Positions 1 to 64,000 of a stretch of 64,000 bases of DNA are shown one piece after another. The translations under genes and the position numbers were made by a program. Every line of letters begins with the position of its first letter. The stretch's first letter is position 1. The stretch spans positions 8,114,116-8,178,115 of the forward strand of contig NZ_KI912266.1 in NCBI RefSeq assembly GCF_000235425.2. Direction: 5' to 3'. Source of the DNA: Pseudofrankia saprophytica (GTDB lineage: Bacteria; Actinomycetota; Actinomycetes; Frankiales; Frankiaceae). The notes under the pieces were generated by a model. That model made no database searches. It was not told the DNA's origin and was given only the letters and a program-made list of their open reading frames with translations.

Positions 1-2
1 CG

Positions 3-128
3 GACGCCGCCGCCCTCGCGGGCCTGCCACCGGATGACCGGCGCACGCCCGCCTGGCCGCCCCCGCCCCGTCACCTGCCGGCCGAGACGCACCGCGCCGA
101 CCTCGCCGAGCAGGCCGAGATCGCCTGA
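3..128 (+). CDS. 3' end of a gene entering from the left (partial)
   Basis: An open frame runs from the window edge to a TGA at 126-128 and reads as an Ala/Pro-rich tail ending AEQAEIA, with GC-rich third positions typical of coding DNA here. No start or domain is visible, so no function can be given. The 134 bp to the next start hold no recognisable hairpin. It could also be a chance open frame, since GC-rich DNA has few stops. Confidence 0.35.
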   Translation, partial: DAAALAGLPPDDRRTPAWPPPPRHLPAETHRADLAEQAEIA

Positions 129-262
129 CACGACGGGAACGACCCGCCGGGAAAAGACCAGCCGGCTGCCGGGGAAAGGCCAGTGGGCATCCCGGCGAAC
201 GGGGTCACGAGGGTGGCGCAATCCGGGCGCCGGGCGCCGGGCGGACGGCTAGCATCGAACGA

Positions 263-1033
263 GTGGATCGCTGGTACGAGCTCGATGGCTGCGACAATGT
301 CCGCGATCTGGGTGGGCTGCCCACCGTGGATGGCGGCCAGACCCGCTACGGCGTCCTGCTACGCAGCGACACCCTTCAACACCTGACCGCCGTCGGCGTC
401 GCCCGGCTGCGTGACGAGTTCGGCCTGGGCACGGTCCTCGACCTGCGCGCGGTCGAGGAGGCGGCGCGTGAGGGCCGCGGCCTGCTCGAGTTCGAGCCGG
501 TCAGGTACCACAACCTGTCGTTCCTCACCACGCGCTGGGTGATGCCGGACGACCCCGCCTACGACGCGCTCGTGCGCACCCGCACCAGCGACGACCGTGT
601 CGCGCACTACCTCGACTACGTGCGCCTGGCCGGCGAGTCGGTCGCCACCGCGGTTCGCCTCATCTGCGACGCGACCAGCGGCCCGACGTTGTTCCACTGC
701 GCCGCGGGCAAGGACCGCACCGGCGTGCTTGCCGCCCTCGTCCTCACCATCGCCGGCGTGGAACGTGACGCGATCATCGCCGACTACGTCGCCACCAACG
801 AGCGCATTCACCTGATCGAGACCCGGCTGTCCCAGCTGCCGTCCTACCAGCGCGGTATCCAGACGAGGTCGGAGGCCGACCAGCTCCGCGTCCGCGCCGA
901 GGTGATGGCCGGCTTCCTCGACGGCGTCGACTCCCTCTGGGGCAGCGCCGACGCCTGGGCACTGCACGCCGGTGTCCCCGAGGAGTCGCTCACCGCCCTG
1001 CGCACCCGCCTGGCGACCACGGACCTGCCCTAA
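263..1033 (+). CDS. Tyrosine/serine protein phosphatase (Y_phosphatase3 family)
   Basis: A 256-residue soluble protein of the bacterial tyrosine/serine phosphatase family (PtpB/IphP type), which hydrolyses phosphoprotein or phosphoinositide esters through a cysteinyl-phosphate. The P-loop HCAAGKDRTG is at about residues 145-154, with the nucleophilic Cys near 146 and the invariant Arg at its end. The N-terminus has the family motif NVRDLGGLPT, and the length is normal. The start is a GTG at 263; no strong Shine-Dalgarno precedes it. It stands alone, convergent with the RpiB-like gene. Family is certain, physiological substrate unknown. Confidence 0.9.
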   Translation: MDRWYELDGCDNVRDLGGLPTVDGGQTRYGVLLRSDTLQHLTAVGVARLRDEFGLGTVLDLRAVEEAAREGRGLLEFEPVRYHNLSFLTTRWVMPDDPAYDALVRTRTSDDRVAHYLDYVRLAGESVATAVRLICDATSGPTLFHCAAGKDRTGVLAALVLTIAGVERDAIIADYVATNERIHLIETRLSQLPSYQRGIQTRSEADQLRVRAEVMAGFLDGVDSLWGSADAWALHAGVPEESLTALRTRLATTDLP

Positions 1034-1081
1034 CCCCGGCCGCGCGTGGGCATCGCCGAACGCGCGGGGGCGCGGGGACGG

Positions 1082-1507
1082 TTACCGGTCGCGGATCTTG
1101 TCTATCTGAGGGACCTCTTCGGGGTCTGGGCCCTCGACGGCGAAGAAGGCCTTCAGACAGTCGACGGCGACATCCGGCGCGGTTCTCCGGAGGCTCATCG
1201 TGAGGACGTTGGCGTCGTTCCAGAGGCGGGCGTTCTTCGCGATCCAGGGCTCCCAGGCCTGCGCCGCACGCACCCCCGGGACCTTGTTCGCCGCGATGGC
1301 GGTGCCCGTGCCCGTCCAGCACATCAGGACGCCGAAGCGGTACTCGCCGGCAGCGACACCCCTGGCCACGGCCTCGGAAAGCTCCGGCCAGCTCGTCGAG
1401 TCGACGAGCCTCGTCTCGAAGTTCGCCCGGAGATAGTCCGTCACCATCGTCACGCACTCGTTGGTGTCGTCCGCGCCAAAAATGACCTTGATCTTCTCGG
1501 CGGTCAC
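1082..1507 (-). CDS. RpiB/LacAB family sugar-phosphate isomerase
   Basis: A 141-residue member of the RpiB/LacA/LacB family, which interconverts aldose and ketose phosphates (for RpiB, ribose-5-phosphate and ribulose-5-phosphate). The signature is near residues 63-82: CWTGTGTAIAANKVPGVRAA, equivalent to the usual CGTGIGMSIAANK; the family cysteine is kept and the following residue is Trp instead of Gly. The protein is slightly shorter than typical RpiB (about 150-160). GTG start at 1507. It is not in an operon with sugar-uptake genes, so the real substrate is open. The divergence at the motif leaves room for a specialised isomerase. Confidence 0.8.
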   Translation of the reverse strand: MTAEKIKVIFGADDTNECVTMVTDYLRANFETRLVDSTSWPELSEAVARGVAAGEYRFGVLMCWTGTGTAIAANKVPGVRAAQAWEPWIAKNARLWNDANVLTMSLRRTAPDVAVDCLKAFFAVEGPDPEEVPQIDKIRDR

Positions 1508-1704
1508 CAGTTCTACCGCACCTTTCCACTACCCGACCAGTCAGCCCGGCGACAGGTGGTCGCACGATGGCAACAACGCCGACCCGTGACGTCGAGGTCC
1601 ATTTCGTCGCACAATGTTACCACCCGCCTACCATTCGACATGTCGCCGCCTTTTGCCCGATGGCACCTGAGCGCCACCGAATGGCTTCCCCGGCCGGCGG
1701 GCGC
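1508..1704. other. Intergenic region upstream of the RpiB-like gene
   Basis: About 200 bp between the RpiB-like gene start and the end of rdgB, both on the minus strand. It is less GC-rich than its surroundings around 1595-1640 and probably holds the promoter of the RpiB-like gene. No clear hairpin or operator was found. Confidence 0.3.
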
Positions 1705-2511
1705 CTAGAAACCGAGAAGCGACGGCAAAGCCGCGGCGAGGGCGCGGAAGGCCTGGCCACGATGGCTGATCGCGTCCTTCTCGGTCGCGGTGAGCTCGGC
1801 GCTGGCTCGGGTCTCGCCGTCGGGAACGAACAGCGGGTCGTAGCCGAAGCCGTTCTCGCCACGTCCGGCGGTGAGCAGCTGGCCGCGCAACTCGCCGTGG
1901 ACGACGTGCTCGCGGCCGTCGGGACTCACGAACGCGGCGGCGCAGACGAACGCGGCACCGCGCCGTTGCGCCGGGACGTCGTCGAGCTGGGCGAGCAGCA
2001 GCGCGTTGTTCGCCGCGTCACGCGCGACCCGGCCCGTGCCCGGCGGGCTGCCCGCCCAGCGGGCGGAGCGGACGCCGGGCATGCCGTTCAGCTCGTCGAC
2101 GGTGAGTCCCGAGTCGTCGGCGATGGCCGGCAGGCCCGTCGTCGCCACGGCGTCCCTGGCCTTGATCAACGCGTTCTCGGCGAACGTCCGACCGGTCTCG
2201 GGGACCTCCGGACCCGGCGGCAGCGGCACCAGCTCGACGGGCACCTCGCTCGCCGCGAGGATCCGGCTCAGCTCGGCGAGCTTGGCGTCGTTGCGGCTGG
2301 CAAGGACGATCCGCGCCGACACCCCCGACACCCCCGACACGCCTGACGCGTCCCGGGCGGCGGGCGCGCCCTCGGCCGGAGTTCCCGCCGGATCCGGGGT
2401 TCCTGCCGGATCGACGGAGCTTGCGGACGGGGTCCCTGCCGGATCGGCGGAGCCGATCTGGGAGGTCGTGATCTGGGAGGTCCGGGAGCCGGTCCCGGAG
2501 TTCTCGCTCAC
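1705..2511 (-). CDS. rdgB: XTP/dITP diphosphatase (RdgB/HAM1)
   Basis: Non-canonical purine NTP pyrophosphatase that removes ITP, dITP and XTP from the nucleotide pool. The family start [15 protein letters not shown] is at about residues 67-81, followed by [15 protein letters not shown], the DDSGL metal-binding motif, and the C-terminal [10 protein letters not shown] nucleotide-binding motif. The catalytic part has the usual length (about 200), but a roughly 65-residue Pro/Ala/Gly/Ser extension with PAGTP and GVS repeats precedes it. The GTG at 2511 overlaps the rph stop as GTGA, which supports translational coupling and inclusion of the extension. Gene order rph-rdgB is conserved in actinobacteria (Rv1340-Rv1341 in M. 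tuberculosis). Confidence 0.95.
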
Positions 2512-3263
2512 CGGCTGTCCCCGCGGCCCCCGGTGCGCGGCGGCGGTCCAGCGGGGAGGGGGCCCGCCAGCGCGTCGTTCTGCAGCTGCGCGAGCTCGGC
2601 GCAGCCGGCGACGGCGAGGTCGAGCAGGGCGTCGAGGGCGGCCCGGTCGAACGGTGCGCCCTCAGCGGTGCCCTGGACCTCGACGAACGCGCCGCCGTGG
2701 GTGCGGACGACGTTCATGTCCGTGTCGGCGGCCGAGTCCTCGACATAGGCGAGATCGAGCATGGGCACGCCGGCGACGACGCCCACGCTGACCGCGCTCA
2801 CCCCGTCGATGATCGCCTTCGACCGGCCGAGCCAGCGGCAGGCGTCGACGAGGGCGACATAGGAGCCGGTGATCGCGGCGGTGCGGGTACCACCGTCGGC
2901 GAGCAGCACGTCGCAGTCGATCGCGATCGTGTTCTCGCCCAGCTGCTTGAGGTCGATGCAGGCGCGCAGGCTGCGGCCGATGAGGCGCGAGATCTCGTGG
3001 GTGCGCCCGCCGATCTTGCCGCGGACCGACTCCCGGTCGTTGCGGGTGTTCGTCGCCCGCGGCAGCATCGCGTACTCGGCCGTCACCCAGCCCAGGCCGC
3101 TGCCCTTGCGCCAGCGCGGCACCCCCTCGGTCACCGAGGCGGCGCACAGCACCCGCGTCCTGCCCGCCGAGATCAGGGCGGACCCCTCCGCGTGCTCCTG
3201 CCAGCCGCGGGTGATCGTCACGTGCCGGAGCTGGTCGGCGGCCCTGCCGTCATGTCTGGTCAC
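2508..3263 (-). CDS. rph: Ribonuclease PH
   Basis: A 251-residue phosphorolytic 3'-5' exoribonuclease that trims tRNA 3' ends. It shows the PDX/RNase PH landmarks: [14 protein letters not shown], the [14 protein letters not shown] segment, the Arg-rich [10 protein letters not shown] helix, and [18 protein letters not shown], which carries the catalytic acidic and phosphate-binding residues. Length matches the family (about 240-260). GTG start at 3263. It overlaps rdgB downstream (GTGA at 2508-2511) and lies about 200 bp after the MBL gene, in the conserved murI-MBL-rph-rdgB order. Confidence 0.96.
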
Positions 3264-3371
3264 GACCCGGACCTTATCCAGGCCTTCCCCACGGACTGGC
3301 TAGCCGGGACCTAGCCGGGGACTCGGCGCGCATCGGCACGTCCCCGCCACGGCGGACCAGGACGGCGATTC

Positions 3372-3429
3372 GCCCCTTCCACCGGACGGCCACCGTCGCC
3401 GGACGGCCCCTTCCACCGGACGGCCACCG
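3372..3429. repeat. Two direct copies of a 24-bp sequence
   Basis: The 24-mer beginning GCCCCTTCCACCGGACGG occurs at 3372-3395 and again at 3406-3429, a period of 34 bp, in the 198-bp gap between the MBL gene and rph. The flanks are similar but not identical. It reads like a local tandem duplication; no promoter or terminator function is evident. Confidence 0.6.
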
Positions 3430-3461
3430 CCGCCGAGCGGCCGCCGTCGGGGGTCGCGTCG

Positions 3462-4208
3462 TCAGATCTCGTAGGTGGCGCCGGGAGCGGCCACGCTGGT
3501 CCTGCCGCTGTAGGCGGCGGTGGCCTCCGCCTCGCTGCGGGCGGCGTCGCCCCAGGGGACCAGGTGGGTGACGACCAGCTGACCCACGCCGGCGGCCTCG
3601 GCGTGCAGGCCGGCCTCGCGGCCGGTCAGGTGCAGGTCGGGTGGGTTGTCCTCATGGTCGAGGAACGCGGCCTCGCACAGGAACAGGTCGCTGTCCTTGG
3701 CGAGCCGGACGAGCTTCTCGCACGGGCCGGTGTCGCCCGAGTAGGTCAGCACCTTGTCGTCCGCGCTGATCCGCACGCCGTAGGCCTCCACGGGGTGGGC
3801 GACGCGGGCCAGGTCGACGAGGAAGGGGCCGATGTGCACCCGGCCCGGGCCGATCGTCTGGAAGTCGTAGATGTCGGCCAGCGAGTCGTCGGGCCAGCGC
3901 TCGAAGGCGCCGCACAGCCGCTCCCGGGTGTTGATCGGCCCATAGACCGGCAGCTTGGGCGGCATGCCCTGCGGGTGGTAGCGACGCGCATAGCTCTGTA
4001 CGACCAGGTCGAGACAGTGGTCGCCGTGCAGGTGACTGAGCAGGACAGCATCGACGTCACGCAGGTCGCAGTGCCGCTGGAGCTCACCGAGCGACCCGTT
4101 GCCCGCGTCGACAACGAGGCGGAAACCGTCGGACTCGACCAGGTAGGAGGAACACGCGGAGGTTGGGCCCGGATAGGTCCCGGAGCAGCCGAGAATCGTC
4201 AGTTTCAC
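3462..4208 (-). CDS. MBL-fold hydrolase, Rv1339-type cyclic nucleotide phosphodiesterase
   Basis: A 248-residue metallo-beta-lactamase-fold hydrolase. The metal-binding motif SHLHGDHC is near residues 58-65, with the downstream ligand in [11 protein letters not shown] and a late His in VVTHLVPWG. It lies between murI and rph exactly as Rv1339 does in M. tuberculosis, a protein reported to degrade cAMP; earlier annotations call the family RNase Z-like. The N-terminal [14 protein letters not shown] is typical. The GTG start overlaps the murI stop (GTGA, 4205-4208). Fold is certain; the substrate is inferred from orthology and position. Confidence 0.88.
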
Positions 4209-5179
4209 CGGCGCACCGCCTCCGCCGTCGCCAGGACCGTCGTCGTCATGTCGCCGCTCCCGTCCCGTTCCGCCGCGCTCCCCGCCATGCTCGGGGGCAA
4301 GGGGGCTCGCGCGCCAGCGGTGCTGACCTCGCTGGCCTGCGGAACGGGGACCCCCCCAACCGTCACGACCGGAGAGTTACCAGCCGGATACGCAGGTAGG
4401 ACGGTGGCGAGCTCGGGGCCGAGGAACCTGCGGCCGACCCGGTTGAAGGATCGCGGGTCGCCGGTGGCGAGGAACCGGTGGACGGGTGGGGGCAGATCAG
4501 GATCACGGAACAGCCCACCCTGGGCCAGCACCCGGTAGGTGTCCTTCGCGGTCTCCTCAGCACTGCTCACCAGCGTCACCCCTTCCCCCATCACCAGGCT
4601 GATAACCCCGGTCAGCAACGGATAATGGGTACATCCGAGGATTAGGGTGTCGACGTCAGCTTCCTGCAACGGGGCCAGGTACGCCTCGGTAAGGCCAAGT
4701 AGCTGCCGGCCGGTCGTCGTGCCGCGTTCGACGAAGTCGACGAACGCCGGGCAGGCCACGCTCGTGAGCGTCACGCCCGCCGCCGCGGCGACGGCGTCGT
4801 CATAGGCACGACTGGTGATGGTCGCGACGGTGCCGATCACCCCGACCCGGCCGGTGCGGGTGGCCGCCACCGCACGCTTGGCGGCCGGCAGCACGACCTC
4901 CACCACCGGCACGTCGTAGCGCTCTCGCGCGTCGCGCAGGCAGGCCGCGCTGGCCGTATTGCACGCGATCACCAGGAGTTTCACGCCCTCGGCGACGAGC
5001 GTGTCCATCGCGCCGAGCGCGAGCCGCCGGATGTCGGCAATCGGCCGCGGCCCGTACGGGGCGTGCGCAGTGTCGCCGAAGTACAGGAGCGGCTCATGCG
5101 GCAGCTGGTCGAGGATGGCCCTGGCCACCGTCAGACCGCCTACGCCGCTGTCGAACACCCCAATCGGCGCGTCGCTCAT
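4205..5179 (-). CDS. murI: Glutamate racemase
   Basis: Makes D-glutamate for peptidoglycan. The two catalytic cysteines are in [12 protein letters not shown] (about residue 73) and LGCTHYPLL (about 184). N-terminal [14 protein letters not shown] and [11 protein letters not shown] are diagnostic. The protein is 324 residues against about 270 in the family; the extra C-terminal stretch after the conserved end is Pro/Val/Ala-rich and unassigned. ATG start at 5179. It overlaps the MBL gene by four bases. In many actinobacteria cysM and a rhomboid gene lie immediately upstream; here about 7.5 kb of unrelated genes and remnants intervene. Confidence 0.95.
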
Positions 5180-5799
5180 GAGGGCAAAGACTAAGCCGGA
5201 AAGCTGGGGATCACTCTGTGGGTGTCATCACCACAGCGTTGACGAACCATGGACCTCCGGGTGGGACGTCCAGAAGTGTCCAGATCTTGCCGCTATGCAC
5301 CGCCCGTGATAAAGAGCACGTCGCCCGCAAGGCTCCCCGTCGACCGCCCTGACCCCTGCCACCACAGGACTCCCGCTGACCAAATGGGTCACGGTTTCGC
5401 GGTGACGCCGGTGACGCCGGCCACGCAGGTTCACGGTTATGCCAGCCAAGTAGGTCGACATATGCGGCACGTCACGCGAACCCCAGGCCCGCCCAGGCGA
5501 CGGCCGAGGGTGACCAGCCGGGACGAGATTGGTGCGGATGGGCGCTTCGGTGGCGATATGGCGACCAAACAGTGTGTCGTCCGGCAACCTCCGACCTCAG
5601 GGTGTAGTCTGGAAACTGCCTGTAATCGATCAGTGACTATCAGCTATCGAGCAGGTAGGTTGAGGACGCGACTGAGGTGTCCGGGCCGATCCATCCGTCC
5701 CCGGACCGTGGCACCCCAGTCGCATCCATCTATCCCGGTTCATCCGAGCCGACCCCTTGGTGCCCTGTCGCGCAAAGGGCGCGCGCCCGGCCTTCCGGC

Positions 5800-6054
5800 A
5801 CTCCCGGCTTTCCGGCACTTCGGCACTCCCGGGCCCTCCGGCGCTTCGGTACTCCCGGCTTTCCGGCACTTCGGCGCTCCCGGGCCCTCCGGCGCTTCGG
5901 TACTCCCGGCTTTCCGGCACTTCGGCGCTCCCGGGCCCTCCGGCGCTTCGGTACTCCCGGCTTTCCGGCACTTCGGCACTCCCGGGCCCTCCGGCGCTTC
6001 GGTACTCCCGGCTTTCCGGCACTTCGGCACTCCCGGGCCCTCCGGCGCTTCGGG
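5800..6054. repeat. Five tandem copies of a 51-bp unit
   Basis: Copies begin at 5800, 5851, 5902, 5953 and 6004 and are nearly identical. The main visible variation is CACTCC versus CGCTCC in the middle; a degenerate sixth copy follows to about 6120. Each unit starts ACTCCCGGCTTTCCGGCAC and contains the palindromic core CCCGGG. As 51 is a multiple of three and no frame has a stop, every frame through it is open (for example a 17-residue repeat PAFRHFGAPGPSGAS plus two). The near identity suggests recent expansion. Whether it is translated is unknown. Confidence 0.9.
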
Positions 6055-6349
6055 ACTCCCGCCGCTTCGGCTCTCCGGGGTTCCTAGCGCTCCGGGGCTC
6101 CCAGCGCTCCGGCACTTCGGAACTTCGACAACGCAAAGCGAAGCGGTGGCACCCGGGACGCGATGGGAGCTCTTCCATCGCCCGAACGCGCCAGTTAGCA
6201 ACGTTCGGACGGCTAGGAACGTTCAGACGGCCAATCCAACGATTTTGACGTGGGCGCGCCCGCTCGGGCTACGGCCGACTGCCGGCGATTCCTTGCCTAC
6301 TGCCGCCCCGGGCGACGTCCCCGACCTTCACCCCGGAAGATCGCCAGAT

Positions 6350-6400
6350 CTGTACCGGGATCCGAATCCTGAACCCCCGCCGGTTCGGATCCCAGTACAG
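6350..6400. repeat. 17-bp inverted repeat (possible terminator)
   Basis: CTGTACCGGGATCCGAA at 6350-6366 pairs with TTCGGATCCCAGTACAG at 6384-6400, with 16 of 17 positions complementary and a 17-nt loop. It lies about 170 bp beyond the stop of the minus-strand gene at 6572, so it could end that transcript. No T-tract follows, so a different role such as a mobile-repeat remnant is possible. Confidence 0.55.
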
Positions 6401-6449
6401 TCCCGCTGATCAAGCTCTCGGCTCGACGAGGTCGCCCGGCCGGCCTTCC

Positions 6450-6520
6450 GCCTGAGGCGACACTGTTCCCTCAGGCGACATGCTCCCTAAGGTGACGCTG
6501 CTCCCTCAGGTGGCACCGCG
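6450..6520. repeat. Imperfect 17-18-bp direct repeats
   Basis: About three to four imperfect copies of CCCTCAGGCGACATGCT-like sequence follow one another at 6450-6520, just downstream of the unknown minus-strand gene. Drift between copies is higher than in the 51-bp array. Function is not apparent. Confidence 0.4.
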
Positions 6521-6571
6521 GTCAACCACCGACGATCACCTTGGACACGGGCAACCGTCGCGACCGACGGG

Positions 6572-7240
6572 TCAGGTGGCCGGTATCAGCCCCGCGGGCG
6601 TATCGCCGACGCCTGGGGCGACCTCCGAGCTCTCCGCATCCGAACTCCCCGCATCGAGGCTCTCCGCGCTTCCGGCGCGCGCGACGGCGGCGAGCCAGGC
6701 GCCGTAGACCTGTTCGGCGAGCAGCCACGCATGCCCCGGCCTGGTCCGCCCGGCCGGGGGCGCCGCCTCCGCGACGACGTCCACCTCGGGTCGGCGGACG
6801 GCCAGGCCGACGCCGTGGATCGAGGCGGCGACGAACACAGCGGGATCGATCCGTGGATCGCCGCTTACCACCCAGCGGCTCGTATACGGCGCGAAGCGCT
6901 CGGCCACCCGGATGTGCCGGGTCTGCGCGGTTCGAAGGGCGGGCACGACGACCGCGTCCAAGGTCAGCGGAGGCTCGACCAGCCGTCCGACCCCACTTGA
7001 CGACCACGCGACCACGCCGTCCGGCAGCAGGTTGGTCTCGGCCGCCAGAACCGGGTCTTCGACGAGCACCCCCGCGGGCATCCCCTCGAGGCGGCGCAGC
7101 AGGCGCGGGTAACTCATGGCGCCCAGATCGAACCGGGCGCGCCGTTCGTGTTCGCCGACATCCAGGCGGAACACCGCGTCCACGACCCGTCCGTCAAGTT
7201 CGATCCTGATCACTCGGCGTCCCGGGAACAGGATGTCCAT
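6572..7240 (-). CDS. Conserved-looking protein of unknown function
   Basis: I do not recognise this family. From the ATG at 7240 it is a 222-residue soluble protein beginning MDILFPGRRVIRIEL, with alternating beta-strand-like segments (VVDAVFRLDV, ARFDLGAMSYPRLLRRL) and a helical C-terminal part (HAWLLAEQVYGAWLAAVA), then a Ser/Ala/Glu tail. The frame stays open to 7642, but the upstream part has poorer codon choice and no domain; GGCGAG just before 7240 is a weak ribosome site. It is a lone gene in the region that splits the cysM-murI block. Confidence 0.55.
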   Translation of the reverse strand: MDILFPGRRVIRIELDGRVVDAVFRLDVGEHERRARFDLGAMSYPRLLRRLEGMPAGVLVEDPVLAAETNLLPDGVVAWSSSGVGRLVEPPLTLDAVVVPALRTAQTRHIRVAERFAPYTSRWVVSGDPRIDPAVFVAASIHGVGLAVRRPEVDVVAEAAPPAGRTRPGHAWLLAEQVYGAWLAAVARAGSAESLDAGSSDAESSEVAPGVGDTPAGLIPAT

Positions 7241-7727
7241 CAGCTCGCCGTCGACAAGCCCGCCAGCTCGCCTCACCGGATGCCTCCCCCTCTGGGATCC
7301 GCCGCTGAACGTTGGAGGTCTTTCGGGCCTGGTCGTCGGTGAGCGCCGGCCGCCGACGCGATGGCCGAGCCACATCAGAGATCTCGCGTCTCGACCCTCG
7401 CGAGCGCTAGTCCAGCGCTCACGAGGCCGCGGCACACTGCCTCTGTACGCCAGGCCCACCAGCCGAACCAGCTCAGTCGAGCGGGCGCTCCAATCCCTTC
7501 TGACTTCATTGACGCGCACGCCGCCAGTCACGTTGCATCTTGCAGCGTGTCGCGTCACGTCAGGACTACTGCGAAGCCACCGGCCTTGCTCCGCGTAGGC
7601 ATCTAACCACCTGTCGTGCGCGACTCCTTCATCGTCTGGCACGCAGGTGCATCGCCCGCCGCCGCGCCCACCAGGCCCACCCCCGGCCCGCCCACCGGCC
7701 CCTCACCGATCGATACGCTAGAGGCGC
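7241..7727. other. Region upstream of the unknown gene and tRNA-Leu
   Basis: About 490 bp. It holds the probable promoter of the minus-strand gene and the tRNA promoter (TACGCT at 7714-7719). The reading frame of the unknown gene continues through it to 7642, so part may be coding if that start is used. Nothing else is recognisable. Confidence 0.3.
7714..7719 (+). promoter_or_regulatory. Probable -10 box of tRNA-Leu
   Basis: TACGCT ends eight bases before the first base of the tRNA, the spacing expected for a stable-RNA promoter. The -35 region about 17 bp upstream is not obvious. Confidence 0.4.
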
Positions 7728-7808
7728 GCGGGAGTGGCGGAATGGCAGACGCAGCAGACTTAGGATCTGCCGCCCTAGGGCGTGGGGGTTCAAGTCCCCC
7801 CTCCCGCA
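7728..7808 (+). tRNA. tRNA-Leu (anticodon TAG)
   Basis: A complete class II tRNA. The acceptor arms GCGGGAG (7728-7734) and CTCCCGC (7801-7807) pair fully, with discriminator A at 7808. The anticodon stem GCAGA/TCTGC encloses the loop CTTAGGA, giving anticodon TAG, which reads CUA and other CUN leucine codons. The long variable arm and the T-arm GGGGG-TTCAAGT-CCCCC fit tRNA-Leu. CCA is not encoded. This is a normal leucine tRNA, not an amber suppressor, whose anticodon would be CTA. Confidence 0.96.
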
Positions 7809-8139
7809 CGGTCGCCTGTCTGGCGCTGGGCTTGCCCGTGGCCGGACGCCGCGTAGCCGCAGGTCGCGCCGCCCTTGCCGACCATCCGTCCGCGTGCAGA
7901 CGGTGACGTCCGCTCACGTCCGACCACACCCTGACGCAACACGTGCGACGAGCAAACCCGGCTAGTCGACCTGGCCGACGGCCGGCAAGATGTCGCCAGT
8001 TCCGCGATCCGCTGGCTACAACCGCACGCCGAGCCCCGAGCGCTGCCGGGCGTTCCGACGACCAGCTTCCGACGTTCGCGATCTCCGCCAGACCGACCTG
8101 AGCCCGCCGTCCATGACGACCCGCAGTACATCCGGCCGT

Positions 8140-8211
8140 AGAGCCGAACCGCACGGACCGAAGGTCTGCCTCGCCAAGCTGTGCCCCATTCAGATCCGCG
8201 GTGTCCAGCCA
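8140..8211 (-). pseudogene. Pentapeptide-repeat-like fragment
   Basis: The minus strand reads TADLNGAQLGEADLRSV, four consecutive units close to the A(D/N)Lxx pentapeptide-repeat pattern. The pattern does not continue clearly in any frame on either side. It is either a remnant of a pentapeptide-repeat gene or a chance match. Confidence 0.3.
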
Positions 8212-8259
8212 ACTGTCCGGCAGCACCCGCCGCTGGCTCCCCACACACCTCCCTAGAAC

Positions 8260-8424
8260 GTGCGCGGCAGCAAGAAGATCTTCGGGTACACACCCATCGA
8301 CGGCGCCTACGATCAGCCCAGCCCCCTGCCCGACCAGCTCGCATGGCTCCGCCACGCCGACTTCGAACCAGCCGTCGCCTGGCAGCACGACGATCTCGCG
8401 GTCATCGCGGCCGACCGGCGCTGA
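8260..8424 (+). pseudogene. C-terminal remnant of a SAM-dependent methyltransferase
   Basis: A 54-codon frame from a GTG at 8260, directly after an in-frame TAG, to a TGA at 8422-8424. Its end, QLAWLRHADFEPAVAWQHDD followed by LAVIAADRR, matches the usual last strand pair of class I methyltransferases (LEWLRxAGFxxVxxxWxxxx then LAVLxAxR). The SAM-binding N-terminus is missing, so this is a truncated remnant. No complete copy was found in the window. Confidence 0.55.
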
Positions 8425-8694
8425 CCACCCGGACCCAGCTCGCCCCCGTTTCATCAGGGTCAGAACGATCACGAGATCTGCGCCGGAGTCAGAACTCGTC
8501 CTGGTCCTGAATCGGCGGTTTCGGTAGCAGGCCGTCTGCCGCGACGCCGCACGGCCGGGCTGGCCTGGTCTGAGGCGCCTGTCCGGATCCCGGGACATCC
8601 GGACTCAGTACCGCGACGGGTCTTCAAGCTCACGCGGATACTCGGCGTCGAGGCACCCGACCAGGGCGGCCTTGCTGAATGGCACGCTTGGCAG

Positions 8695-9615
8695 GTGAGC
8701 GGACAGGCAAGGGAGCGCGGGCCGACGTTTGAGGTGCCGTCGCCAGTGGCCGAGCTGCCGGATGACCGCCTGCGCTCCGTGCGGCTACTGCTTAAGCGGG
8801 ACGACCTGATCCACCCTGATTTCCCCGGCAACAAGTGGCGGAAGTTGGCCGGCAACCTGGCCGCAGCGGCCGAGCAGGGCGCAGAGACGCTGTTGACGTT
8901 CGGTGGGGCGTACTCGAATCACGTCGCAGCGACCGCCGCGGCCGGCTGGCACTTCGGCTTCCGAACGGTCGGTGTGATCCGAGGCGAGGAGCACCTGCCC
9001 CTCAACCCGGTCCTCGCTCGCGCGACCGAGCAGCACGGGATGCGGCTGACCTACCTCGACCGGACCCGCTACCGGGCCAAGCAAGACCCGGTCCTGCTCG
9101 CCCAACTGGCCGCCGAGTTCGGTCCGTTCTACCTGCTCCCCGAAGGCGGTAGCAACGCACTGGCGGTTCCCGGCTGCGCCCAGTTGGCGGCCGAGCTCGT
9201 CGGCCAGGTGCCCGACGTCGACGTGGTGGTCTGCCCGGTCGGCACTGGCGGCACCCTCGCCGGCCTCGCCGGTGGCCTAGGTCCAGACCGGCAGGCGATC
9301 GGGGTCTCTGTGCTCAAGGGCGGCGGCTTCCTCGCCGAGGAGGTCACATCGCTCCAGCGCGCCGCATTCGGCCACCCAACCGCCAACTGGCGCGTGGCCG
9401 AGGAGTTCCATTTTGGCGGCTATGCCCGTCGCACGCCGGCGCTGGACGCCTTCATCGACGACTTTGCCGACCGACACGGCCTGGTCCTGGAATGGGTTTA
9501 CGTCGCGAAGATGATGTCCGGCCTGTTCGCGATGGTCACCGACGGGCGGATCCCGGCCGCCTCGACCGTCGTCGCGGTCATCACCGGCCGATGCGAGGAC
9601 GCCATCAGACTTTGA
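8695..9615 (+). CDS. ACC deaminase / D-cysteine desulfhydrase family PLP enzyme
   Basis: A 306-residue fold-type II PLP enzyme. The Schiff-base lysine is in HPDFPGNKWRKL (about residues 40-51), the substrate loop is TFGGAYSNHVAATAAAG, and the phosphate-binding loop is CPVGTGGTLAGLAGG. The family includes 1-aminocyclopropane-1-carboxylate deaminase (gives 2-oxobutyrate and ammonia) and D-cysteine desulfhydrase. ACC deaminases need two specific tyrosines that I cannot confirm, so the broader name is safer. GTG start at 8695. It stands alone, convergent with the photolyase gene. Confidence 0.88.
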   Translation: MSGQARERGPTFEVPSPVAELPDDRLRSVRLLLKRDDLIHPDFPGNKWRKLAGNLAAAAEQGAETLLTFGGAYSNHVAATAAAGWHFGFRTVGVIRGEEHLPLNPVLARATEQHGMRLTYLDRTRYRAKQDPVLLAQLAAEFGPFYLLPEGGSNALAVPGCAQLAAELVGQVPDVDVVVCPVGTGGTLAGLAGGLGPDRQAIGVSVLKGGGFLAEEVTSLQRAAFGHPTANWRVAEEFHFGGYARRTPALDAFIDDFADRHGLVLEWVYVAKMMSGLFAMVTDGRIPAASTVVAVITGRCEDAIRL

Positions 9616-9669
9616 GGTGGCACTCGCGGGCGCTGCGCGCGGACGCGGGCATCGACATTCGGCGACCGT

Positions 9670-11061
9670 TCAGGAGCGAACCGGCCTGAACCCGTCCGCC
9701 GGGTCGCGGAGCGGTGCTGGGTAGTCGAGGGCGCGGCGCTCGTGGTCCGGTAGCCGCCAGGGCTGGTGGATTTCGGGCGTCTTCAGGTGGGCGAGCTCGG
9801 GCAGGTACCGGCGGATGTAGATGCCGTCCGGGTCGTACCGCTCGGCCTGGCGCAGCGGGTTCAGGACGCGGCCCGGGCGGGTGTCGGTGCCGGTGCCGGC
9901 GACCCACTGCCAGTTCAGGTTGTTGTTGGCGAGGTCTCCGTCGACCAGGTGCTCGAGGTAGTGCGCCGCGCCGGCGCGCCAGTCGAGGCCGAGGGTTTTC
10001 GTGAGGAGGCTCGCGGTGATCATCCGTGCCCGGTTCGGGAGCCAGCCCTCGGTGAGCAACTGGCGCATGCCGGCGTCGACGATCGGGATGCCGGTGTGGC
10101 CGGAGCGCCACGCGTCCAGCGCCTCCGGGTCGTCCCGCCAGTCGCGCGCACCGCCCCGGTCACGCCGGTAGTCGTCATGGGCCGCGTCCGGGCGGGCGGC
10201 CAGGAGCTGGTAGTAGAAGTCGCGCCAGGCGAGCTGCCGGACGAAGGCGCGGGCTCCGTCGCTCCGACCCGCCTGGGTCGCCAGCTCGCGCGCGGACAGG
10301 CATCCCAGGTGCAGGTACGGCGACAGCCTCGACGTGCCGTCCTCGGCCAGCAGGTCCCGGCGGTCGTCGTAGTGCTCGACGTCCCGTCCCAGCCACAGCT
10401 CGGCGCGCCGCCGGCCCGCGGACTCACCGCCGGCGAACCCGCTGGCGGACTCGCCGCCGGCAGACGCGCCGGCGGACCCGCCTTTGCCCGCCTGTCGCCC
10501 GTCGGCCCCGGCGGGCGGCACGTGTCCCGGGTCGACCTTCGGCAGCCGGATCCGCTCGGGCGGTGAGACGACACCTCGCCACGGCGCGTCCTCCCACCGC
10601 CGGTGGTACGCGCTGAACACCGCGAAATGGTCTCGGCCGACCGGGGTGACCCGGCCCGGGGCGACGACGACATGCACCTCGTCGTGGCTGCGCAGCTCGC
10701 GGCCACGCTCGGCGAGCGCGGTGCGCAGGGTGGTCTGGCGCCGCTGGGCGTACGCGGAGGCGTCGGCGGCGATGTGGACCCGGGCGGCGCCGACCTCGTC
10801 GGCGAGCCGGCACACCTGCTCGACCGGGTCGCCCTCCCGGACCACGAGACGCCCCCCGAGCCCTCGCAGGGAGCGGTCGAGATCGGCGAGGCATTCGACG
10901 AGGAACCGCTCGCGGTTGCCGGAGCCGAACAGGTCCCGGGGCGCTCCGGTGTCCCGCACGAACAGCGGCACGACGAACTCGGCCTCGTCGGTGGCGGCCG
11001 TGAGCATCGGGTTGTCGTGTACTCGGAGGTCACGGGTGAAGACCGCCAGCGTGGTCACCAT
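9670..11061 (-). CDS. phr: Deoxyribodipyrimidine photolyase
   Basis: A 463-residue cryptochrome/photolyase. The N-terminal Rossmann antenna domain starts TLAVFTRDLRVHDNPML. The C-terminal FAD domain includes FVRQLAWRDFYYQL, GIPIVDAGMRQL, the HLVDGDLANNNLNWQW flavin-binding motif with the N5-contacting Asn, and NPLRQAERYDPDG. A Gly/Ala/Ser-rich linker of about 30 residues near residues 205-235 separates the domains. ATG at 11061 overlaps the stop of the upstream SDR gene by seven bases, so the two form an operon. CPD photolyase is the likeliest class from the C-terminal motifs. Confidence 0.93.
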   Translation of the reverse strand: MVTTLAVFTRDLRVHDNPMLTAATDEAEFVVPLFVRDTGAPRDLFGSGNRERFLVECLADLDRSLRGLGGRLVVREGDPVEQVCRLADEVGAARVHIAADASAYAQRRQTTLRTALAERGRELRSHDEVHVVVAPGRVTPVGRDHFAVFSAYHRRWEDAPWRGVVSPPERIRLPKVDPGHVPPAGADGRQAGKGGSAGASAGGESASGFAGGESAGRRRAELWLGRDVEHYDDRRDLLAEDGTSRLSPYLHLGCLSARELATQAGRSDGARAFVRQLAWRDFYYQLLAARPDAAHDDYRRDRGGARDWRDDPEALDAWRSGHTGIPIVDAGMRQLLTEGWLPNRARMITASLLTKTLGLDWRAGAAHYLEHLVDGDLANNNLNWQWVAGTGTDTRPGRVLNPLRQAERYDPDGIYIRRYLPELAHLKTPEIHQPWRLPDHERRALDYPAPLRDPADGFRPVRS

Positions 11062-12662
11062 GGCTTCCCCGCCGAGGCCGAAGGCCGCTCCGTCGATACC
11101 GAAAGCTGCTCTGCAGGTACCGACGGCTGCTCCGTCGACACCTGGGGCTGCTCCGCCGGCACCGGATGCTCCGCCAGGTCGACGATGCCACGCGCCATCC
11201 GGCCCAGCGCGGCGCCGTGGAGCGCAGCGAGCGCCTTCCAGCCCACGTGGCCCGCGAGACCATGAGGTTCGAAGATCGCACGTTGCCGGTAGACGGCGCC
11301 CTGGGCGCCCTGGGCTCCCTGGGCTCCCTCGGCGCCCTCGGCGTCCGGAACGGCGGAGAGCTCGAGCCAGGCGCGGCCCGGCAGCGGCAGTCGCGGGCGC
11401 AGCCGCAGCCGACGCGGCTGTTCCACGTCCTCGACCCGCCACCAGCCGAGGACCTCGCCGACACGCGGGCCGCGCGGGAGCTGCCGTCGCCCCCGTCCCC
11501 CTGCGCCCCCGACAAGCCGGTCGATCCACCCGCTGGGTGACCAGGCGAGGGGAAGGGGACGCCAGCCATACTCGCTGCTCACGGCCTCGATGGCCCGCCA
11601 CAGCTGCCCGGCGTCCGCGGTCGTGGGCAGCTCGCGCACGTCCTGGTAGACGGTGCCGCCGGACCAGTCCGGATCCATGGGCAGCGGGTCCGAGGGAGGC
11701 TGGGGTTCCCCGACGGCGATCCCGGCCCGTGACCAGTTGGGCGGCACCGCCGCCTCCCGGATCCTGGCCAGCGCGAGCGCCACCGCCTGGTCGAAGTCGG
11801 TCAGGCCGCGGGCGGGATCGGGGACGTACGTGGCGAGGTCGCGGTCGTGGCAACGAACCTCGTGGATGAGCGACGAGATCAGCGGGACGGCGATGCTGTG
11901 GGGCACCGGCGTCACGAGGTTGACCCACTGGGCGGACAGCCACGGCGTAAGCAGCGGCACCGGGATCACGACCCGGCGGGGCAGGCCCGCGACCGCCGCG
12001 TATCGCTTCATCATCTCCCAGTAGGTCAGGACTTCGGGACCACCGATGTCAAAGCCACGGCTGACTTCCGCCGGCACCAGGTCGGCGGTGCGGGTGAGGT
12101 AGTACAGCACATCCTGGATGGCTATCGGCTGAACCCGAGTATGCACCCACCGTGGCGTAACCATAACCGGCAGTCGTTCGGTGAGGTAGCGAAGCATCTC
12201 GAAACTCGCCGATCCTGAGCCGATGATGACGGCCGCCTGCAGCACGACCGTCGGCACCCCGGACTCGGTCAGGATCCGCCCGACCTCCGCGCGGGAGGCA
12301 AGGTGCGGGGACAGCTGCTCGCCAACCGGGCTGATCCCGCCCAGATAGATGATCCGCCGCACGCCAGCCTGCCGGGCGGCGGCCGCGACCGTGTGAGCGG
12401 CGGCGCGGTCGCGTTCGACGAAGTCGCGGTGATGCAAGGAGTGCACCAGGTAGTAGAGGACATCCTGCCCAGCAAGAGCGGCGGCGATCTGGCCCGCGTC
12501 GGTGACATCCGCCGCGACGACCTCGACCCGGTGACGCCAGGGCGCGTCCGCCAGTTTGGCGGGGCTGCGGGCACCGGCCCGCACCGTGTGCCCCCGGTCG
12601 AGCAGTTCGGGGACGAGCCGGCTACCGACATAGCCAGTCGCGCCGACCACCACACATCTCAT
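11055..12662 (-). CDS. NAD(P)-binding SDR/NmrA-like protein with DUF2867 domain
   Basis: A 535-residue two-domain protein. Residues 1-300 are an atypical SDR/NmrA-like Rossmann domain with VVVGATGYVGSRLVPELL at the start and IIYLGGISP further on. About 340-500 match DUF2867 (ELPTTADAGQLWRAIEAV, WSPSGWIDRLVGG, GHVGWKALAALHG). The last 40 residues are a repeat of PAEQPSV/STEQPS type. The ATG at 12662 has GGGAAG nine bases upstream. In other actinobacteria such genes lie with photolyases in light-induced, carotenoid-linked clusters; the 7-bp overlap with phr fits that. Catalytic substrate unknown. Confidence 0.85.
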   Translation of the reverse strand: MRCVVVGATGYVGSRLVPELLDRGHTVRAGARSPAKLADAPWRHRVEVVAADVTDAGQIAAALAGQDVLYYLVHSLHHRDFVERDRAAAHTVAAAARQAGVRRIIYLGGISPVGEQLSPHLASRAEVGRILTESGVPTVVLQAAVIIGSGSASFEMLRYLTERLPVMVTPRWVHTRVQPIAIQDVLYYLTRTADLVPAEVSRGFDIGGPEVLTYWEMMKRYAAVAGLPRRVVIPVPLLTPWLSAQWVNLVTPVPHSIAVPLISSLIHEVRCHDRDLATYVPDPARGLTDFDQAVALALARIREAAVPPNWSRAGIAVGEPQPPSDPLPMDPDWSGGTVYQDVRELPTTADAGQLWRAIEAVSSEYGWRPLPLAWSPSGWIDRLVGGAGGRGRRQLPRGPRVGEVLGWWRVEDVEQPRRLRLRPRLPLPGRAWLELSAVPDAEGAEGAQGAQGAQGAVYRQRAIFEPHGLAGHVGWKALAALHGAALGRMARGIVDLAEHPVPAEQPQVSTEQPSVPAEQLSVSTERPSASAGKPW

Positions 12663-12779
12663 GCTCTGGCGCTTCCCGCTCTCGGCGCCTTCGACCCTCC
12701 ACAACCTGGGCGTTCGCGGGACCGCACGATCCCCCGGCGTCCTACCGGAGTCCGGGCCGGGTGCCCATCGGAGTCCCGG

Positions 12780-13733
<954 letters not shown>

Positions 13734-13765
13734 CTACCGATCTGTGGCCTGCTCGCGGCCCGCGG

Positions 13766-14107
13766 TCAGCCGCCAGCGACGGCGGGCAGGATGGTGACCT
13801 TGCCCAAAGTCGCTGGCATCATGGCGGAGCCGCCAGCGACGGCGGGCAGAATAGTTACCTCGTCGCCGTCGGCGAGTTTCGCGTCGAGGCCGCCGAGGAA
13901 GCGGACGTCCTCGTCGTTGATGTAGACGTTGACGAAGCGGTGCAGTTCGCCCTCGCCCTCGCCGGACACCAGGCGGCCGCGGAGACCTTCGTGGCGGGCG
14001 TCGAGGTCGACGAACAGCGCGCCGAGGGTGTCCCCCGTGCCCTCCACGAGCTTCGAACCGCCGGTGTGGGTGCGCAGGATGGTCGGCACGCGGACCTTGA
14101 CTGCCAT
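13766..14107 (-). CDS. cysO: Sulfur-carrier protein CysO with a duplicated C-terminus
   Basis: A ThiS/MoaD-fold ubiquitin-like protein whose C-terminal Gly-Gly is thiocarboxylated to donate sulfur to CysM. It is 113 residues against about 93 for the family. The usual end VTILPAVAGG occurs at residues 84-93, followed by ten more residues and a second VTILPAVAGG that ends the protein. In DNA, 13829-13858 and 13769-13798 match at 27 of 30 bases with a 60-bp offset. The true C-terminus is therefore still Gly-Gly. ATG at 14107 with GGAGACGAGGA upstream. Confidence 0.93.
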   Translation of the reverse strand: MAVKVRVPTILRTHTGGSKLVEGTGDTLGALFVDLDARHEGLRGRLVSGEGEGELHRFVNVYINDEDVRFLGGLDAKLADGDEVTILPAVAGGSAMMPATLGKVTILPAVAGG

Positions 14108-14349
14108 GGTGTTCCTCGTCTCCTTCGGTTCGTTCGCGCCGCTCGCCCGCGGGCGACGGCGACACGCCCGGCGCGTCCGGGCGCGAAACGTACACGTAGA
14201 ACCAGCGTCGTAACGAAACCAGCGTCCATGCTCGCCCGCGGCCGGACAGCCCGACCGGCGCGGCGAGCGGCCTCCAGTGTTTCAGGGTTCGCGGCCCGCG
14301 GGACCCGCTCTCACGAACATGATCACGTCTTTGTCGATCCCTACCGGGA

Positions 14350-14365
14350 ACACCGTCGACGGTGT
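14350..14365. promoter_or_regulatory. 16-bp palindrome (candidate operator)
   Basis: ACACCGTCGACGGTGT is a perfect inverted repeat about 240 bp upstream of cysO. No regulator is identified. Confidence 0.3.
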
Positions 14366-14541
14366 CAACGCTTCCCGGCGGTGCGCGCGACCGCGGCGAA
14401 GGTCAGTGCGCGCCGCGACAGCGGGCGCTGGCCACCCGCAGGAGGTCGACGTGCAGCCGCGCGACCAGGCGCAGTTCCGGAACGCCCTCGGCCACCGCGG
14501 CCCGGGATCCGGGCCGCATCGGGTGGTGGGACGCAGTCATA

Positions 14542-14555
14542 GCAACCATGGTTGC
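14542..14555. promoter_or_regulatory. 14-bp palindrome (candidate operator)
   Basis: GCAACCATGGTTGC is a perfect inverted repeat in a locally AT-richer stretch between mec and cysO. A dimeric regulator could bind it; this is inference only. Confidence 0.3.
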
Positions 14556-14587
14556 ACAGATATGACACCGGCACCGTGAGCAGCGGT

Positions 14588-14992
14588 TCAGGCGATCTCG
14601 ACCGGCTCCTCCGTGATGGCGCCGTCGACGATCCGGAACGACCGGAACTCCGTGACGTCGGGCTCCCTGGTGGAGGCCAGCACGTAGTGCGCGCCCGGCT
14701 CGGAGGCGTACGAGACGTCGGTGCGGGACGGGTAGGCCTCGGTCGCGGTGTGCGAGTGGTAGATGACGACGGGCTCCTCGTCCCGGTCGTCCATCTCCCG
14801 CCAGACGCGCAGCTGCTCCATCGAGTCGAACCGGTAGAACGTGGGCGAACGTTCCGCGTTCTCCATCGCGATGAACCGAACCGGGGTGTCCGAGCCGGCC
14901 GGGCCGGCGATCACGCCGCAGGCCTCGTCCGGGTGGTCACGGCGGGCATGATCGACGATCGCCTGGTAGAGGGCGCGCTCAATTCGCAGCAC
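14588..14992 (-). CDS. mec: JAMM/MPN+ metallopeptidase Mec (CysO-cysteine hydrolase)
   Basis: A Zn-dependent JAMM peptidase that releases cysteine from the CysO-cysteine adduct. The JAMM motif HSHTATEAYPSRTD (HxH, then Ser and Asp) is clear, and the upstream Glu is in HPDEACGVIAG. The frame is open to a GTG at 15049; the GTG at 14992 (reading LRIERALYQAI) matches where homologues start and gives 134 residues, so I prefer it, though neither has a strong ribosome site. It sits next to cysO and cysM as in M. tuberculosis (Rv1334-1336). The extended CysO tail may also be a substrate. Confidence 0.9.
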   Translation of the reverse strand: MLRIERALYQAIVDHARRDHPDEACGVIAGPAGSDTPVRFIAMENAERSPTFYRFDSMEQLRVWREMDDRDEEPVVIYHSHTATEAYPSRTDVSYASEPGAHYVLASTREPDVTEFRSFRIVDGAITEEPVEIA

Positions 14993-15067
14993 GTCGAACA
15001 AGCTACCTGCCGTCGGGATCAGGCCGCCGCGCGGCGATCCGCTCAGCACCGCCGCGCAGCGGGCCGC

Positions 15068-15676
15068 TCAGTACAGGGCGCGGACGAGGTTGTCGACGAG
15101 GGTCGTCAGCAGCTCGTACATCTCGACGAACGGGGCGCGCTGATCGTCGGGCGGCAGCTCGCCGAGTTCCTCGAGGAAGTCGTCGTCGGTGATGCCGAGC
15201 CGGGTACCGAGCACCAGGCGCAGGTCGTTCAGCGTGGTCAACCAGTCCTGGGCGGCTTCCTCGTCGAGCAGCAGCACCTCGCTGGGCCCGGGCAGGGTCG
15301 CGAGCACCCGGCGGGCGGCGGCTCGCTTGTGGGCCAGCGAGTCGTCGGTGCGGCGGCGGCGGAAGTCGCCGGAGGCCAGTGGGTCCTCCGGGTATGGATC
15401 CGGCAGCAGGCGGGCCAGCGCCGGGTCCTCGGGCGGCGGCGGAGCGGTGTCACGCAGGCCGACGAGCGCCTCCAGCGGGTCGTCGACCGGCGGCGGCTCC
15501 AGCATGCCGTCGATCAGCCGCACCAGCTCGGCGAGGATCGTGCCCTCCCAGCGGGGCAGCCGCACCTCGACTCCACCGGCCGTCCGCCGGAAGCAGTCCG
15601 GGAACCTGTAGTAAGACCCCACGTTCCCGTCCCCATCCAGCGGTCTGCCCCGACTCCAGGGGCGCATCCAGCTCAC
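15068..15676 (-). CDS. DUF2017 family protein (Rv1332-like)
   Basis: A 202-residue soluble acidic protein of the actinobacterial DUF2017 family, found just after clpS in many genomes. Recognisable segments are YRFPDCFRRTAGG near the N-terminus, then AHKRAAARRVLATL, and a C-terminal helical part with DDFLEELGELPPDDQ and YELLTTLVDNLVRALY. A Pro-rich loop lies between. It starts seven bases after the clpS stop (GTG at 15676; an ATG three codons later is an alternative). Function unknown; the constant link with clpS suggests a role in or near Clp proteolysis. Confidence 0.85.
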   Translation of the reverse strand: MSWMRPWSRGRPLDGDGNVGSYYRFPDCFRRTAGGVEVRLPRWEGTILAELVRLIDGMLEPPPVDDPLEALVGLRDTAPPPPEDPALARLLPDPYPEDPLASGDFRRRRTDDSLAHKRAAARRVLATLPGPSEVLLLDEEAAQDWLTTLNDLRLVLGTRLGITDDDFLEELGELPPDDQRAPFVEMYELLTTLVDNLVRALY

Positions 15677-15683
15677 GAGCCAG

Positions 15684-15974
15684 CTAGTCCTGTCTGACGG
15701 TGGCCCAGAGGCCGTAGGTGTGTAGGCGGGCCGCGTCGCGCTCCATCTCGTCGCGAGTACCGCTACTCACGGACGCCCTGCCCTTCTGGTGGACGTCCAT
15801 CATCAGTTTGCGCGCCGTCGCCTTGTCGTAGCCGAACAGCTTCTGGAAGACGTAGGTCACATACGACATCAGGTTGATCGGATCGTTCCAGACGATCGTG
15901 ACCCAGGGCCGGTCGTCGCTGAGCTCCTCGTCGATCTCCTCGACGTCCGCGGGTGAGACGGTGGTCGCGGTCAC
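15684..15974 (-). CDS. clpS: ATP-dependent Clp protease adaptor ClpS
   Basis: A 96-residue N-end-rule adaptor that delivers substrates to ClpC/ClpA. It has the family core [20 protein letters not shown], then [17 protein letters not shown], and the C-terminal [18 protein letters not shown]. The Asp in NDP and the following hydrophobic residues form the N-degron pocket. The GTG at 15974 gives the usual length; the frame is open further upstream but is not conserved there. It is the first gene of clpS-DUF2017 and follows the Nudix/NrtR gene by about 75 bp. Confidence 0.95.
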
Positions 15975-16050
15975 GATCCCTATTGTTACGCATGCCGCGG
16001 CTCCCTTCTCGTCGGGCGGGAGGTCGGCTCCGCCCCGCCCAGGCCCCGCC

Positions 16051-16824
16051 TCATACGGAGCGGCGCAGGAGCGGGGGGTAGAGCGCGGTCGCGGAGCCAC
16101 GGCGGTAGAGCTGGGCGGGACGGCCGCCGCCGCGCGGCGAGCTGACCGCGCCGACGGACAGGACGAAGTCCGGCGTGCTGAGCACCTTGCGCCGGAAGTT
16201 GGGCGGGTCCAGGGTCACCCCCCAGGCGGCCTCGTAGACCCGGCGCAGGTCGGCGAGGGTGAACGGCTCCTCGCAGAAGGCCGCCGCCATCGGCGTGTAC
16301 TCGAGCTTGCTGCGGGCCCGCTCCACCCCGTCGGCGACGATGCGCGGATGGTCGAAGGCCAGGGTCGGGCCCTCCGGCGAGTCCAGGTCCTCGACCGGCC
16401 ACCAGCGGGCCTGCTGGCCGCGCCGGCCCGGCTCCGGCTGCGGCAGGTTCGGCAACAACGCCAGGTAGGCGACGCTGACGACCCGGGTGCGCGGGTCCCG
16501 CCCCGGGTCGCCGTAGGTGTAGAGCTGCTCCAGGTGGCCGGCCGCGGTGACGCCCGTCTCCTCGGCGAGCTGGCGGCGGGCCGAGGAGTCCAGGTCCTCG
16601 TCGGCGCCCACGAAGCCGCCCGGCAGCGCCCAGTAGTCCTGGAACGGGGGCTCGTCGCGCTGGATGACGAGCACGCACAGCCGCCCGGCCCGCAGTGTGA
16701 GCAACACCACGTCGACGGTGACGCTGGTGCTCGGCTGCCGGACCGGCCCACGCGACGTCCCCTGGCCGCGCGACGCCCCCTGACCGGTGGCGCCACCTTG
16801 GCCTCGGATTGTCGCTCGGCTCAC
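16051..16824 (-). CDS. Nudix protein with NrtR-type winged-helix domain
   Basis: A 257-residue protein with a Nudix domain (about residues 35-165) followed by a winged-helix domain ([29 protein letters not shown]), the NrtR architecture. NrtR proteins sense ADP-ribose and repress NAD-biosynthesis genes. The Nudix box reads [20 protein letters not shown]; the first catalytic Glu of REUxEE is Gln, as expected for a sensor more than a hydrolase. The first 30 residues carry GQG repeats. It lies 49 bp after pncB on the same strand, supporting NAD control. GTG start at 16824. An active ADP-ribose hydrolase is the alternative. Confidence 0.85.
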
Positions 16825-16873
16825 AGATCCAGCTTCTCTCACCGGCTGACGCGGGCCGCAGCGGCCACGCTCA

Positions 16874-18289
16874 TCAGGGCGACGGCACGGCGCTGATGAC
16901 CGGCAGGCAGGGATGGCCGAAGGTGACGGAGCGGGCGTGCGCCGGCAGGTCGGCGATCGCCGCGCGGTGGTGCTCGCGGGCGCGGCGCAGCCCCGCCGCG
17001 CCCGTCGCCGTGGCGTCCACGACCGCGCCGGCCCGCACCAGCGGCACGAGCAGCGGCCGGTCGTACCCGGGGCCGCCCAGCTGGCCCGGGACCGGGGGCG
17101 GCGCGACCGGCCCGTCGAGCTCGGCCGGCGCCAGCCCGTCGCTCCTGTGAACCTGGCCGTCCGCCGTGCGCCGCCCGTCCGCGCCGCTGCCGCCGGGGCG
17201 GTAGCCGGCTGGTACCACCAGGTCGACGACCGCGGCTCCGTCGGCGCCGTGCCGGCGCAGCACCTCCTTGCGGCCGCCGCGGGTGGCCTTGCCGACGGAC
17301 GTCTTGGCCACCGGGCGGCCATCGACCTCGACGAGCTTGTAGACGAAGCCGGCGGTGGGCGCGCCCGAGCCGGTGACCAGGCTGGTGCCTACCCCGTAGG
17401 CCGCGGCGGGGACGCCGGCGAGCCGGGCGATCCCGTGCTCGTCGAGGTCCCCGGTGACGATGACACCGGTCTCGGTGGCGCCCAGCGCGTCGAGCTGGAT
17501 CCGGGCCGCGCGCACGCCGGCGGCCAGGTCGCCGCTGTCGATGCGGATGGCGCCGAGGCCGGGACCGGCGGCGGCGACCGCCGCCGCGATGCCCTCCCGC
17601 GTGTCGTAGGTGTCGACGAGCAGGGTGGTCTCGGCGCCGAGGGTCGCCACCTGGGCCGCGAAGGCGTCCCGTTCGGTCGCGTGGACGAGGGTGAAGGCGT
17701 GGGCCGCGGTGCCGGAGGTCGGCACCGCCCAGCGCCTGGCCGCCTCCAGGTTCGAGGTGGCGGCGAAGCCGACGAGGTAGGCGGCCCGGGCCGCGGCGAC
17801 GGCGGCCTCCTCGTGGGTGCGCCGGGAACCCATCTCGATGAGAGGTCGGTCACCGGCCGCCTGCACCATCCGGGCGCCGGCGGCGGCGATCGCGCTGTCG
17901 TGGTTCAGGACCGACAGGGTCAGCGTCTCCAGCAGCACGCATTCGGCGAACGGGCCCTCCACCACCAGCACCGGGGTTCCAGGTAGGTAGGGCTCGCCTT
18001 CAGCGAAGCCATGGATGTCGCCGGAGAAGCGGTAGCCGGCAAGCCAGTCCGCGGTCTCGGCGTCGATGACGCCGGTGCCAGTGAGCAGACTCAGCTCGTC
18101 CGGGCCGAACCGGAAGTCAGCGAGCGCCTCCAGTAGCCGGCCGGTACCGGCGACGACGCCGTAACGGCGGCCGGCCGGCAGTGACCGAGCGAACACCTCG
18201 AAGGTGGCCCGACGCCCCGCGGCACCCGATTTCAGTGCTGCGCGGAGCATCGTCAGCTCGTAATGATCTGTAAAAAGCGCCGTGGACAT
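16874..18289 (-). CDS. pncB: Nicotinate phosphoribosyltransferase
   Basis: Makes nicotinate mononucleotide from nicotinate and PRPP in NAD salvage. The start STALFTDHYELTMLRAAL is diagnostic, followed by FEVFARSLPAGRRYGVVAGT, the active-site MGSRRTHEEAA, and IRIDSGDLAAGVRAA near the PRPP site. It is 471 residues, within the family range; a Gly/Ala-rich loop near 385-425 is poorly conserved. ATG at 18289. It heads a pncB-Nudix/NrtR unit, and clpS follows as in mycobacteria. The sequence GGGTAGGTATCCC near 18299-18312 just upstream is a weak imperfect palindrome that could be an operator. Confidence 0.95.
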   Translation of the reverse strand: MSTALFTDHYELTMLRAALKSGAAGRRATFEVFARSLPAGRRYGVVAGTGRLLEALADFRFGPDELSLLTGTGVIDAETADWLAGYRFSGDIHGFAEGEPYLPGTPVLVVEGPFAECVLLETLTLSVLNHDSAIAAAGARMVQAAGDRPLIEMGSRRTHEEAAVAAARAAYLVGFAATSNLEAARRWAVPTSGTAAHAFTLVHATERDAFAAQVATLGAETTLLVDTYDTREGIAAAVAAAGPGLGAIRIDSGDLAAGVRAARIQLDALGATETGVIVTGDLDEHGIARLAGVPAAAYGVGTSLVTGSGAPTAGFVYKLVEVDGRPVAKTSVGKATRGGRKEVLRRHGADGAAVVDLVVPAGYRPGGSGADGRRTADGQVHRSDGLAPAELDGPVAPPPVPGQLGGPGYDRPLLVPLVRAGAVVDATATGAAGLRRAREHHRAAIADLPAHARSVTFGHPCLPVISAVPSP

Positions 18290-18768
18290 CCGGACCAGGG
18301 TAGGTATCCCCAAGCCATGGCGCGCGGGAAAAGTCCGAATGGCGCGCCCAACGAAGGACGGGTGTCGCACAACCCTTCCAGCACCAAGGCGGACCGGCGG
18401 GTCCCGACGCGCCGACGGCACCGGACCAGCCCAGTTGGTCATGGCCGCCCTCCCCCGGCGCGACGCGCTAGTGCACCGTCGGAAAGGCCCATCGCCACAG
18501 GTCTTCTTCGACCGCGCGGCGCTGGCCGGCGACGCCGCGCGGGGGAGCACACAGGGAGATCACGCCCGACACGGGCGGGCCACGTCGAAAGCCGGGCGGG
18601 TTCGGGCAGGCTATGACGTGCGCGGGCTCACCGGACGTGCGCTGATGAACTGGTCACCTTCGCTGCCGGCCGGCGCCCGCGCCCTCCTGGATCCGTGCCG
18701 CCTGTGCCGCGGTAGACGGCGTGATCCCGGATGGCGTGCCCGTCCGTCGAGGTCGGCATGCGATCGTT
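18290..18768. other. Upstream region of pncB
   Basis: About 480 bp divergent region. The pncB promoter and any NAD-responsive operator should lie in the first 100 bp. Several frames are open but none shows a domain or good codon bias. Nothing else is recognised. Confidence 0.3.
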
Positions 18769-18969
18769 GTGACCGTGCACGGCAACTATGCGGGGGTATT
18801 TCTGGTCGTCGTCGGCGGGGCGTTGTTTGCCCTGCTGGTGCTGGGTGGCCGAGCTGGAAGAAGCCTCGCGCGGGAGATCTGGGGCCGTATGGGCCTGCTG
18901 CGCTGGGTCGCTGTGGCCATCGTGGTCGTCGTCTTCCTCGACTTGGCGGACGGCATACCGAACAAGTGA
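18769..18969 (+). CDS. Small two-TM membrane protein
   Basis: A 66-residue frame from a GTG at 18769 (a second GTG is at 18775) with two hydrophobic segments, GVFLVVVGGALFALLVL and VAVAIVVVVFLDLADG, joined by a basic loop (RAGRSLAREIWGRMG). This topology is unlikely by chance in GC-rich DNA. No homologue is recognised and the ribosome site is weak. It lies alone between pncB and the HTH-regulator operon. Confidence 0.45.
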   Translation: MTVHGNYAGVFLVVVGGALFALLVLGGRAGRSLAREIWGRMGLLRWVAVAIVVVVFLDLADGIPNK

Positions 18970-19242
18970 TCCGCCAACAACGAAAGACCAACAAGACACC
19001 TAAAAAGCAATGGAACGTCGACGAACGTCCGGTGCGGACAACGCCGTGGCTGGCGACGCGACCCCAGCGGTGCGACGGGATGTCGGCGGATCTCCTTACG
19101 CCCGGCCGCGTCCAGCGGTGGCGATCCGCACCACTACGGTCGCCCTCCCGAATGCATGTACGAATTGTCCCTATGCGCCTGCAGATGCCCGACTAGTTAG
19201 GCTCACTTCCTGTAACCCAGCTACGACCCGAGAGGACACCGG

Positions 19243-20784
19243 GTGACCGGTCAGACTTGGCTGTGGACGCCGCCACGGCCGACCCCTGCTCCCGTCGGCG
19301 TCGGCCAGCTGCTTCGCGCCTATCGGCAGGCCCACGGCCTAACCCAGCAGCAACTCGCCGACCAGCTGGGGTTCGACCAGTCGTACGTCTCCAAGGTCGA
19401 GAGCGGCCGGCGGGCGATCCATGACATCTCGACGCTGCGTCACATCGCCCGTCACCTCGACCTCGCGCCCGAGGACGTCGGCCTCGCGCCCGGCACGCTC
19501 GCGGACCGGCGTCGCGACGCCACCCGGGACGCGTTCGCCGAGCAGGCCGCCGCCAGCCAGCGCTCCTGGAAGGTCACCCGGGACACCCTCAACCGCAACC
19601 GGATCAAACTGGCCAAGGCCGCCGCCGGCCTCTACCCGGAGCCCTACCGCCTCTTCTCCGGTCTGCTGGCCAGGCCGGGCTGGATCTGGCCGCAACCGCT
19701 CGACATCGACGAGGTCGCGCTGCGCTGGGCCGACGACGTCCCCGAGCCGGTCCTCACCGGGGGCGAGCCGGAGACCGACGGCGCCCGCCCGCTGATCGCC
19801 GACGGCGGCCCGTACGTGCGCTACCAGCGCTACACCCGCGCGATGCGCGACCTGGACCGGCCGACCCTGTTCGAGAACCGGCTGAGCTTCCGGCTCGTCG
19901 ACATCGCCCGCGACGAGACCACTCCTCGGCTGCTCACCGCCGGCGATGCGAGGACCGGCGCCGAGGCCCGCCCCGGCGGTGACCGCGCCGGCCTGCCCAG
20001 GCTCGCGTTCAGCCACACCACCTACTTCGACGCCGTCGACGTCTGTGAGACGGTGGCGCACGAGACCGCCGCCGCGATGATGTCCGGCGGGCTCGCCTGG
20101 CCGTCGCTGCCGTTCCGCCGCCGCGTCGGCGACCCGTTCGACCTCGCCAGCCGGCCGGTGCTGCCGTCCATCAACACGCTGACCATCCGGGCCGACCGCG
20201 ACTCCGCGAGCTTCCTGCTGCACCGGCGCAGCGCCGGTTCGGTGGCCACCGCGGGCGGCGTCTACCACGTCATCCCGGCCGGGGTCTTCCAGCCGTCCGG
20301 GATCACACCCTTCCACCACCGGGCCGACTTCGACCTGTGGCGCAACATCATGCGGGAGCTGTCCGAGGAGCTGCTGGGCAACACCGAGCACGACGGCAAC
20401 TCGTCCGCCCCGATCGACTACGACGCGGACGAGCCGTTCCGTGCCTTCGACGAGGCGCGCCGCGACGGCCGGGTACGGGTGTCCTGCTTCGGGGTGGGCG
20501 TCGACGCGCTGACCCTTTTCGCAGAGATCCTCACCGTCGTCGTCATCGAGGCCGACACGTTCGACAACATGTTCGCGGAGATGGTGCACAGCAACGCCGA
20601 GGGAACGGTGGTCGCCGCCGGGCCGCACCGCGCCGTCGCCGAGGGCATCCCGTTCACCTACGCCACCCTGCGCCGGCTCATCGACGGCGAGCCGCTCGCG
20701 CCGGCCGCCGCCGCCTGCCTGGAGCTCGCCTGGCGTCACCGCGAGCAGCTGCTGCCGGGGCTTCGGCTTCGAGCGGCGTCCTGA
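19243..20784 (+). CDS. HTH (XRE) regulator with Nudix-like C-terminal domain
   Basis: A 513-residue protein. Residues 20-80 form an XRE helix-turn-helix (LLRAYRQAHGLTQQQLADQL, then YVSKVESGRRAIHDIS). The middle is unassigned. The C-terminal half carries RNIMRELSEELLGN at about 367-380, resembling the core REUxEExGU of the Nudix box, in a context (GGVYHVIPAGVFQPSG upstream) like the strand before a Nudix helix. It may be a ligand-sensing regulator with a Nudix fold. GTG start with GAGAGGACACC upstream. The next gene starts directly after its stop, so it leads an operon with an epimerase and a small protein. Confidence 0.8.
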   Translation: MTGQTWLWTPPRPTPAPVGVGQLLRAYRQAHGLTQQQLADQLGFDQSYVSKVESGRRAIHDISTLRHIARHLDLAPEDVGLAPGTLADRRRDATRDAFAEQAAASQRSWKVTRDTLNRNRIKLAKAAAGLYPEPYRLFSGLLARPGWIWPQPLDIDEVALRWADDVPEPVLTGGEPETDGARPLIADGGPYVRYQRYTRAMRDLDRPTLFENRLSFRLVDIARDETTPRLLTAGDARTGAEARPGGDRAGLPRLAFSHTTYFDAVDVCETVAHETAAAMMSGGLAWPSLPFRRRVGDPFDLASRPVLPSINTLTIRADRDSASFLLHRRSAGSVATAGGVYHVIPAGVFQPSGITPFHHRADFDLWRNIMRELSEELLGNTEHDGNSSAPIDYDADEPFRAFDEARRDGRVRVSCFGVGVDALTLFAEILTVVVIEADTFDNMFAEMVHSNAEGTVVAAGPHRAVAEGIPFTYATLRRLIDGEPLAPAAAACLELAWRHREQLLPGLRLRAAS

Positions 20785-21861
20785 GTGCCGTCTCGCGGGG
20801 GACGCTCGCGCAGGATCCTGGTCACCGGCGCCGGCGGGTTCATCGGGGGTGTCGTCGCCGACCTGCTCGCGGCGCGGGGGCACCAGGTCACCGCGCTGGT
20901 GCGGCCCGGAGCGCCGGCGGCGCGGTCACCGGCGCTGCGGCGCGGCATCGAGGTGGTCGCGGCCGACCTGCTCGACCCACGCTCGCTGGACGAGGCGCGC
21001 CTTGACCGGGGCTTTGACGGCGTCTGCCACCTGGCGGCGCTGACCCGGGTGCGCCAGTCGCGCGCCGAGCCGCTGCGGTACTTCGAGACCAACGTCACCG
21101 GAACGGTCAACCTGCTCACGACGCTCGACCGCGGCGTCGCGGCGGGCGGGCCGCCGCCGGTGGTGGTGTTCGGCTCGACCGGGACCGTCTACGGCGACCC
21201 GGGCTCCGCTCTGGTCCCGGAGTCCCAGCCGGCCGAGCCGGTGCACCCGTACGGCGCCTCGAAGCTCGCGGCGGAGCACGCGATCGCCCACCAGGCCGCG
21301 ACCGGCCGGATCGGTGCCGTCGTGCTGCGCTTCTTCAACGTTTCCGGTGGCGTGCCGGGGCACGTCGACCGGGACACGACCAGGATCATCCCGGCCGCGC
21401 TGCTCGTCGCCGCGGGCCGGACGGACGCCTTCCGGATCAACGGGGACGGGCGGGCGCTGCGCGAGTACGTGCACGTGCGCGATGCCGCGGAGGCGTACGC
21501 GCTGGCGCTGGAGGCCGTCCCGCCCGGCGAGCGCCGCGTCTACAACGTGGGCAGCGGGACCGGCGTGTCCGTCAGCGACGTGCTCGCCGCCGTCGAGCGG
21601 GTGACCGCGCGCCCGGTGCGCCGGGAGTTCGCCCCGCCGGTGACCGAGCCGCGGGCGCTGGTGGTCGACAGCGGGCGGATCCGTGCCGAGCTGGGCTGGC
21701 GGCCCCGCCACTCGAAGCTCGACCAGATCATCTCCGACGCGTGGCGATGGTCCCTCCTGCGCGGCCCGCTGGCCGGCGACAGCGGCGACGATGGCGTCGA
21801 CGTCGACGTGCGTGACGGGTCGGGCACCCACACCGATGTGAGAAGAACCGCACCGCTATGA
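20785..21861 (+). CDS. NAD-dependent epimerase/dehydratase (GalE-like extended SDR)
   Basis: A 358-residue extended SDR. The NAD-binding motif ILVTGAGGFIGGVVADLL starts near residue 9, the catalytic pair is in HPYGASKLAAEHA (YxxxK), and the Ser/Thr of VVVFGSTGTVYGDPG completes the triad. Sequence style (LRFFNVSGG, LREYVHVRDAAEAYALAL, RVYNVGSGTGVSVSDVL) is closest to UDP-glucose 4-epimerases and related nucleotide-sugar enzymes; the exact sugar cannot be told. GTG start immediately after the regulator stop, and a 4-bp overlap with the next gene. Confidence 0.88.
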   Translation: MPSRGGRSRRILVTGAGGFIGGVVADLLAARGHQVTALVRPGAPAARSPALRRGIEVVAADLLDPRSLDEARLDRGFDGVCHLAALTRVRQSRAEPLRYFETNVTGTVNLLTTLDRGVAAGGPPPVVVFGSTGTVYGDPGSALVPESQPAEPVHPYGASKLAAEHAIAHQAATGRIGAVVLRFFNVSGGVPGHVDRDTTRIIPAALLVAAGRTDAFRINGDGRALREYVHVRDAAEAYALALEAVPPGERRVYNVGSGTGVSVSDVLAAVERVTARPVRREFAPPVTEPRALVVDSGRIRAELGWRPRHSKLDQIISDAWRWSLLRGPLAGDSGDDGVDVDVRDGSGTHTDVRRTAPL

Positions 21862-22289
21862 CGCCGGGGCCTTGGACCGCCACCGCCGGCCGCCGGAACC
21901 CTGGAAAGGTCGTTGTCGTCGCGGCAGAAGCGGGGCCCATGACCGGATGCCTCTGGAAGCGCGAGGAGAGCCACGATTCGGTGGCTGTCGGCCGAGCGAG
22001 CCGTCCCTACCACGTCTACGACCACGAAGGGGACCATCTCGGCTCGTTCACGGCCTGGGAGACCGCCCATGAGTGGGCCCACCTCCAGGTGGCCCTGAGC
22101 GCGCTACCCGCGCCGCTCGAGGTCGAGGACCGCCGCCGGCGCACCCGCCGTCAGGTCTGGGTCGACCACTGCGCGCCCTTCCCGACGCCAGCCACCGAGG
22201 CGACCGGCTCTCCCGGCACCGACCCCGGCACCCCGCTCGCCGCATCCGCTTTCGCTTTCGCCCCGCCACACCCCCGCGGCCCCAGCTGA
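21858..22289 (+). CDS. Small protein of unknown function
   Basis: A 143-residue protein that I do not recognise. The central part is well ordered: PYHVYDHEGDHLGSFTAWET then AHEWAHLQVAL, followed by an Arg-rich stretch and a Pro/Ala tail. The ATG at 21858 overlaps the epimerase stop (ATGA); an internal ATG at 21939 just before the ordered part is an alternative start. Translational coupling to the HTH regulator and epimerase suggests a joint role. No membrane segment or signal peptide. Confidence 0.6.
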   Translation: MTPGPWTATAGRRNPGKVVVVAAEAGPMTGCLWKREESHDSVAVGRASRPYHVYDHEGDHLGSFTAWETAHEWAHLQVALSALPAPLEVEDRRRRTRRQVWVDHCAPFPTPATEATGSPGTDPGTPLAASAFAFAPPHPRGPS

Positions 22290-22610
22290 GGCGGACGGTC
22301 CGTGGCCGCCCGGGGCGCCCGACGAGGCCACGGTCCGCCACCGAGGCAGTCGGCCGTGGACCGCGCGGCGTCACGAAGACGACCGATTCCGACGAAGTCG
22401 CTGGTCGGCCGCCGGGGTAGTCGTGCACGCGATTCCGCTCGACCACCCCCATGGGCACACGTCGCCACCTCCGCACACTAATCTGGCGTCTAATGGCTGG
22501 CGATCTCCTTCGCGCGCGTGTCCACACGCCGCGTCGTGGATCGCCTTGGCGGACGACCAGCGGGGTGTCCCCGCCCGGTTTCCGGATGAACACGTTCCTG
22601 GGGGAACACG
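22290..22610. other. Intergenic region before the Liv-type operon
   Basis: A 321-bp gap that must contain the promoter of the transporter operon. The section 22475-22505 is less GC-rich (CTAATCTGGCGTCTAATGG) and is the likeliest promoter site. No clear operator or terminator hairpin is seen. Confidence 0.3.
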
Positions 22611-23177
22611 GTGGACGAACAGAGCGCTGGCGCGACGGAGTCGCGGACCACCTCCCGGCTGGTGGTAGACGTCGTCCGGGCGCTGCGAGGCTGGGTGGTG
22701 ATCGCGGCGGGCGCTGTCCTACTGCTCAGCTGCTATTTGGGGGTCTCGGGCGAGAGCGACCCGGGGCTCCAACTGCCCTATGTGGTCTCCGGCGGGTTCG
22801 GCGGGCTGGCCCTCGTGCTCGTCGGCAGCGCCCTGCTGATCGCCGATCGGCTGGAGTCGACACAGGCAAGCCGCGCGACGGCCGCCCAGGGGCGCCTCGC
22901 CACGCAGGTCGACGACCTGCACGCCCTGGTGGTCGCCGCGGCGAACGCGGGCTCCCCCGCGGGCGCGGGGACGGTGCCGCCGCCGACCGCCCAGCCGCCG
23001 GCCCAGTCGCTGCCGGCCGACGACGGCTCGGTCTACGCGGTGCCGGGCGGGCGCACCTTCCACCGGCCCGGCTGTGAGCTGCTGGCCGGTAAGGCCGCGC
23101 AGCGGGTCGAGGCGTCGCAGGTCAGCGGGCGCGGCCTGTCTCCGTGCTCGGTCTGCGCGCCGATCCTGGTCGGCTAA
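22611..23177 (+). CDS. Membrane protein with C-terminal Cys-rich motif, transporter-linked
   Basis: A 188-residue protein with two TM segments (WVVIAAGAVLLLSCYLGV, and VVSGGFGGLALVLVGSALLI), a coiled-coil-like stretch (about 85-105), a Pro-rich linker, and a C-terminal segment FHRPGCELLAGK ... GLSPCSVCAP. The HxxxC...CxxC pattern resembles the metal-binding segment of Ada-like domains. GTG start at 22611 follows a GGGGGAACACG stretch. It ends 3 bp before the permease gene, so it is first in the operon. Possibly a sensor or assembly partner of the transporter; function unknown. Confidence 0.75.
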   Translation: MDEQSAGATESRTTSRLVVDVVRALRGWVVIAAGAVLLLSCYLGVSGESDPGLQLPYVVSGGFGGLALVLVGSALLIADRLESTQASRATAAQGRLATQVDDLHALVVAAANAGSPAGAGTVPPPTAQPPAQSLPADDGSVYAVPGGRTFHRPGCELLAGKAAQRVEASQVSGRGLSPCSVCAPILVG

Positions 23178-23180
23178 CCG

Positions 23181-25463
23181 ATGCTCAGCGTCGACCTGGC
23201 GATCGCCGGCCTCGCCATCGGCGCGATCGCCGCGCTGTCCGGCATCGGCCTGCTGGTCACCTACCGCACCAACGGGGTCCTGAACCTCGCCCAGGGCGGC
23301 ATCGCGGCCCTGGTCGCCTACGTGTACCGGCAGATGGCGGTCGAGTGGGACCTGCCCAAGTGGCTCGCGGCCGTGCTCGCGCTCGCCATCCTGTCACCCC
23401 TGCTCGGCCTGCTGCTGGAGCGGTTCGTCTTCCGTCCGCTCGCCCGGCGGCGCGCCTCCGCGGCTGAGTCACTGGTCGCGAGCCTCGGCGTGCTGGTGCT
23501 GACGCTGGGCATGTGCGCCGGCATCTGGGGGCTCGGCTCCAAGAACGACACCCCGCCGTTGTTCCCGAACAAGTCGGTCGGGATCAGCGGGCACCGCATC
23601 GGTGTCGACACGATCAGCACGCTCATCCTCATCGTCGTCTGCTGTGTCGCGCTCGGAGTGGTGCAGAACCGCACCAGGTTCGGCCGGCAGATGCGGGCCG
23701 TCGTCGACGACCGCCAGCTCGCGGAGCTGTCCTCGGTGCCGGCCGACCGGGTCGCCGCCGTCGGCTGGGCGTTCGGCACGACGCTCGCGGGCTTCACCGG
23801 CGTGCTGCTCGCGCCCCGGCTGCAGCTGTCCCCGTACGGGCTGTCGCTCGTCGTCCTGGAGACGTTCGCCGTCGTCGTCGCCGCTCGCCTAGCGAGCCTG
23901 CCGATCGCCGTGTTCGCGGGCCTCGCGATCGGAATCCTGCAGAGCGAGCTGACCCAGTTCAAGGTGGACGGCCAGTTCGCGGACGTCTACCGGTCGCTCG
24001 AGTCGAACCTCTTCGTGGTCGTCCTGCTCGTGCTGCTGCTGGCCATCCCGAAGCTGAAGGAGCTGGGCGACGCGGGCTCGGCCGGCCGGTTGTCCAGCCG
24101 CGGCGCGCAGGACCCGGCCGGGACGGTCGAGGAGCGCAGCAAGGACCTGGTGTGGAAGCTCGCGGGCTTCGTCATGCTGCTCACGCCGCTGCTCTTCCGG
24201 GCCGCGGACCTGCGTTCGGCCTTCGACGTCCCGGCCGTCGCCCTGATCATGCTGTCACTGGTGATCGTCACCGGCTACAGCGGGCAGGTGTCGCTCGGCG
24301 TCGCCGGCTACGCGGGCCTCGGTGCCCTGTTCTCACTGAAGCTCGCGAACGGCGACTTTCTCGGCCTGCCGAGGATGCCCGGACTGCTCGCGATCCTGGT
24401 CGGGGCGATCCTGGTCGCCCCGGTCGGTCTGATCACCGGCTACCCGGCGATCCGGCGGCGTGGCCTCACGCTCGCGTTGACCACGTTCGCCGTCGGCGCC
24501 GTCGTCAGCCAGTTCGTCTTCGAGCAGCCCAAGTTCTCCAGCGGTCTTTACGTCAACTCCCTGTACCTGGGCGGCTGGCAGCTCAACGACAAGGCGTTCT
24601 ACGTCATCGAGCTGGTCGGTCTGGGCCTGGGCCTGCTCGCCGTGCGCAGCCTGCACCGCGGCCGGCTGGGCCGGGCACTGCTCGCGGTGCGCGACAACAC
24701 CGGCGGCGCGGCGGCGGTCGGCGTCGACGTGCGCAACCTCAAGCTGATCGCGTTCACCATGTCCTCGGTCGTCGCCGGCCTCGGCGGCGCGCTGCTGGTG
24801 CAGGGCGCCTCGTCGTTCTCGTCGCAGACCTTCCAGCCGATCCAGAGCCTGCTGTGGTTCACCGCGATGGTGGTCTTCGGTGCGGACAGCGCGGTCGGCG
24901 CGATCATCGGCGCGTCCCTGATCGTCGCGATCGACGTGCTCGCACCGTCCGGCTCGTCGACGCTGGCGATCGGCATCCTGGCGCTCTCCCTGGGCTGGCT
25001 GCCCGGCGGCCTCGCCTCGGCCGTCCGCGGCCTGGCGCGGTTCGTCGCCCAGCGCCTCGCCGACCAGTTCGTCGAGCCCGAGGCCCTGGTCCGCCCGGTG
25101 CCGCGGCCGCCGGCCGCCGCAGGTCTCGGGGCAGCCATCCCCCGCCCCACCGCACCGGGCGACGCGGCTGCCACGGCCACGCCGGAGGTTCCGGCGGGCG
25201 TCTGGCTCAGCGAGCCCCTGGCCGCCGGCTCGGCGGGCCTCGCGGCCGCCGAGCGGATCGCGACCGAGCGTGGGCTCGACCTCACCCCGTTCGGCCAGAC
25301 ACTGCTACGCATGCTGAGCGCCAGGAGCACGGGCCCCGACGCCGTGATCCCGGCACCGGCCGGCGAGGTCGGGCCACGCGCCTCCGGTTCGTCCACCGGC
25401 CAGCAGGCCGGCTCCGTGCCGGCGGGCTCGAACAGCAACCACCTGGAAGGAGGCCGGTGGTGA
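23181..25463 (+). CDS. Fused LivH-LivM branched-chain-type ABC permease
   Basis: A 760-residue protein joining both permeases of a HAAT-family importer. Residues 1-295 are LivH-like (GIGLLVTYRTNGVLNLAQGG, GFTGVLLAPRLQLSPYG). Residues 315-640 are LivM-like (VTGYSGQVSLGVAGYAGLGA, AVRDNTGGAAAVGVDVRNLK, VAGLGGALLVQGASSFSS). A hydrophilic Ala/Pro tail of about 110 residues follows, with no known domain. The stop overlaps the next start (GTGA at 25460-25463). Substrates of this family include branched-chain amino acids, amides and urea; nothing here fixes the choice. Confidence 0.92.
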   Translation: MLSVDLAIAGLAIGAIAALSGIGLLVTYRTNGVLNLAQGGIAALVAYVYRQMAVEWDLPKWLAAVLALAILSPLLGLLLERFVFRPLARRRASAAESLVASLGVLVLTLGMCAGIWGLGSKNDTPPLFPNKSVGISGHRIGVDTISTLILIVVCCVALGVVQNRTRFGRQMRAVVDDRQLAELSSVPADRVAAVGWAFGTTLAGFTGVLLAPRLQLSPYGLSLVVLETFAVVVAARLASLPIAVFAGLAIGILQSELTQFKVDGQFADVYRSLESNLFVVVLLVLLLAIPKLKELGDAGSAGRLSSRGAQDPAGTVEERSKDLVWKLAGFVMLLTPLLFRAADLRSAFDVPAVALIMLSLVIVTGYSGQVSLGVAGYAGLGALFSLKLANGDFLGLPRMPGLLAILVGAILVAPVGLITGYPAIRRRGLTLALTTFAVGAVVSQFVFEQPKFSSGLYVNSLYLGGWQLNDKAFYVIELVGLGLGLLAVRSLHRGRLGRALLAVRDNTGGAAAVGVDVRNLKLIAFTMSSVVAGLGGALLVQGASSFSSQTFQPIQSLLWFTAMVVFGADSAVGAIIGASLIVAIDVLAPSGSSTLAIGILALSLGWLPGGLASAVRGLARFVAQRLADQFVEPEALVRPVPRPPAAAGLGAAIPRPTAPGDAAATATPEVPAGVWLSEPLAAGSAGLAAAERIATERGLDLTPFGQTLLRMLSARSTGPDAVIPAPAGEVGPRASGSSTGQQAGSVPAGSNSNHLEGGRW

Positions 25464-26224
25464 GCCGCGCCGAACTACGCGCCGTCGGCCTCGTCCGTCG
25501 CTACGGCGGGCTCACAGCGGTCGACCACGTCGACATCTCCGCGCCGCCTGGGCTGATCACCGGGCTGATCGGTCCGAACGGTGCCGGCAAGTCGACGGTG
25601 TTCAGCCTGCTCACCGGCGTCGAGCAGCCCGACGAGGGCGCCGTGCTGCTCGGCGAGCGTGACATCACCAAGCTGCGCCCCGACCAGCGTTCCCGGCTGG
25701 GGCTGGTACAGACGTTCCAGGTGCCGTCGCTGTTCACCAGCATGACCGTGCGGGACAACCTGCTGGTCGGCGTCGAGAACCGCCGCCGGGACTACGCCGG
25801 CGGCCTGTTCGGCCGCGGCATACGCGGCAACGCGCGGCACGACGAGGTAGTCGACGAGATGCTGGCCTCCCTCGGCCTGACCGACGTGGCCAACGTGATC
25901 ACCGGGTCGCTGCCCACCGGAGCGCTGCGGCTGGCCGAGTGCGCCAGGGCGCTGTGCACCCACCCGGACGTGCTGCTGCTCGACGAGCCGGCCAGCGGCC
26001 TCGACGCCGCCGAGACCGAGCGGTTCTCCCAGTTGCTGCGCCGGATCGCCGCCAACGGCGTGGCGATCGTGCTCGTCGACCACGACGTCGACCTGGTGTT
26101 CACCGTGTGCGACCAGGTCTACGCGATGGTCGGCGGCCGGGTGGTCGCCCACGGCGACCCGGCGGCGGTTCGCGCCGACCCGACCGTCCAGTCCGTCTAC
26201 CTCGCGCAGGGAACGGTGGCATGA
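25460..26224 (+). CDS. ABC transporter ATP-binding protein, LivG type
   Basis: A 254-residue ATPase. Walker A is GPNGAGKST, the Q-loop is GLVQTFQVPSLF, Walker B is VLLLDEPASGLD and the H-loop is VLVDHDVDLVF, all intact. The signature region is unusual: LPTGALRLAECARAL, where LivG normally has LPYGQQRRLEIARAL. GTG at 25460 with GGAAGGAGG upstream. It overlaps the fused permease and, at its end, LivF (ATGA at 26221-26224), so the genes are translationally coupled. Confidence 0.92.
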   Translation: MSRAELRAVGLVRRYGGLTAVDHVDISAPPGLITGLIGPNGAGKSTVFSLLTGVEQPDEGAVLLGERDITKLRPDQRSRLGLVQTFQVPSLFTSMTVRDNLLVGVENRRRDYAGGLFGRGIRGNARHDEVVDEMLASLGLTDVANVITGSLPTGALRLAECARALCTHPDVLLLDEPASGLDAAETERFSQLLRRIAANGVAIVLVDHDVDLVFTVCDQVYAMVGGRVVAHGDPAAVRADPTVQSVYLAQGTVA

Positions 26225-26994
26225 CCGCTCCGGATTCATCGTCCGCCGCCATCGCGGCCGGCTCGTCCGCCAGCGCACTGGCGGCCGCGGCCGCGGCGAC
26301 GGCACGCGCCGGCGCTCCGGCCCCCGACGGCATCGAGCTGCGGCTGACCGGTGCCCGCGCCGGCTACGGCGCCGTCGAGGTGCTGCACGGCCTGGATCTC
26401 GTCATCCCGTCCGGCAAGGTCACCGCACTGCTCGGCGTCAACGGTGCCGGCAAGAGTACGACGCTGCGTGTCCTCGCCGGACTGGTCTCTCTGCGCAGCG
26501 GCACGCTCACCTGGCGCGACCAGGTCATCACCAGGATGTCCACGGTCGACCGGGCACGACGCGGCCTCCTGCTGGTACCGGACGAGCGGGCCGTGTTCGC
26601 GAGCCTCTCGGTACGCGACAACCTGCTCGTCGTCGCCGAGGCCACCGGGCACCCGGACATCACGCCGGCGCTGGAGGCGTTCCCGAAGCTGCGTGACCGG
26701 CTGCCCCAGCGGGCCGGCTCGATGTCGGGCGGCGAGCGACGCATGCTCGCGCTCGCCCGCGCCCTGCTCGCCCGCCCGAGCGTGCTGATGGTCGACGAGC
26801 TCTCGCTGGGCCTGTCGCCGAAGGTGGCCGCCGAGCTGTTCGAGTGGCTCGCGACCGTCGCCGCGACCGGCACGACGGTCATCCTGGCCGACCAGTACAC
26901 CGACGCGGCGCTCGGCATGGCCGACCTCGCCTACGTCCTGCACCGTGGCGAGCGCTCCTTCGTCGGCGACCCCGCGGAGCTCGCGCACGCCTAA
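26221..26994 (+). CDS. ABC transporter ATP-binding protein, LivF type
   Basis: A 257-residue ATPase with Walker A GVNGAGKST, signature SMSGGERRMLALARAL, Walker B VLMVDELSLGLSP and the LivF-type H-loop region ILADQYTDAAL. The first 35 residues are Ala/Ser-rich and not part of the domain. Pairs with the LivG-type ATPase as a heterodimer. ATG at 26221 overlaps the previous stop. Its transcript runs into the strong hairpin at 27041-27084. Confidence 0.92.
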   Translation: MTAPDSSSAAIAAGSSASALAAAAAATARAGAPAPDGIELRLTGARAGYGAVEVLHGLDLVIPSGKVTALLGVNGAGKSTTLRVLAGLVSLRSGTLTWRDQVITRMSTVDRARRGLLLVPDERAVFASLSVRDNLLVVAEATGHPDITPALEAFPKLRDRLPQRAGSMSGGERRMLALARALLARPSVLMVDELSLGLSPKVAAELFEWLATVAATGTTVILADQYTDAALGMADLAYVLHRGERSFVGDPAELAHA

Positions 26995-27040
26995 GCCCGC
27001 CGCCGCGACACGGCGACCGAGCGACGATCTCAGAAAATGC

Positions 27041-27084
27041 CGAGGGGCGCTGGTCCCGGCTGATGCCGGGACCAGCGCCCCTCG
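27041..27084. terminator. Bidirectional terminator, 20-bp perfect hairpin
   Basis: CGAGGGGCGCTGGTCCCGGC (27041-27060) and its exact complement at 27065-27084 flank a TGAT loop; AAATTT follows. It lies between the convergent LivF-type and binding-protein genes and should stop transcripts from both sides. Confidence 0.9.
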
Positions 27085-27138
27085 AAATTTCCCTGCGGAC
27101 GGCCCTCTCTGGGCCGCTTCTCCAGCCGGGTGGAACCG

Positions 27139-28506
27139 TCAGCCGGCGTTGAAGCTGAACATTGGGACGTCGAAGCAGTTCTTGGTCATGTCGTCGGTCT
27201 GAGACGTCCAGCCAGCCTTGCCGGTCGGAGCGCTGTTGGTCCAGCGCACCACGTTCAGGCAGCCGTTGTGGGTCGCCGGCGGGGTGTCGACGACCTTGAA
27301 GTTGTGCGGGATGAGCAGGCCGTTCGCGTCATAGGTCGTCGTGCTCATGTAGTTGTCGACGCACTTGCGGGTCAGGTCCGCTCCGCAGGACTTCATCGCG
27401 TCCGTCAGCCACATCGCCGAGATGTAGCCCTCGAACATCCACATGCTCATCTTGCCGGCCCGGTCCGGGAAGTACTTCGCGATGGCGTCCCGGTACTTCT
27501 TGACCTCCGGGTCATCCACGTTGTTGTAGTTCTCGCTCTGGCTGATCGCGTACAGGTTGTTCAGGCACGTCGGCGTGAACTTGTAGGCCTCGCCGGCCGC
27601 GTCCGTCCAGCTCTGGGTGGTGGTGACCTTCGCCTTCAGCGGCATGTTCTGGGCCTGGATCGACTGGCACAGCGCGACGTTGGCGTCGGAGGTCAGCGCG
27701 TCGAAGACGAGGTCGACATTCTGGCGCTTCATGTCCAGCACGGCCGCGTCCCAGTTCTGCAGGCCGAGGTTGATCGACTCCTTGACGACCTTGTACCCCT
27801 CCTTCTGCAGGCCCGCCGCGATCGAGTCCGCGTACTGCTTGGACGGCCCGATCTCGAAGTACACGACCGCCGCCGTCTTGGCACCGAGCTTCTCCTTGAA
27901 CCAGCGGTAGTTCTCGGTGCCGGCGTACAGCTTGCCGTCGTAACCCGGCGCCTTGCCGTCCCGCGGGTAGCCGAAGCCACCGTAGATCGAGTACAGGTGC
28001 GGGTACTGGTAGTAGGCGGTTCCGGAGACCGGCTCACCGCCGACGTCGGGGACGCCCTTCTGGCTGACGTACGGCGCGCCCGCGTAGTCGAACGACGTCG
28101 TGCCGGCGAAGGCGAAGACCTTCTTGTCATCGATCAGGTCGTGGACACAGGTGACGTTGCCGTCGCCGCTGCCCTTGTCGTCGCAGAGCTCGGCGGTGAC
28201 CTTCCGGCCGTTCACCCCGCCGGCGTCGTTGAGCGCCTTGAAGTAGGCCTGCGCGCCGAAGGTGGTCGCCGAGAAGGTGTCCGCGCCGAGGGGGCTGTTC
28301 TTGGCCGCCATCACCCCGACCTTGATCTCGTCCGGGGTGACACCGGTGTCGGACGCCGTGTTGGCGGACGCCCCCTGCGTGGCGCCGCCGGTGTTCCCGG
28401 TGTTTCCGGTGTCGCTGCCGTCGTCGTGGACCCGGCTGCCGCACGCGGACAAGGCCAGCGTCGACAGCGCCACAGCGGCGACGAGCGCTCGGGCTCGGAT
28501 GGACAT
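27139..28506 (-). CDS. Branched-chain-type ABC substrate-binding lipoprotein
   Basis: A 455-residue periplasmic-type binding protein (PBP1/LivK fold). The N-terminus is a lipoprotein signal with lipobox LALSAC (Cys at residue 22), followed by a Gly/Asn/Thr-rich linker. The domain begins GVTPDEIKVGVMAAKNSPLG and has the typical AQAYFKALNDAGGVNGRKV. ATG at 28506 with GGGGAGAGC upstream. It is transcribed toward the transporter genes and is their likely partner. Ligand unknown; length and style fit larger HAAT binding proteins that take amides or aromatic ligands as well as amino acids. Confidence 0.92.
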   Translation of the reverse strand: MSIRARALVAAVALSTLALSACGSRVHDDGSDTGNTGNTGGATQGASANTASDTGVTPDEIKVGVMAAKNSPLGADTFSATTFGAQAYFKALNDAGGVNGRKVTAELCDDKGSGDGNVTCVHDLIDDKKVFAFAGTTSFDYAGAPYVSQKGVPDVGGEPVSGTAYYQYPHLYSIYGGFGYPRDGKAPGYDGKLYAGTENYRWFKEKLGAKTAAVVYFEIGPSKQYADSIAAGLQKEGYKVVKESINLGLQNWDAAVLDMKRQNVDLVFDALTSDANVALCQSIQAQNMPLKAKVTTTQSWTDAAGEAYKFTPTCLNNLYAISQSENYNNVDDPEVKKYRDAIAKYFPDRAGKMSMWMFEGYISAMWLTDAMKSCGADLTRKCVDNYMSTTTYDANGLLIPHNFKVVDTPPATHNGCLNVVRWTNSAPTGKAGWTSQTDDMTKNCFDVPMFSFNAG

Positions 28507-28650
28507 GCTCTCCCCTGGTGAGTTCCGTGACGCTGTCACGCTATTCCCGCGCCGATACCCCGCCGGCTCCAGCCAACCGGGACGCGGCTCACACCCGCGC
28601 GGCGGGCGCGACATCTCGCCGGCTGGCATGGGCCAGCCCGACCGAAGCGG

Positions 28651-29475
28651 CTAGCGCAGCGGCAGCAAGCGCCGCCACCACGGCCGCCGGGCGCCGGAGG
28701 TGGATGTGGGCGGATCCGGCTCGGTGGACGTGTCGGCGTCCTCGATGTCGCCGTCGGCGTCATCGGCCGCCGTGTCATCGGTGGCCGCCGTGTCGGCGTC
28801 CGGTGACGTGGCCGGGGCCGCGATGAGCTCCGCCTCCGCCACCTCGTCCTCGGGGACGGCCACATCGACCGGCTCGGACGCGGGCTCGGGCGCGGCGGCC
28901 GCCTCGACGACAGGAGCGGCCGGCTCCTCCTCGGAAGCCGCGGGCTCGGCTGACGCCACGGGCGCCACCTCCGGGGTGGGCTCCGGCTCCGGTGCGGGCT
29001 CCGGCTCCGCCTCGGCAGCCACCGGCTCGACGGTCTCAGCGGCCGGCTCGGTCGACGGCGTGGCCTCCTCGGCCGCCGGCGCGGGCGGCGCCGGCTCGTC
29101 GTCGCCCGGAAGGCGGGCCGCCGGGATGCCGGGCACGTCGTCCAACCCCTGGCGCGCGGCCGGGATCTGCGGTGCGTCGTCCACGTCGCTGTCGGCGGCC
29201 GCCGGGGCGGCGGGGGCCGCGGCGACGGACTCCTCAGCCGCGGGCGCCTCGGCGGTCTGCCCGTTCGGCGGGGCCGCGGTGCCGACCGCCACCTGGTTCA
29301 CGATCTTGCCGTCGGGGCCGACGATCCGCACCAGCCGCCCCTGCTCGGCGAGCTTGCGACACGCGTTGTTGACAGAGCTGCGGCTGGCACCAATGGCCTC
29401 CGCGAGTCTGCCGTCGTCCAAACCGGTTGGAGCCCCGGTCAGATGGCCGAGAATCCGGTCCGCAACAGTAGCCAC
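28651..29475 (-). CDS. Winged-helix DNA-binding protein with long acidic tail
   Basis: A 274-residue protein. Residues 1-62 form a winged helix (ADRILGHLTGAPTGLDDGRL, then IGASRSSVNNACRKLAEQGR). The remaining 210 residues are Ala/Pro/Glu/Asp-rich and disordered-looking, ending with the basic cap RRPWWRRLLPLR. The GTG at 29475 is placed by the fold and by a consensus promoter whose -10 lies ten bases upstream, which implies a leaderless mRNA. The tail resembles those of actinobacterial nucleoid or regulatory proteins. Targets unknown. Confidence 0.7.
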   Translation of the reverse strand: MATVADRILGHLTGAPTGLDDGRLAEAIGASRSSVNNACRKLAEQGRLVRIVGPDGKIVNQVAVGTAAPPNGQTAEAPAAEESVAAAPAAPAAADSDVDDAPQIPAARQGLDDVPGIPAARLPGDDEPAPPAPAAEEATPSTEPAAETVEPVAAEAEPEPAPEPEPTPEVAPVASAEPAASEEEPAAPVVEAAAAPEPASEPVDVAVPEDEVAEAELIAAPATSPDADTAATDDTAADDADGDIEDADTSTEPDPPTSTSGARRPWWRRLLPLR

Positions 29476-29484
29476 GAAGCGGAC

Positions 29485-29513
29485 GCTATACGTTATCCGT
29501 GTCTCACCGACAA
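29485..29513 (-). promoter_or_regulatory. Sigma70-type promoter of the winged-helix gene
   Basis: On the minus strand, TTGTCG (29513-29508), a 17-bp spacer and TATAGC (29490-29485) precede the GTG at 29475. The nine bases from the -10 box to the start leave no room for a ribosome site, so transcription probably begins at or next to the start codon. Confidence 0.55.
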
Positions 29514-29705
29514 GCGGGGTGGAATTGCCCGCCCGGTGTGCCCACGCTGGCGCGCGCCGCCCATCTGGCAGCGTCTGTCCGCCAAACATCGGCCACCTTG
29601 CGTAACGGGACGCTAACGGGCGGGCACCAGACGACCGCCGGGCGGTCACCGGCGGCGCCGGCGGACGCACCCAGGGCCGCTCTGGGCCGCTCGGTCCAGT
29701 CCCGC

Positions 29706-30188
29706 TCAGTCGAGGTGGAGGGCGTCCTCCTCGGGAGCCACCGGCCACGTCTCCGGGTCGCCCAGGTACTCGGCCCGCCGCCCCGTCGGCACGTCGCCGG
29801 GGCCGTTCGCGTCGTCGGCGACCAGCCCGGCCAGCCGCAAGCTGCCGCCATCGTCACCGAACGGCGTGTTGATCCCCTCGACGTCGTCGTCGAGCACCGG
29901 GCCCGACTCGGAGCGTTCCGCCTCCAGGTAGGGATCCACGTCCGGGATCTCCTGGGCCAGCTGGTCGTCCAGCGAGGCTCCCGCCCGGCCCTCCGTGGCG
30001 GTCGGACGGTGCCGGGTCTCGGCACTCGGCCGGTCCGGGGCGTCCCAGCTGTCGTCGAGAGGGTCCAGGCCCGCGTCGGTGTCGCCCAGGTCGTCGCTGT
30101 CGAGGCTCTCCTCGACGGTCAGCGGCACGTCGTCGAGAACGCTCGACGAGTCGAACGTCTCCCGCGCATAGTCGGCGGGCTCGGTCAT
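29706..30188 (-). CDS. DUF5709 family protein
   Basis: A 160-residue highly acidic soluble protein of the actinobacterial DUF5709 family. Characteristic segments are SVLDDVPLTVEESLDSDDLG, then DPLDDSWDAPDRPSA, LDDQLAQEIPDVDPY and RAEYLGDPETWPVAPEEDAL. ATG at 30188 with GGGAGG seven bases upstream. Function is unknown for the family; no catalytic motif is present. It is a single gene with three direct repeats upstream. Confidence 0.8.
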   Translation of the reverse strand: MTEPADYARETFDSSSVLDDVPLTVEESLDSDDLGDTDAGLDPLDDSWDAPDRPSAETRHRPTATEGRAGASLDDQLAQEIPDVDPYLEAERSESGPVLDDDVEGINTPFGDDGGSLRLAGLVADDANGPGDVPTGRRAEYLGDPETWPVAPEEDALHLD

Positions 30189-30496
30189 CGTTGCCTCCCG
30201 GTGGGTCTGGGTCGGGGCCCCGGCGGTCTTTCCCCGCGCACTCCGGTTGCTCACGCACACCAGGTTGCTCACGCGCTCCGGTTGCTCACGTGCTCCGGCG
30301 TCGCGTACTCAGGTACTGCCTCGCCCGTTCCCGGCGTTGACCACAGTAACCGGCTTCCCCTCGAATCCCGGCCCCGCGGGTACCCGGCCGCGAGGGCCGC
30401 CGTCGCCGCCGAACGGTCCGCGCGGATGCGCCGCGAACGGCGGCTACCTGCCTGAGCGACAGGGAAACCGGCTGCGGCAGGCGTCAGGCACAGGCA
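30189..30496. other. Gap upstream of the DUF5709 gene
   Basis: A 308-bp region holding the DUF5709 promoter. Three 11-bp direct repeats (30245-30290) lie 57-102 bp upstream of its start. Beyond 30300 nothing is recognised apart from the 3' side of the ABC ATPase gene. Confidence 0.4.
30245..30290. repeat. Three GGTTGCTCACG direct repeats
   Basis: GGTTGCTCACG occurs at 30245-30255, 30263-30273 and 30280-30290, spaced 18 and 17 bp. The regular spacing on the upstream side of the DUF5709 gene suggests a cooperative regulator-binding site, but local duplication is also possible. Confidence 0.5.
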
Positions 30497-31339
30497 TCAG
30501 GCGGCCGGTGCGCCTGCCTCGGGGGTGTCGGTCGTGGCCAGCATCCGCCGGCCCGCCGATTCGTCCGACTCGTCGTCCGAGGATCCGTCGTCGCGGGGCC
30601 GCGCGGCCGCGTCCTCGGCCGGCTCGGCCTCCAGCAGCAGGCGACCCTCCGAGAGGACCGCGACGCGGTCGGCCAGCGCGGACGCCTCGCCGGCCGAGCG
30701 GGTCGCGTACAGCAGCGTGAACCCGAGCTGGCGGTGCAGCACGCGCAGGTCGGCCGCCAGCCGGACGCGCAGGTCCTCGTCGTCCACCGTGCCGAGCGGC
30801 TCATCGAGCACCAGCACCCGCGGACGCAGCACGAGCGCCCTGGCGATCGCCACCCGTTGCTGGTGCGCCGGCGAGAGCTGCGGCGGGCGACGGCGGGCGT
30901 AGTCACCCAGCCGGACCAGCTCCAGCGCCTCGCGGACCCGGCGGGCCGCCGCCGCCTGGCCGGCCGGGGTGGCCAGCGCCCGCCCGCGCGACTGGGGTGC
31001 GCCACCCCGCAGGCCGAAGGCGACGTTCGCGGCGACGTCGAGGAACGGGAAGAGGCTGTAGCGCCCGAACACCGCGACGACGTGGCGGCGCACGGCCGGC
31101 AGGTCGGCGGCCTCCGCCCCGTCCAGCAGCACATGGCCCTCGGTCGGGGCCTCGAGCCCGGCGACCAGGCGCAGCACGGTCGTCTTACCCGCGCCGGCGG
31201 GGCCGACCAGGGCGAGCGACGCGCCGGGGGCGACGGTCAGTTCGACGCCGGCCACCGCGGCGGCCGAGGCCCCGGGATGGTGGTGCGTCAACCCGACCAG
31301 TTGGATCTGGCCGGCACACCGGCCCGTGCCCTGCGTCAT
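30497..31339 (-). CDS. Orphan ABC ATPase with degenerate catalytic motifs (PotA-like)
   Basis: A 280-residue protein clearly related to spermidine/sugar-type importer ATPases. Walker A GPAGAGKTT and Walker B VLVLDEPLGTVD are intact. The Q-loop Gln is Gly (VFGRYSLFP for VFQxYxLFP), the LSGGQ signature is LSPAH, and the switch His is Arg (YATRSAGEA for VTHDxxEA). No permease or binding-protein gene is nearby. It may bind but not efficiently hydrolyse ATP, or it may have another role. Start ATG 31339 with GGGGGTGCGA upstream. Confidence 0.85.
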   Translation of the reverse strand: MTQGTGRCAGQIQLVGLTHHHPGASAAAVAGVELTVAPGASLALVGPAGAGKTTVLRLVAGLEAPTEGHVLLDGAEAADLPAVRRHVVAVFGRYSLFPFLDVAANVAFGLRGGAPQSRGRALATPAGQAAAARRVREALELVRLGDYARRRPPQLSPAHQQRVAIARALVLRPRVLVLDEPLGTVDDEDLRVRLAADLRVLHRQLGFTLLYATRSAGEASALADRVAVLSEGRLLLEAEPAEDAAARPRDDGSSDDESDESAGRRMLATTDTPEAGAPAA

Positions 31340-31514
31340 TCGCACCCCCAGGGTCCTGGGACATCCGGTCGAACTGTAGCGAAGTCCCCCAAGTAACCGG
31401 ATCGTGCCGCCCTGGCGAGCGAGCGGTGCGATCAACCGTCTCCGGCCTTATGCGGGGAGGAATACGCGGGAAGTACGTGGACGCCGGGCCAGCCATGGGC
31501 GAACTACGGGTCGC

Positions 31515-32036
31515 CTACGAGTGCAGCCAGTGGCCGACGGGTCCCGGGATGTTGCGCACGATCCAGAACGCGATGACCAGGACCGGGATCGCCCGGTAAA
31601 GCGACGCGGGTGGCTGCGGCAGCCGGACCTGGAAGCCCAGCAGCCGAGCCATGGCGACCAGCCAGCCGACCACCAGGCACGGCGCGGCGACGACCAGCAG
31701 GACGTTGTAGTTCGCCGCGTGCCCCAGGTGCCCGTGCAGCAGCTGGTGCAGCCCGCGCATCGAGCCACAGCCGGGGCAGTCCAGGCCGGTCACCAGCTTG
31801 AACGGGCAGGTCGGGTAGTGGCCCGGCTCGGCCGGGTCGACGAGGTAGATCATCGTCGAGCCCGCCGCCACGACCGCCGCCACCCCCAGGTAGCCCGCGA
31901 GCCGCGCGCGCCGCGACCAGCGGCGCACCGGCCACCCCGGGAGGGCGTCGGCGCCACCCTGGCCCGGGACGGGCACCGAGGCGGGCGCCGAGGCGGGCGT
32001 GGCCGCCGAGGGGCCAGGCTGGTCCGCCAGACTCAT
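31515..32036 (-). CDS. DUF2752 membrane protein
   Basis: A 173-residue membrane protein of the DUF2752 family. The hallmark is CPFKLVTGLDCPGCGSMRGL followed by LLHGHLGHAANYN. Three TM segments are visible (LAGYLGVAAVVAAGSTMIYL; VLLVVAAPCLVVGWLVAM; AIPVLVIAFWIVRNI) after a Pro/Ala-rich N-terminus. The paired Cys residues could bind metal or form disulfides. ATG at 32036; it is divergent from the agmatinase gene with only 40 bp between starts. Function unknown. Confidence 0.85.
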   Translation of the reverse strand: MSLADQPGPSAATPASAPASVPVPGQGGADALPGWPVRRWSRRARLAGYLGVAAVVAAGSTMIYLVDPAEPGHYPTCPFKLVTGLDCPGCGSMRGLHQLLHGHLGHAANYNVLLVVAAPCLVVGWLVAMARLLGFQVRLPQPPASLYRAIPVLVIAFWIVRNIPGPVGHWLHS

Positions 32037-32076
32037 ACTGGCCAGCGTAGACGGAAGCGGAGGGGAGGCGGACGTG

Positions 32077-33144
32077 ATGGACGAGGCCGACAAGACGCCG
32101 AGGACCTCGGGCCGGCCGGTGCCGCCCTACGCGGCGCGCGAGGCCGCCGCGGGTAATCCCGACGGACCTGGCTACGCCGGTCTCGCGACGTTCTGTGGCC
32201 GGCCCTGGTACGAGACCGAGGCGGAGCTGCTGGCGCGGCGCCCCGACGTGGCGGTCGTCGGCGCCCCGTTCGACGTCGCCACCACCCACCGGCCAGGCGC
32301 CCGGTTCGGCCCGCGGGCGCTGCGCGCGCTGGCCTACGACCCGGGCACCTACCACCTCGACCTCGGCATCGAGATCTTCGACTGGCTCGACGTCGTGGAC
32401 GCGGGCGACGCGCACTGCCCGCACGGGCTCACCGAGGCCTCCCACGCGAACATTCGCGCCAAGGTCCACGAGGTCGCCCGGGCCGGCATCTTCCCGCTGG
32501 TGCTGGGCGGCGACCACTCGATCACCTGGCCCGCTGCGACGGCGGTCGCGGAGGCGGTCGGCTGGGGCGAGGTCGGCCTGCTGCACTTCGACGCGCACGC
32601 CGACACCGCCGACATCATCGACGGCAACCTGGCCTCCCATGGCACCCCGATGCGCCGGCTGATCGAGTCCGGCGCCATCCGCGGCCGCAACTTCGTCCAG
32701 GTCGGGCTGCGCGGCTACTGGCCGCCACCGGACGTCTTCGCCTGGATGCGCGAGAACGGCCTGCGCTGGCACCTGATGCACGAGGTCTGGGACCGCGGCT
32801 CACGCGCCGTCATCGCCGACGCGATCGCCGAGGCGGTGGACGGCTGCAAGGCGCTGTACCTGTCGGTCGACATCGACGTCCTCGACCCCGGGTTCGCGCC
32901 CGGCACCGGCACTCCGGAGCCCGGCGGGATGAACCCGGCCGACCTGCTGCGCGCCGTCCGCCAGATCGCCCTGGACACTCCGCTGGTCGCGGCCGACATC
33001 GTCGAGGTCTCCCCGCCCTACGATCACGCCGAGACCACGGTCAACAGCGCGCACCGGGTAGCGATGGAGATCTTCGCCGCGCTCGCCCACCGCCGCCGCG
33101 CCGAGGCCGGAGGCACACCGGACCTGCCCGGAACCGCCCCCTGA
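32077..33144 (+). CDS. speB: Agmatinase / ureohydrolase family protein
   Basis: A 355-residue Mn-dependent ureohydrolase that removes urea from agmatine or a related guanidino compound. The metal-binding motifs are GGDHSITWP, FDAHADTADI and SVDIDVLDPGFAPGTGTPEP; the N-terminal GAPFDVATTHRPGARFGP is typical of agmatinases. Close relatives include guanidinobutyrase and guanidinopropionase, so the substrate is not certain. GGAGGGGAGG lies 8-12 bases upstream; ATG 32077 is chosen, though a GTG at 32074 is equally placed. The gene stands alone. Confidence 0.9.
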   Translation: MDEADKTPRTSGRPVPPYAAREAAAGNPDGPGYAGLATFCGRPWYETEAELLARRPDVAVVGAPFDVATTHRPGARFGPRALRALAYDPGTYHLDLGIEIFDWLDVVDAGDAHCPHGLTEASHANIRAKVHEVARAGIFPLVLGGDHSITWPAATAVAEAVGWGEVGLLHFDAHADTADIIDGNLASHGTPMRRLIESGAIRGRNFVQVGLRGYWPPPDVFAWMRENGLRWHLMHEVWDRGSRAVIADAIAEAVDGCKALYLSVDIDVLDPGFAPGTGTPEPGGMNPADLLRAVRQIALDTPLVAADIVEVSPPYDHAETTVNSAHRVAMEIFAALAHRRRAEAGGTPDLPGTAP

Positions 33145-33195
33145 CCCTGCTTCCCCCTGACTCCATGGTCCCCGCTAGCTGGCCTGACTGTCCCG

Positions 33196-34146
33196 CTAGC
33201 TGATCGGCGGGGAGGCCGGCCGGCCCAGGGCGTAGCAGGCGATGGCCGCGGTGGCGGCGACGTTGAGGGAGTCGACGCCGGCGGCCATCGGGATGCGGAT
33301 CCGGCGGCTGGCGGCGGCCTGCGCGGCGGCGGAGAGGCCTTCGCCCTCGGTGCCGAGCAGGACGGCGACGCGGGCGTCGGGCGCGAGGCGCAGCGCCGAG
33401 AGGTCGGTGGCGTCGGCGGCCGGGGTGAGGGCGAGCAGCTCGAAGCCGCGCTCCGTGAGCGTGGCCAGGCTCGCCGGCCAGGGGTCGAGCCGGGCATAGG
33501 GGACCGCGAAGACCTCGCCCATCGAGACCCGGACCGACCGGCGGTACAACGGGTCGGCGCAGCGCGGGCTGAGGAGCACCGCGTCCATTCCGAGACCGGC
33601 CGCCGACCGGAAGATCGCGCCGAGATTGGTGTGCGAGACCAGATCCTCGAGGACGAGGACGCGCAGCGCCCAGGAGAGCAGTTCGGCAGGGTCGCGGGCG
33701 GGATGACGCCCCATCGCGGCAAGCGCGCCGCGATGCACCTCGAAGCCGGTGATCTCGGCGAGCACGTCCGGCCCGGCCAGGTAGACGGGGACGTCCGGGC
33801 CGATCTCGGCGGGGACGGCGTCGAGCCGCGCGGGCGCCACCAGGACCGACCGCGGCGGGTAGCCGGCGCGCAGCGCCCGCTGGATCACTCGTTCACCCTC
33901 GGCGATGAAGATCCCCTCGGCCGGCTCCTTGAGGCGGCGCAGGGCGACGTCGGTGAGGGCGACGTAGTCGGCCACGCGCGGGTCGGCCGGGTCGTCGACC
34001 GGCACGATCCTCAGCGTTGTCGGGGTGGCCGAGGTCGCCGTCGCCGAGGTCGCCGACGAGTCTGGCGAGGACGCCGGGGAGGCCGGGTACGCCGGGGAGG
34101 CCGGGGAGGCCGGGGAGGCCGGCTTCCGCGGATTGCTTGCCGTCAT
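33196..34146 (-). CDS. SpoU (TrmH) family RNA 2'-O-methyltransferase
   Basis: A 316-residue SPOUT methyltransferase acting on rRNA or tRNA. The three SpoU motifs are present: VSHTNLGAIFRSAAGLGMDA, VAVLLGTEGEGLS and IPMAAGVDSLNVAATAAIA. The preceding L30e-like N-terminal domain (EGIFIAEGERVIQRAL) is typical of RlmB/TsnR-like enzymes. The first 45 residues are a Pro/Ala/Ser repeat encoded by 9-bp units of AGGCCGGGG type. Convergent with the agmatinase gene; divergent from the deaminase with 35 bp between starts. Exact target nucleotide unknown. Confidence 0.9.
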   Translation of the reverse strand: MTASNPRKPASPASPASPAYPASPASSPDSSATSATATSATPTTLRIVPVDDPADPRVADYVALTDVALRRLKEPAEGIFIAEGERVIQRALRAGYPPRSVLVAPARLDAVPAEIGPDVPVYLAGPDVLAEITGFEVHRGALAAMGRHPARDPAELLSWALRVLVLEDLVSHTNLGAIFRSAAGLGMDAVLLSPRCADPLYRRSVRVSMGEVFAVPYARLDPWPASLATLTERGFELLALTPAADATDLSALRLAPDARVAVLLGTEGEGLSAAAQAAASRRIRIPMAAGVDSLNVAATAAIACYALGRPASPPIS

Positions 34147-34181
34147 ATGGACGTAACCCCAGGCCAGCAGAATCGGCCCTC

Positions 34182-35633
34182 ATGACCGCGCACCCGGACT
34201 CCCCCTCGCCTGCCGCCCTGAACGGCCAGCCGGCCGACCTGCTGGTGGCCGGAGCCGAGCTGGTCGCGACCGTCGACACCGAGCGCCGCGAGCTGCCCGG
34301 CGGCTGGGTGGCGATCACCGACGGGCTGGTGAGCGGCGTCGGCGCGGCCGGTGATGAGCCGCCGGCGGCCAGGCGCGTGCTGCGCGCCGATGGCTGCCTG
34401 GTCACTCCGGGACTGGTCAACACCCATCATCACATCTACCAGAACCTCACCAGGGCCTTCGCCCCGTCCCTGCACGGCACGCTCTTCCAGTGGCTGACCA
34501 CGCTGTACCCGCTGTGGTCGCGCCTCGACGAGGAGGCGGTGCATGTCTCCGCGTACATCGGGCTCACCGAGCTCGCCCTCGGTGGCTGCACGACGACCAC
34601 GGACCACCTCTACGTGCACCCGAAGGGCGGCGGTGACCTGATCTCGGCGGAGATCGCCGCCGCCCGCGAGCTGGGCATGCGCTTCCACCCGACGCGCGGC
34701 TCGATGTCCCTGTCGAAGAAGGACGGCGGGCTGCCGCCGGACTCCGTCGTTCAGGACCCGGACGAGATCCTCGCCGAGTCGGCCCGGCTGGTGGCGGCGC
34801 ATCACGACCCGGCACACGGCGCCATGGTGCGGATCGCGCTCGCTCCCTGCTCACCGTTCTCGGTCAGTCCCGAGCTGATGACGGCGACGGCCGAGCTCGC
34901 GGAGCGGCTGGACGTCCGGTTGCACACCCATCTGGCCGAGGACCCGGAGGAGGACGACTACTGCCTCGCGGTCTACGGCCGCCGACCCATCGACCACTTC
35001 GCCGAGGTCGGCTGGGGCAGCGACCGGTCCTGGGTCGCGCACTGCATCTGCCCGAACGAGGAGGAGGTCGCCCGGCTCGGCTCCTGGGGCACCGGGGTGG
35101 CGCACTGCCCGAGCAGCAACATGATCCTCGGCGGCGGCCTCGCCCCGATCCGCGAGTTCCGCGCCGCCGGCGTGCCGGTGGGCCTGGGCTGTGACGGGTC
35201 GAGCTCGGCGGACTCGGCGTCGCTCTGGATGGAGGCGCGCAACGCGATGCTGCTCGGCCGGCTGCGGCACGGTTCGGCGGCGATGTCCGCACGGGACGCG
35301 CTCGAGATCGCGACCAGGGGCGGCGCGGGCTGCCTGGGACGGGTGGGCGAGATCGGCGAGCTGTCGGTCGGCGCGGTCGGCGACCTGGTCGTCTGGCCGC
35401 TGACCGGGATCGCGTTCGCGGGCGCCCTTTCCGACCCGATCGAGGCCTGGCTGCGCTGCGGCCCGGTCGCCTCCCGGCACACCGTCGTCGCGGGCCGCCT
35501 CGTCGTCGAGGACGGGACGCCGACCCACCCGGGCGTCGACGAGATGCTGGCCCGTCACCGGACGATCGCCACCGGCATCCAGGCCGCCGTCGAGGACGCG
35601 GGCCCCATCCCGGCAGCGACGACGCGCGCCTGA
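34182..35633 (+). CDS. 8-oxoguanine deaminase-like amidohydrolase
   Basis: A 483-residue amidohydrolase of the TrzN/AtzB/8-oxoguanine deaminase group. Metal ligands are visible in VTPGLVNTHHHIYQNLTRAF, in LHTHLAEDPEEDDYC, in WVAHCICPNEEE, and the Asp in VGLGCDGSSSADSASLW. NTHHHIYQNLTR and the WLTTLYPLW segment are characteristic of annotated 8-oxoguanine deaminases, which give urate directly. The ATG at 34182 gives a typical N-terminus. It lies upstream of an adenosine deaminase gene, so a purine substrate is likely. Confidence 0.85.
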   Translation: MTAHPDSPSPAALNGQPADLLVAGAELVATVDTERRELPGGWVAITDGLVSGVGAAGDEPPAARRVLRADGCLVTPGLVNTHHHIYQNLTRAFAPSLHGTLFQWLTTLYPLWSRLDEEAVHVSAYIGLTELALGGCTTTTDHLYVHPKGGGDLISAEIAAARELGMRFHPTRGSMSLSKKDGGLPPDSVVQDPDEILAESARLVAAHHDPAHGAMVRIALAPCSPFSVSPELMTATAELAERLDVRLHTHLAEDPEEDDYCLAVYGRRPIDHFAEVGWGSDRSWVAHCICPNEEEVARLGSWGTGVAHCPSSNMILGGGLAPIREFRAAGVPVGLGCDGSSSADSASLWMEARNAMLLGRLRHGSAAMSARDALEIATRGGAGCLGRVGEIGELSVGAVGDLVVWPLTGIAFAGALSDPIEAWLRCGPVASRHTVVAGRLVVEDGTPTHPGVDEMLARHRTIATGIQAAVEDAGPIPAATTRA

Positions 35634-35642
35634 CGGACTCTC

Positions 35643-35674
35643 TCGCCGTGTCGCCGTGTCGCCGTGTCGCCGTG
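35643..35674. repeat. Four tandem TCGCCGTG octamers
   Basis: TCGCCGTG is repeated exactly four times just after the amidohydrolase stop. It probably arose by slippage; no role is apparent. Confidence 0.6.
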
Positions 35675-35714
35675 CGCGAGCCCGCCAACGTCCGTCCGGC
35701 GGCACACGACCGGT

Positions 35715-35789
35715 TGATCGCCGCGGGCGTGTTGTCGCGGTCGTGGATCCGACCAAATCGCGACCACGACAACACGCCCGCGGCGATCA
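35715..35789. repeat. 23-bp perfect inverted repeat (REP/MITE-like)
   Basis: TGATCGCCGCGGGCGTGTTG plus three bases (35715-35737) is perfectly complementary to 35767-35789. Pairing extends further inward with a few mismatches over about 33 bp per arm, leaving a small loop. It sits between the amidohydrolase and adenosine deaminase genes. The length and imperfect inner part look like an intergenic palindromic element more than a terminator, and no T-tract follows; it could still end the upstream transcript. Confidence 0.7.
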
Positions 35790-35924
35790 TGAATTGCCGT
35801 GGGCGGGGCATGCCCGCGACGCCGGGGCATGGGTGGCAGAGTCGGCGGAGGTGCCGGGGTGTGCCTGCTTCCGCCTGACCAGTCGGCGCGGAACGCGGGA
35901 CGAGATCTTGCGGAAGGCGTTGAG

Positions 35925-37010
35925 ATGGATCGGACCGTGACGGCGGGCGCGGCGGGTACGGAACCGCTCGACCTGGCCACCGCGCTCGACCTGCTGCCGA
36001 AGGTCGAGCTGCACTGCCACATCGAGGGCACGATGCGGCCGGGAACGGTTCTCGACCTGGCCCACCAGCACGGGCTGGCGCTGCCAACGGAGAACCTCGA
36101 TGAGCTGTACTCCTACAGCTCACTGAACGAGTTCCTGTCGATCTTCTGGCTGGTGCAGTCGACGCTGGGCGGACGCGACGACTGGGCCCGACTCGGCTAC
36201 GAAAGTGTGGTCGACGCCGCCGCGCACGGCCGGGTCTACGCGGAGATGTTCTTCACCCCTGCCCGGCACCTCGACTCCGGGCAGCGCCTCGCCGACATCG
36301 TCGCCGGCCTCGCCGACGGGATCGCGGCGGCCGAGGCGGAGACCGGGGCGCGGGCGATGCTCATCGCCGACATCGACCGGGCGTTCGGCCCGGCACCCGG
36401 GCTCCAGATGGTGACCGAACTGGGCGAACTACGCCGTTCGGGCGCCCCGGGTATCGAGCGGGTTCTCGGCGTCGGAATGGACTCCACCGAGCTGGGGGTC
36501 GATCCGAAGTCGTTCGTGAAGGCGTACCGGGCGGCGGCCGGCGCCGGCTTCCGGCTGACCGGGCACCAGGGCGAGAACTCGCCGCCGTCGGCGATCGCCG
36601 AGGTCATCGACGTCCTGGGCGCCGAACGCGTGGACCACGGGCTCTCACTGGTGGACGACCCGGAGCTGGTGCGCCGCTTCGCCGCCGAGCGCATCCCGCT
36701 CACCGTCTGCCCGAACTCCAACATCCGCATCGCCAACGCGTTCCCCGCGCTGGCCGAGCACCCCTACCCGACGATGCGCGCCGCCGGCCTGCTGGCGACG
36801 CTCAACACCGACGACCCGGCGATGACCGACCTCGACCTCGGCTACGAATACGCCTCCGTCGCCGAGGCCTTCGACTACACCTTCGACGACATGGTCACCA
36901 TCGCCCTCGACGGCGTCGAGGCCACCTGGCTCGACGCGGACGCCAAGCGCGCGCTGCGCGACCGCGTTACGCGGGCCGCCGAGGACCTACGTTCCCGACT
37001 GGCTGAGTAG
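35925..37010 (+). CDS. add: Adenosine deaminase
   Basis: A 361-residue zinc enzyme converting adenosine to inosine. Motifs are PKVELHCHIEGTMRPGTVL (HxH), TGHQGENSPPSAI (His plus catalytic Glu region), VDHGLSLVDD and TVCPNSNIRI, and the late Asp pair in LNTDDPAMTDLDLGYEY. Length is normal. The ATG at 35925 has GGAAGG eight bases upstream. It is co-oriented with the 8-oxoguanine deaminase-like gene, about 290 bp downstream, with a palindromic repeat between. Adenine deaminase-type members of the same family are the alternative. Confidence 0.93.
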   Translation: MDRTVTAGAAGTEPLDLATALDLLPKVELHCHIEGTMRPGTVLDLAHQHGLALPTENLDELYSYSSLNEFLSIFWLVQSTLGGRDDWARLGYESVVDAAAHGRVYAEMFFTPARHLDSGQRLADIVAGLADGIAAAEAETGARAMLIADIDRAFGPAPGLQMVTELGELRRSGAPGIERVLGVGMDSTELGVDPKSFVKAYRAAAGAGFRLTGHQGENSPPSAIAEVIDVLGAERVDHGLSLVDDPELVRRFAAERIPLTVCPNSNIRIANAFPALAEHPYPTMRAAGLLATLNTDDPAMTDLDLGYEYASVAEAFDYTFDDMVTIALDGVEATWLDADAKRALRDRVTRAAEDLRSRLAE

Positions 37011-37061
37011 CGTGGCGGCCGGCCGGCCAGCGGCGGCGGCCGCTCACGCCCTCAGCGGTGA

Positions 37062-37370
37062 CTATCGGACACGGGCAACCGTGACGGCCGGCGCGGCCGA
37101 GGCGTCCTCATGCGCCGACCAGGCGAGCCCGAACACGACGATGATGATCACCAGGGTGATCATCATCAACGTCCTCACGGCGGCCAGCATCGGCCGCAGG
37201 AAGGTCAGGGACAGCGTCCAGAGTGTCCGGATGTGTCGAGTCAGCCCGACGGTAAATGCGATCAGTCCGAAGACGACGACGAGGCCCAGGACGATGCCAG
37301 GCCCCTGGTCCTGTGACTGCGCCGCCTGATAGGCGGCTGTCGCGAGATGAATACGACGCGAGGTGTTCAC
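37062..37370 (-). CDS. Small two-TM protein, copy 1 of the island pair
   Basis: A 102-residue protein from a GTG at 37370. The layout is a short soluble N-terminus (RIHLATAAYQAAQSQDQGPG), TM1 (IVLGLVVVFGLIAFTVGL), a basic link TRHIRTLWTL, an amphipathic stretch FLRPMLAAVRTL, TM2 (MMITLVIIIVVFGLAW) and a polar tail. The small protein at 42784 is clearly related. It is divergent from the HTH protein gene at 37869. The frame opens further upstream to 37457 without conservation. Unknown function; the conserved partnership with the HTH protein suggests a shared system. Confidence 0.65.
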   Translation of the reverse strand: MNTSRRIHLATAAYQAAQSQDQGPGIVLGLVVVFGLIAFTVGLTRHIRTLWTLSLTFLRPMLAAVRTLMMITLVIIIVVFGLAWSAHEDASAAPAVTVARVR

Positions 37371-37868
37371 GATGATTTGAGCCCCCGAATGCTCCGTGCT
37401 TCCTTGTGTGCGTTGCACTGTTCCGTCCAACAGCGTGCCCGCCGGGATCACCGGCATCTTCTAGTTCGGCTCCATGCCTGCGCTCCAACCCGTGTTCAGA
37501 CCACGACCAGATATGAGCAAAGCCGCGGACACTGAGCCGCCCACCAACTTTCGATTCGTGTCGATGAGCGACGTCACCAATGAGTACACAGGGCGAATAC
37601 CCCCGCAGCCAGACGGTCAATTCCGCGCACGCGGCATCGTTGCTGGGAGAAGCCTGGTAGTTCCGGGTTGGGGCCATCATGATCCCAGCCGGAGTTCGAC
37701 CGATCCGTCGAGAGCCCATCCCGTGTCCGCCACCACCGCACCGGGCAACGGTCAGCCTCCATCGCAGCGCAACCACTCGCTCAAGTGGGGCTCACTCTGA
37801 ACGCAACCTCGGCAAGGCACATTGGGCTACCATGGACTCCACTGGGATCACCATGGAGGGGGGTGGTC
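37371..37868. other. Divergent promoter region of island pair 1
   Basis: A 498-bp spacer between the small membrane protein and the HTH protein, similar in size to the 499-bp spacer of pair 2. GC content is lower than the flanks. Repeated CCATGG (37831, 37851) is seen near the HTH gene start. No strong palindrome comparable to the one in pair 2 was found. Confidence 0.35.
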
Positions 37869-38918
37869 GTGGCTCCCAGACCACGGCGAACTCCTCCGCC
37901 CTTGGCACGCCGCCTGAAGGCCCTGCGGACCGCAGGGCCACGCCAGCTGACGCAGTCGAGCCTGGCCAGGTTTCTGCATGTCGGCGAGTCGACGGTATCC
38001 AGCTACGAGACCGGCCAGGCCGCCCCCGGAGACGAGACGCTCCGGATCTACGCCACGTTCTTCGCGACCTCTCGATCCCAGTCCAACGGGCAGCTGCGCG
38101 TCCTGAACGAGGACGAGCTCTCCGGACCGGAGCGCGAGGAGCGGGACTCCCTCCTCGGCGAACTCCTGCGGCTTCGGGATGGCGCCTCGTCGAGCCGCGC
38201 GCAGGGGCGACGAGGCACCTGGGATTTCACGGACGACACCCCGGTCCGACTCGTCTGCGGCAAGATCCCCGCGGGGGACGTCTCCAGCCTTGCCGAGCCG
38301 ACGAACCCCAATTTCACGAAGCTGCTCACCTACGCGGACCTCGACGCGATGGTGGAGCTCTTCGGCCACATCCGCGCCGAGAACCCGTCGACCGACGTCC
38401 GCTTCATGCAGCCCGACGACATGTCGGACGCCGACCTCTCGTATCATGTAGTCGTCCTCGGCGGCCTCGGCTGGAACCAGACGACCGGATCCTTCCTGGC
38501 GCTTCTCGACGACCTACCCGTTCAGCAGGTCGACAGCGATGATTTCCCAGACGGCGAGTTCTTCACCGTCAAGATCGACGACGGAGAGCCGCGGCGTTAC
38601 GTTCCACAGAAATCCAGGAACGCGGCCTTCGGCCTCGTGGAGGACGTGGGTTTCTTCGCTCGCTACCCAAACCCCTACAACTCGGCGACGACCTTGACCA
38701 TCTGCAACGGCGTACATTCACGCGGCGTCCTCGGAGCCGTTCGGCTTCTTACCAATCCATCGCTGAGCGGTCGCAACGAGGAGTACCTCGCCACGCGCTT
38801 TCAGGACGCACTCAAGTACGTCGTTCTCTTCCGCGTCCCGATTAATAACGGAAAGACGGTGACACCCGAGATAGGCAACCCAAGGAACCGGCTCTTCGAG
38901 TGGTCTGACTTAGGGTGA
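37869..38918 (+). CDS. HTH protein with unassigned C-terminal domain, copy 1
   Basis: A 349-residue protein. An XRE-type helix-turn-helix spans about residues 12-65 (LARRLKALRTAGPRQLTQSS, then STVSSYETGQAAPGDETLRI). After a charged linker, residues 120-349 form a domain I cannot assign, with segments VRLVCGKIPAGD, YADLDAMVELFGHIRAENP, HVVVLGGLGWNQTTG, VGFFARYPNPYNSATTLTIC and RLFEWSDL. The alternation suggests a Rossmann-like alpha/beta fold. GTG 37869 is chosen for GGAGGGGGG six bases upstream. The stop overlaps the glycosyltransferase start (GTGA). The second copy at 41241 is the same length. Confidence 0.8.
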   Translation: MAPRPRRTPPPLARRLKALRTAGPRQLTQSSLARFLHVGESTVSSYETGQAAPGDETLRIYATFFATSRSQSNGQLRVLNEDELSGPEREERDSLLGELLRLRDGASSSRAQGRRGTWDFTDDTPVRLVCGKIPAGDVSSLAEPTNPNFTKLLTYADLDAMVELFGHIRAENPSTDVRFMQPDDMSDADLSYHVVVLGGLGWNQTTGSFLALLDDLPVQQVDSDDFPDGEFFTVKIDDGEPRRYVPQKSRNAAFGLVEDVGFFARYPNPYNSATTLTICNGVHSRGVLGAVRLLTNPSLSGRNEEYLATRFQDALKYVVLFRVPINNGKTVTPEIGNPRNRLFEWSDLG

Positions 38919-40225
38919 CCGGCCCGCGACAATCAGGCGGGAGCCGGTTTGCCCTTTCGCTGGGCCATGGTCATTCGCTGGGCCATGGTGAGCGGCACAC
39001 TGGGCCGGACCACCGCGCCCCGGAGACGGGTCAGGGATCTCGCGAGACCCTCGGGTCGCGTGGACGGCAGAGGGTTCGGGACGCGATCGCAGGCAGCCGC
39101 GCCGCCACGACGGGTGCCAGCGTCCGCCAGTTTCCGGACCATCTCGAGTTCCTCAAGGTCTACCAGCCGGACACCGACAGCGCGCCGGACCTACTGGACG
39201 CAGTGATCGTCCCGACCGTGAGGCCGGCACGCTTCCTCGACGAGGCGGCCACGATGGCATCCGGCTGCAGCCGGCGTCTGATCGTCCTGTGCAGCAGGGA
39301 GGCACGGGCCAGCGAGGTACTGGAGCGTCTCAGCGGCGCCAAGATCGACGTTGTCGCCATCGACATCCCGCCCGGTTACTGGCATGAGACGTTCGATTTC
39401 TCGACCGCGGCGGAGGTCTTCATGCGGCTTTCACCGGTGCCGGTACCGCGCGATCTCAGCCTCAAGCGAAATCTCGGGCTTCTCATGGCCCGCCTCGCCG
39501 GCTGGAAGAAGGTCGTCTTCATGGACGACGACATCTACGGTATCGAGCCGGGCGGTCTCCTCCGTGCCAGCGCCGCCTTGGACTCGAATCCGATATCCTG
39601 TTTCCTCGTCGAGGCCGGCGACGCGGTACACGACCGCCTGCCGACCGAGGACAACTCGGCCGTCTGCCATGCGCTGCGTCTCGCCGGCCGCAAGCAGAAC
39701 GTCTATGCGAGCGGCTCCGCACTCGGCGTGAACTGTTTCGAGGATCTTTCTTTCTTTCCCAACATCTACAACGAGGACTGGTTCTTCATGCTGCGCGAGA
39801 CCGAGCGCGCCGCCATCACGCGCGTCGGCTTCGTCAAACAGCGAGAATACAACCCCTACATCGCCGCCCGCGCCCGTTACGAAGAATTCGGCGACGTGCT
39901 CGCCGAAGGGCTTCTCGCACACCTGCACCTGGGGATATCGAAACAGCCGGACGTTCGGTACTGGCAACAGTTCCTCGAGGCCAGGCGCGTTCTCCTCCGC
40001 GAGATACGCGCGGGTCTTCAGAAGAGCGAGAGCCAATACGCCGCGTCGGCCACGAAGGCGATCAAAGCTTCGCAGAGACAGTTGAGGCTGGTCACCCCGG
40101 ACGCCTGTGTCGAATATCTCAAGAACTTCGAGAGGGACCGACGCGCCTGGGGACGGCGGCTGGACGCCCTGCCACCGCCCACCCTCGATCTGGAGCAGGC
40201 GCTCAGCGACCTGCATCTGCGCTAG
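38915..40225 (+). CDS. GT-A fold glycosyltransferase-like protein
   Basis: A 436-residue soluble protein. The GT-A core starts at about residue 90 (LLDAVIVPTVRPARFLDEA), with KRNLGLLMARLAGWKKVVFM leading into the metal-binding DDD, then an acceptor-side motif FFPNIYNEDWFFML with an Asp that could be the base. No TM segment or signal. The first 75 residues are variable and include an 18-bp DNA repeat (38956-38989, SLGHGH type). It overlaps the HTH gene by four bases. The sugar and acceptor are unknown; the nearest analogy is GT2-type transferases. Confidence 0.75.
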   Translation: MTGPRQSGGSRFALSLGHGHSLGHGERHTGPDHRAPETGQGSRETLGSRGRQRVRDAIAGSRAATTGASVRQFPDHLEFLKVYQPDTDSAPDLLDAVIVPTVRPARFLDEAATMASGCSRRLIVLCSREARASEVLERLSGAKIDVVAIDIPPGYWHETFDFSTAAEVFMRLSPVPVPRDLSLKRNLGLLMARLAGWKKVVFMDDDIYGIEPGGLLRASAALDSNPISCFLVEAGDAVHDRLPTEDNSAVCHALRLAGRKQNVYASGSALGVNCFEDLSFFPNIYNEDWFFMLRETERAAITRVGFVKQREYNPYIAARARYEEFGDVLAEGLLAHLHLGISKQPDVRYWQQFLEARRVLLREIRAGLQKSESQYAASATKAIKASQRQLRLVTPDACVEYLKNFERDRRAWGRRLDALPPPTLDLEQALSDLHLR

Positions 40226-40355
40226 CCCCTCCGCCTGCGCGACGCGCCAGGACCCGCACGGCGGGGCACCGGCGAGACGGCCTGGCCCTGTAGGTACGAT
40301 GACGCAGTCATGACGATCAACGGTGATCCGAGTGATCTGTGGGTACGTGTGATCT
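40226..40355. other. Short gap between the transferase and GNAT genes
   Basis: 130 bp with the near-repeat GTGATC at 40324, 40333 and 40350 just before the GNAT start. No terminator is seen, so read-through from the glycosyltransferase gene is possible. Confidence 0.3.
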
Positions 40356-41057
40356 ATGGGTACAGAGCAGAGCGACGGGGGCGCCGTGGGGCTCGTTGTG
40401 GATGTACCGACCGGTCCGGTGCAGCAGACGCGCCCACCGCTCGACTGCGGCCGGCCGGGCGGTGACCTGGCGAGCATGTGGTCCGTCCAGACCCTGAAGA
40501 AGGACGACTGGTCCCTGCTCAAGGACGTGCGCATCCGGTCCCTCGACACCGCAGCCGACGTCCTGGCCGGTGACCTGGCGACGTTTCTGGACTTTCAGGC
40601 GCATCGGTGGCGGGACCAGATCCGCCACCGCGAGTGGTTCGTCGTTCGCGAGGCGGGTCGGCCGATCGCGGTCGCCGCACTCAACAAGAGCGCTCTCACC
40701 GATCCAGGTGAGTGCGCTGTGATTCAACAGCCACATGCCCACATCGAGTCGATGTGGGTGGAGCCGCACCTCCGCAGGAGCGGCATCGCGAGCAAGCTCG
40801 TGATAGCAGCCATAGAAGAAGTGGAAAAAGAGGTCAATAAAAGCCGGCTCATTGGCCTCTGGGTTTTCGAAAATAACAGAAACGCCGCCGATGCCTTCGG
40901 GTCCATGGGCTTTAAGCGCAGCGGCCAGTATTGCCAGGAGTACCTCGGCGAATCAGAACAGGAACGCCAACGCCCGCCACGTCGCGAATATCACATGCAT
41001 CTGGACCTCGGTGGACAGGGCGTCGCGAGTCTTCGGAAACGCAGCAGGAAGACCTGA
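40356..41057 (+). CDS. GNAT family N-acetyltransferase
   Basis: A 233-residue protein with a GNAT domain at about residues 42-220. The acetyl-CoA loop is VEPHLRRSGIASKLV (R-x-x-G-x-A), preceded by HIESMWV and followed by LWVFENNRNAADAFGSMGF, the usual last strand-helix of GNAT enzymes. The first 40 residues are non-conserved; an ATG at 40476 directly before the domain is an alternative start. Codon use near 40800-40990 is noticeably less GC-rich than the neighbourhood, a sign of recent acquisition. Substrate unknown. Confidence 0.8.
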   Translation: MGTEQSDGGAVGLVVDVPTGPVQQTRPPLDCGRPGGDLASMWSVQTLKKDDWSLLKDVRIRSLDTAADVLAGDLATFLDFQAHRWRDQIRHREWFVVREAGRPIAVAALNKSALTDPGECAVIQQPHAHIESMWVEPHLRRSGIASKLVIAAIEEVEKEVNKSRLIGLWVFENNRNAADAFGSMGFKRSGQYCQEYLGESEQERQRPPRREYHMHLDLGGQGVASLRKRSRKT

Positions 41058-41240
41058 GCAGGCACGCGGCACATTCCCGGCTCCATACGACGGGGCGACT
41101 ATCGGTTTCGATGAGCCGACGCGTTCGTCTGCGCGACCTCAGGCACATGATCATCGGCGAGACCGAGTGTGAGTGACACCTCGACTGTTGGCGATTCTCC
41201 CATTAGCCTTCTAGCCATCGCACCAGTTCATGGCCATCGA
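41058..41240. other. Convergent gap after the GNAT gene
   Basis: 183 bp between the ends of the GNAT and the second HTH gene. No strong hairpin is seen. GC content is moderate. Confidence 0.3.
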
Positions 41241-42284
41241 TCAGATCCTTTCGGGCCACTCGAAAATCCGGACTTCTTCATCATGAAGATCCGGCGTGAT
41301 AGTCCGGCCCCTCAGCACTCGCACGCGCATGAGAATGCCAAATTCCTTGGAGTCGCCGAACCTGTCCTGGATGTAACGTTCGTTACGTTCCTTCAGATTC
41401 CCATCGGTGAGACACCGCACCGAACCCAGCACTCCCCTGGAGTACACGCCGTTGCAGATCGTCAGCGTGCGTGCCCGGTTATACGGATTTGGGGTCCTGA
41501 CCAGAAGACCGACGTCGTCCCGTAGACCGAAGTCAAGGTCCCCAGAAATGGTCGGAACAACTTTCTCCCGGATGCCTTCCCGGTGGATGACGAAGATTTC
41601 CCCTTCGGGATACTCCTCGTCCTCGATCTGCTCGACCGGGAAATCCACCTGACGGCGGTACCAATCCACCGCCTGGTTCCAGCCGAGGCCCCCTAAGAGC
41701 ACCAGGTGACCGGACATGTCGTCCGACACGACGGCCGACGAGGTCCGGAACCGGACGTCCGAGAGCGGATTCTCCGCCCGGATGTGACCGAACAACTCGA
41801 CGAGCGAGTCGAGGTCCGCGTAGGCGAGGAGCTCGGTGTAGTTGAGGTTCTTCGTGGACGTGAGATCGGAACGGACCGTCTCCGGCAGGAGGCCGCACAC
41901 GATCCGTACGTGCGCTCCATCGCCAAAGCGCCAGGTTCCACGGGGAGCATCGGCGCGCGCCGTCGACCCCTTCGAGTCGGGCGCCGCCACGTCCTTCAAG
42001 AAGGTGGTCAGCTGCGCCAATAACGCGTCCCGCCCCGCGCGCTCCTCGGGAGTGACCTCCTCCTCGTCGGCCACCCGCGCCTTCCCGTTCTTGTCCGAGC
42101 GGGGCGCGGAGTAGACCGCCGCGTACTGCTCCAGTCTTCTGATCGGGATGCCACGCGCGGTGTTCTCGTCGGAGGACACGGTCGCCACCGAGACGCCAAG
42201 GACGCTGGCGACCTACGGTTGTGTCAGGCGGGCTTCCTGGCGCAACTCGCGGAGACGACGGGCCAACGCCGAGTTCGACTCCAT
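41241..42284 (-). pseudogene. HTH protein with unassigned domain, copy 2, interrupted by TAG
   Basis: A homologue of the 37869 protein. From the ATG at 42284 the frame reads an XRE HTH start (ALARRLRELRQEARLTQP), meets a TAG at 42213-42215, then continues in frame (VASVLGVSVATVSSDEN) through the whole domain to a TGA at 41241. Counting the TAG as one residue gives 347, against 349 for copy 1. Conserved segments include RGTWRFGDGAHVRIVCG, YADLDSLVELFGHIRAENP, LVLLGGLGWNQAV and VGLLVRTPNPYNRARTLTIC. A GTG at 42188 could restart translation without the full HTH. Nonsense mutation, or TAG read-through, are the options. Confidence 0.75.
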
Positions 42285-42301
42285 CACCGGCCCTTCACCC
42301 C

Positions 42302-42319
42302 TTCGGTGTCGACACCGAA
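42302..42319. promoter_or_regulatory. 18-bp perfect palindrome, candidate autoregulatory operator
   Basis: TTCGGTGTCGACACCGAA is a perfect inverted repeat whose near end is 18 bp upstream of the ATG of the second HTH gene. The position suits autorepression by a dimeric HTH protein. No equivalent was found in front of copy 1. Confidence 0.5.
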
Positions 42320-42598
42320 TTTCAAGAAGATCACAAATGTCGATGTATGGGAAGCGTACCAGGAGGTCGCCACAGACGGCTAAGTTGAGTAGGTGCGCGC
42401 TTCCGGGGAGTCACTAGCACCAGATTCGCCTTCCCCGCAGGCTTCGTCGGCATGTTGGTTCTACAGTGTGAGTAACTGGATCGCCTTGAGTTCAGCGAAT
42501 TCCTTCAGAGATACAGCGGGATTTACTGAACTTCACCAGACGCGACGGAGGTGAGCCTCAAAGAAGCCACGGATGCTTCGGGAGCGCACAGCAGAACA

Positions 42599-42631
42599 CC
42601 CCCGGTCTCGTTTGCGGCGAAGTACCGGGGG
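42599..42631. terminator. Hairpin with 8-bp stem (attenuator or terminator candidate)
   Basis: CCCCCGGT (42599-42606) pairs with ACCGGGGG (42624-42631) around a 17-nt loop, about 150 bp upstream of the small membrane protein. It could be an attenuator in its leader; there is no T-tract. Confidence 0.35.
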
Positions 42632-42783
42632 CGCTCTGTCTCACCCAGGCGGGCTCGGCCCGCCGTCTTTGCGTCACCTCAGCACGGTGCCATCGACCGC
42701 CGTAGTGCCACCTACAGCGGCGTCACACCTTTGATGCCAGAAGGCGTCGTACCGCGCGGTAACGCGAGTCCGAACGGGGAGCA

Positions 42784-42954
42784 ATGCCCGCAAAGAACAC
42801 AGTAGCTCTTGCCCAACAGGCCGTAAATGCCCAGGTAGCCGGGCCCGACGGCCAGGACGGCTCACCCGTCCTGGTTATCGTCGCGGCGGTCGGACTGACT
42901 GTCATGATGAGTGCGCTAACCCAGCACATTCGCCGACTCCGGACCCTCGCGTAG
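42784..42954 (+). CDS. Small membrane protein, copy 2, ending at an internal TAG
   Basis: A 56-residue frame with a good ribosome site (GGGGAG three bases before the ATG). It matches copy 1 from its N-terminus through TM1 (VLVIVAAVGLTVMMSA) to the link LTQHIRRLRTLA, where a TAG (42952-42954) stops it. The same frame continues ELLRLMMTAVRTLVL then TPLVTILIVVGIV to about 43035, aligning residue for residue with FLRPMLAAVRTL and TM2 of copy 1; the TAG falls where copy 1 has Leu. Beyond 43035 the match ends and no nearby stop occurs. Probably a decaying copy, or a TAG read-through gene. Confidence 0.6.
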   Translation: MPAKNTVALAQQAVNAQVAGPDGQDGSPVLVIVAAVGLTVMMSALTQHIRRLRTLA

Positions 42955-43155
42955 GAACTTCTCCGGTTGATGATGACGGCGGTCAGGACTCTGGTGCTGA
43001 CGCCATTGGTCACGATCTTGATCGTCGTCGGGATCGTCGATCGCCCCACGACGGTGTCTCGGCGCAGCCTCTCGCGCGACCGCCGCACACTCCATCCAGG
43101 CCATCTCGCCACACGCACTGCGGTGAGCGAAGACCACCTTCCCTACAGGTCCATA

Positions 43156-43186
43156 GGATGGCCGCCTCGCCACGGGGCGGCCATCC
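43156..43186. terminator. 11-bp stem hairpin between the island and the DUF6986 gene
   Basis: GGATGGCCGCC (43156-43166) and GGCGGCCATCC (43176-43186) pair perfectly around a 9-nt loop. It lies between the converging small membrane protein and DUF6986 genes and probably terminates one or both. Confidence 0.65.
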
Positions 43187-43278
43187 GCGTGTCTGGCCCA
43201 ATTCCGTTCACCCAGCCGACCGCGGAATTCAGCGAGCTTCAGCCACCAGGCATGGCGGCGGGCCGCGTCTTCAGCGGT

Positions 43279-44655
43279 TCAGCTGCGGCGGCCTCCCAGT
43301 TTCATGACGACCGCGCGGTCGAGATCCGCAGCGGCCAAGCCGGCCTCGTCCAACAACCCCGCGTCCAGCGCTCGCAGCACGTGCCCGGCCAGCGCCCGGG
43401 CGGTAGCCGGCTCATCCGCCACGGCCCCCGCGAACCGGGCCTCCGCATAGGCCGCGAGCCGGGCAAGCGCGGTCGGCAGGCCAGCGAGCAGGTTCGCGGC
43501 CACAGCAGCATGCCGGCTTACGAGCTGCGCCGGGTGCAGGTCCCACCCCTGATACAGGCCACGCCGCCAGGCCCGGCTGACGAGCCCGGCGTGCCGGCGC
43601 CAGGCGGCCCATACCGCGTCCGTCGACCCGACGGGCAGCAGGTTGGACGAGCCGTCGGCGACGCGGATCCCCGTCCCCGCGGTCACCAGCTGCATGAGTG
43701 TCGTGGCGTACTCGACGGCCGGGTGGTCGCTGGCCTGGTTCTCGGCGGCGATCCCGAGCGCGGCCGAGTAGTCGTAGGTGCCCACGTGCAGCCCGGTGAC
43801 CCGGCCGAGGCCGGCGTCGACCAGCGCTGGCAGTGCGAGCACGGCCGCCGGGGTCTCGATCTGCAGCTCGATGGCCGGCGGGCGCAGGTCGATCCGGGGC
43901 ACCAGCTCGTCGAGGACGGCGAGGAAGACGCCGACCTGTTCCGGCGCGCTGACCTTCGGCAGGGTGATCACCAGGCCGGGCGGGCCGCCGTCGTCGCCGG
44001 CGAGCGCGGTGAGAAAGAGGTCGAGGCTGCGCAGGCCGCGGTCACGCACCGCCGGGTCCAGCGACTTGGGGCGCAGCCCGTAGCTGTCCGGCAGCGCCCC
44101 GGCCGCCGAGGCCAGCCGCAGCGCCTCAGCGGCGGCGATGGCGTGCTCGTCCTCCACGTCGTCCGGGCGGATGCCGTAACCGTCCTCAAGATCGACGCGC
44201 AGATCCTGGATGGGTTCCATGGACAGGGTGCGCAGCACGTGGGCGTACACGCGCTCGGCCAGCGCAGGGTCCGCTTCGCCCGCCCGGCCGGCCGCGCCAC
44301 CGGCCCCCCCGAGGCCGGCTCCCCCGAGGCCGATCCCGCCGAGGCCGGTCGCCTCGGCGAGGTCGGCGGGCGAGGGCGCGTGCTCCGCGAGCGCCTCGCG
44401 AGCGTTTTCTCCCCATTCGAGCACGACGTCGGGGTGAAGCCGCTCGGCCGACACGTAGCAGGTGTGCACCGGCTGGCGCGTGCCGGGATCGCCGGGGTGG
44501 CGCGCCGCGAGCGCCGCGTCCACCGGCGCCAGTGCGGCGGTCAGCCGGCCGAGCAGATGTTCCGACAGGGTGGGCACACCCTCCAGTGTCACCCGACGCG
44601 GCCATTCGCTCCGCTCGACGACGAGGAACGCCTGGAAGCGCGGGTGTGTCCGCAT
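43279..44655 (-). CDS. DUF6986 family protein (HpcH/CitE aldolase-like)
   Basis: A 458-residue protein of the DUF6986 family with a TIM-barrel of the HpcH/HpaI/CitE lyase type. Metal and substrate-binding segments are visible: DLRVDLEDGYGIRPDDVEDE, the basic GLRPKSLDPAVRDRGLRSLD, ELQIETPAAVLALP (with the ligand Glu) and GLHVGTYDYSAALGIA. A Gly-rich insertion occurs near residues 105-125. ATG 44655 with GGGAG six bases upstream. It is followed by the HIU hydrolase gene in the reverse order on the same strand (60 bp), and such genes recur in actinobacterial purine clusters. It may act on a C2-C4 product such as glyoxylate; unproven. Confidence 0.75.
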   Translation of the reverse strand: MRTHPRFQAFLVVERSEWPRRVTLEGVPTLSEHLLGRLTAALAPVDAALAARHPGDPGTRQPVHTCYVSAERLHPDVVLEWGENAREALAEHAPSPADLAEATGLGGIGLGGAGLGGAGGAAGRAGEADPALAERVYAHVLRTLSMEPIQDLRVDLEDGYGIRPDDVEDEHAIAAAEALRLASAAGALPDSYGLRPKSLDPAVRDRGLRSLDLFLTALAGDDGGPPGLVITLPKVSAPEQVGVFLAVLDELVPRIDLRPPAIELQIETPAAVLALPALVDAGLGRVTGLHVGTYDYSAALGIAAENQASDHPAVEYATTLMQLVTAGTGIRVADGSSNLLPVGSTDAVWAAWRRHAGLVSRAWRRGLYQGWDLHPAQLVSRHAAVAANLLAGLPTALARLAAYAEARFAGAVADEPATARALAGHVLRALDAGLLDEAGLAAADLDRAVVMKLGGRRS

Positions 44656-44715
44656 GTCAGCTCCCGACGGCCCCCGCGACTCAGGGGCCAGATAGGGGTC
44701 AACTGCCCGAGTAGG

Positions 44716-45042
44716 TCAGCTGCCCCGGTAGGAGGAGAGGCCGTAGGGCGCGAGCAGGAGCGGGACGTGGTGGTGGGCGGCCGGGTCGTCGATCACGAAG
44801 GTAATGATCACCTCTGGGAAGAACGCCGAAAGCTCCGCCGTGTCGAACACCAGCCGCCACCGGCCGGCCGCGTCCGCGGGCAGCGAGGCGATCCGGCCAT
44901 CGCCGTCCGTCCTGGCCTCGGCGACGAGCCTCCAGCCTTTGTGCTGGCCGTGGAAGCCAAGAATGATCTTCTCGAGCCGGACGGCGACCCCGGCCGCGGG
45001 GCGTCCAGCACCGGTGTCGAGGACATGCGTGGACAGTGACAT
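44716..45042 (-). CDS. uraH: 5-hydroxyisourate hydrolase
   Basis: A 108-residue transthyretin-like enzyme that opens 5-hydroxyisourate to OHCU in the urate pathway. The N-terminal LSTHVLDTGAGRPAAGVAV with the catalytic His, the AHHHVPLLLAPYGLSSYRGS end with the invariant Tyr-Arg-Gly-Ser, and a central Arg (GRWRLVFDTA) match the family. ATG 45042; a GTG four codons upstream is possible. It starts the uraH-DUF6986 pair and is divergent from the LuxR-type regulator. Confidence 0.95.
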   Translation of the reverse strand: MSLSTHVLDTGAGRPAAGVAVRLEKIILGFHGQHKGWRLVAEARTDGDGRIASLPADAAGRWRLVFDTAELSAFFPEVIITFVIDDPAAHHHVPLLLAPYGLSSYRGS

Positions 45043-45540
45043 CTGGGCCCTCACGATTCGTCGGCGCGCAACGGTGCGCTCTGATGGCCGCCCCCGGAAG
45101 GTATCCCGGGCCTGTCGGGGCGAGGTCGGCGCCGGCCGCGGCAACGGACGACGGCCCACCATCGGCACCGGCGTGGTACTTCGTGATGGCCGAAACCGGT
45201 CTTCAGCACAGCCGCCCATGGCCGGACACGCCCGTGAGGATCGCGAAGGCCCGCGGCCGACCCGGTGACCTGCGGTTCCGGTGCCGGCGGCTCGACGCGC
45301 GGGCTTGGCCGCACGCGTATGCCGACCAGTCCGAGACGGGCCCACGACCACAGCGAGTCGTCTACGTCACCATGTGGCCACTAAGCGGCTAGGATCCGCC
45401 GGTAAGTCCAGAATCGAATCCGGACCAGTCAGATCGGCGAAGCCGATCCGGCGGGATCCAGATGCGGAGGTCGGTCGGGACGGGACGGGAACGGGGGGCT
45501 GAGCCGGAACAGTCGACGTGGAGTGGGTCGAGGCGGGCAG
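45043..45540. other. Divergent control region, uraH and LuxR-type regulator
   Basis: 498 bp without a gene. It holds a short perfect inverted repeat GATCGGC-GAA-GCCGATC (45432-45448) nested in a larger imperfect one, GGATCCGCCGG (45392) with CCGGCGGGATCC (about 45448-45459). These are candidate binding sites for the adjacent regulator or transcript hairpins. Confidence 0.4.
45432..45448. promoter_or_regulatory. 7-bp inverted repeat upstream of the LuxR-type gene
   Basis: GATCGGC, three bases and GCCGATC form a perfect inverted repeat about 95 bp upstream of the regulator start. Possible operator or leader hairpin. Confidence 0.3.
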
Positions 45541-48500
45541 ATGGTGCGTTTTGTCGGTCGCGTGTCTGAACTCGGCCTGCTAGCCGCGCAGTACGCAGCG
45601 GCCGTCGCCACCGGCCTGCGGTGCGTGCTCGCCGAAGGGCCGCCCGGCATCGGCAAGACGACGCTGCTCGACTGGTTTCTCGGCGGGCTCGTCGAGGGCG
45701 ATCTCCCGCCCGGAACACCCAAGCCGACCATCGTCCGGGTCGAGGCCGTGTACGGTGCCCGCACTCATGATCTGGACCTGGCCGACCGGCTGCTGGACCA
45801 GCTCACGCGCGTGCCGAAGACGGGCGCCGCCGCGGGCGCGCCGGTTCCAGCCGCGCGACCGGCCGGCGCCGGCAACGGCCCGGCCGCCATGGCCGCCATG
45901 GCCGCCCCGGGTCTCGGCCGCCACCACGGCCCCCGGCTGCCGGCTGTCGCCGCTCCGGCCGCCCCGAGCGGGCGGGACATCGACATCGACGGGATGAGGG
46001 CCACCGGCACGTTCGAGGCCGACCTCCCCGACGTGGCGGCCGGCGCGGTCGCGGAGCGGATCCGCGAGACCGGCGAGCTGCTCACCCGCGCCGCCGAGCT
46101 TTGCTGCGCCGCCGGTCCGATGGTGCTGCGGATCGACGATGTCCACTGGTGCGACGCCCCGTCGCTGCGCGCCATCGGACACCTGCTGCTGCACGGGGGC
46201 AGGCTGCCGCTGCTGGTCCTGATCGCCGGCCGACCGCACGACTCCCCCTGGCTGGACGGGGTGCGCCGGCGCGCCGCGGTCGCGGGCCTGGCCTTGGACC
46301 TGTCAGGTTTCGGGGAGACGGAGCTGGCCGACCTGTGCGTCGCCCGCGGATTCCCCCCGCCCCCACCCCGCCGGCTGCGCTACCTCGTCAAGGCCACCGA
46401 GGGCAACCCGTTGTGGATCAGCAAACTGCTCACCGCCGACGGCGAGGAGCGCTGGGAGGGGATCAGCCAAAGCGCGGTCAGCGCGCCGCGGGCGCCGGAG
46501 TCGCTGGCATCGCTGGTCCAGCGCGACCTGGCCGCCTGCCCGCCGGAGGGCCGAGCGCTGGCCGCCGTCGTCGCGGTGCTCGGCCGCAGCGGCGGCCTGA
46601 CGGACATCGCCACGCTTGCCGGGATCACCGAGCCGGCTCGCGCTCTCGCGCAGGCGGTGCGCCACGACCTGGTCGGCACCGTCGGAGCGCCGCCGGCGCT
46701 GCGGGTCGTGCCACCGCACGCGGTCGTCCGGGCGACGATCTACCACGCCGTCGACCTGGAAGAACGGTCCGCGCTGCATCTGGCGGTGGCCGCGGCGTCC
46801 GCCGACCGCGCGACCGCGCTGGAGCACCGGGCCGCCGCGGCGTTGACCCCCGACAGCGAGCTCGCCGGCGAGCTGATCAAACTGGCCGAGTCGGAGTCCG
46901 CCTCCGGGCGCTACGCCTGGGCGGCCGACCATCTGCTGCTCGCGGCCTCGATCACCCCGGACCGCGCTCAGGCTCGCTCACTGCGCCTCGACGCGGCGAT
47001 GTCGTTCCTCCAGGCCGGCGAACGCGCCGAGGCCACGGCGGCGCTGGCCGCGGACGACGGTGCCGACGGTCAGAGCACCGACGGCGGTAACCAGGTCGAC
47101 GGCTCGCCCCGCCAGCTCTATGTGCGGGCGCACCTGGACCTGCTGGCCAACCGGGCCGAACAGGGCGTTCTCGGCTTCATGGCCAGCTGGGAGGCCGCCC
47201 GCGCCCGCGGTGACACCGAGACCGCCGCACAGAGCGCCGCTGGGGTCGCGCAGGCCTACATCCTGGCCGGGTTCAACAACGCGGCCCAGACCTGGGCCCG
47301 ACGGGCGTTCGACGAGACGGGTGCGCCGTCCCCCATGCGGGCGCAGGGGCTGGCGCTGGCCGCGTCGGCGCTTACCGCCGCGACCGGCGACGGCGCACGG
47401 GCGCTCGCCGAACTGGCCGCCGGCGAGCGGCTGCTCGACCCCACTCCACACACCCACATGACGATCCGGGTGGGCCGCGGCGCGGTGCGGCTGTGGTCCG
47501 GGGACCTGGAGGGCGCCGTCGCGGACCTGCACCCTGAGACCTACACCCCGCAGGATCCGTTGCACCAGCGCTTCATGGGGATGATCCACTACACGGAGGC
47601 GGCCTTCCGGTCCGGGCGCTGGGAGGAGTCGCTCGCCTGTGGCCGCGACAGCATCACGCTCGCCGAGTCGGCCGGGCACCTCTGGGGGCTGCCGGTCGTC
47701 CACGCCACGGCCGCGCTCGTCCCGGCGGCGCGCGGCGACGCGGCCACCGTCGGTCGGATGCTGGCCCGGGCGGCCGAGTACGACGTCGAGGGCGTGGCGT
47801 CGATCTGCGGCTACCGCACCACCACCGCCGCGCACCTGGCCGCGGCGCTCGACGACCCGGACGGTGTCGTCGAAGCCTGCTCGCGGGTCGCGGCGCTGGC
47901 AAACCCGGCGGGCGCGCGCCCGCCCGGTGTCTTCGAGTGGCGTCACCTCTACATCGAGGCGCTTTCCCGGCTGCGCCGGTTCGCCGAGGCCGAGGCCGAG
48001 CTTGCGAGCCTCGATGCCGACGCGCGTACCCGCGGCTCGGCGGTGACGCTCGCGCTCGTGGCCAGGGCGCACGGCGTCCTGCTCACGGGCCAGCGCCGCC
48101 ACGACGAGGCGGTCGCGCTGTTCGAGAGGTCGGCCGCCGAGTCCGACGCGCTGGGCATGCCGTTCCCCGCGGCCCAGGCCCGGCTGCGCGCGGCCGAGGT
48201 GCACCGGCGCCGGCGCCGCAACGCCAAGGCGGCGGCCGAGCTGACCGCCGCGCTCGACGTCTTCGACGCGCTGGGCGCCGCGACGTACTCGCGCCGGTGC
48301 CGCGAGCTGATCGCCGCCCTGCGCGGGCGGGCGGCGGTCAGGACCGCTCCGGTCGCCACCCACCCGGGTGATGCGCCGCCGATCACCAGGGTGGCCGCCG
48401 CGGCCGCTGTGGGGAGCGGCGACGCTCGCGCGAGTCCGGGGCCGGCGGCCGGCGGGGCGGGCGGCCGGCCACTGACGGACCGAGAACAGGCACTGCTGAC

Positions 48501-48768
48501 GAGAATCCTGCGTGGGGACGACTTCGAGTCCATCGCCCGGGAGCTCTACATGTCGAAGGGGCACGCCGAGAACGTCGCCCGGGAGCTGTACCGGATGCAT
48601 GGCGTCACCTCCCGCGCGGAACTCGCCGGCATCTACCTGGGTCTGCGCGGCTCCAGCGACCCCCCGCTCTTCCCGCTGCCCACCTCGCCACCGCGCCGGG
48701 ATGAGGCAGCCGAGCCCCGGCCGGCGCCACCGCCAGCGGACAGCCCCGGCGGTGCCCCGGGCCGCTGA
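45541..48768 (+). CDS. Large ATP-binding LuxR-type (LAL) transcriptional regulator
   Basis: A 1075-residue regulator. An AAA/STAND ATPase occupies about residues 1-330, with Walker A EGPPGIGKTTLLDW near 33-46 and Walker B MVLRIDDVHWCD near 193-204. An alpha-helical TPR-like repeat region follows (about 400-930). The C-terminus has a LuxR-type HTH (LTDREQALLTRILRGDDFES, then IARELYMSKGHAENVARELY, about 977-1030) and a Pro-rich tail. A Pro/Ala-rich insertion is found near 95-150. ATG 45541 is preferred. Its place among purine genes and divergence from uraH suggest control of purine catabolism; inducer unknown. Confidence 0.9.
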   Translation: MVRFVGRVSELGLLAAQYAAAVATGLRCVLAEGPPGIGKTTLLDWFLGGLVEGDLPPGTPKPTIVRVEAVYGARTHDLDLADRLLDQLTRVPKTGAAAGAPVPAARPAGAGNGPAAMAAMAAPGLGRHHGPRLPAVAAPAAPSGRDIDIDGMRATGTFEADLPDVAAGAVAERIRETGELLTRAAELCCAAGPMVLRIDDVHWCDAPSLRAIGHLLLHGGRLPLLVLIAGRPHDSPWLDGVRRRAAVAGLALDLSGFGETELADLCVARGFPPPPPRRLRYLVKATEGNPLWISKLLTADGEERWEGISQSAVSAPRAPESLASLVQRDLAACPPEGRALAAVVAVLGRSGGLTDIATLAGITEPARALAQAVRHDLVGTVGAPPALRVVPPHAVVRATIYHAVDLEERSALHLAVAAASADRATALEHRAAAALTPDSELAGELIKLAESESASGRYAWAADHLLLAASITPDRAQARSLRLDAAMSFLQAGERAEATAALAADDGADGQSTDGGNQVDGSPRQLYVRAHLDLLANRAEQGVLGFMASWEAARARGDTETAAQSAAGVAQAYILAGFNNAAQTWARRAFDETGAPSPMRAQGLALAASALTAATGDGARALAELAAGERLLDPTPHTHMTIRVGRGAVRLWSGDLEGAVADLHPETYTPQDPLHQRFMGMIHYTEAAFRSGRWEESLACGRDSITLAESAGHLWGLPVVHATAALVPAARGDAATVGRMLARAAEYDVEGVASICGYRTTTAAHLAAALDDPDGVVEACSRVAALANPAGARPPGVFEWRHLYIEALSRLRRFAEAEAELASLDADARTRGSAVTLALVARAHGVLLTGQRRHDEAVALFERSAAESDALGMPFPAAQARLRAAEVHRRRRRNAKAAAELTAALDVFDALGAATYSRRCRELIAALRGRAAVRTAPVATHPGDAPPITRVAAAAAVGSGDARASPGPAAGGAGGRPLTDREQALLTRILRGDDFESIARELYMSKGHAENVARELYRMHGVTSRAELAGIYLGLRGSSDPPLFPLPTSPPRRDEAAEPRPAPPPADSPGGAPGR

Positions 48769-48819
48769 CCGCCGCGCCCGGCCGCCGCGCCCGGTCGTTG
48801 AGCGTGGCCGCGATACGTG

Positions 48820-48863
48820 GCCGGCTATGCGGCGGCCCCGTGCCGGACCGCCGCATAGCCGGC
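48820..48863. terminator. 16-bp perfect hairpin terminator
   Basis: GCCGGCTATGCGGCGG (48820-48835) and its complement at 48848-48863 surround a 12-nt loop, about 50 bp after the LuxR-type gene stop. Strong GC stem, no T-tract. Confidence 0.75.
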
Positions 48864-49011
48864 ACCGCACCGCACCGCAAGCGGCGGCGAGGCGGTCCTC
48901 CACGACCCGGGCCGTCACCTCCCGTATTTTTGACGGACCAGGCCGTGGAGATCGGGCGCCCGGAGGAACGACCCCCCGACGACCGTCCGGGCTGCACCAC
49001 AGCTGATGCTA

Positions 49012-49028
49012 GGGCTCCCGAGGAGCCC
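49012..49028. terminator. Small hairpin, possible terminator of the purine operon
   Basis: GGGCTC, a 5-nt loop and GAGCCC at 49012-49028, about 100 bp beyond the end of the minus-strand allantoicase gene. Confidence 0.35.
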
Positions 49029-49131
49029 ACCGACAGTGGAAAATCCCATGTAAGGCAAGGCCTTCCTCGAGCGGTGTCTTGCCGTCCCAGGCCCAGGACC
49101 GCGCTGCCTCCCGGGGAGGCCGCCTCCTTCG

Positions 49132-50682
49132 TCAGGAGCCCGTAATCAGCCGGTGCAGCCGCATGGCGGTGATCTCCGCCTGCTGGCCGGCTGCCACCCG
49201 CAGCTCGCGTGCCGGGTCGTTCTCGAGGCGCTCCCGCAGTAGGGAAAGCATCTCCTCGGCGCTCCGTCCCGCTGCGCGGATGAGGAAGATGTAGCCGAAG
49301 CGCTCCTCGTAGGCCGCGTTGCCCTCGGCCATCGCGGCGCGGACCTCGGCGGCCGCCGAGTCCATCGCCGCCTGCTCGCGGCGCGGGGCGTCCAGGCCGA
49401 CGACGGTCGCGCGCGCCGAGGTCGGCGGGGCCGACGCGACGGCCGGGCGCTCGCCGATCCGCGGGTGCGCGGTGAACGCCTCGAGCCACGCCGACTCGGT
49501 CAGCCGCCACCACTCCTGCTCGGCGACGGCGAGCAGCTCGTCGAGGGTGCCGAACGGCCGGCGGGCGACGACGGCGTCCGCCCAGTCCTCCGAACCGCAG
49601 CAGGCGAGCAGCTCCTCCTTGGCCGCGGCGGGCGAGAGCGCGTCCAGCCAGCGCATCGCCAGCGACTCGCGGCCCCGCTCGGTCGGTGCGCCGAGCAGGC
49701 GCAGCCGGGCGAGACCCCCGTCGGGGATCGCGTCGACCCGCACGTGCGTCGCCTCGATCGGCGTGTCGAGGTCGAACAGGTGCCTGGTGTTCGGCTGGGT
49801 CCTGGTCGGTGGCAGCATCGGGCGCCAGTCGGTGATCACCGAGACGTCGTCGGAGGAGGACAGCTCGGGCGCGTTGGCCGCCCAGAGCGCGACGGCGCGC
49901 GGCGCGTTGCCGCGGAAGTGGCGGGTGTCGACCTCGGCGCGCACGATCCGCCCGGTCGTCGCCAGGCGGATCACCGCCCAGTCGTAGCCGGGGGTCCGCC
50001 GGCGCCGGGTCTCCCAGCCCTCGCCCATCACCCGGGCCTCGCCGGAGGCGTTGAGGTTGTGCCGGTCGCCGTAGTGCATGTCGCTGGCGGCGACGACCAC
50101 GCCGCCGAGGTAGGTGGCGGCCAGATCGGAGGTCACCCGGTCGAGCAGCCGCGGGTCGGGCACGACCTCGCCGTGGGCGCGCAGCCGGGCCACGCCGCCG
50201 TCCGGGTAGATCGTCAGCCGCAGGTGGGTGATCCGGAACCGGCCGGAGCCCTCGACGGGCAGCACGTTGACCGAGTCCGCGTTCACCGGGGTGCGCGGCA
50301 CGAGCGTCACCCACTGGACCGACTCGTCGAGCAGCTCCTCGGGCGCCGGGTAGCCACCGACGGTGGCGCCCTGGATCTCCACGGCCTCCGGCGCGTTGCC
50401 GGTGAAGTGGGTGGTGTCGACGGTGATGGCATGCACGATGCCGGGCACGCCGAGGCGGACCACGGCCCAGTCGGCTCCCGGCAGCACCCGGCGACGCCGG
50501 GTCTCCCAGCCGTCGGTCCACTGGCCGCGCTCGGTGAACACTCCCGGTCGCACGATCGGCGGCTCCGGCAGCAGCATCCGCTCGGCGAACGCGAAGAACT
50601 CGTCGTTGACAGCAACCACCGAGCCGCCAAGCCGCGCGCCGGCGAGGTCGACGAGATTGGTCAGGTCGGGGGCGTCAGCCAT
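49132..50682 (-). CDS. Allantoicase fused to OHCU decarboxylase
   Basis: A 516-residue bifunctional protein. Residues 1-330 are allantoicase, with its two jelly-roll repeats (DTTHFTGNAPEAVEIQG and DTRHFRGNAPRAVALW; also GWETRRRR twice), which splits allantoate into ureidoglycolate and urea. Residues 345-516 are OHCU decarboxylase (CCGSEDWADAVVARRPFGTL, the catalytic AHPRIGER, NAAYEERFGYIFLIRAAGRS, ENDPARELRVAAGQQAEITA), which yields S-allantoin. The two steps flank allantoinase in the pathway. ATG 50682 is preferred over GTG 50709. It lies about 90 bp after the allantoinase stop in one minus-strand operon. Confidence 0.94.
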   Translation of the reverse strand: MADAPDLTNLVDLAGARLGGSVVAVNDEFFAFAERMLLPEPPIVRPGVFTERGQWTDGWETRRRRVLPGADWAVVRLGVPGIVHAITVDTTHFTGNAPEAVEIQGATVGGYPAPEELLDESVQWVTLVPRTPVNADSVNVLPVEGSGRFRITHLRLTIYPDGGVARLRAHGEVVPDPRLLDRVTSDLAATYLGGVVVAASDMHYGDRHNLNASGEARVMGEGWETRRRRTPGYDWAVIRLATTGRIVRAEVDTRHFRGNAPRAVALWAANAPELSSSDDVSVITDWRPMLPPTRTQPNTRHLFDLDTPIEATHVRVDAIPDGGLARLRLLGAPTERGRESLAMRWLDALSPAAAKEELLACCGSEDWADAVVARRPFGTLDELLAVAEQEWWRLTESAWLEAFTAHPRIGERPAVASAPPTSARATVVGLDAPRREQAAMDSAAAEVRAAMAEGNAAYEERFGYIFLIRAAGRSAEEMLSLLRERLENDPARELRVAAGQQAEITAMRLHRLITGS

Positions 50683-50772
50683 CCGGGGTATGTCCTCTCC
50701 CTGCGTCACCCAGCCGTATGCCCGGGTGACGCGTGCTCAATATCTGTCCGTCTTCTCGGGCAGCGAACAGGG

Positions 50773-52149
50773 TCATCCGGCTCGGGTAAGGAGGTGGCCG
50801 CGCGGGGGGCGGCCGCCGTCGACCCGCTGGCCGCGCAGGTAGGTCGCGCGGACGATGCCGTCCAGCGTTCTTCCAGCGTAGGGGGTAATCGGGTGCCGGT
50901 GGGCAAGCGTCGCGACGTCCACCACAGCGGACCCTTCCGGGTCGAACACCACGAGGTCCGCGTCGGCGCCGACCGCGATCCGCCCCTTGTGGGCGAGCCC
51001 GGCATGGTCGGCGGGCCCGGTGGCCACCCAGCGAGCCAGCTCCGCCAGACCGTGGCCACGCCGGCGGGCGCCGGTCCAGACCGCGCGCGGGCCGAGCTGG
51101 ACGGAGGCGATGCCGCCCCAGGCGGCACCGAAGTCGCCGGTGTCGACCGCCTTGACGTCCGGGCTCGCGGGCGAGTGATCGGAGACGACGCCGACGAACA
51201 ACCCCTCGGCCAGGCCGTCCCACAGGCGCTCCAGGTTCGCGCGCTCCCGGATCGGCGGAGCGCACTTGAACTCGGTCGCGCCGTCCGGGACCTCCTCGGC
51301 GGTGAAGCTGAGGTAGTGCGGGCACGTCTCGACCGTCAGCGGCAGCCCAGCGTCGCGGGCGGCGAGCACGTCGTCGAGCGCCCCGGCCGCCGCCAGGTGC
51401 AGCACGTGCAGCCGGGCGCCGGTCCCGGCGGCGAGTGCCGCGAGCGCGGCGACGGCCTCCGTCTCGGCGGCCGGCGGGCGGGAACGCAGCCAGCTCGCGA
51501 ACGCGCGCCCGGCGGCGGGCGGCGCCGCCTCCAGCACGGTCGGCGACTCGGAGTGGACGACGGTGAGCGCGCCGAGCCGGGCGGTGTGCCTCGCGGCGGC
51601 GGCGAGCGCCTCCATCGACACGTGCGGGAACTCCTCGACCCCGGACGGGGCGAGGAACGCCTTGAAACCGAACACGCCGGCGTCGTGCAGCTCGGCGAGG
51701 TCGCGGACGTTGGTCGCGTCGGCGCCGATGATCCCGCCCCAGAAGCCGACGTCCACCGAGATCTGCCCGGCCGCCACGGCCCGCTTGGCCTCGAGCGCGG
51801 CCACCGACGTGGTCGGCGGGATCGAGTTCAGCGGCATGTCGATGATCGTCGTCACGCCGCCCTCGGCCGCGGCCCTCGTGGCGGTCGCGAAGCCCTCCCA
51901 GTGGGTGCGGCCCGGCTCGTTGACGTGCACGTGCGCGTCGACCGCACCGGGCAGCAGGGCGAGGTCTCCGAGGTCCGTGACGGCGGCGCCGGGGCTGGTC
52001 TCGTCCGGGCCGGTGATCGCGGTGATCCGCCCACCCGCGACGTGCACCGCGGCGGCGATCACACCGCGCGGCGTCACGACCCGCCGTGAGCGCAGCACCT
52101 CTACTCGTTCCGGCAGCGCGAGCGCCGGCGCGGCTGGCTCAGTCGCCAT
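50773..52149 (-). CDS. allB: Allantoinase
   Basis: A 458-residue cyclic amidohydrolase that opens allantoin to allantoate. Metal ligands lie in VDAHVHVNEPGRTHWEGF, the carbamylated Lys in GVFGFKAFLAPSGVEEF, then VVHSES, HVLHLAAAG and the Asp in VGVVSDHSPAS. VEEFPHVS and the TRAAAEGGVTTIIDMPLNS segment separate allantoinase from dihydroorotase and hydantoinase. ATG 52149 has GGGAGG close upstream and overlaps the end of the xanthine dehydrogenase Mo subunit by 11 bases, so both are in one operon. Confidence 0.94.
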   Translation of the reverse strand: MATEPAAPALALPERVEVLRSRRVVTPRGVIAAAVHVAGGRITAITGPDETSPGAAVTDLGDLALLPGAVDAHVHVNEPGRTHWEGFATATRAAAEGGVTTIIDMPLNSIPPTTSVAALEAKRAVAAGQISVDVGFWGGIIGADATNVRDLAELHDAGVFGFKAFLAPSGVEEFPHVSMEALAAAARHTARLGALTVVHSESPTVLEAAPPAAGRAFASWLRSRPPAAETEAVAALAALAAGTGARLHVLHLAAAGALDDVLAARDAGLPLTVETCPHYLSFTAEEVPDGATEFKCAPPIRERANLERLWDGLAEGLFVGVVSDHSPASPDVKAVDTGDFGAAWGGIASVQLGPRAVWTGARRRGHGLAELARWVATGPADHAGLAHKGRIAVGADADLVVFDPEGSAVVDVATLAHRHPITPYAGRTLDGIVRATYLRGQRVDGGRPPRGHLLTRAG

Positions 52150-54577
52150 CGTCCTCCCATCCTGTGTCACCAGTGGCCATGTCACCAGTGGCCCCAGCCG
52201 GGTCAGCGGGTGACGGCATCACCAGGTCCGCCGGCCGGACCGGGACGCGGCGCAGGTCGCGGCCGACGGCCGCCCGGATCGCCGCCACGACCGCCGGGGT
52301 GGCCGTGCCGGTCGGCGCCTCGCCGACCCCCTTGACCCCGTACGGCGCGTCGGGCTGCGGGTAGGTGACCGCGACGAAGTCCAGGTCGGGCACGTCGGCG
52401 ATGGTCGGCAGCAGGTAGTCGTGGAAGGTCGGGTTGACGACGACGCCGTCGACGGTGACCAGCTCCTCCATCACCGCGACGCCCAGGCCCTGCGCGGTGC
52501 CGCCCTCGACCTGGCCGAGCAGCGACAGCGGGTTGAGCACGGTCCCGCAGTCCTGCGCGAGCGCCAGCGACACCACTCGGACCAGCCCCAGGTCGAGGTC
52601 GACGTCGACGACCGCGCGGTGCGCCGCCGCGGCGTAGGCGACGTGCGCGTCGCCCTGACCGCGCTCGTCGAGCGCCTCGGTGCGCCGGTGGTGGTGGGTG
52701 TACTCGGCCTCCACGGGCCCGTCCGCGAGCGCCTCGGCGAGCGGGATCCGCGCGCCGACCTCGGGCCCGATGATCTCCCCGTCGCGCAGGCTGAGGACCC
52801 GGCGAGGCGCCTCCAGCACCGACGGCGGCAGGCCCAGCCCGCGCGCCACCCTGGCGAGCAGCCGGTCGGCGACGGCGGCGCAGGCGCCGCGTACCGCTCC
52901 GCCGCTCATCCAGGTCTGCCGGGAGGCGCTGGTGGAGCCGGCGCTGCCGACGGCGGTGTCCGCCGGGGCGAGCACCACCTCCTCGACGGCGAGCTCGGTG
53001 CGCGCGATCTGCCCGGCGATCGTGACGAAGCCCTGCCCGACCTCCGCGCAGGCGGTGTGCACCCAGGCCCGCGGGACACCGTCCGGCCCCATCTCCAGGC
53101 GCGCCCGCGCCACCGACGAGTCGTCGAAACCCTCGGAGAACAGCAGGTTCTTGATGCCGAGCGCGTAGCCGACCCCGCGGCGCACCCGGGACGGCTCGGC
53201 GCCGGCCGGCCGGCCGCCGGGCAGCGCGAGGCCGCTGCCCACGCCGGGGGCCGCCGGGTCGAGCGGCGGCGGAAGCGGGCGGGCGGCGACCAGCTCGATC
53301 AGCTCGCGGGCCGGCATCGGGCCGGGGATCGGCGTCCCCGTCGGCAGGATGTCGCCGGCGGCGAGCGCGTTGCGGGCCCGCAGCTCGACCGGGTCCATCC
53401 CGAGCCTGTCCGCGAGCCTGTCCATCTGCGCCTCATGCCCGAAGGTCACCTGCGGCACGCCGAAGCCGCGCATCGCCCCGCACGGCGGGTTGTTCGTCCG
53501 GACGGAGGCGCCGTAGAGGTGGGCGTTCGGCACCCGGTAGGGCCCGGCGGCGTGGGTGACCGCGTTCGAGATCACGGCTCGCGAGCTGGACGCGTACGCC
53601 CCGCCGTCCAGGATGACCCGGGCCTGGACGGCGACCAGGTCGCCATCCCGGGTCGCCGAGTGCCGGAACCACATCCGGGCCGGGTGGCGGTGCGGGTGGC
53701 CGAGGAAGCTCTCGACGCGGTCGTAGGCGATCCGCACCGGCGCCCCGGTGGCCAGCGCCAGCAGCGCGCCGTGGACCTGCAGGGTGACGTCCTCGCGCCC
53801 GCCGAACGCGCCGCCGACACCGGCCAGCGTGAGCCGGACCAGCTCCTCCGGCAGCCCGAGGCAGGCGGCGATCTGCTCCTGGTCCGAGTGCAGCCACTGG
53901 GTGGCGACGGCCATGTCGACGCCGCCGTCGGCGGCGGGCGTGACCAGCGCGGCCTCCGGGGCGAGGAAAGCCTGGTCCTGCATGCCGAAGACGTACGTGT
54001 CCTCGACGACGACCTCGCCGACGAGGTCGGGGGTCTCGCCGTGGCGGATGTCGATCTGCCGGTAGAGGTTGGGGTGGCCGGGGTCGCTGAACGGGGCGCC
54101 CGGTCCGTAGCCGGGGCTGCCCGGATGCAGCGGCTCGGCGCCGGGCGCGATCGCCAGCTCCGGGTCGGTGACCGGTGACAGCGGCTCGTAGTCGACCTGG
54201 ATCGCCGCGAGCGCGCGCCGGGCGCAGCGGGCGTCGACGGCGGCCACGGCCGCGACCGGTTCGCCGGCGTAGCGGGCCTCGGTGGCGGCGAACACCGGCT
54301 GGTCGGGTCCGATCAGCCCGAAGGTGGCGACCCCGGGGACGTCGGCCGCGGTCACGACGGCGACGACGCCGGGGATCCGCAGCGCGGCCGAGGTGTCGAC
54401 GGCACGGATCCTGGCGCGCGCGTGCGGGCTGCGCAGCGTGCGGGCATGCAGCATGCCGGGCAACGCTAGGTCCCCGGCGTAGGGGAAAGTGCCCGTCACC
54501 TTGGCCGGCCCGTCCGGGCGCAGGGTCGACCGCCCGATCCCGCCCCGCCCCGGCGGCGGCGGCGGTGCGATGCTCAT
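52139..54577 (-). CDS. xdhB: Xanthine dehydrogenase, molybdopterin-binding subunit
   Basis: An 812-residue large subunit that binds Mo-cofactor and hydroxylates hypoxanthine or xanthine to urate. The Ald_Xan_dh_C first domain (about 15-125, KVTGTFPYAGDLALPGMLHA) and the Mo-binding domain follow the family order; visible motifs are GVGGAFGGREDVT, NNPPCGAMRGFGVPQVTFGH with the substrate Arg, CAEVGQGFVTI, and GVKGVGEAPTGTATP with the catalytic Glu. Start ATG 54577 overlaps the Fe-S subunit stop (ATGA). Gene order FAD, Fe-S, Mo is that of three-subunit xanthine dehydrogenases. Confidence 0.94.
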   Translation of the reverse strand: MSIAPPPPPGRGGIGRSTLRPDGPAKVTGTFPYAGDLALPGMLHARTLRSPHARARIRAVDTSAALRIPGVVAVVTAADVPGVATFGLIGPDQPVFAATEARYAGEPVAAVAAVDARCARRALAAIQVDYEPLSPVTDPELAIAPGAEPLHPGSPGYGPGAPFSDPGHPNLYRQIDIRHGETPDLVGEVVVEDTYVFGMQDQAFLAPEAALVTPAADGGVDMAVATQWLHSDQEQIAACLGLPEELVRLTLAGVGGAFGGREDVTLQVHGALLALATGAPVRIAYDRVESFLGHPHRHPARMWFRHSATRDGDLVAVQARVILDGGAYASSSRAVISNAVTHAAGPYRVPNAHLYGASVRTNNPPCGAMRGFGVPQVTFGHEAQMDRLADRLGMDPVELRARNALAAGDILPTGTPIPGPMPARELIELVAARPLPPPLDPAAPGVGSGLALPGGRPAGAEPSRVRRGVGYALGIKNLLFSEGFDDSSVARARLEMGPDGVPRAWVHTACAEVGQGFVTIAGQIARTELAVEEVVLAPADTAVGSAGSTSASRQTWMSGGAVRGACAAVADRLLARVARGLGLPPSVLEAPRRVLSLRDGEIIGPEVGARIPLAEALADGPVEAEYTHHHRRTEALDERGQGDAHVAYAAAAHRAVVDVDLDLGLVRVVSLALAQDCGTVLNPLSLLGQVEGGTAQGLGVAVMEELVTVDGVVVNPTFHDYLLPTIADVPDLDFVAVTYPQPDAPYGVKGVGEAPTGTATPAVVAAIRAAVGRDLRRVPVRPADLVMPSPADPAGATGDMATGDTGWEDDGD

Positions 54578-55293
54578 CGCTCTCCCGCGCGATCAGCGTC
54601 CGAGCGGCCGGCGGCGCGACCGCCGCCCTGGCCCGCCGCGTCCGCCGCGTCCGCCGCGTCCGCCGCGTCCGCCGCGCCTGCCGCGCCTGCCGCCAGCTCT
54701 GCCTGGACGGCCCTGACGGCGGCGATGATCCGGCCGTAGCCGGTGCAGCGGCAGATGTTGCCGGCCAGGGCCTCGCGCAGCTCGTCCTCGTCCGCCTCCG
54801 GACACCTGCCCAGCAGGTCGGTGACGGCGACGACGAAGCCGGGCGTGCAGAAGCCGCACTGCACCGCGCCATGGCGCAGGAAGGCCGCCCGCACGGCGGG
54901 GGCCAGCCCATCGGCCGGCAGGCCGGCGAGCGTCGTCACCCTCGCGTCGACGGCGTCGGCGGCGAGCGTCGCGCAGGCGGCGACCAGCCGGCCGTCGAGC
55001 AGCACCGAGCAGGACCCGCAGCGCCCCTGCTCGCAGCCGTCCTTGACGCTGGTGATCCCGAGCCGCTCGCGCAGCACGGTCAGCAGGGAGTCGCCGAGCC
55101 AGGAGCCCGTCACGGTGCGCAGCCGGCCGTCGACGTGCAGGCGGTACGGCCGGGTGACCGGGCCGGCCTCGGTGGCCTCGTCGGTGTAGCCGATGGCATC
55201 GCCGCGGCGGCCCGCGCTCCCTCGGTCGAGCACCCGGCGGGCAGGCACGCCCCCGCCGGGACCGCCGTCCTCGTCCGTCCCCACGGCCCTCAC
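54574..55293 (-). CDS. xdhC: Xanthine dehydrogenase, [2Fe-2S] subunit
   Basis: The small electron-transfer subunit with two [2Fe-2S] clusters: CEQGRCGSCSVLLDG plus a later Cys, and CGFCTPG...NICRCTGY. At 239 residues it is longer than the usual 160: about 45 variable residues lead the domain, and the C-terminus carries an Ala/Asp repeat (AADAADAADAAD) encoded by 9-bp units around 54640-54680. GTG 55293 overlaps the FAD subunit stop. An internal GTG near the domain start could give a more normal length. Confidence 0.93.
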   Translation of the reverse strand: MRAVGTDEDGGPGGGVPARRVLDRGSAGRRGDAIGYTDEATEAGPVTRPYRLHVDGRLRTVTGSWLGDSLLTVLRERLGITSVKDGCEQGRCGSCSVLLDGRLVAACATLAADAVDARVTTLAGLPADGLAPAVRAAFLRHGAVQCGFCTPGFVVAVTDLLGRCPEADEDELREALAGNICRCTGYGRIIAAVRAVQAELAAGAAGAADAADAADAADAAGQGGGRAAGRSDADRAGER

Positions 55294-56303
55294 CGGCTCC
55301 GTCCCCTCGCCGACCCGCCAGGCCCCTGATCGCCCCCGCAGGAGCGAAGGTGCGGCATTTTCGCTCCTCCTTCGGCCGGCGTGCCAGGCCGCTGGTCGTC
55401 TCCGGAGGCCAGGCAGCGGGCGAGCGCCCGCTCTGCCAGCACCCCGACCGCGTGCCAGCGGTATGCCGCCGGGTCTCGCGGCCCCTCCGGCAGCTGAGCC
55501 GCCGCGCCGCGGGCCGCGTCGGCGACCAGCGCGCCGAAGCGGCGCGCGACGGCGGCCCGCGCCGCGTCGCCCCCTCCGGGCGGCGTTCCTCCCGGAGACG
55601 TCCCTGCGGGGGACGTCCAGTCGATCTCGGCCGTCGCGAAGCTCTCGGCCTCGGTGGCGCGCAGCGGCGTCGCGGCGACGCCACCGACGGCGCAGCCGAC
55701 CTGACCGCTGGTCTGGTCCACGACCAGCGCGCAGGAGACCAGCGTCGGATAGGCCGCCTGCCGGCCGCCGATCTTGAGGAAGGCCTGCGGTCCTCGGGGG
55801 CGCGGGACGCGGATCGCGGTCACCAGCTCACCGCGGCCGGGTGCCCGGGTGCTGGCGAGGAAGCTGCCCAGCGGCGTGGCGCGCGGGCCGCGGCGCGCCG
55901 AGCAGGTCAGCACGTCCGCGCCGGCGGCGGTCAGGAAGGTGAGCAGGTCGCCACGCGGGTTCGCCGAGCCGAGCGCCCCACCGACCGTGCCGGCGTTGCG
56001 GATCTGGGCCGAGCCGACCGCCCTGGCGGTCGCGGCGAGCCCGGGCGCGGGAGCCCAGTCGGCGAGCTCGGCGTAGGTCACCCCGGCGCCGATGGTGAGC
56101 ACGTCCGCGCCGACGCCCCGGGCGCGCAGCTCGACGACGCGGCGCAGCGCCACGATCGCGCGCGGCCGGCGCGTGCCGGCGCGCATCGCCGGTACCAGGT
56201 CCGTGCCGCCCGCGAGCAGCTCCGCGTCGCCGACCTCGGCGAGCATCCGGACCGCCTCCCCCACCGTGCCCGGCCTGTGCAGCGCGGCCGTGCTGCCTGT
56301 CAC
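55290..56303 (-). CDS. xdhA: Xanthine dehydrogenase, FAD-binding subunit
   Basis: A 337-residue FAD subunit (CO dehydrogenase flavoprotein family). FAD-binding motifs are LLAGGTDLVPAMRAG and IRNAGTVGGALGSANPRGDL; the C-terminal CO_deh_flav_C part is interrupted by a Gly/Pro-rich loop (SPAGTSPGGTPPGG). GTG 56303 with GGGAGG nine bases upstream. First gene of the xdh-allB-alc/uraD operon; its upstream region carries a 9-bp inverted repeat. Confidence 0.93.
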   Translation of the reverse strand: MTGSTAALHRPGTVGEAVRMLAEVGDAELLAGGTDLVPAMRAGTRRPRAIVALRRVVELRARGVGADVLTIGAGVTYAELADWAPAPGLAATARAVGSAQIRNAGTVGGALGSANPRGDLLTFLTAAGADVLTCSARRGPRATPLGSFLASTRAPGRGELVTAIRVPRPRGPQAFLKIGGRQAAYPTLVSCALVVDQTSGQVGCAVGGVAATPLRATEAESFATAEIDWTSPAGTSPGGTPPGGGDAARAAVARRFGALVADAARGAAAQLPEGPRDPAAYRWHAVGVLAERALARCLASGDDQRPGTPAEGGAKMPHLRSCGGDQGPGGSARGRSR

Positions 56304-56684
56304 CTGGCCAGCCCTCCCGCCTGTCGCTCTCCGTAAGCATGCGCAAGGTTCAGGCCACCGGCAGCCGGTGGCTGGGCACAGCCGCCGACACCGGGTACAG
56401 GGCCCTGACCAGCGCGAGCGGCGCGAACGCCGCCTATCTGCGCGAGCCGTTCGACCGTCGACGATAGGACCCGCAGGTTACGGACGTGTTCAGGCCGGCG
56501 CCCGAGCGCGGGCGCCGGGGACGGCCGGGAATGCTCACAGCGTGTTACGTCACTGAACGTCGGTTAAGCCTCGGCGAGGCCCGGGAGCGTGGATGATGTG
56601 CGGAAGGACCGCCCACCCGGCCGACGACCCGGCGCAGGCGACCGGACAGCGATGACGATCACGGGGGCAGGGAGGCAGGTGGGT
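56304..56684. other. Divergent region, xdh operon and Rieske oxygenase
   Basis: About 380 bp with no gene except a possible extension of the Rieske protein (from ATG 56652). It contains the palindrome at 56354-56372 and presumably both promoters. Confidence 0.4.
56354..56372. promoter_or_regulatory. Palindrome upstream of the xdh operon, candidate operator
   Basis: GCCACCGGC, one base, GCCGGTGGC: 9-bp arms perfectly inverted, about 50 bp upstream of the xdhA start. A regulator of the purine operon could bind here. Confidence 0.4.
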
Positions 56685-57800
56685 GTGTCACGCCGTCTGA
56701 CGAACACGGACCCGGCGCTGCGGCACGGCTGGCACCCCGTAGCCCTCTCCACCGAGCTCGGCGACCAGCCGCTCGGGGTGCGCCTGCTCGGTGAGCCCTG
56801 GGTGCTCGCCCGGCTCGACGGCGCCGTCACCGCCTTCGAGGACCGCTGCCCACACCGGCTCGCGCCGCTGTCCGCCGGCCGGGTCGACGGCGAGACGCTC
56901 GTCTGCCCGTACCACGGCTGGCGGTTCGCCGCCGGCGGCGACTGCGTCGCGGTGCCCGCGCTCGGTCCCGGGGTGCCCGCTCCGCGCCGTGCCCGCGCCA
57001 CGGCCGCCTGGGGTGTGACCGAGCGGTACGGCCTGGTCTGGGTGGCTCCGGACGAGCCGTTCTCGGAGATCATGGAGCTGCCGGAGGACGCGGACGACGC
57101 CTTCGACTCGATCTCGCTGGAGCCGTCGCGCACCACCGCCGCCGCCGGCCTGCTCGCCGACAACTTCCTCGACACCGCGCACTTCCCGTTCGTGCACGCC
57201 GGCACGATCGGCGCGGGCGAGGACATGGTCGTGCCGCCGTACCGCGTCGACGCGGACGGGGACGGCTTCTGCGTCACCCTGGAGCAGGAGGTCGCCAACC
57301 CCGAGGATCCCGGGGTGGCCGCCGGGATCCGGCCGCTCGTGCAGCGGCGCGTGTCCACCTATGTGTTCCGCCCGCCGTTCATGCTGCGGCTGCGCCTCGA
57401 GTACCCGGACGCCGGGATCACCAGCGCGATCCACTTCTGCCTGCAGCCCGAGGACGAGGGCGCGACCAGGGTCTACACCCGGCTGTTGCGCGACGACCTC
57501 GGCGGCGACGCGGGACGCCTGCGCGACGCCGCCCGCTTCGAGCAGGAGATCCTGGACGAGGACCTGGCGCTGCAGGAGAAGTTCACCCTGGACGGCCTGC
57601 CGCTGATCAGCGGCGACGGGGAGCTGGCCGAGGAGGTCAGCATCCGCGCCGACGCCGCCGGGGTGGCCCTGCGCCGGGTGCTGGCCGCCTTCGTCACCCG
57701 AGCGGGCCGTTACTCCCGCCGCCCCGGCACGAGCGCCGCCGACCCCGACGGCCGCCACACCAGGGCACCGCGCCGCCCACCCACCCGCGCCGGCCGCTGA
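56685..57800 (+). CDS. Rieske non-heme iron oxygenase, possibly HpxD-like
   Basis: A 371-residue alpha-subunit-type oxygenase from GTG 56685, chosen for GGGAGG nine bases upstream; ATG 56652 is the alternative. The Rieske cluster is CPHRLAPLSAGRVDGETLVC ending with PYHGW (CxH...CxxH). The mononuclear iron site is in ADNFLDTAHFPFVHAG (HxxxxH with preceding Asp). It resembles vanillate-demethylase-like enzymes. In Klebsiella hpxD, a Rieske oxygenase, works with a reductase to oxidise hypoxanthine; the position next to xdh makes a purine role plausible. No reductase gene is adjacent. Confidence 0.88.
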   Translation: MSRRLTNTDPALRHGWHPVALSTELGDQPLGVRLLGEPWVLARLDGAVTAFEDRCPHRLAPLSAGRVDGETLVCPYHGWRFAAGGDCVAVPALGPGVPAPRRARATAAWGVTERYGLVWVAPDEPFSEIMELPEDADDAFDSISLEPSRTTAAAGLLADNFLDTAHFPFVHAGTIGAGEDMVVPPYRVDADGDGFCVTLEQEVANPEDPGVAAGIRPLVQRRVSTYVFRPPFMLRLRLEYPDAGITSAIHFCLQPEDEGATRVYTRLLRDDLGGDAGRLRDAARFEQEILDEDLALQEKFTLDGLPLISGDGELAEEVSIRADAAGVALRRVLAAFVTRAGRYSRRPGTSAADPDGRHTRAPRRPPTRAGR

Positions 57801-57932
57801 GGCTGGCGCGCGGCGCCAGCCCGTCGGGCACCGGCGCGCCCCACGGACCTGTGCCGGGGCGCGTTGGGGCCGGTCCAGCCAGTAGCCGCTACCCGACAGC
57901 GCGGAAGCGCCGCGCGCGCCACTGATCGTCCT

Positions 57933-57938
57933 TACGAT
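57933..57938 (+). promoter_or_regulatory. -10 box of the ATP-binding HTH gene (leaderless)
   Basis: TACGAT ends six bases before the GTG at 57945, so the transcript probably begins at the start codon. No Shine-Dalgarno is present, which agrees. Confidence 0.45.
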
Positions 57939-57944
57939 ATTGCC

Positions 57945-59270
57945 GTGCGAAGCGCTGAGGGCGACACGCCCGGCCGCGGGCCCGGAAGCCAGGGGTCTGG
58001 GAGTCATGGTCCTGAGGGACGCGTGCCGGTGACCGGCACGATCGACGTGACCGGGCGGGTGGTGCCCGGCGCCGGCTGGGACGACCTCGACCCGGTCGAG
58101 TTCGATCGGCTGCGCCGCCTCGTCGGCGCCTACCGGGAGAAGGCCGACGAGCGGCTCGCTCTGCTCGACGACCTCGCGCTCGCACGGGAGCTCGGCGTCG
58201 TGCGCACCGTGCCCAGCGCCGCTGACCTCGAGGCCGCTGGCCCCGAGGCCGAGGCCGAGGCCGGCGACGCGGCCGCAGGCGACGACGCGGGCCCCGAGCG
58301 GGTGGAGATCCTGCTCGCGGGCCTGCTGCTGTTCGGCCGGCCCGAGTCGCTGCGCCGCTTCGCGCCCACCCACGAGGCCGCGATCCAGGTCTTCGACCGG
58401 ATCGACGGGCTGGCGACCGGCACGAACGTGTTCCTGCGCTGGCCCCTGCTCCGGCTCGTCGAGGAGTTCCTGGCCCGGTTCCGCGCGCTGAACCCCATGC
58501 GGGAGGTGCGCTTCGACCTGGTCCGGATGCGCGTGCCGGTGTACTCGGAGAGCGCGTTTCGCGAGGCGCTGGCCAACGCGCTGATCCACCGCGACTACAC
58601 GGCCCCCGGCGCGGTGCACGTGCAGTGGTCGGCCGACCAGATCGTCGTCTCCAACCCGTCAGGGCTGCCGGCCGGGATCACCGTCGAGAGCCTGCTGAGC
58701 GCCCCGCCGAGCCCGCGCAACCCGCTGCTCGCGGACGCGTTCCGCCGGGCCGGCATCGTCACGCGCACCGGCCGGGGCGTCAGCCACATCTGGCGCGAGC
58801 AGCTGCGGCACGGGCACGCCCCGCCCGACCACGGCCGCAGCGGTGAGCACGCGGTCGTCGTCGTGCTCCCCGGCGGGCGCCCCGACCTGGGCTTCGCCCG
58901 ATTCGTGCTCAGCCACGAGCTCGGCGGCCGGCCGCTGTCACTGCCGGAGCTGCAGATCATCACCCGGCTGCGCCGGCAGTCCCGGCTGCGGACCGAGGAC
59001 GTCGCCCAGATGCTCGCCGTCTCCAAGACGGAGGCGCGCCGGGCGCTGTTCCGGATGGTGCGGGCCGGCCTGGTGGACATCCGGGACGCGTCGACCCCAC
59101 GGCGTTCCTGGTCGCTGTCCGAGTACACCGAGCGGGCGCTGCGCGAGTCCGCCGAAGCCGTCGCCGCGGCGGAGTCACCCGCGCGCGAGCCGGCGGCGGC
59201 CGGCTCGGCCGCTTCCTCGCCCCCGGCGGTGCCCGCCGACGGCAAGCCACCGGCCGAAGCCGCCAGCTGA
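57945..59270 (+). CDS. ATP-binding protein, HATPase_c_4/AlbA-like, with C-terminal HTH
   Basis: A 441-residue protein. The C-terminal part of a Schlafen/AlbA-type regulator is clear: VYSESAFREALANALIHRDY, IVVSNPSGLPAGITVE and NPLLADAFRRAGIVTRTGRG, the GHKL-like ATP-binding pocket (HATPase_c_4), at about residues 180-300. A winged HTH follows (IITRLRRQSRLRTEDVAQML, SKTEARRALFRMVRAGLV) and an Ala/Pro tail. The upstream 180 residues include a region of Glu/Ala. Probably a transcriptional regulator that binds nucleotide. GTG 57945 is supported by a -10 box placed for leaderless transcription. Confidence 0.8.
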   Translation: MRSAEGDTPGRGPGSQGSGSHGPEGRVPVTGTIDVTGRVVPGAGWDDLDPVEFDRLRRLVGAYREKADERLALLDDLALARELGVVRTVPSAADLEAAGPEAEAEAGDAAAGDDAGPERVEILLAGLLLFGRPESLRRFAPTHEAAIQVFDRIDGLATGTNVFLRWPLLRLVEEFLARFRALNPMREVRFDLVRMRVPVYSESAFREALANALIHRDYTAPGAVHVQWSADQIVVSNPSGLPAGITVESLLSAPPSPRNPLLADAFRRAGIVTRTGRGVSHIWREQLRHGHAPPDHGRSGEHAVVVVLPGGRPDLGFARFVLSHELGGRPLSLPELQIITRLRRQSRLRTEDVAQMLAVSKTEARRALFRMVRAGLVDIRDASTPRRSWSLSEYTERALRESAEAVAAAESPAREPAAAGSAASSPPAVPADGKPPAEAAS

Positions 59271-59286
59271 CGAGAACTTCCCCGCG

Positions 59287-60903
59287 TCAGGGCTGGACGT
59301 ACAGGGCTTCGCCGAGGTCGGCGAGGGTCTGCAGCGGGGCGGTCAGCCGGCAGCCGATCGCCATGGCGGCCGCGTCGGCCGCGGCCAGCTGGCCGTCGAC
59401 CGCCTCCCAGGGCGCGTCGCTCACGACGCCGCCCACCGGCAGCGGGCAGGCCGCCTGCACCCAGCCGCGGTCGACGACGACGAAACCGCCGCCCATGCCC
59501 TCCAGCGCCCGCGCGGCGGTGAGCAGGTCGGCGTCGTTCGCGCCGACGAGCAGCAGGTCGCCGGGCGGCTCGGTGATGGTGACGCCGACGGCGCCGCTGG
59601 TGAGCCCGACGCCGCGCACCAGGCCCACGCGCACCGGCTCATGGGCGCCTGACCGGTCGACGAGGGCCACCTTGAGCAGGTCGTGCTCGGGGTCGGCGGC
59701 GATCAGGCCGTCCCGTACCGTCGGTTCGAACCGCACGTGCCGCGCGGACGGCTCACCGACGGGCAGCACCGTCGCGGGCTGCCATTCGGGAATCGCGGGG
59801 GCGATCCCCGGTGCCCCGGGCACGACGGGCAGCCCCGGCAGCAGACCGGGCAGGCCGGCCGACCGCTGCGAGATCACCGGTGCGGACAGCGGCGACACGA
59901 TCTCCACCGCGAGTGGCAGCGGCGCGGGATGACCGGGCCAGCGCGCCGCCGCGAACGAGCCGACGTGCAGGTTCGCCGGCAGGCGCACGCTGTCCACGGC
60001 CCAGCCGGGCACCACGTCAGAGTTGTCGAACAGCGGCCGGCCCTGGCCAGCGGCGATCCGCCCGCCCGCGACGACCAGGTCGGGCGGCTCGAGGCCGCCG
60101 ATCTCGGAGACGATGAGCAGGTCGGCCAGGTGCGACGGGGTGATGGCGCCGAGCACGTGGTCGAGACCGTGCCAACGGGCGGGCGCGAGGGTCGCCCGGC
60201 GCACCGCCTCCGCTGGGGGCATGCCCGCCACCACCGCGCGCCGCACGGCACAGGCAAGCTGGCCGTAGCCGACCAGGTCGGCGAGCGTGCGGTGCGTGCC
60301 GGGGCGCTCCCCCGGCAGCAGGTCCGCGGGGGTGGGCCCGGTGCGCCCGGGGGGGCCGGGACGGCGCGCCAGCGCGCGCAACGGCGTACCGGTCGCGGTG
60401 GCGAGCCCCACGCCGCGTGGGCCGCAGCGCGCGGCGAGCCCGGACGGGTCGGTCAACACGGTCACCGTGCCGCGCGGCACCAGCAGCCGGGCCGCCTCGC
60501 CCGGCATCAGCAGCGTCCGCTCCGGCCGGACGCGGGCGTCGACGAAGGCCGGGAGCAGGTAGCGGCCCGAGGCGTCGAGCGATCGCCGGCCGGCGATCGC
60601 GCCCGGCTTGGTCACGGCGGCGATGAACCGGCCGACGATCGCGACGTCCCGATGCAGCAGCTCGCCCGTCTGCACGACGACGACGGTCCCGCTGTGGACC
60701 AGCAGGTCGGCGTCCTCCTCGCCGACGGCGACCCGGCGCAGCCGGGCCCGCTCCCCGCCGCTCGGCACCAGCCCCTGCCCGCCGACGACACCGGGCGCTC
60801 CGGGCGCTGGTTGGGCGCCCACCACCGCGCCTGGCACCGGGGCGGGCCCCACGACGAGGCCCGAGCCCGGCCATCCAGCCGCCAACCCCCGAGGAGTCGA
60901 CAC
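59287..60903 (-). CDS. Adenine deaminase homologue lacking metal ligands
   Basis: A 538-residue protein with adenine deaminase architecture. The N-terminal amidohydrolase part reads LLPAFVDARVRPERTLLMPG, where active enzymes have PGFIDAHVHIESSML: both His of HxH are Arg. The middle of the barrel (the region with the later His ligands, SDHE and TDD) is largely missing: VLTDPSG is followed after about 60 residues by VRRAVVAGMPPAEAVRRATL. The C-terminal adenine deaminase domain (VRDGLIAADPEHDLLKVALV, GVTITEPPGDLLLVGANDAD) is complete. Start GTG 60903 with GGAGG five bases upstream. Probably catalytically inactive; a binding or regulatory role is possible. Confidence 0.82.
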   Translation of the reverse strand: MSTPRGLAAGWPGSGLVVGPAPVPGAVVGAQPAPGAPGVVGGQGLVPSGGERARLRRVAVGEEDADLLVHSGTVVVVQTGELLHRDVAIVGRFIAAVTKPGAIAGRRSLDASGRYLLPAFVDARVRPERTLLMPGEAARLLVPRGTVTVLTDPSGLAARCGPRGVGLATATGTPLRALARRPGPPGRTGPTPADLLPGERPGTHRTLADLVGYGQLACAVRRAVVAGMPPAEAVRRATLAPARWHGLDHVLGAITPSHLADLLIVSEIGGLEPPDLVVAGGRIAAGQGRPLFDNSDVVPGWAVDSVRLPANLHVGSFAAARWPGHPAPLPLAVEIVSPLSAPVISQRSAGLPGLLPGLPVVPGAPGIAPAIPEWQPATVLPVGEPSARHVRFEPTVRDGLIAADPEHDLLKVALVDRSGAHEPVRVGLVRGVGLTSGAVGVTITEPPGDLLLVGANDADLLTAARALEGMGGGFVVVDRGWVQAACPLPVGGVVSDAPWEAVDGQLAAADAAAMAIGCRLTAPLQTLADLGEALYVQP

Positions 60904-61277
60904 GCTCACCTCCGCTGAGGGGGTCGAGCGAAGCTCGACGCCGGGGGTCCGGCCGTTCGGCATACCCGAACGACCGCCGCCCCATTGTCGCAGGCAAGCA
61001 CAGCACAGTCACCGATTGCTGCCAAGCATTAAGTACGCCGAAACACAACCGTCACACCGGGGCACGCCGGCCCCGGCAAACGTGGCGGGAACGAAGCGGG
61101 AACGAAGCGCGTCACTTCACGCGCGGGCGGGCCCGCCGCTAAACGAGCGGGGCGCGTGCGGGTGGGGCGTCGCCGCTTCACGCACGGCCCGGGGCCACCC
61201 CTTTCGGGTGGTCTGGGGAGTCCGGAAACCTGCTGGTTACGTGACCGGCTACCCGGAACGACCGGGATGCAGCGGCG
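60904..61277. other. Gap between the adenine deaminase homologue and the ABC permeases
   Basis: 374 bp with no gene. It has the direct repeat GCGGGAACGAA twice (about 61086-61107), an AT-richer zone near 61000-61050 that may be the promoter of the deaminase homologue, and a hairpin at 61195-61211. Confidence 0.4.
61195..61211. terminator. Hairpin after the ABC permease gene
   Basis: CCACCC (61195-61200), loop CTTTC, GGGTGG (61206-61211), about 70 bp beyond the permease stop on the minus strand. Candidate terminator of the importer operon. Confidence 0.45.
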
Positions 61278-62177
61278 TCACTTTCCGCGGGACGGTGCCG
61301 GGCCGTAGCGGGCGAGGACGACGGTCTCGATGATGCCGACGACGCCGTAGAGGGCGATGCTGACCGCGGTGATGACGATGACCGCCGCCCAGACGCCGCC
61401 GTAGTTGAAGGTCTGCTGCGCGTGCTGCATGTAGTAGCCGAGCGCCTTGCCGGTGGCCAGCCATTCGGCCAGCAGCGCGCCGATGATGGCGCCCGGGACG
61501 GCGATACGCGCGGAGGCGAACAGCGCCGGCAATGCGCTCGGAATGGCCACCTTGCGCAGCACCGTGAACTCGGAGCCCCCGTACGCGGTAATCAGGTCGG
61601 CGGCGGCGCGTGGCGTCGAGCGCAGGCCGAAGACAATGTTCACCAGGGAGGGGAAGAACACCACGATCCCAGCGATGACCGTGACGCCCACGAGATGCCG
61701 GCCGAAGACCAGGGTGATGATCGGGGTCATCGCGACCAGCGGTACCGAGCGCAGCACCATCGCGACGGGCATGAATGCCTGCTCGACGGGCCGGTACAAC
61801 ACGAAAAGCACCGCCACGACGATGGCGGCGACCGTTCCCGCGATATAGCCGGCCAGCGCGTCGCCGAGTGTCACCATCAGGGCGTCGAAGATCGCGTGCC
61901 GGTTGTCCGGCGCCTTGGGGACGGTGAACAGGTAGTGGTAGACGTCCTTCGGCGACTTCGCGACCAGTGGGCTGAGGTCGAACACCTTGAGGAAGGCATA
62001 CCAGAGGACGAGGATCACGACGACCGAGGCGAGCACGGACCCGAAGGTCCGGCCGAGCCGGGAAAGCGCCGTGATGAGGATCATCGAGCTGGGGGCGCGT
62101 TCCTCAACCGGGGGCGCGACGGCCGTGGCCGGCGCGGGCTCGGTCGTGGCCTTGGGCGGGGCGGCGGCCGTCGTCAC
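61278..62177 (-). CDS. ABC permease, SsuC/TauC type (second)
   Basis: A 299-residue BPD_transp_1 permease with about six TM segments. The cytoplasmic EAA-like loop is visible: LITAYGGSEFTVLRKVAIPS with ALPALFASARIAVPGAIIG after it. The N-terminal 35 residues are Ala/Pro-rich. GTG 62177 has GGAGGTGC upstream and overlaps the stop of the first permease (GTGA 62174-62177). The family imports sulfonates, nitrate, pyrimidine precursors or similar small compounds. Confidence 0.9.
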   Translation of the reverse strand: MTTAAAPPKATTEPAPATAVAPPVEERAPSSMILITALSRLGRTFGSVLASVVVILVLWYAFLKVFDLSPLVAKSPKDVYHYLFTVPKAPDNRHAIFDALMVTLGDALAGYIAGTVAAIVVAVLFVLYRPVEQAFMPVAMVLRSVPLVAMTPIITLVFGRHLVGVTVIAGIVVFFPSLVNIVFGLRSTPRAAADLITAYGGSEFTVLRKVAIPSALPALFASARIAVPGAIIGALLAEWLATGKALGYYMQHAQQTFNYGGVWAAVIVITAVSIALYGVVGIIETVVLARYGPAPSRGK

Positions 62178-63031
62178 GATGCACCTCCGACGTTCCCGCG
62201 CGGCGCCCACGGCGTGAGCAGCCGGGCGACCAGCGAGGTAATGCCATACCCGATACCGGCGATGGCCGAGGCGATGAGCGCGAGCGCCCAGGTGCGGGGC
62301 ACGTTGAACCCCTGCTGGGAGGCGATCATCGTGATCCCGATCCCCTTGTCGGCGCCCAGGTACTCGCCGATGATCGCGCCCAGCAGGGCGGCCGGCGGCG
62401 CGATCTGCAGCCCGGTGAAGGTGCTCGGCAGCGCCGCGCGCAGCCGGACGTAACGCAGCTGGGCGAAACGCCCGCCGCCGCTGGCCTTGATCAGGTCGAG
62501 CGTCGTCTGGTCCGCGGAGCGCAGGCCGACGAGCGTGCCGACCAGCGTCGTGAAGAACACGGAGATCCCGGCGAGCGCCGTCTGCGGCGTGGTGCCGTCG
62601 AACACCGTGGTGAGGATCGGTCCGATCGCGATGATCGGCAGGCAGTACGACGCGACCCCGATCTGCAGGACGATCCGGTCGACGACCGGGATCCCGAAGC
62701 ACAGGACGGCGAGACCGATCGCGAGGCCGTTGCCGATCAGGTATCCCTTGAGCGCGATCCATACGGTCGAGCTGACCGGGCTCGACCACAGATGCCGGTC
62801 GGTCCACAGGTCCTTCAGGACCTCCCAGGGAGTCGGCACCGCGCCGCCGTGCTCGAACGCGGTCACCGCGAGAATCCACCACAGGGCGATCACGGCGACG
62901 GTCCCGATCAGGCCGCCGAGCCACGACGGCGCGCCGCCGGAACGGGCGCTGCCCGCGCCGCCCGGCTGGCCTGGGCCACCGCCCGTCGGGCCGACGGCCG
63001 CTCCGGCCGGCGTGTCCTGAATCGTCGTCAT
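62174..63031 (-). CDS. ABC permease, SsuC/TauC type (first)
   Basis: A 285-residue permease of the same family. It has a Gly-rich start, TM1 (GTVAVIALWWILAVTAF), the loop LDLIKASGGGRFAQLRYVRL with RAALPSTFTGLQIAPPAALL, and GAIIGEYLGADKGIGITMIA. The two permeases are distinct and would form a heterodimeric channel. ATG 63031, 16 bp after the ATPase stop. With two permeases it is unlike Ssu/Tau, which use one; HMP-type and some uncharacterised importers do so. Confidence 0.9.
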   Translation of the reverse strand: MTTIQDTPAGAAVGPTGGGPGQPGGAGSARSGGAPSWLGGLIGTVAVIALWWILAVTAFEHGGAVPTPWEVLKDLWTDRHLWSSPVSSTVWIALKGYLIGNGLAIGLAVLCFGIPVVDRIVLQIGVASYCLPIIAIGPILTTVFDGTTPQTALAGISVFFTTLVGTLVGLRSADQTTLDLIKASGGGRFAQLRYVRLRAALPSTFTGLQIAPPAALLGAIIGEYLGADKGIGITMIASQQGFNVPRTWALALIASAIAGIGYGITSLVARLLTPWAPRGNVGGAS

Positions 63032-63047
63032 CGGCGCACCACCGCCG

Positions 63048-63938
63048 TCACGCTGCCTGCGCGCTGTCGTCGCCCTGGCCAGAGAACAGCAGGCTCGACA
63101 GCTGGTCGTGCAGGTCGTGGAACTGCGAGGTGCGCAGCATCTCCGGGGTGCGCGGGCGCGGCAGGTCGATGTCGACGATCGCGGCGATCCGCCCGGGGCG
63201 GGGGCTCATCACGGCGACCTTGTCGGACAGGATGACCGCCTCGGGAATGGAGTGGGTGACCAGCAGGGTCGTCGTCGCCCGCTCCGTCCAGATCCTCAGC
63301 AGCTCGAAGTTCAGCCGCTGGCGGGTCATGTCGTCCAGGGCACCGAACGGCTCGTCGAGCAGGAGGACCTTCGGCTCGACGACCAGGGCGCGCGCGATCG
63401 CGACCCGCTGGCGCATGCCGCCGGACAGCTGCGCCGGGCGCGCCTTCTCGAAGCCGGTGAGGCCGACCAGCGAGATCAGGTCGGCGATCACCTTCTTGTT
63501 CGTCCTGGTGCCACTCACCTCCAGCGGCAGCCGGATGTTCGCCTCCACCGACCGCCACGGCAGCAGAGCCGCGTCCTGGAAGGCGATCCCGAGGTGGTGG
63601 TTGCGGCGAGCCGTCGACGGCGGCTCGCCGTGCACCAGCACCTCGCCCTGGGTCGGCCCCTCCAGGTCGGCGAGGATCCGCAGGACGGTCGACTTCCCGC
63701 AGCCGGAGGGCCCGATCAGGGTGAGGAACGAGCCCTCCGTCGTGGACAGGTTCACGTTGTCCAGGGCGACTACCGACCTGCGGCCAAGGCGGAACTCCTT
63801 GCGCAGGCCCGCCACGCTCACCCCGGACCCCGGGGCCGGTTCGGCGGCGGCCGGCGCGACGCCGGCCGTCTCCTTACCAGGCGTGACTCCCGCCTCGTCG
63901 AGGGCGGACTCCGGCGTGGGCGTGGCGGAGGTGCTCAT
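63048..63938 (-). CDS. ABC transporter ATP-binding protein, SsuB/TauB type
   Basis: A 296-residue ATPase with all motifs intact: Walker [11 protein letters not shown]-loop [13 protein letters not shown], signature [15 protein letters not shown], Walker [14 protein letters not shown], and H-loop [13 protein letters not shown]. The first 45 residues are an Ala/Pro/Thr lead. It heads the visible part of the operon; the binding-protein gene is probably beyond the right edge. Substrate is not readable; the purine neighbourhood leaves a nucleobase-related compound possible. Confidence 0.92.
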
Positions 63939-64000
63939 GTCGGTCTCGATTTCTCCCTGTCGAGTTCGTCAAGGACGCCCGGACGAAAAGATCCGATCGC

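Follow-up and report, generated by a model that had tools for sequence, protein, structure and literature searches.

An in-frame TAG within the helix-turn-helix of a second-cassette XRE-type regulator in Pseudofrankia saprophytica: most likely an incipient pseudogene

The window that we analysed is a stretch of 64,000 nucleotides from Pseudofrankia saprophytica (contig NZ_KI912266.1), and the features at the locus of interest are compiled in Table 1. They belong to a cassette that consists of an XRE regulator, a gene for a GT-A-fold enzyme positioned directly downstream, and a GNAT gene. As judged from tblastn searches with the window genes against 21 loci, a set in which three genomes are present twice, this cassette (window positions 37863-41057; loci L072-L087) occurs in Pseudofrankia, Pseudonocardia and Kribbella. 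A GT match adjoins the regulator in each of the 16 loci derived from genome contigs, and a GNAT match was found in 15 of them, locus L086 being the exception. The cassettes sit between a DUF6986 gene and a gene (35799-37010) that, from a reading of its sequence, we take to be adenosine deaminase-like.

Table 1. Features of the cassette locus (coordinates in the window).
Feature	Position	Strand	Remarks
R1, intact paralogue (copy 1)	37863..38918	+	GTG start
GT1, predicted GT-A-fold enzyme	38915..40225	+	overlaps R1 by 4 bases; ends with TAG
GNAT acetyltransferase, first cassette	40356..41057	+	tblastn, profile search
183-base gap, site of GT2 and GNAT2 in BMG5.36	41058..41240	.	no recognisable GT2 remnant, save perhaps a few bases past the stop of R2
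R2	41241..42284	-	XRE-type HTH and C-terminal domain; 347 codons including the TAG; terminal TGA; most probably an incipient pseudogene
In-frame TAG, codon 24 of R2	42213..42215	-	sequence, orthologue alignment
R2 ATG start	42282..42284	-	position coincides with that of the ATG in four intact orthologues; purine-rich stretch upstream
GAAATTC, operator-like core upstream of R2	42317..42323	-	putative function

In Pseudofrankia sp. BMG5.36, two such cassettes are arranged tail to tail, in the order R1, GT1 and GNAT1, followed by GNAT2, GT2 and R2. Compared with this arrangement, the window retains R1, GT1, one GNAT gene and R2, and it is missing GT2 and GNAT2. The remaining GNAT protein matches GNAT1 of BMG5.36 at 45.6% versus 26.9% for GNAT2, and when GT2 of BMG5.36 was searched against the whole genome from which the window stems, GT1 was the sole match (40%). 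A search of the 183-base gap for GT2 remnants gave chance-level matches only, apart from the possible few bases listed in Table 1.

The C-terminal domains of R1 and R2 are ~46% identical, and no Pfam family matched this domain of the regulator. Likewise, no NCBIfam family matched the part of R2 that follows the TAG, the only sequence of the two regulators scanned against that library. A structure model of R1 (mean pLDDT 85.3) retrieved nothing from Foldseek at an E value of 0.001 or better, and a profile search of solved structures with the regulator returned matches to the HTH alone. VIA-align placed the R1 model onto BcsB domains (Z ~10 over ~165 residues) and onto GH67 alpha-glucuronidases (Z ~9 over ~124 residues), matches from which we draw no function for the C-terminal domain. 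An assignment of R1 as RmrA was rejected, as the underlying PADLOC matches span only the HTH.

The R2 frame runs on the minus strand from 42284 to 41241 and reads MESNSALARRLRELRQEARLTQP, TAG, and VASVLGVSVATVSS, followed by the complete domain and the terminal TGA. Upstream of the TAG, it encodes 23 residues of the helix-turn-helix. Four orthologues from the genus are open from the matching start, so that the stop in R2 stands where they are open; the alignment with these orthologues includes the codons immediately preceding the TAG, and the part that follows it is 70, 65, 59 and 59% identical to them. The R2 frame contains no second stop and no frameshift besides the TAG. Given the homology on both sides, the open orthologues and the lack of any other stop or frameshift, the in-frame TAG is, by this sequence comparison, far beyond what chance would produce. 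Hence, the claims of the earlier note that a TAG interrupts the HTH of the second regulator copy amid homology on either side, and that no other lesion is visible up to the TGA, are borne out. Its statement that R2 is within two residues of the length of copy 1 needs to be corrected: the difference amounts to four, with 351 residues for R1 when counted from its GTG versus the 347 codons of R2. A flag for a TGA inside the R2 orthologue of Frankia nepalensis CN7 (G004) traced back to the end of that gene itself, which comes a few codons early, and not to an internal stop.

The codon aligned with the TAG is CAG, CAC, ATG and ATG in the four intact R2 orthologues, none of them a stop, and AGC, AGC, ACG, GCG and ACG in the five R1 paralogues. 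This position varies freely among the homologues, and Gln occupies it in only two of the 18 intact ones (the 19 rows of the alignment minus R2 itself). The assertion that Gln is found here in many homologous HTHs is consequently weak; the Gln that is common to nearly all homologues sits two residues before the TAG and is intact in R2. The TAG could have arisen in one step from a CAG such as the CN7 orthologue (LTQPQVA) possesses. The proposal of the earlier note that one CAG to TAG exchange explains the stop is thus feasible, as CAG is found in one of the four orthologues, although the ancestral codon is not proven.

The earlier note had left the choice between a recent event and a codon that is read through. 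Readthrough or suppression would mean that the TAG is decoded at a low level and that full-length R2 is made, a reading that we regard as very unlikely. The scant decay past the TAG would suit it, and according to the argument of one survey, dN/dS values stay below 1 for many bacterial genes with in-frame stops (PMC7918605). However, a young mutation accounts equally well for the scant decay, and the TAG is present in none of the four orthologues. An intact RF1 is encoded in the genome, with a score over the profile cut-off, and TAG terminates two neighbours of R2, the adenosine deaminase-like gene and GT1; of the 24 long frames with high GC3 in the window, three end with it.

No tRNA able to decode TAG came to light among the tRNA genes that we inspected. 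The genome contains 70 matches to RF00005 at an E value of 0.001 (75 at an E value of 10), and in the fetched stretches ARAGORN assigns a tRNA at each of these 70 places, its tally showing 71 ends as one tRNA is split by a locus edge. A tRNA with the anticodon CTA, a search for which had been proposed in the earlier note, is not among them. Four other weak RF00005 matches yielded no ARAGORN tRNA, and a wider anticodon pattern gave five matches, all of them ordinary tRNAs with TCTAG in the D arm. The published annotation of the matching genome, that of Frankia sp. CN3, counts 79 tRNA genes (PMC3622958), which leaves nine unaccounted for with respect to the 70 reported here, so that a tRNA may have been missed.

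An earlier, narrower anticodon pattern located one tRNA-like element with a CTA loop (G000:C1:4618710-4618738; G000 is the genome containing the window). We consider it an improbable suppressor tRNA, since ARAGORN makes no call there and its tRNA score of 16.1 bits falls short of the gathering score (29). The half with the T arm overlaps a match to YrlA (E 1.2e-6), in which a D-arm-like piece comes after the T arm and not before it; the stretch matching YrlA misses the CTA loop itself by a few bases, and a TROVE-domain gene is found ~1 kb away. From its sequence, this element is likely part of a Y RNA-like RNA rather than a tRNA. A weak tRNA-Arg(gcg) call that adjoins it, counted within the 70, may be an element of the same kind. 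Taken by itself, this region (L111, 156-563, and L106, 5880-7478; G000:C1 near 4615900-4618770) displays two YrlA matches with tRNA-like modules close to a TROVE (Ro60-like) gene; their scores, 38.3 bits for the match at the CTA-loop element and 25 bits for that at the tRNA-Arg call, are both below the YrlA gathering score of 69. Elsewhere in the genome, 23 tRNA genes are crowded on one strand within ~2.6 kb (L048, 78-2679; G000:C1:4297777-4300378). This array is possibly of mobile origin; each of its anticodons occurs a second time in the genome, with the second Arg gcg being the doubtful tRNA-Arg near the YrlA match.

The TAG stems from the single available genome of the species, and an error in sequencing or assembly might have created it; of the readings weighed here, we hold this to be the most improbable. 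A substitution is not the usual type of 454 error. The absence of the neighbouring GT2 and GNAT2 genes is independent of the TAG base, and the matching published draft of Frankia sp. CN3 (9,978,592 bp in two scaffolds) combined 38x coverage by 454 with 447x by Illumina and included finishing (PMC3622958).

To view R2 in the context of the genus, we searched eight genomes (G000-G007). A full GT2 gene is present in four of them, that of a strain labelled 'EuI' (G001), and those of Frankia sp. AgB1.9 (G003), F. nepalensis CN7 and BMG5.36 (G006), and R2 is intact in all four. Three genomes contain other parts of the cassettes and no full GT2, and R2 is broken or absent in each of them: the genome of the window, G002, where R2 is a fragment with in-frame stops, and G005. 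In the latter (L117, 3885-10193), a GT2 gene cut to ~161 residues and a GNAT match are found between the adenosine deaminase-like and DUF6986 genes, and a search for R1 and R2 detected neither of them. Neither R2 nor GT2 was matched in G007. Although the numbers are small, this pattern fits a decay of R2 after the loss of its partners, and these comparisons indicate that duplicate cassettes are being lost piecewise at one locus in several species. However, orphan R1 genes that are intact without GT1 in G001 and G003 argue against a strict link between partner loss and decay. In a Pseudonocardia MAG (L084, 5064-10229), an R-GT-GNAT cassette is followed by a convergent second regulator without a detected GT gene, a layout like that of the window; this regulator is cut by the end of the contig.

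How long ago R2 was interrupted can be gauged from its remaining sequence. Of 102 residues that do not vary among the other nine homologues, R2 keeps 98, compared with 98 of 105 for the intact protein of BMG5.36 and 98 of 103 for that of CN7. Because these residues are retained and a second lesion is missing, the nonsense change looks recent, and this part of the earlier note's alternative is therefore supported, while readthrough is left without positive support. Over the 347 codons, R2 and its BMG5.36 orthologue differ at 81, 57 and 152 first, second and third codon positions, respectively, an excess at third positions which implies that constraint acted on R2 during most of the divergence from BMG5.36. 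With CN7 used to polarise the changes and the TAG codon excluded, those in R2 comprise 34 synonymous and 30 nonsynonymous ones here versus 32 and 12 in BMG5.36 (30 of 64 versus 12 of 44 nonsynonymous; Fisher p 0.046, uncorrected). For R1, polarised with G001, the corresponding values are 33 and 13 here versus 37 and 7 (p 0.21), and a comparison of the R2 with the R1 branch within the genome of the window gave a p value of 0.074. Amino-acid relative-rate tests with four outgroups were not significant (chi-square 3.26, 0.20, 0.09 and 0.0). Collectively, these data provide only a hint of relaxed selection on R2, with synonymous sites that may be saturated.

The region preceding R2 carries conserved features as well. 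In R2 and in its four orthologues, GAANTTC cores precede the start by 35 to 39 bases, and they are present in none of five R1 upstream regions, a comparison made without a chance control. With its conserved start and these operator-like cores, R2 may still be transcribed. Translation might then restart downstream of the TAG, for instance at the GTG at 42074 (codon 71) with an AAGG five bases upstream of it, and the resulting HTH-less C-terminal domain could pair with R1 and dampen it. The conservation of the C-terminal domain and its occurrence in both regulators are in keeping with such a restart, which we nevertheless consider unlikely: only weak matches to ribosome-binding sites precede the ATG, GTG and TTG codons among the first 140 codons, the HTH is present in all four orthologues from the genus, and a pairing of R1 with R2 is hypothetical. 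An adaptive switch, in which R2 yields either an HTH-less domain by restart or traces of the full-length protein by readthrough and thereby tunes R1 of the remaining GT1-GNAT cassette, would accord with the repeated occurrence, in related genomes, of a second regulator that lacks a GT partner (G001, G003, and perhaps L084); it strikes us as quite unlikely.

The data lend themselves best to the view, which we hold with good confidence, that R2 is an incipient pseudogene. It would be the regulator of the second, tail-to-tail copy of the three-gene cassette. The loss of the GT-A and GNAT genes from this copy, apparent from the comparison with BMG5.36, probably relieved R2 of most of its selective constraint. 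Subsequently, a recent exchange of one base would have turned codon 24 into a stop and ended R2 within its helix-turn-helix, where the stop is now found; we infer both its recency and its place in this order of events. With translation expected to end after 23 residues, no DNA-binding R2 would be made, and the intact R1-GT1-GNAT cassette would carry on alone. Several observations weigh against R2 as an incipient pseudogene. The intact orphan R1 genes and the second regulator of L084 indicate that partner loss need not end selection, the conserved start and upstream region of R2 are also expected of a gene in use, and the relative-rate test is not significant. The excess of published over detected tRNA genes and the existence of a tRNA-like element with a CTA loop point in the same direction. 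For a duplicate gene in decay, a recent nonsense mutation is an ordinary event; a by-product of use is the conserved cassette of XRE regulator, GT-A-fold enzyme and GNAT, with a C-terminal domain of the regulator that goes unnamed in the scanned libraries.

With regard to known proteins, R1 (35.0 bits) and the R2 orthologue at L002 (28.7 bits) pass the Pfam cut-off of 27 for HTH_31 (PF13560) and resemble XRE-family regulators with this domain; they differ from them by a C-terminal domain without a Pfam family. For R2, the scan covered the part behind the TAG, which reaches 13.9 bits for HTH_31. GT1 has no Pfam match, and the best Foldseek match of its predicted fold is MtdL (7xpu; E 1.8e-8), a GT-A-fold protein from which it differs by an identity of just 18% and TM-scores of ~0.44. 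The titles and abstract openings of the papers listed on P. saprophytica pseudogenes, on premature stops in Frankia and on Ro60/Y RNA contain nothing on R2. The study by Belinky et al. (2021; PMC7918605) describes in-frame TAG/CAG alternation in bacteria and argues that many such genes are not pseudogenes. R2 is like these cases in its single in-frame TAG, in the CAG of one orthologue and in its conserved downstream part. However, the focus of that study is on stops found in at least two species, whereas the TAG of R2 is found in one genome, and its partner genes have been lost as well. On the best reading of its sequence, R2 would hence be of a kind that is already known, a young nonsense pseudogene.
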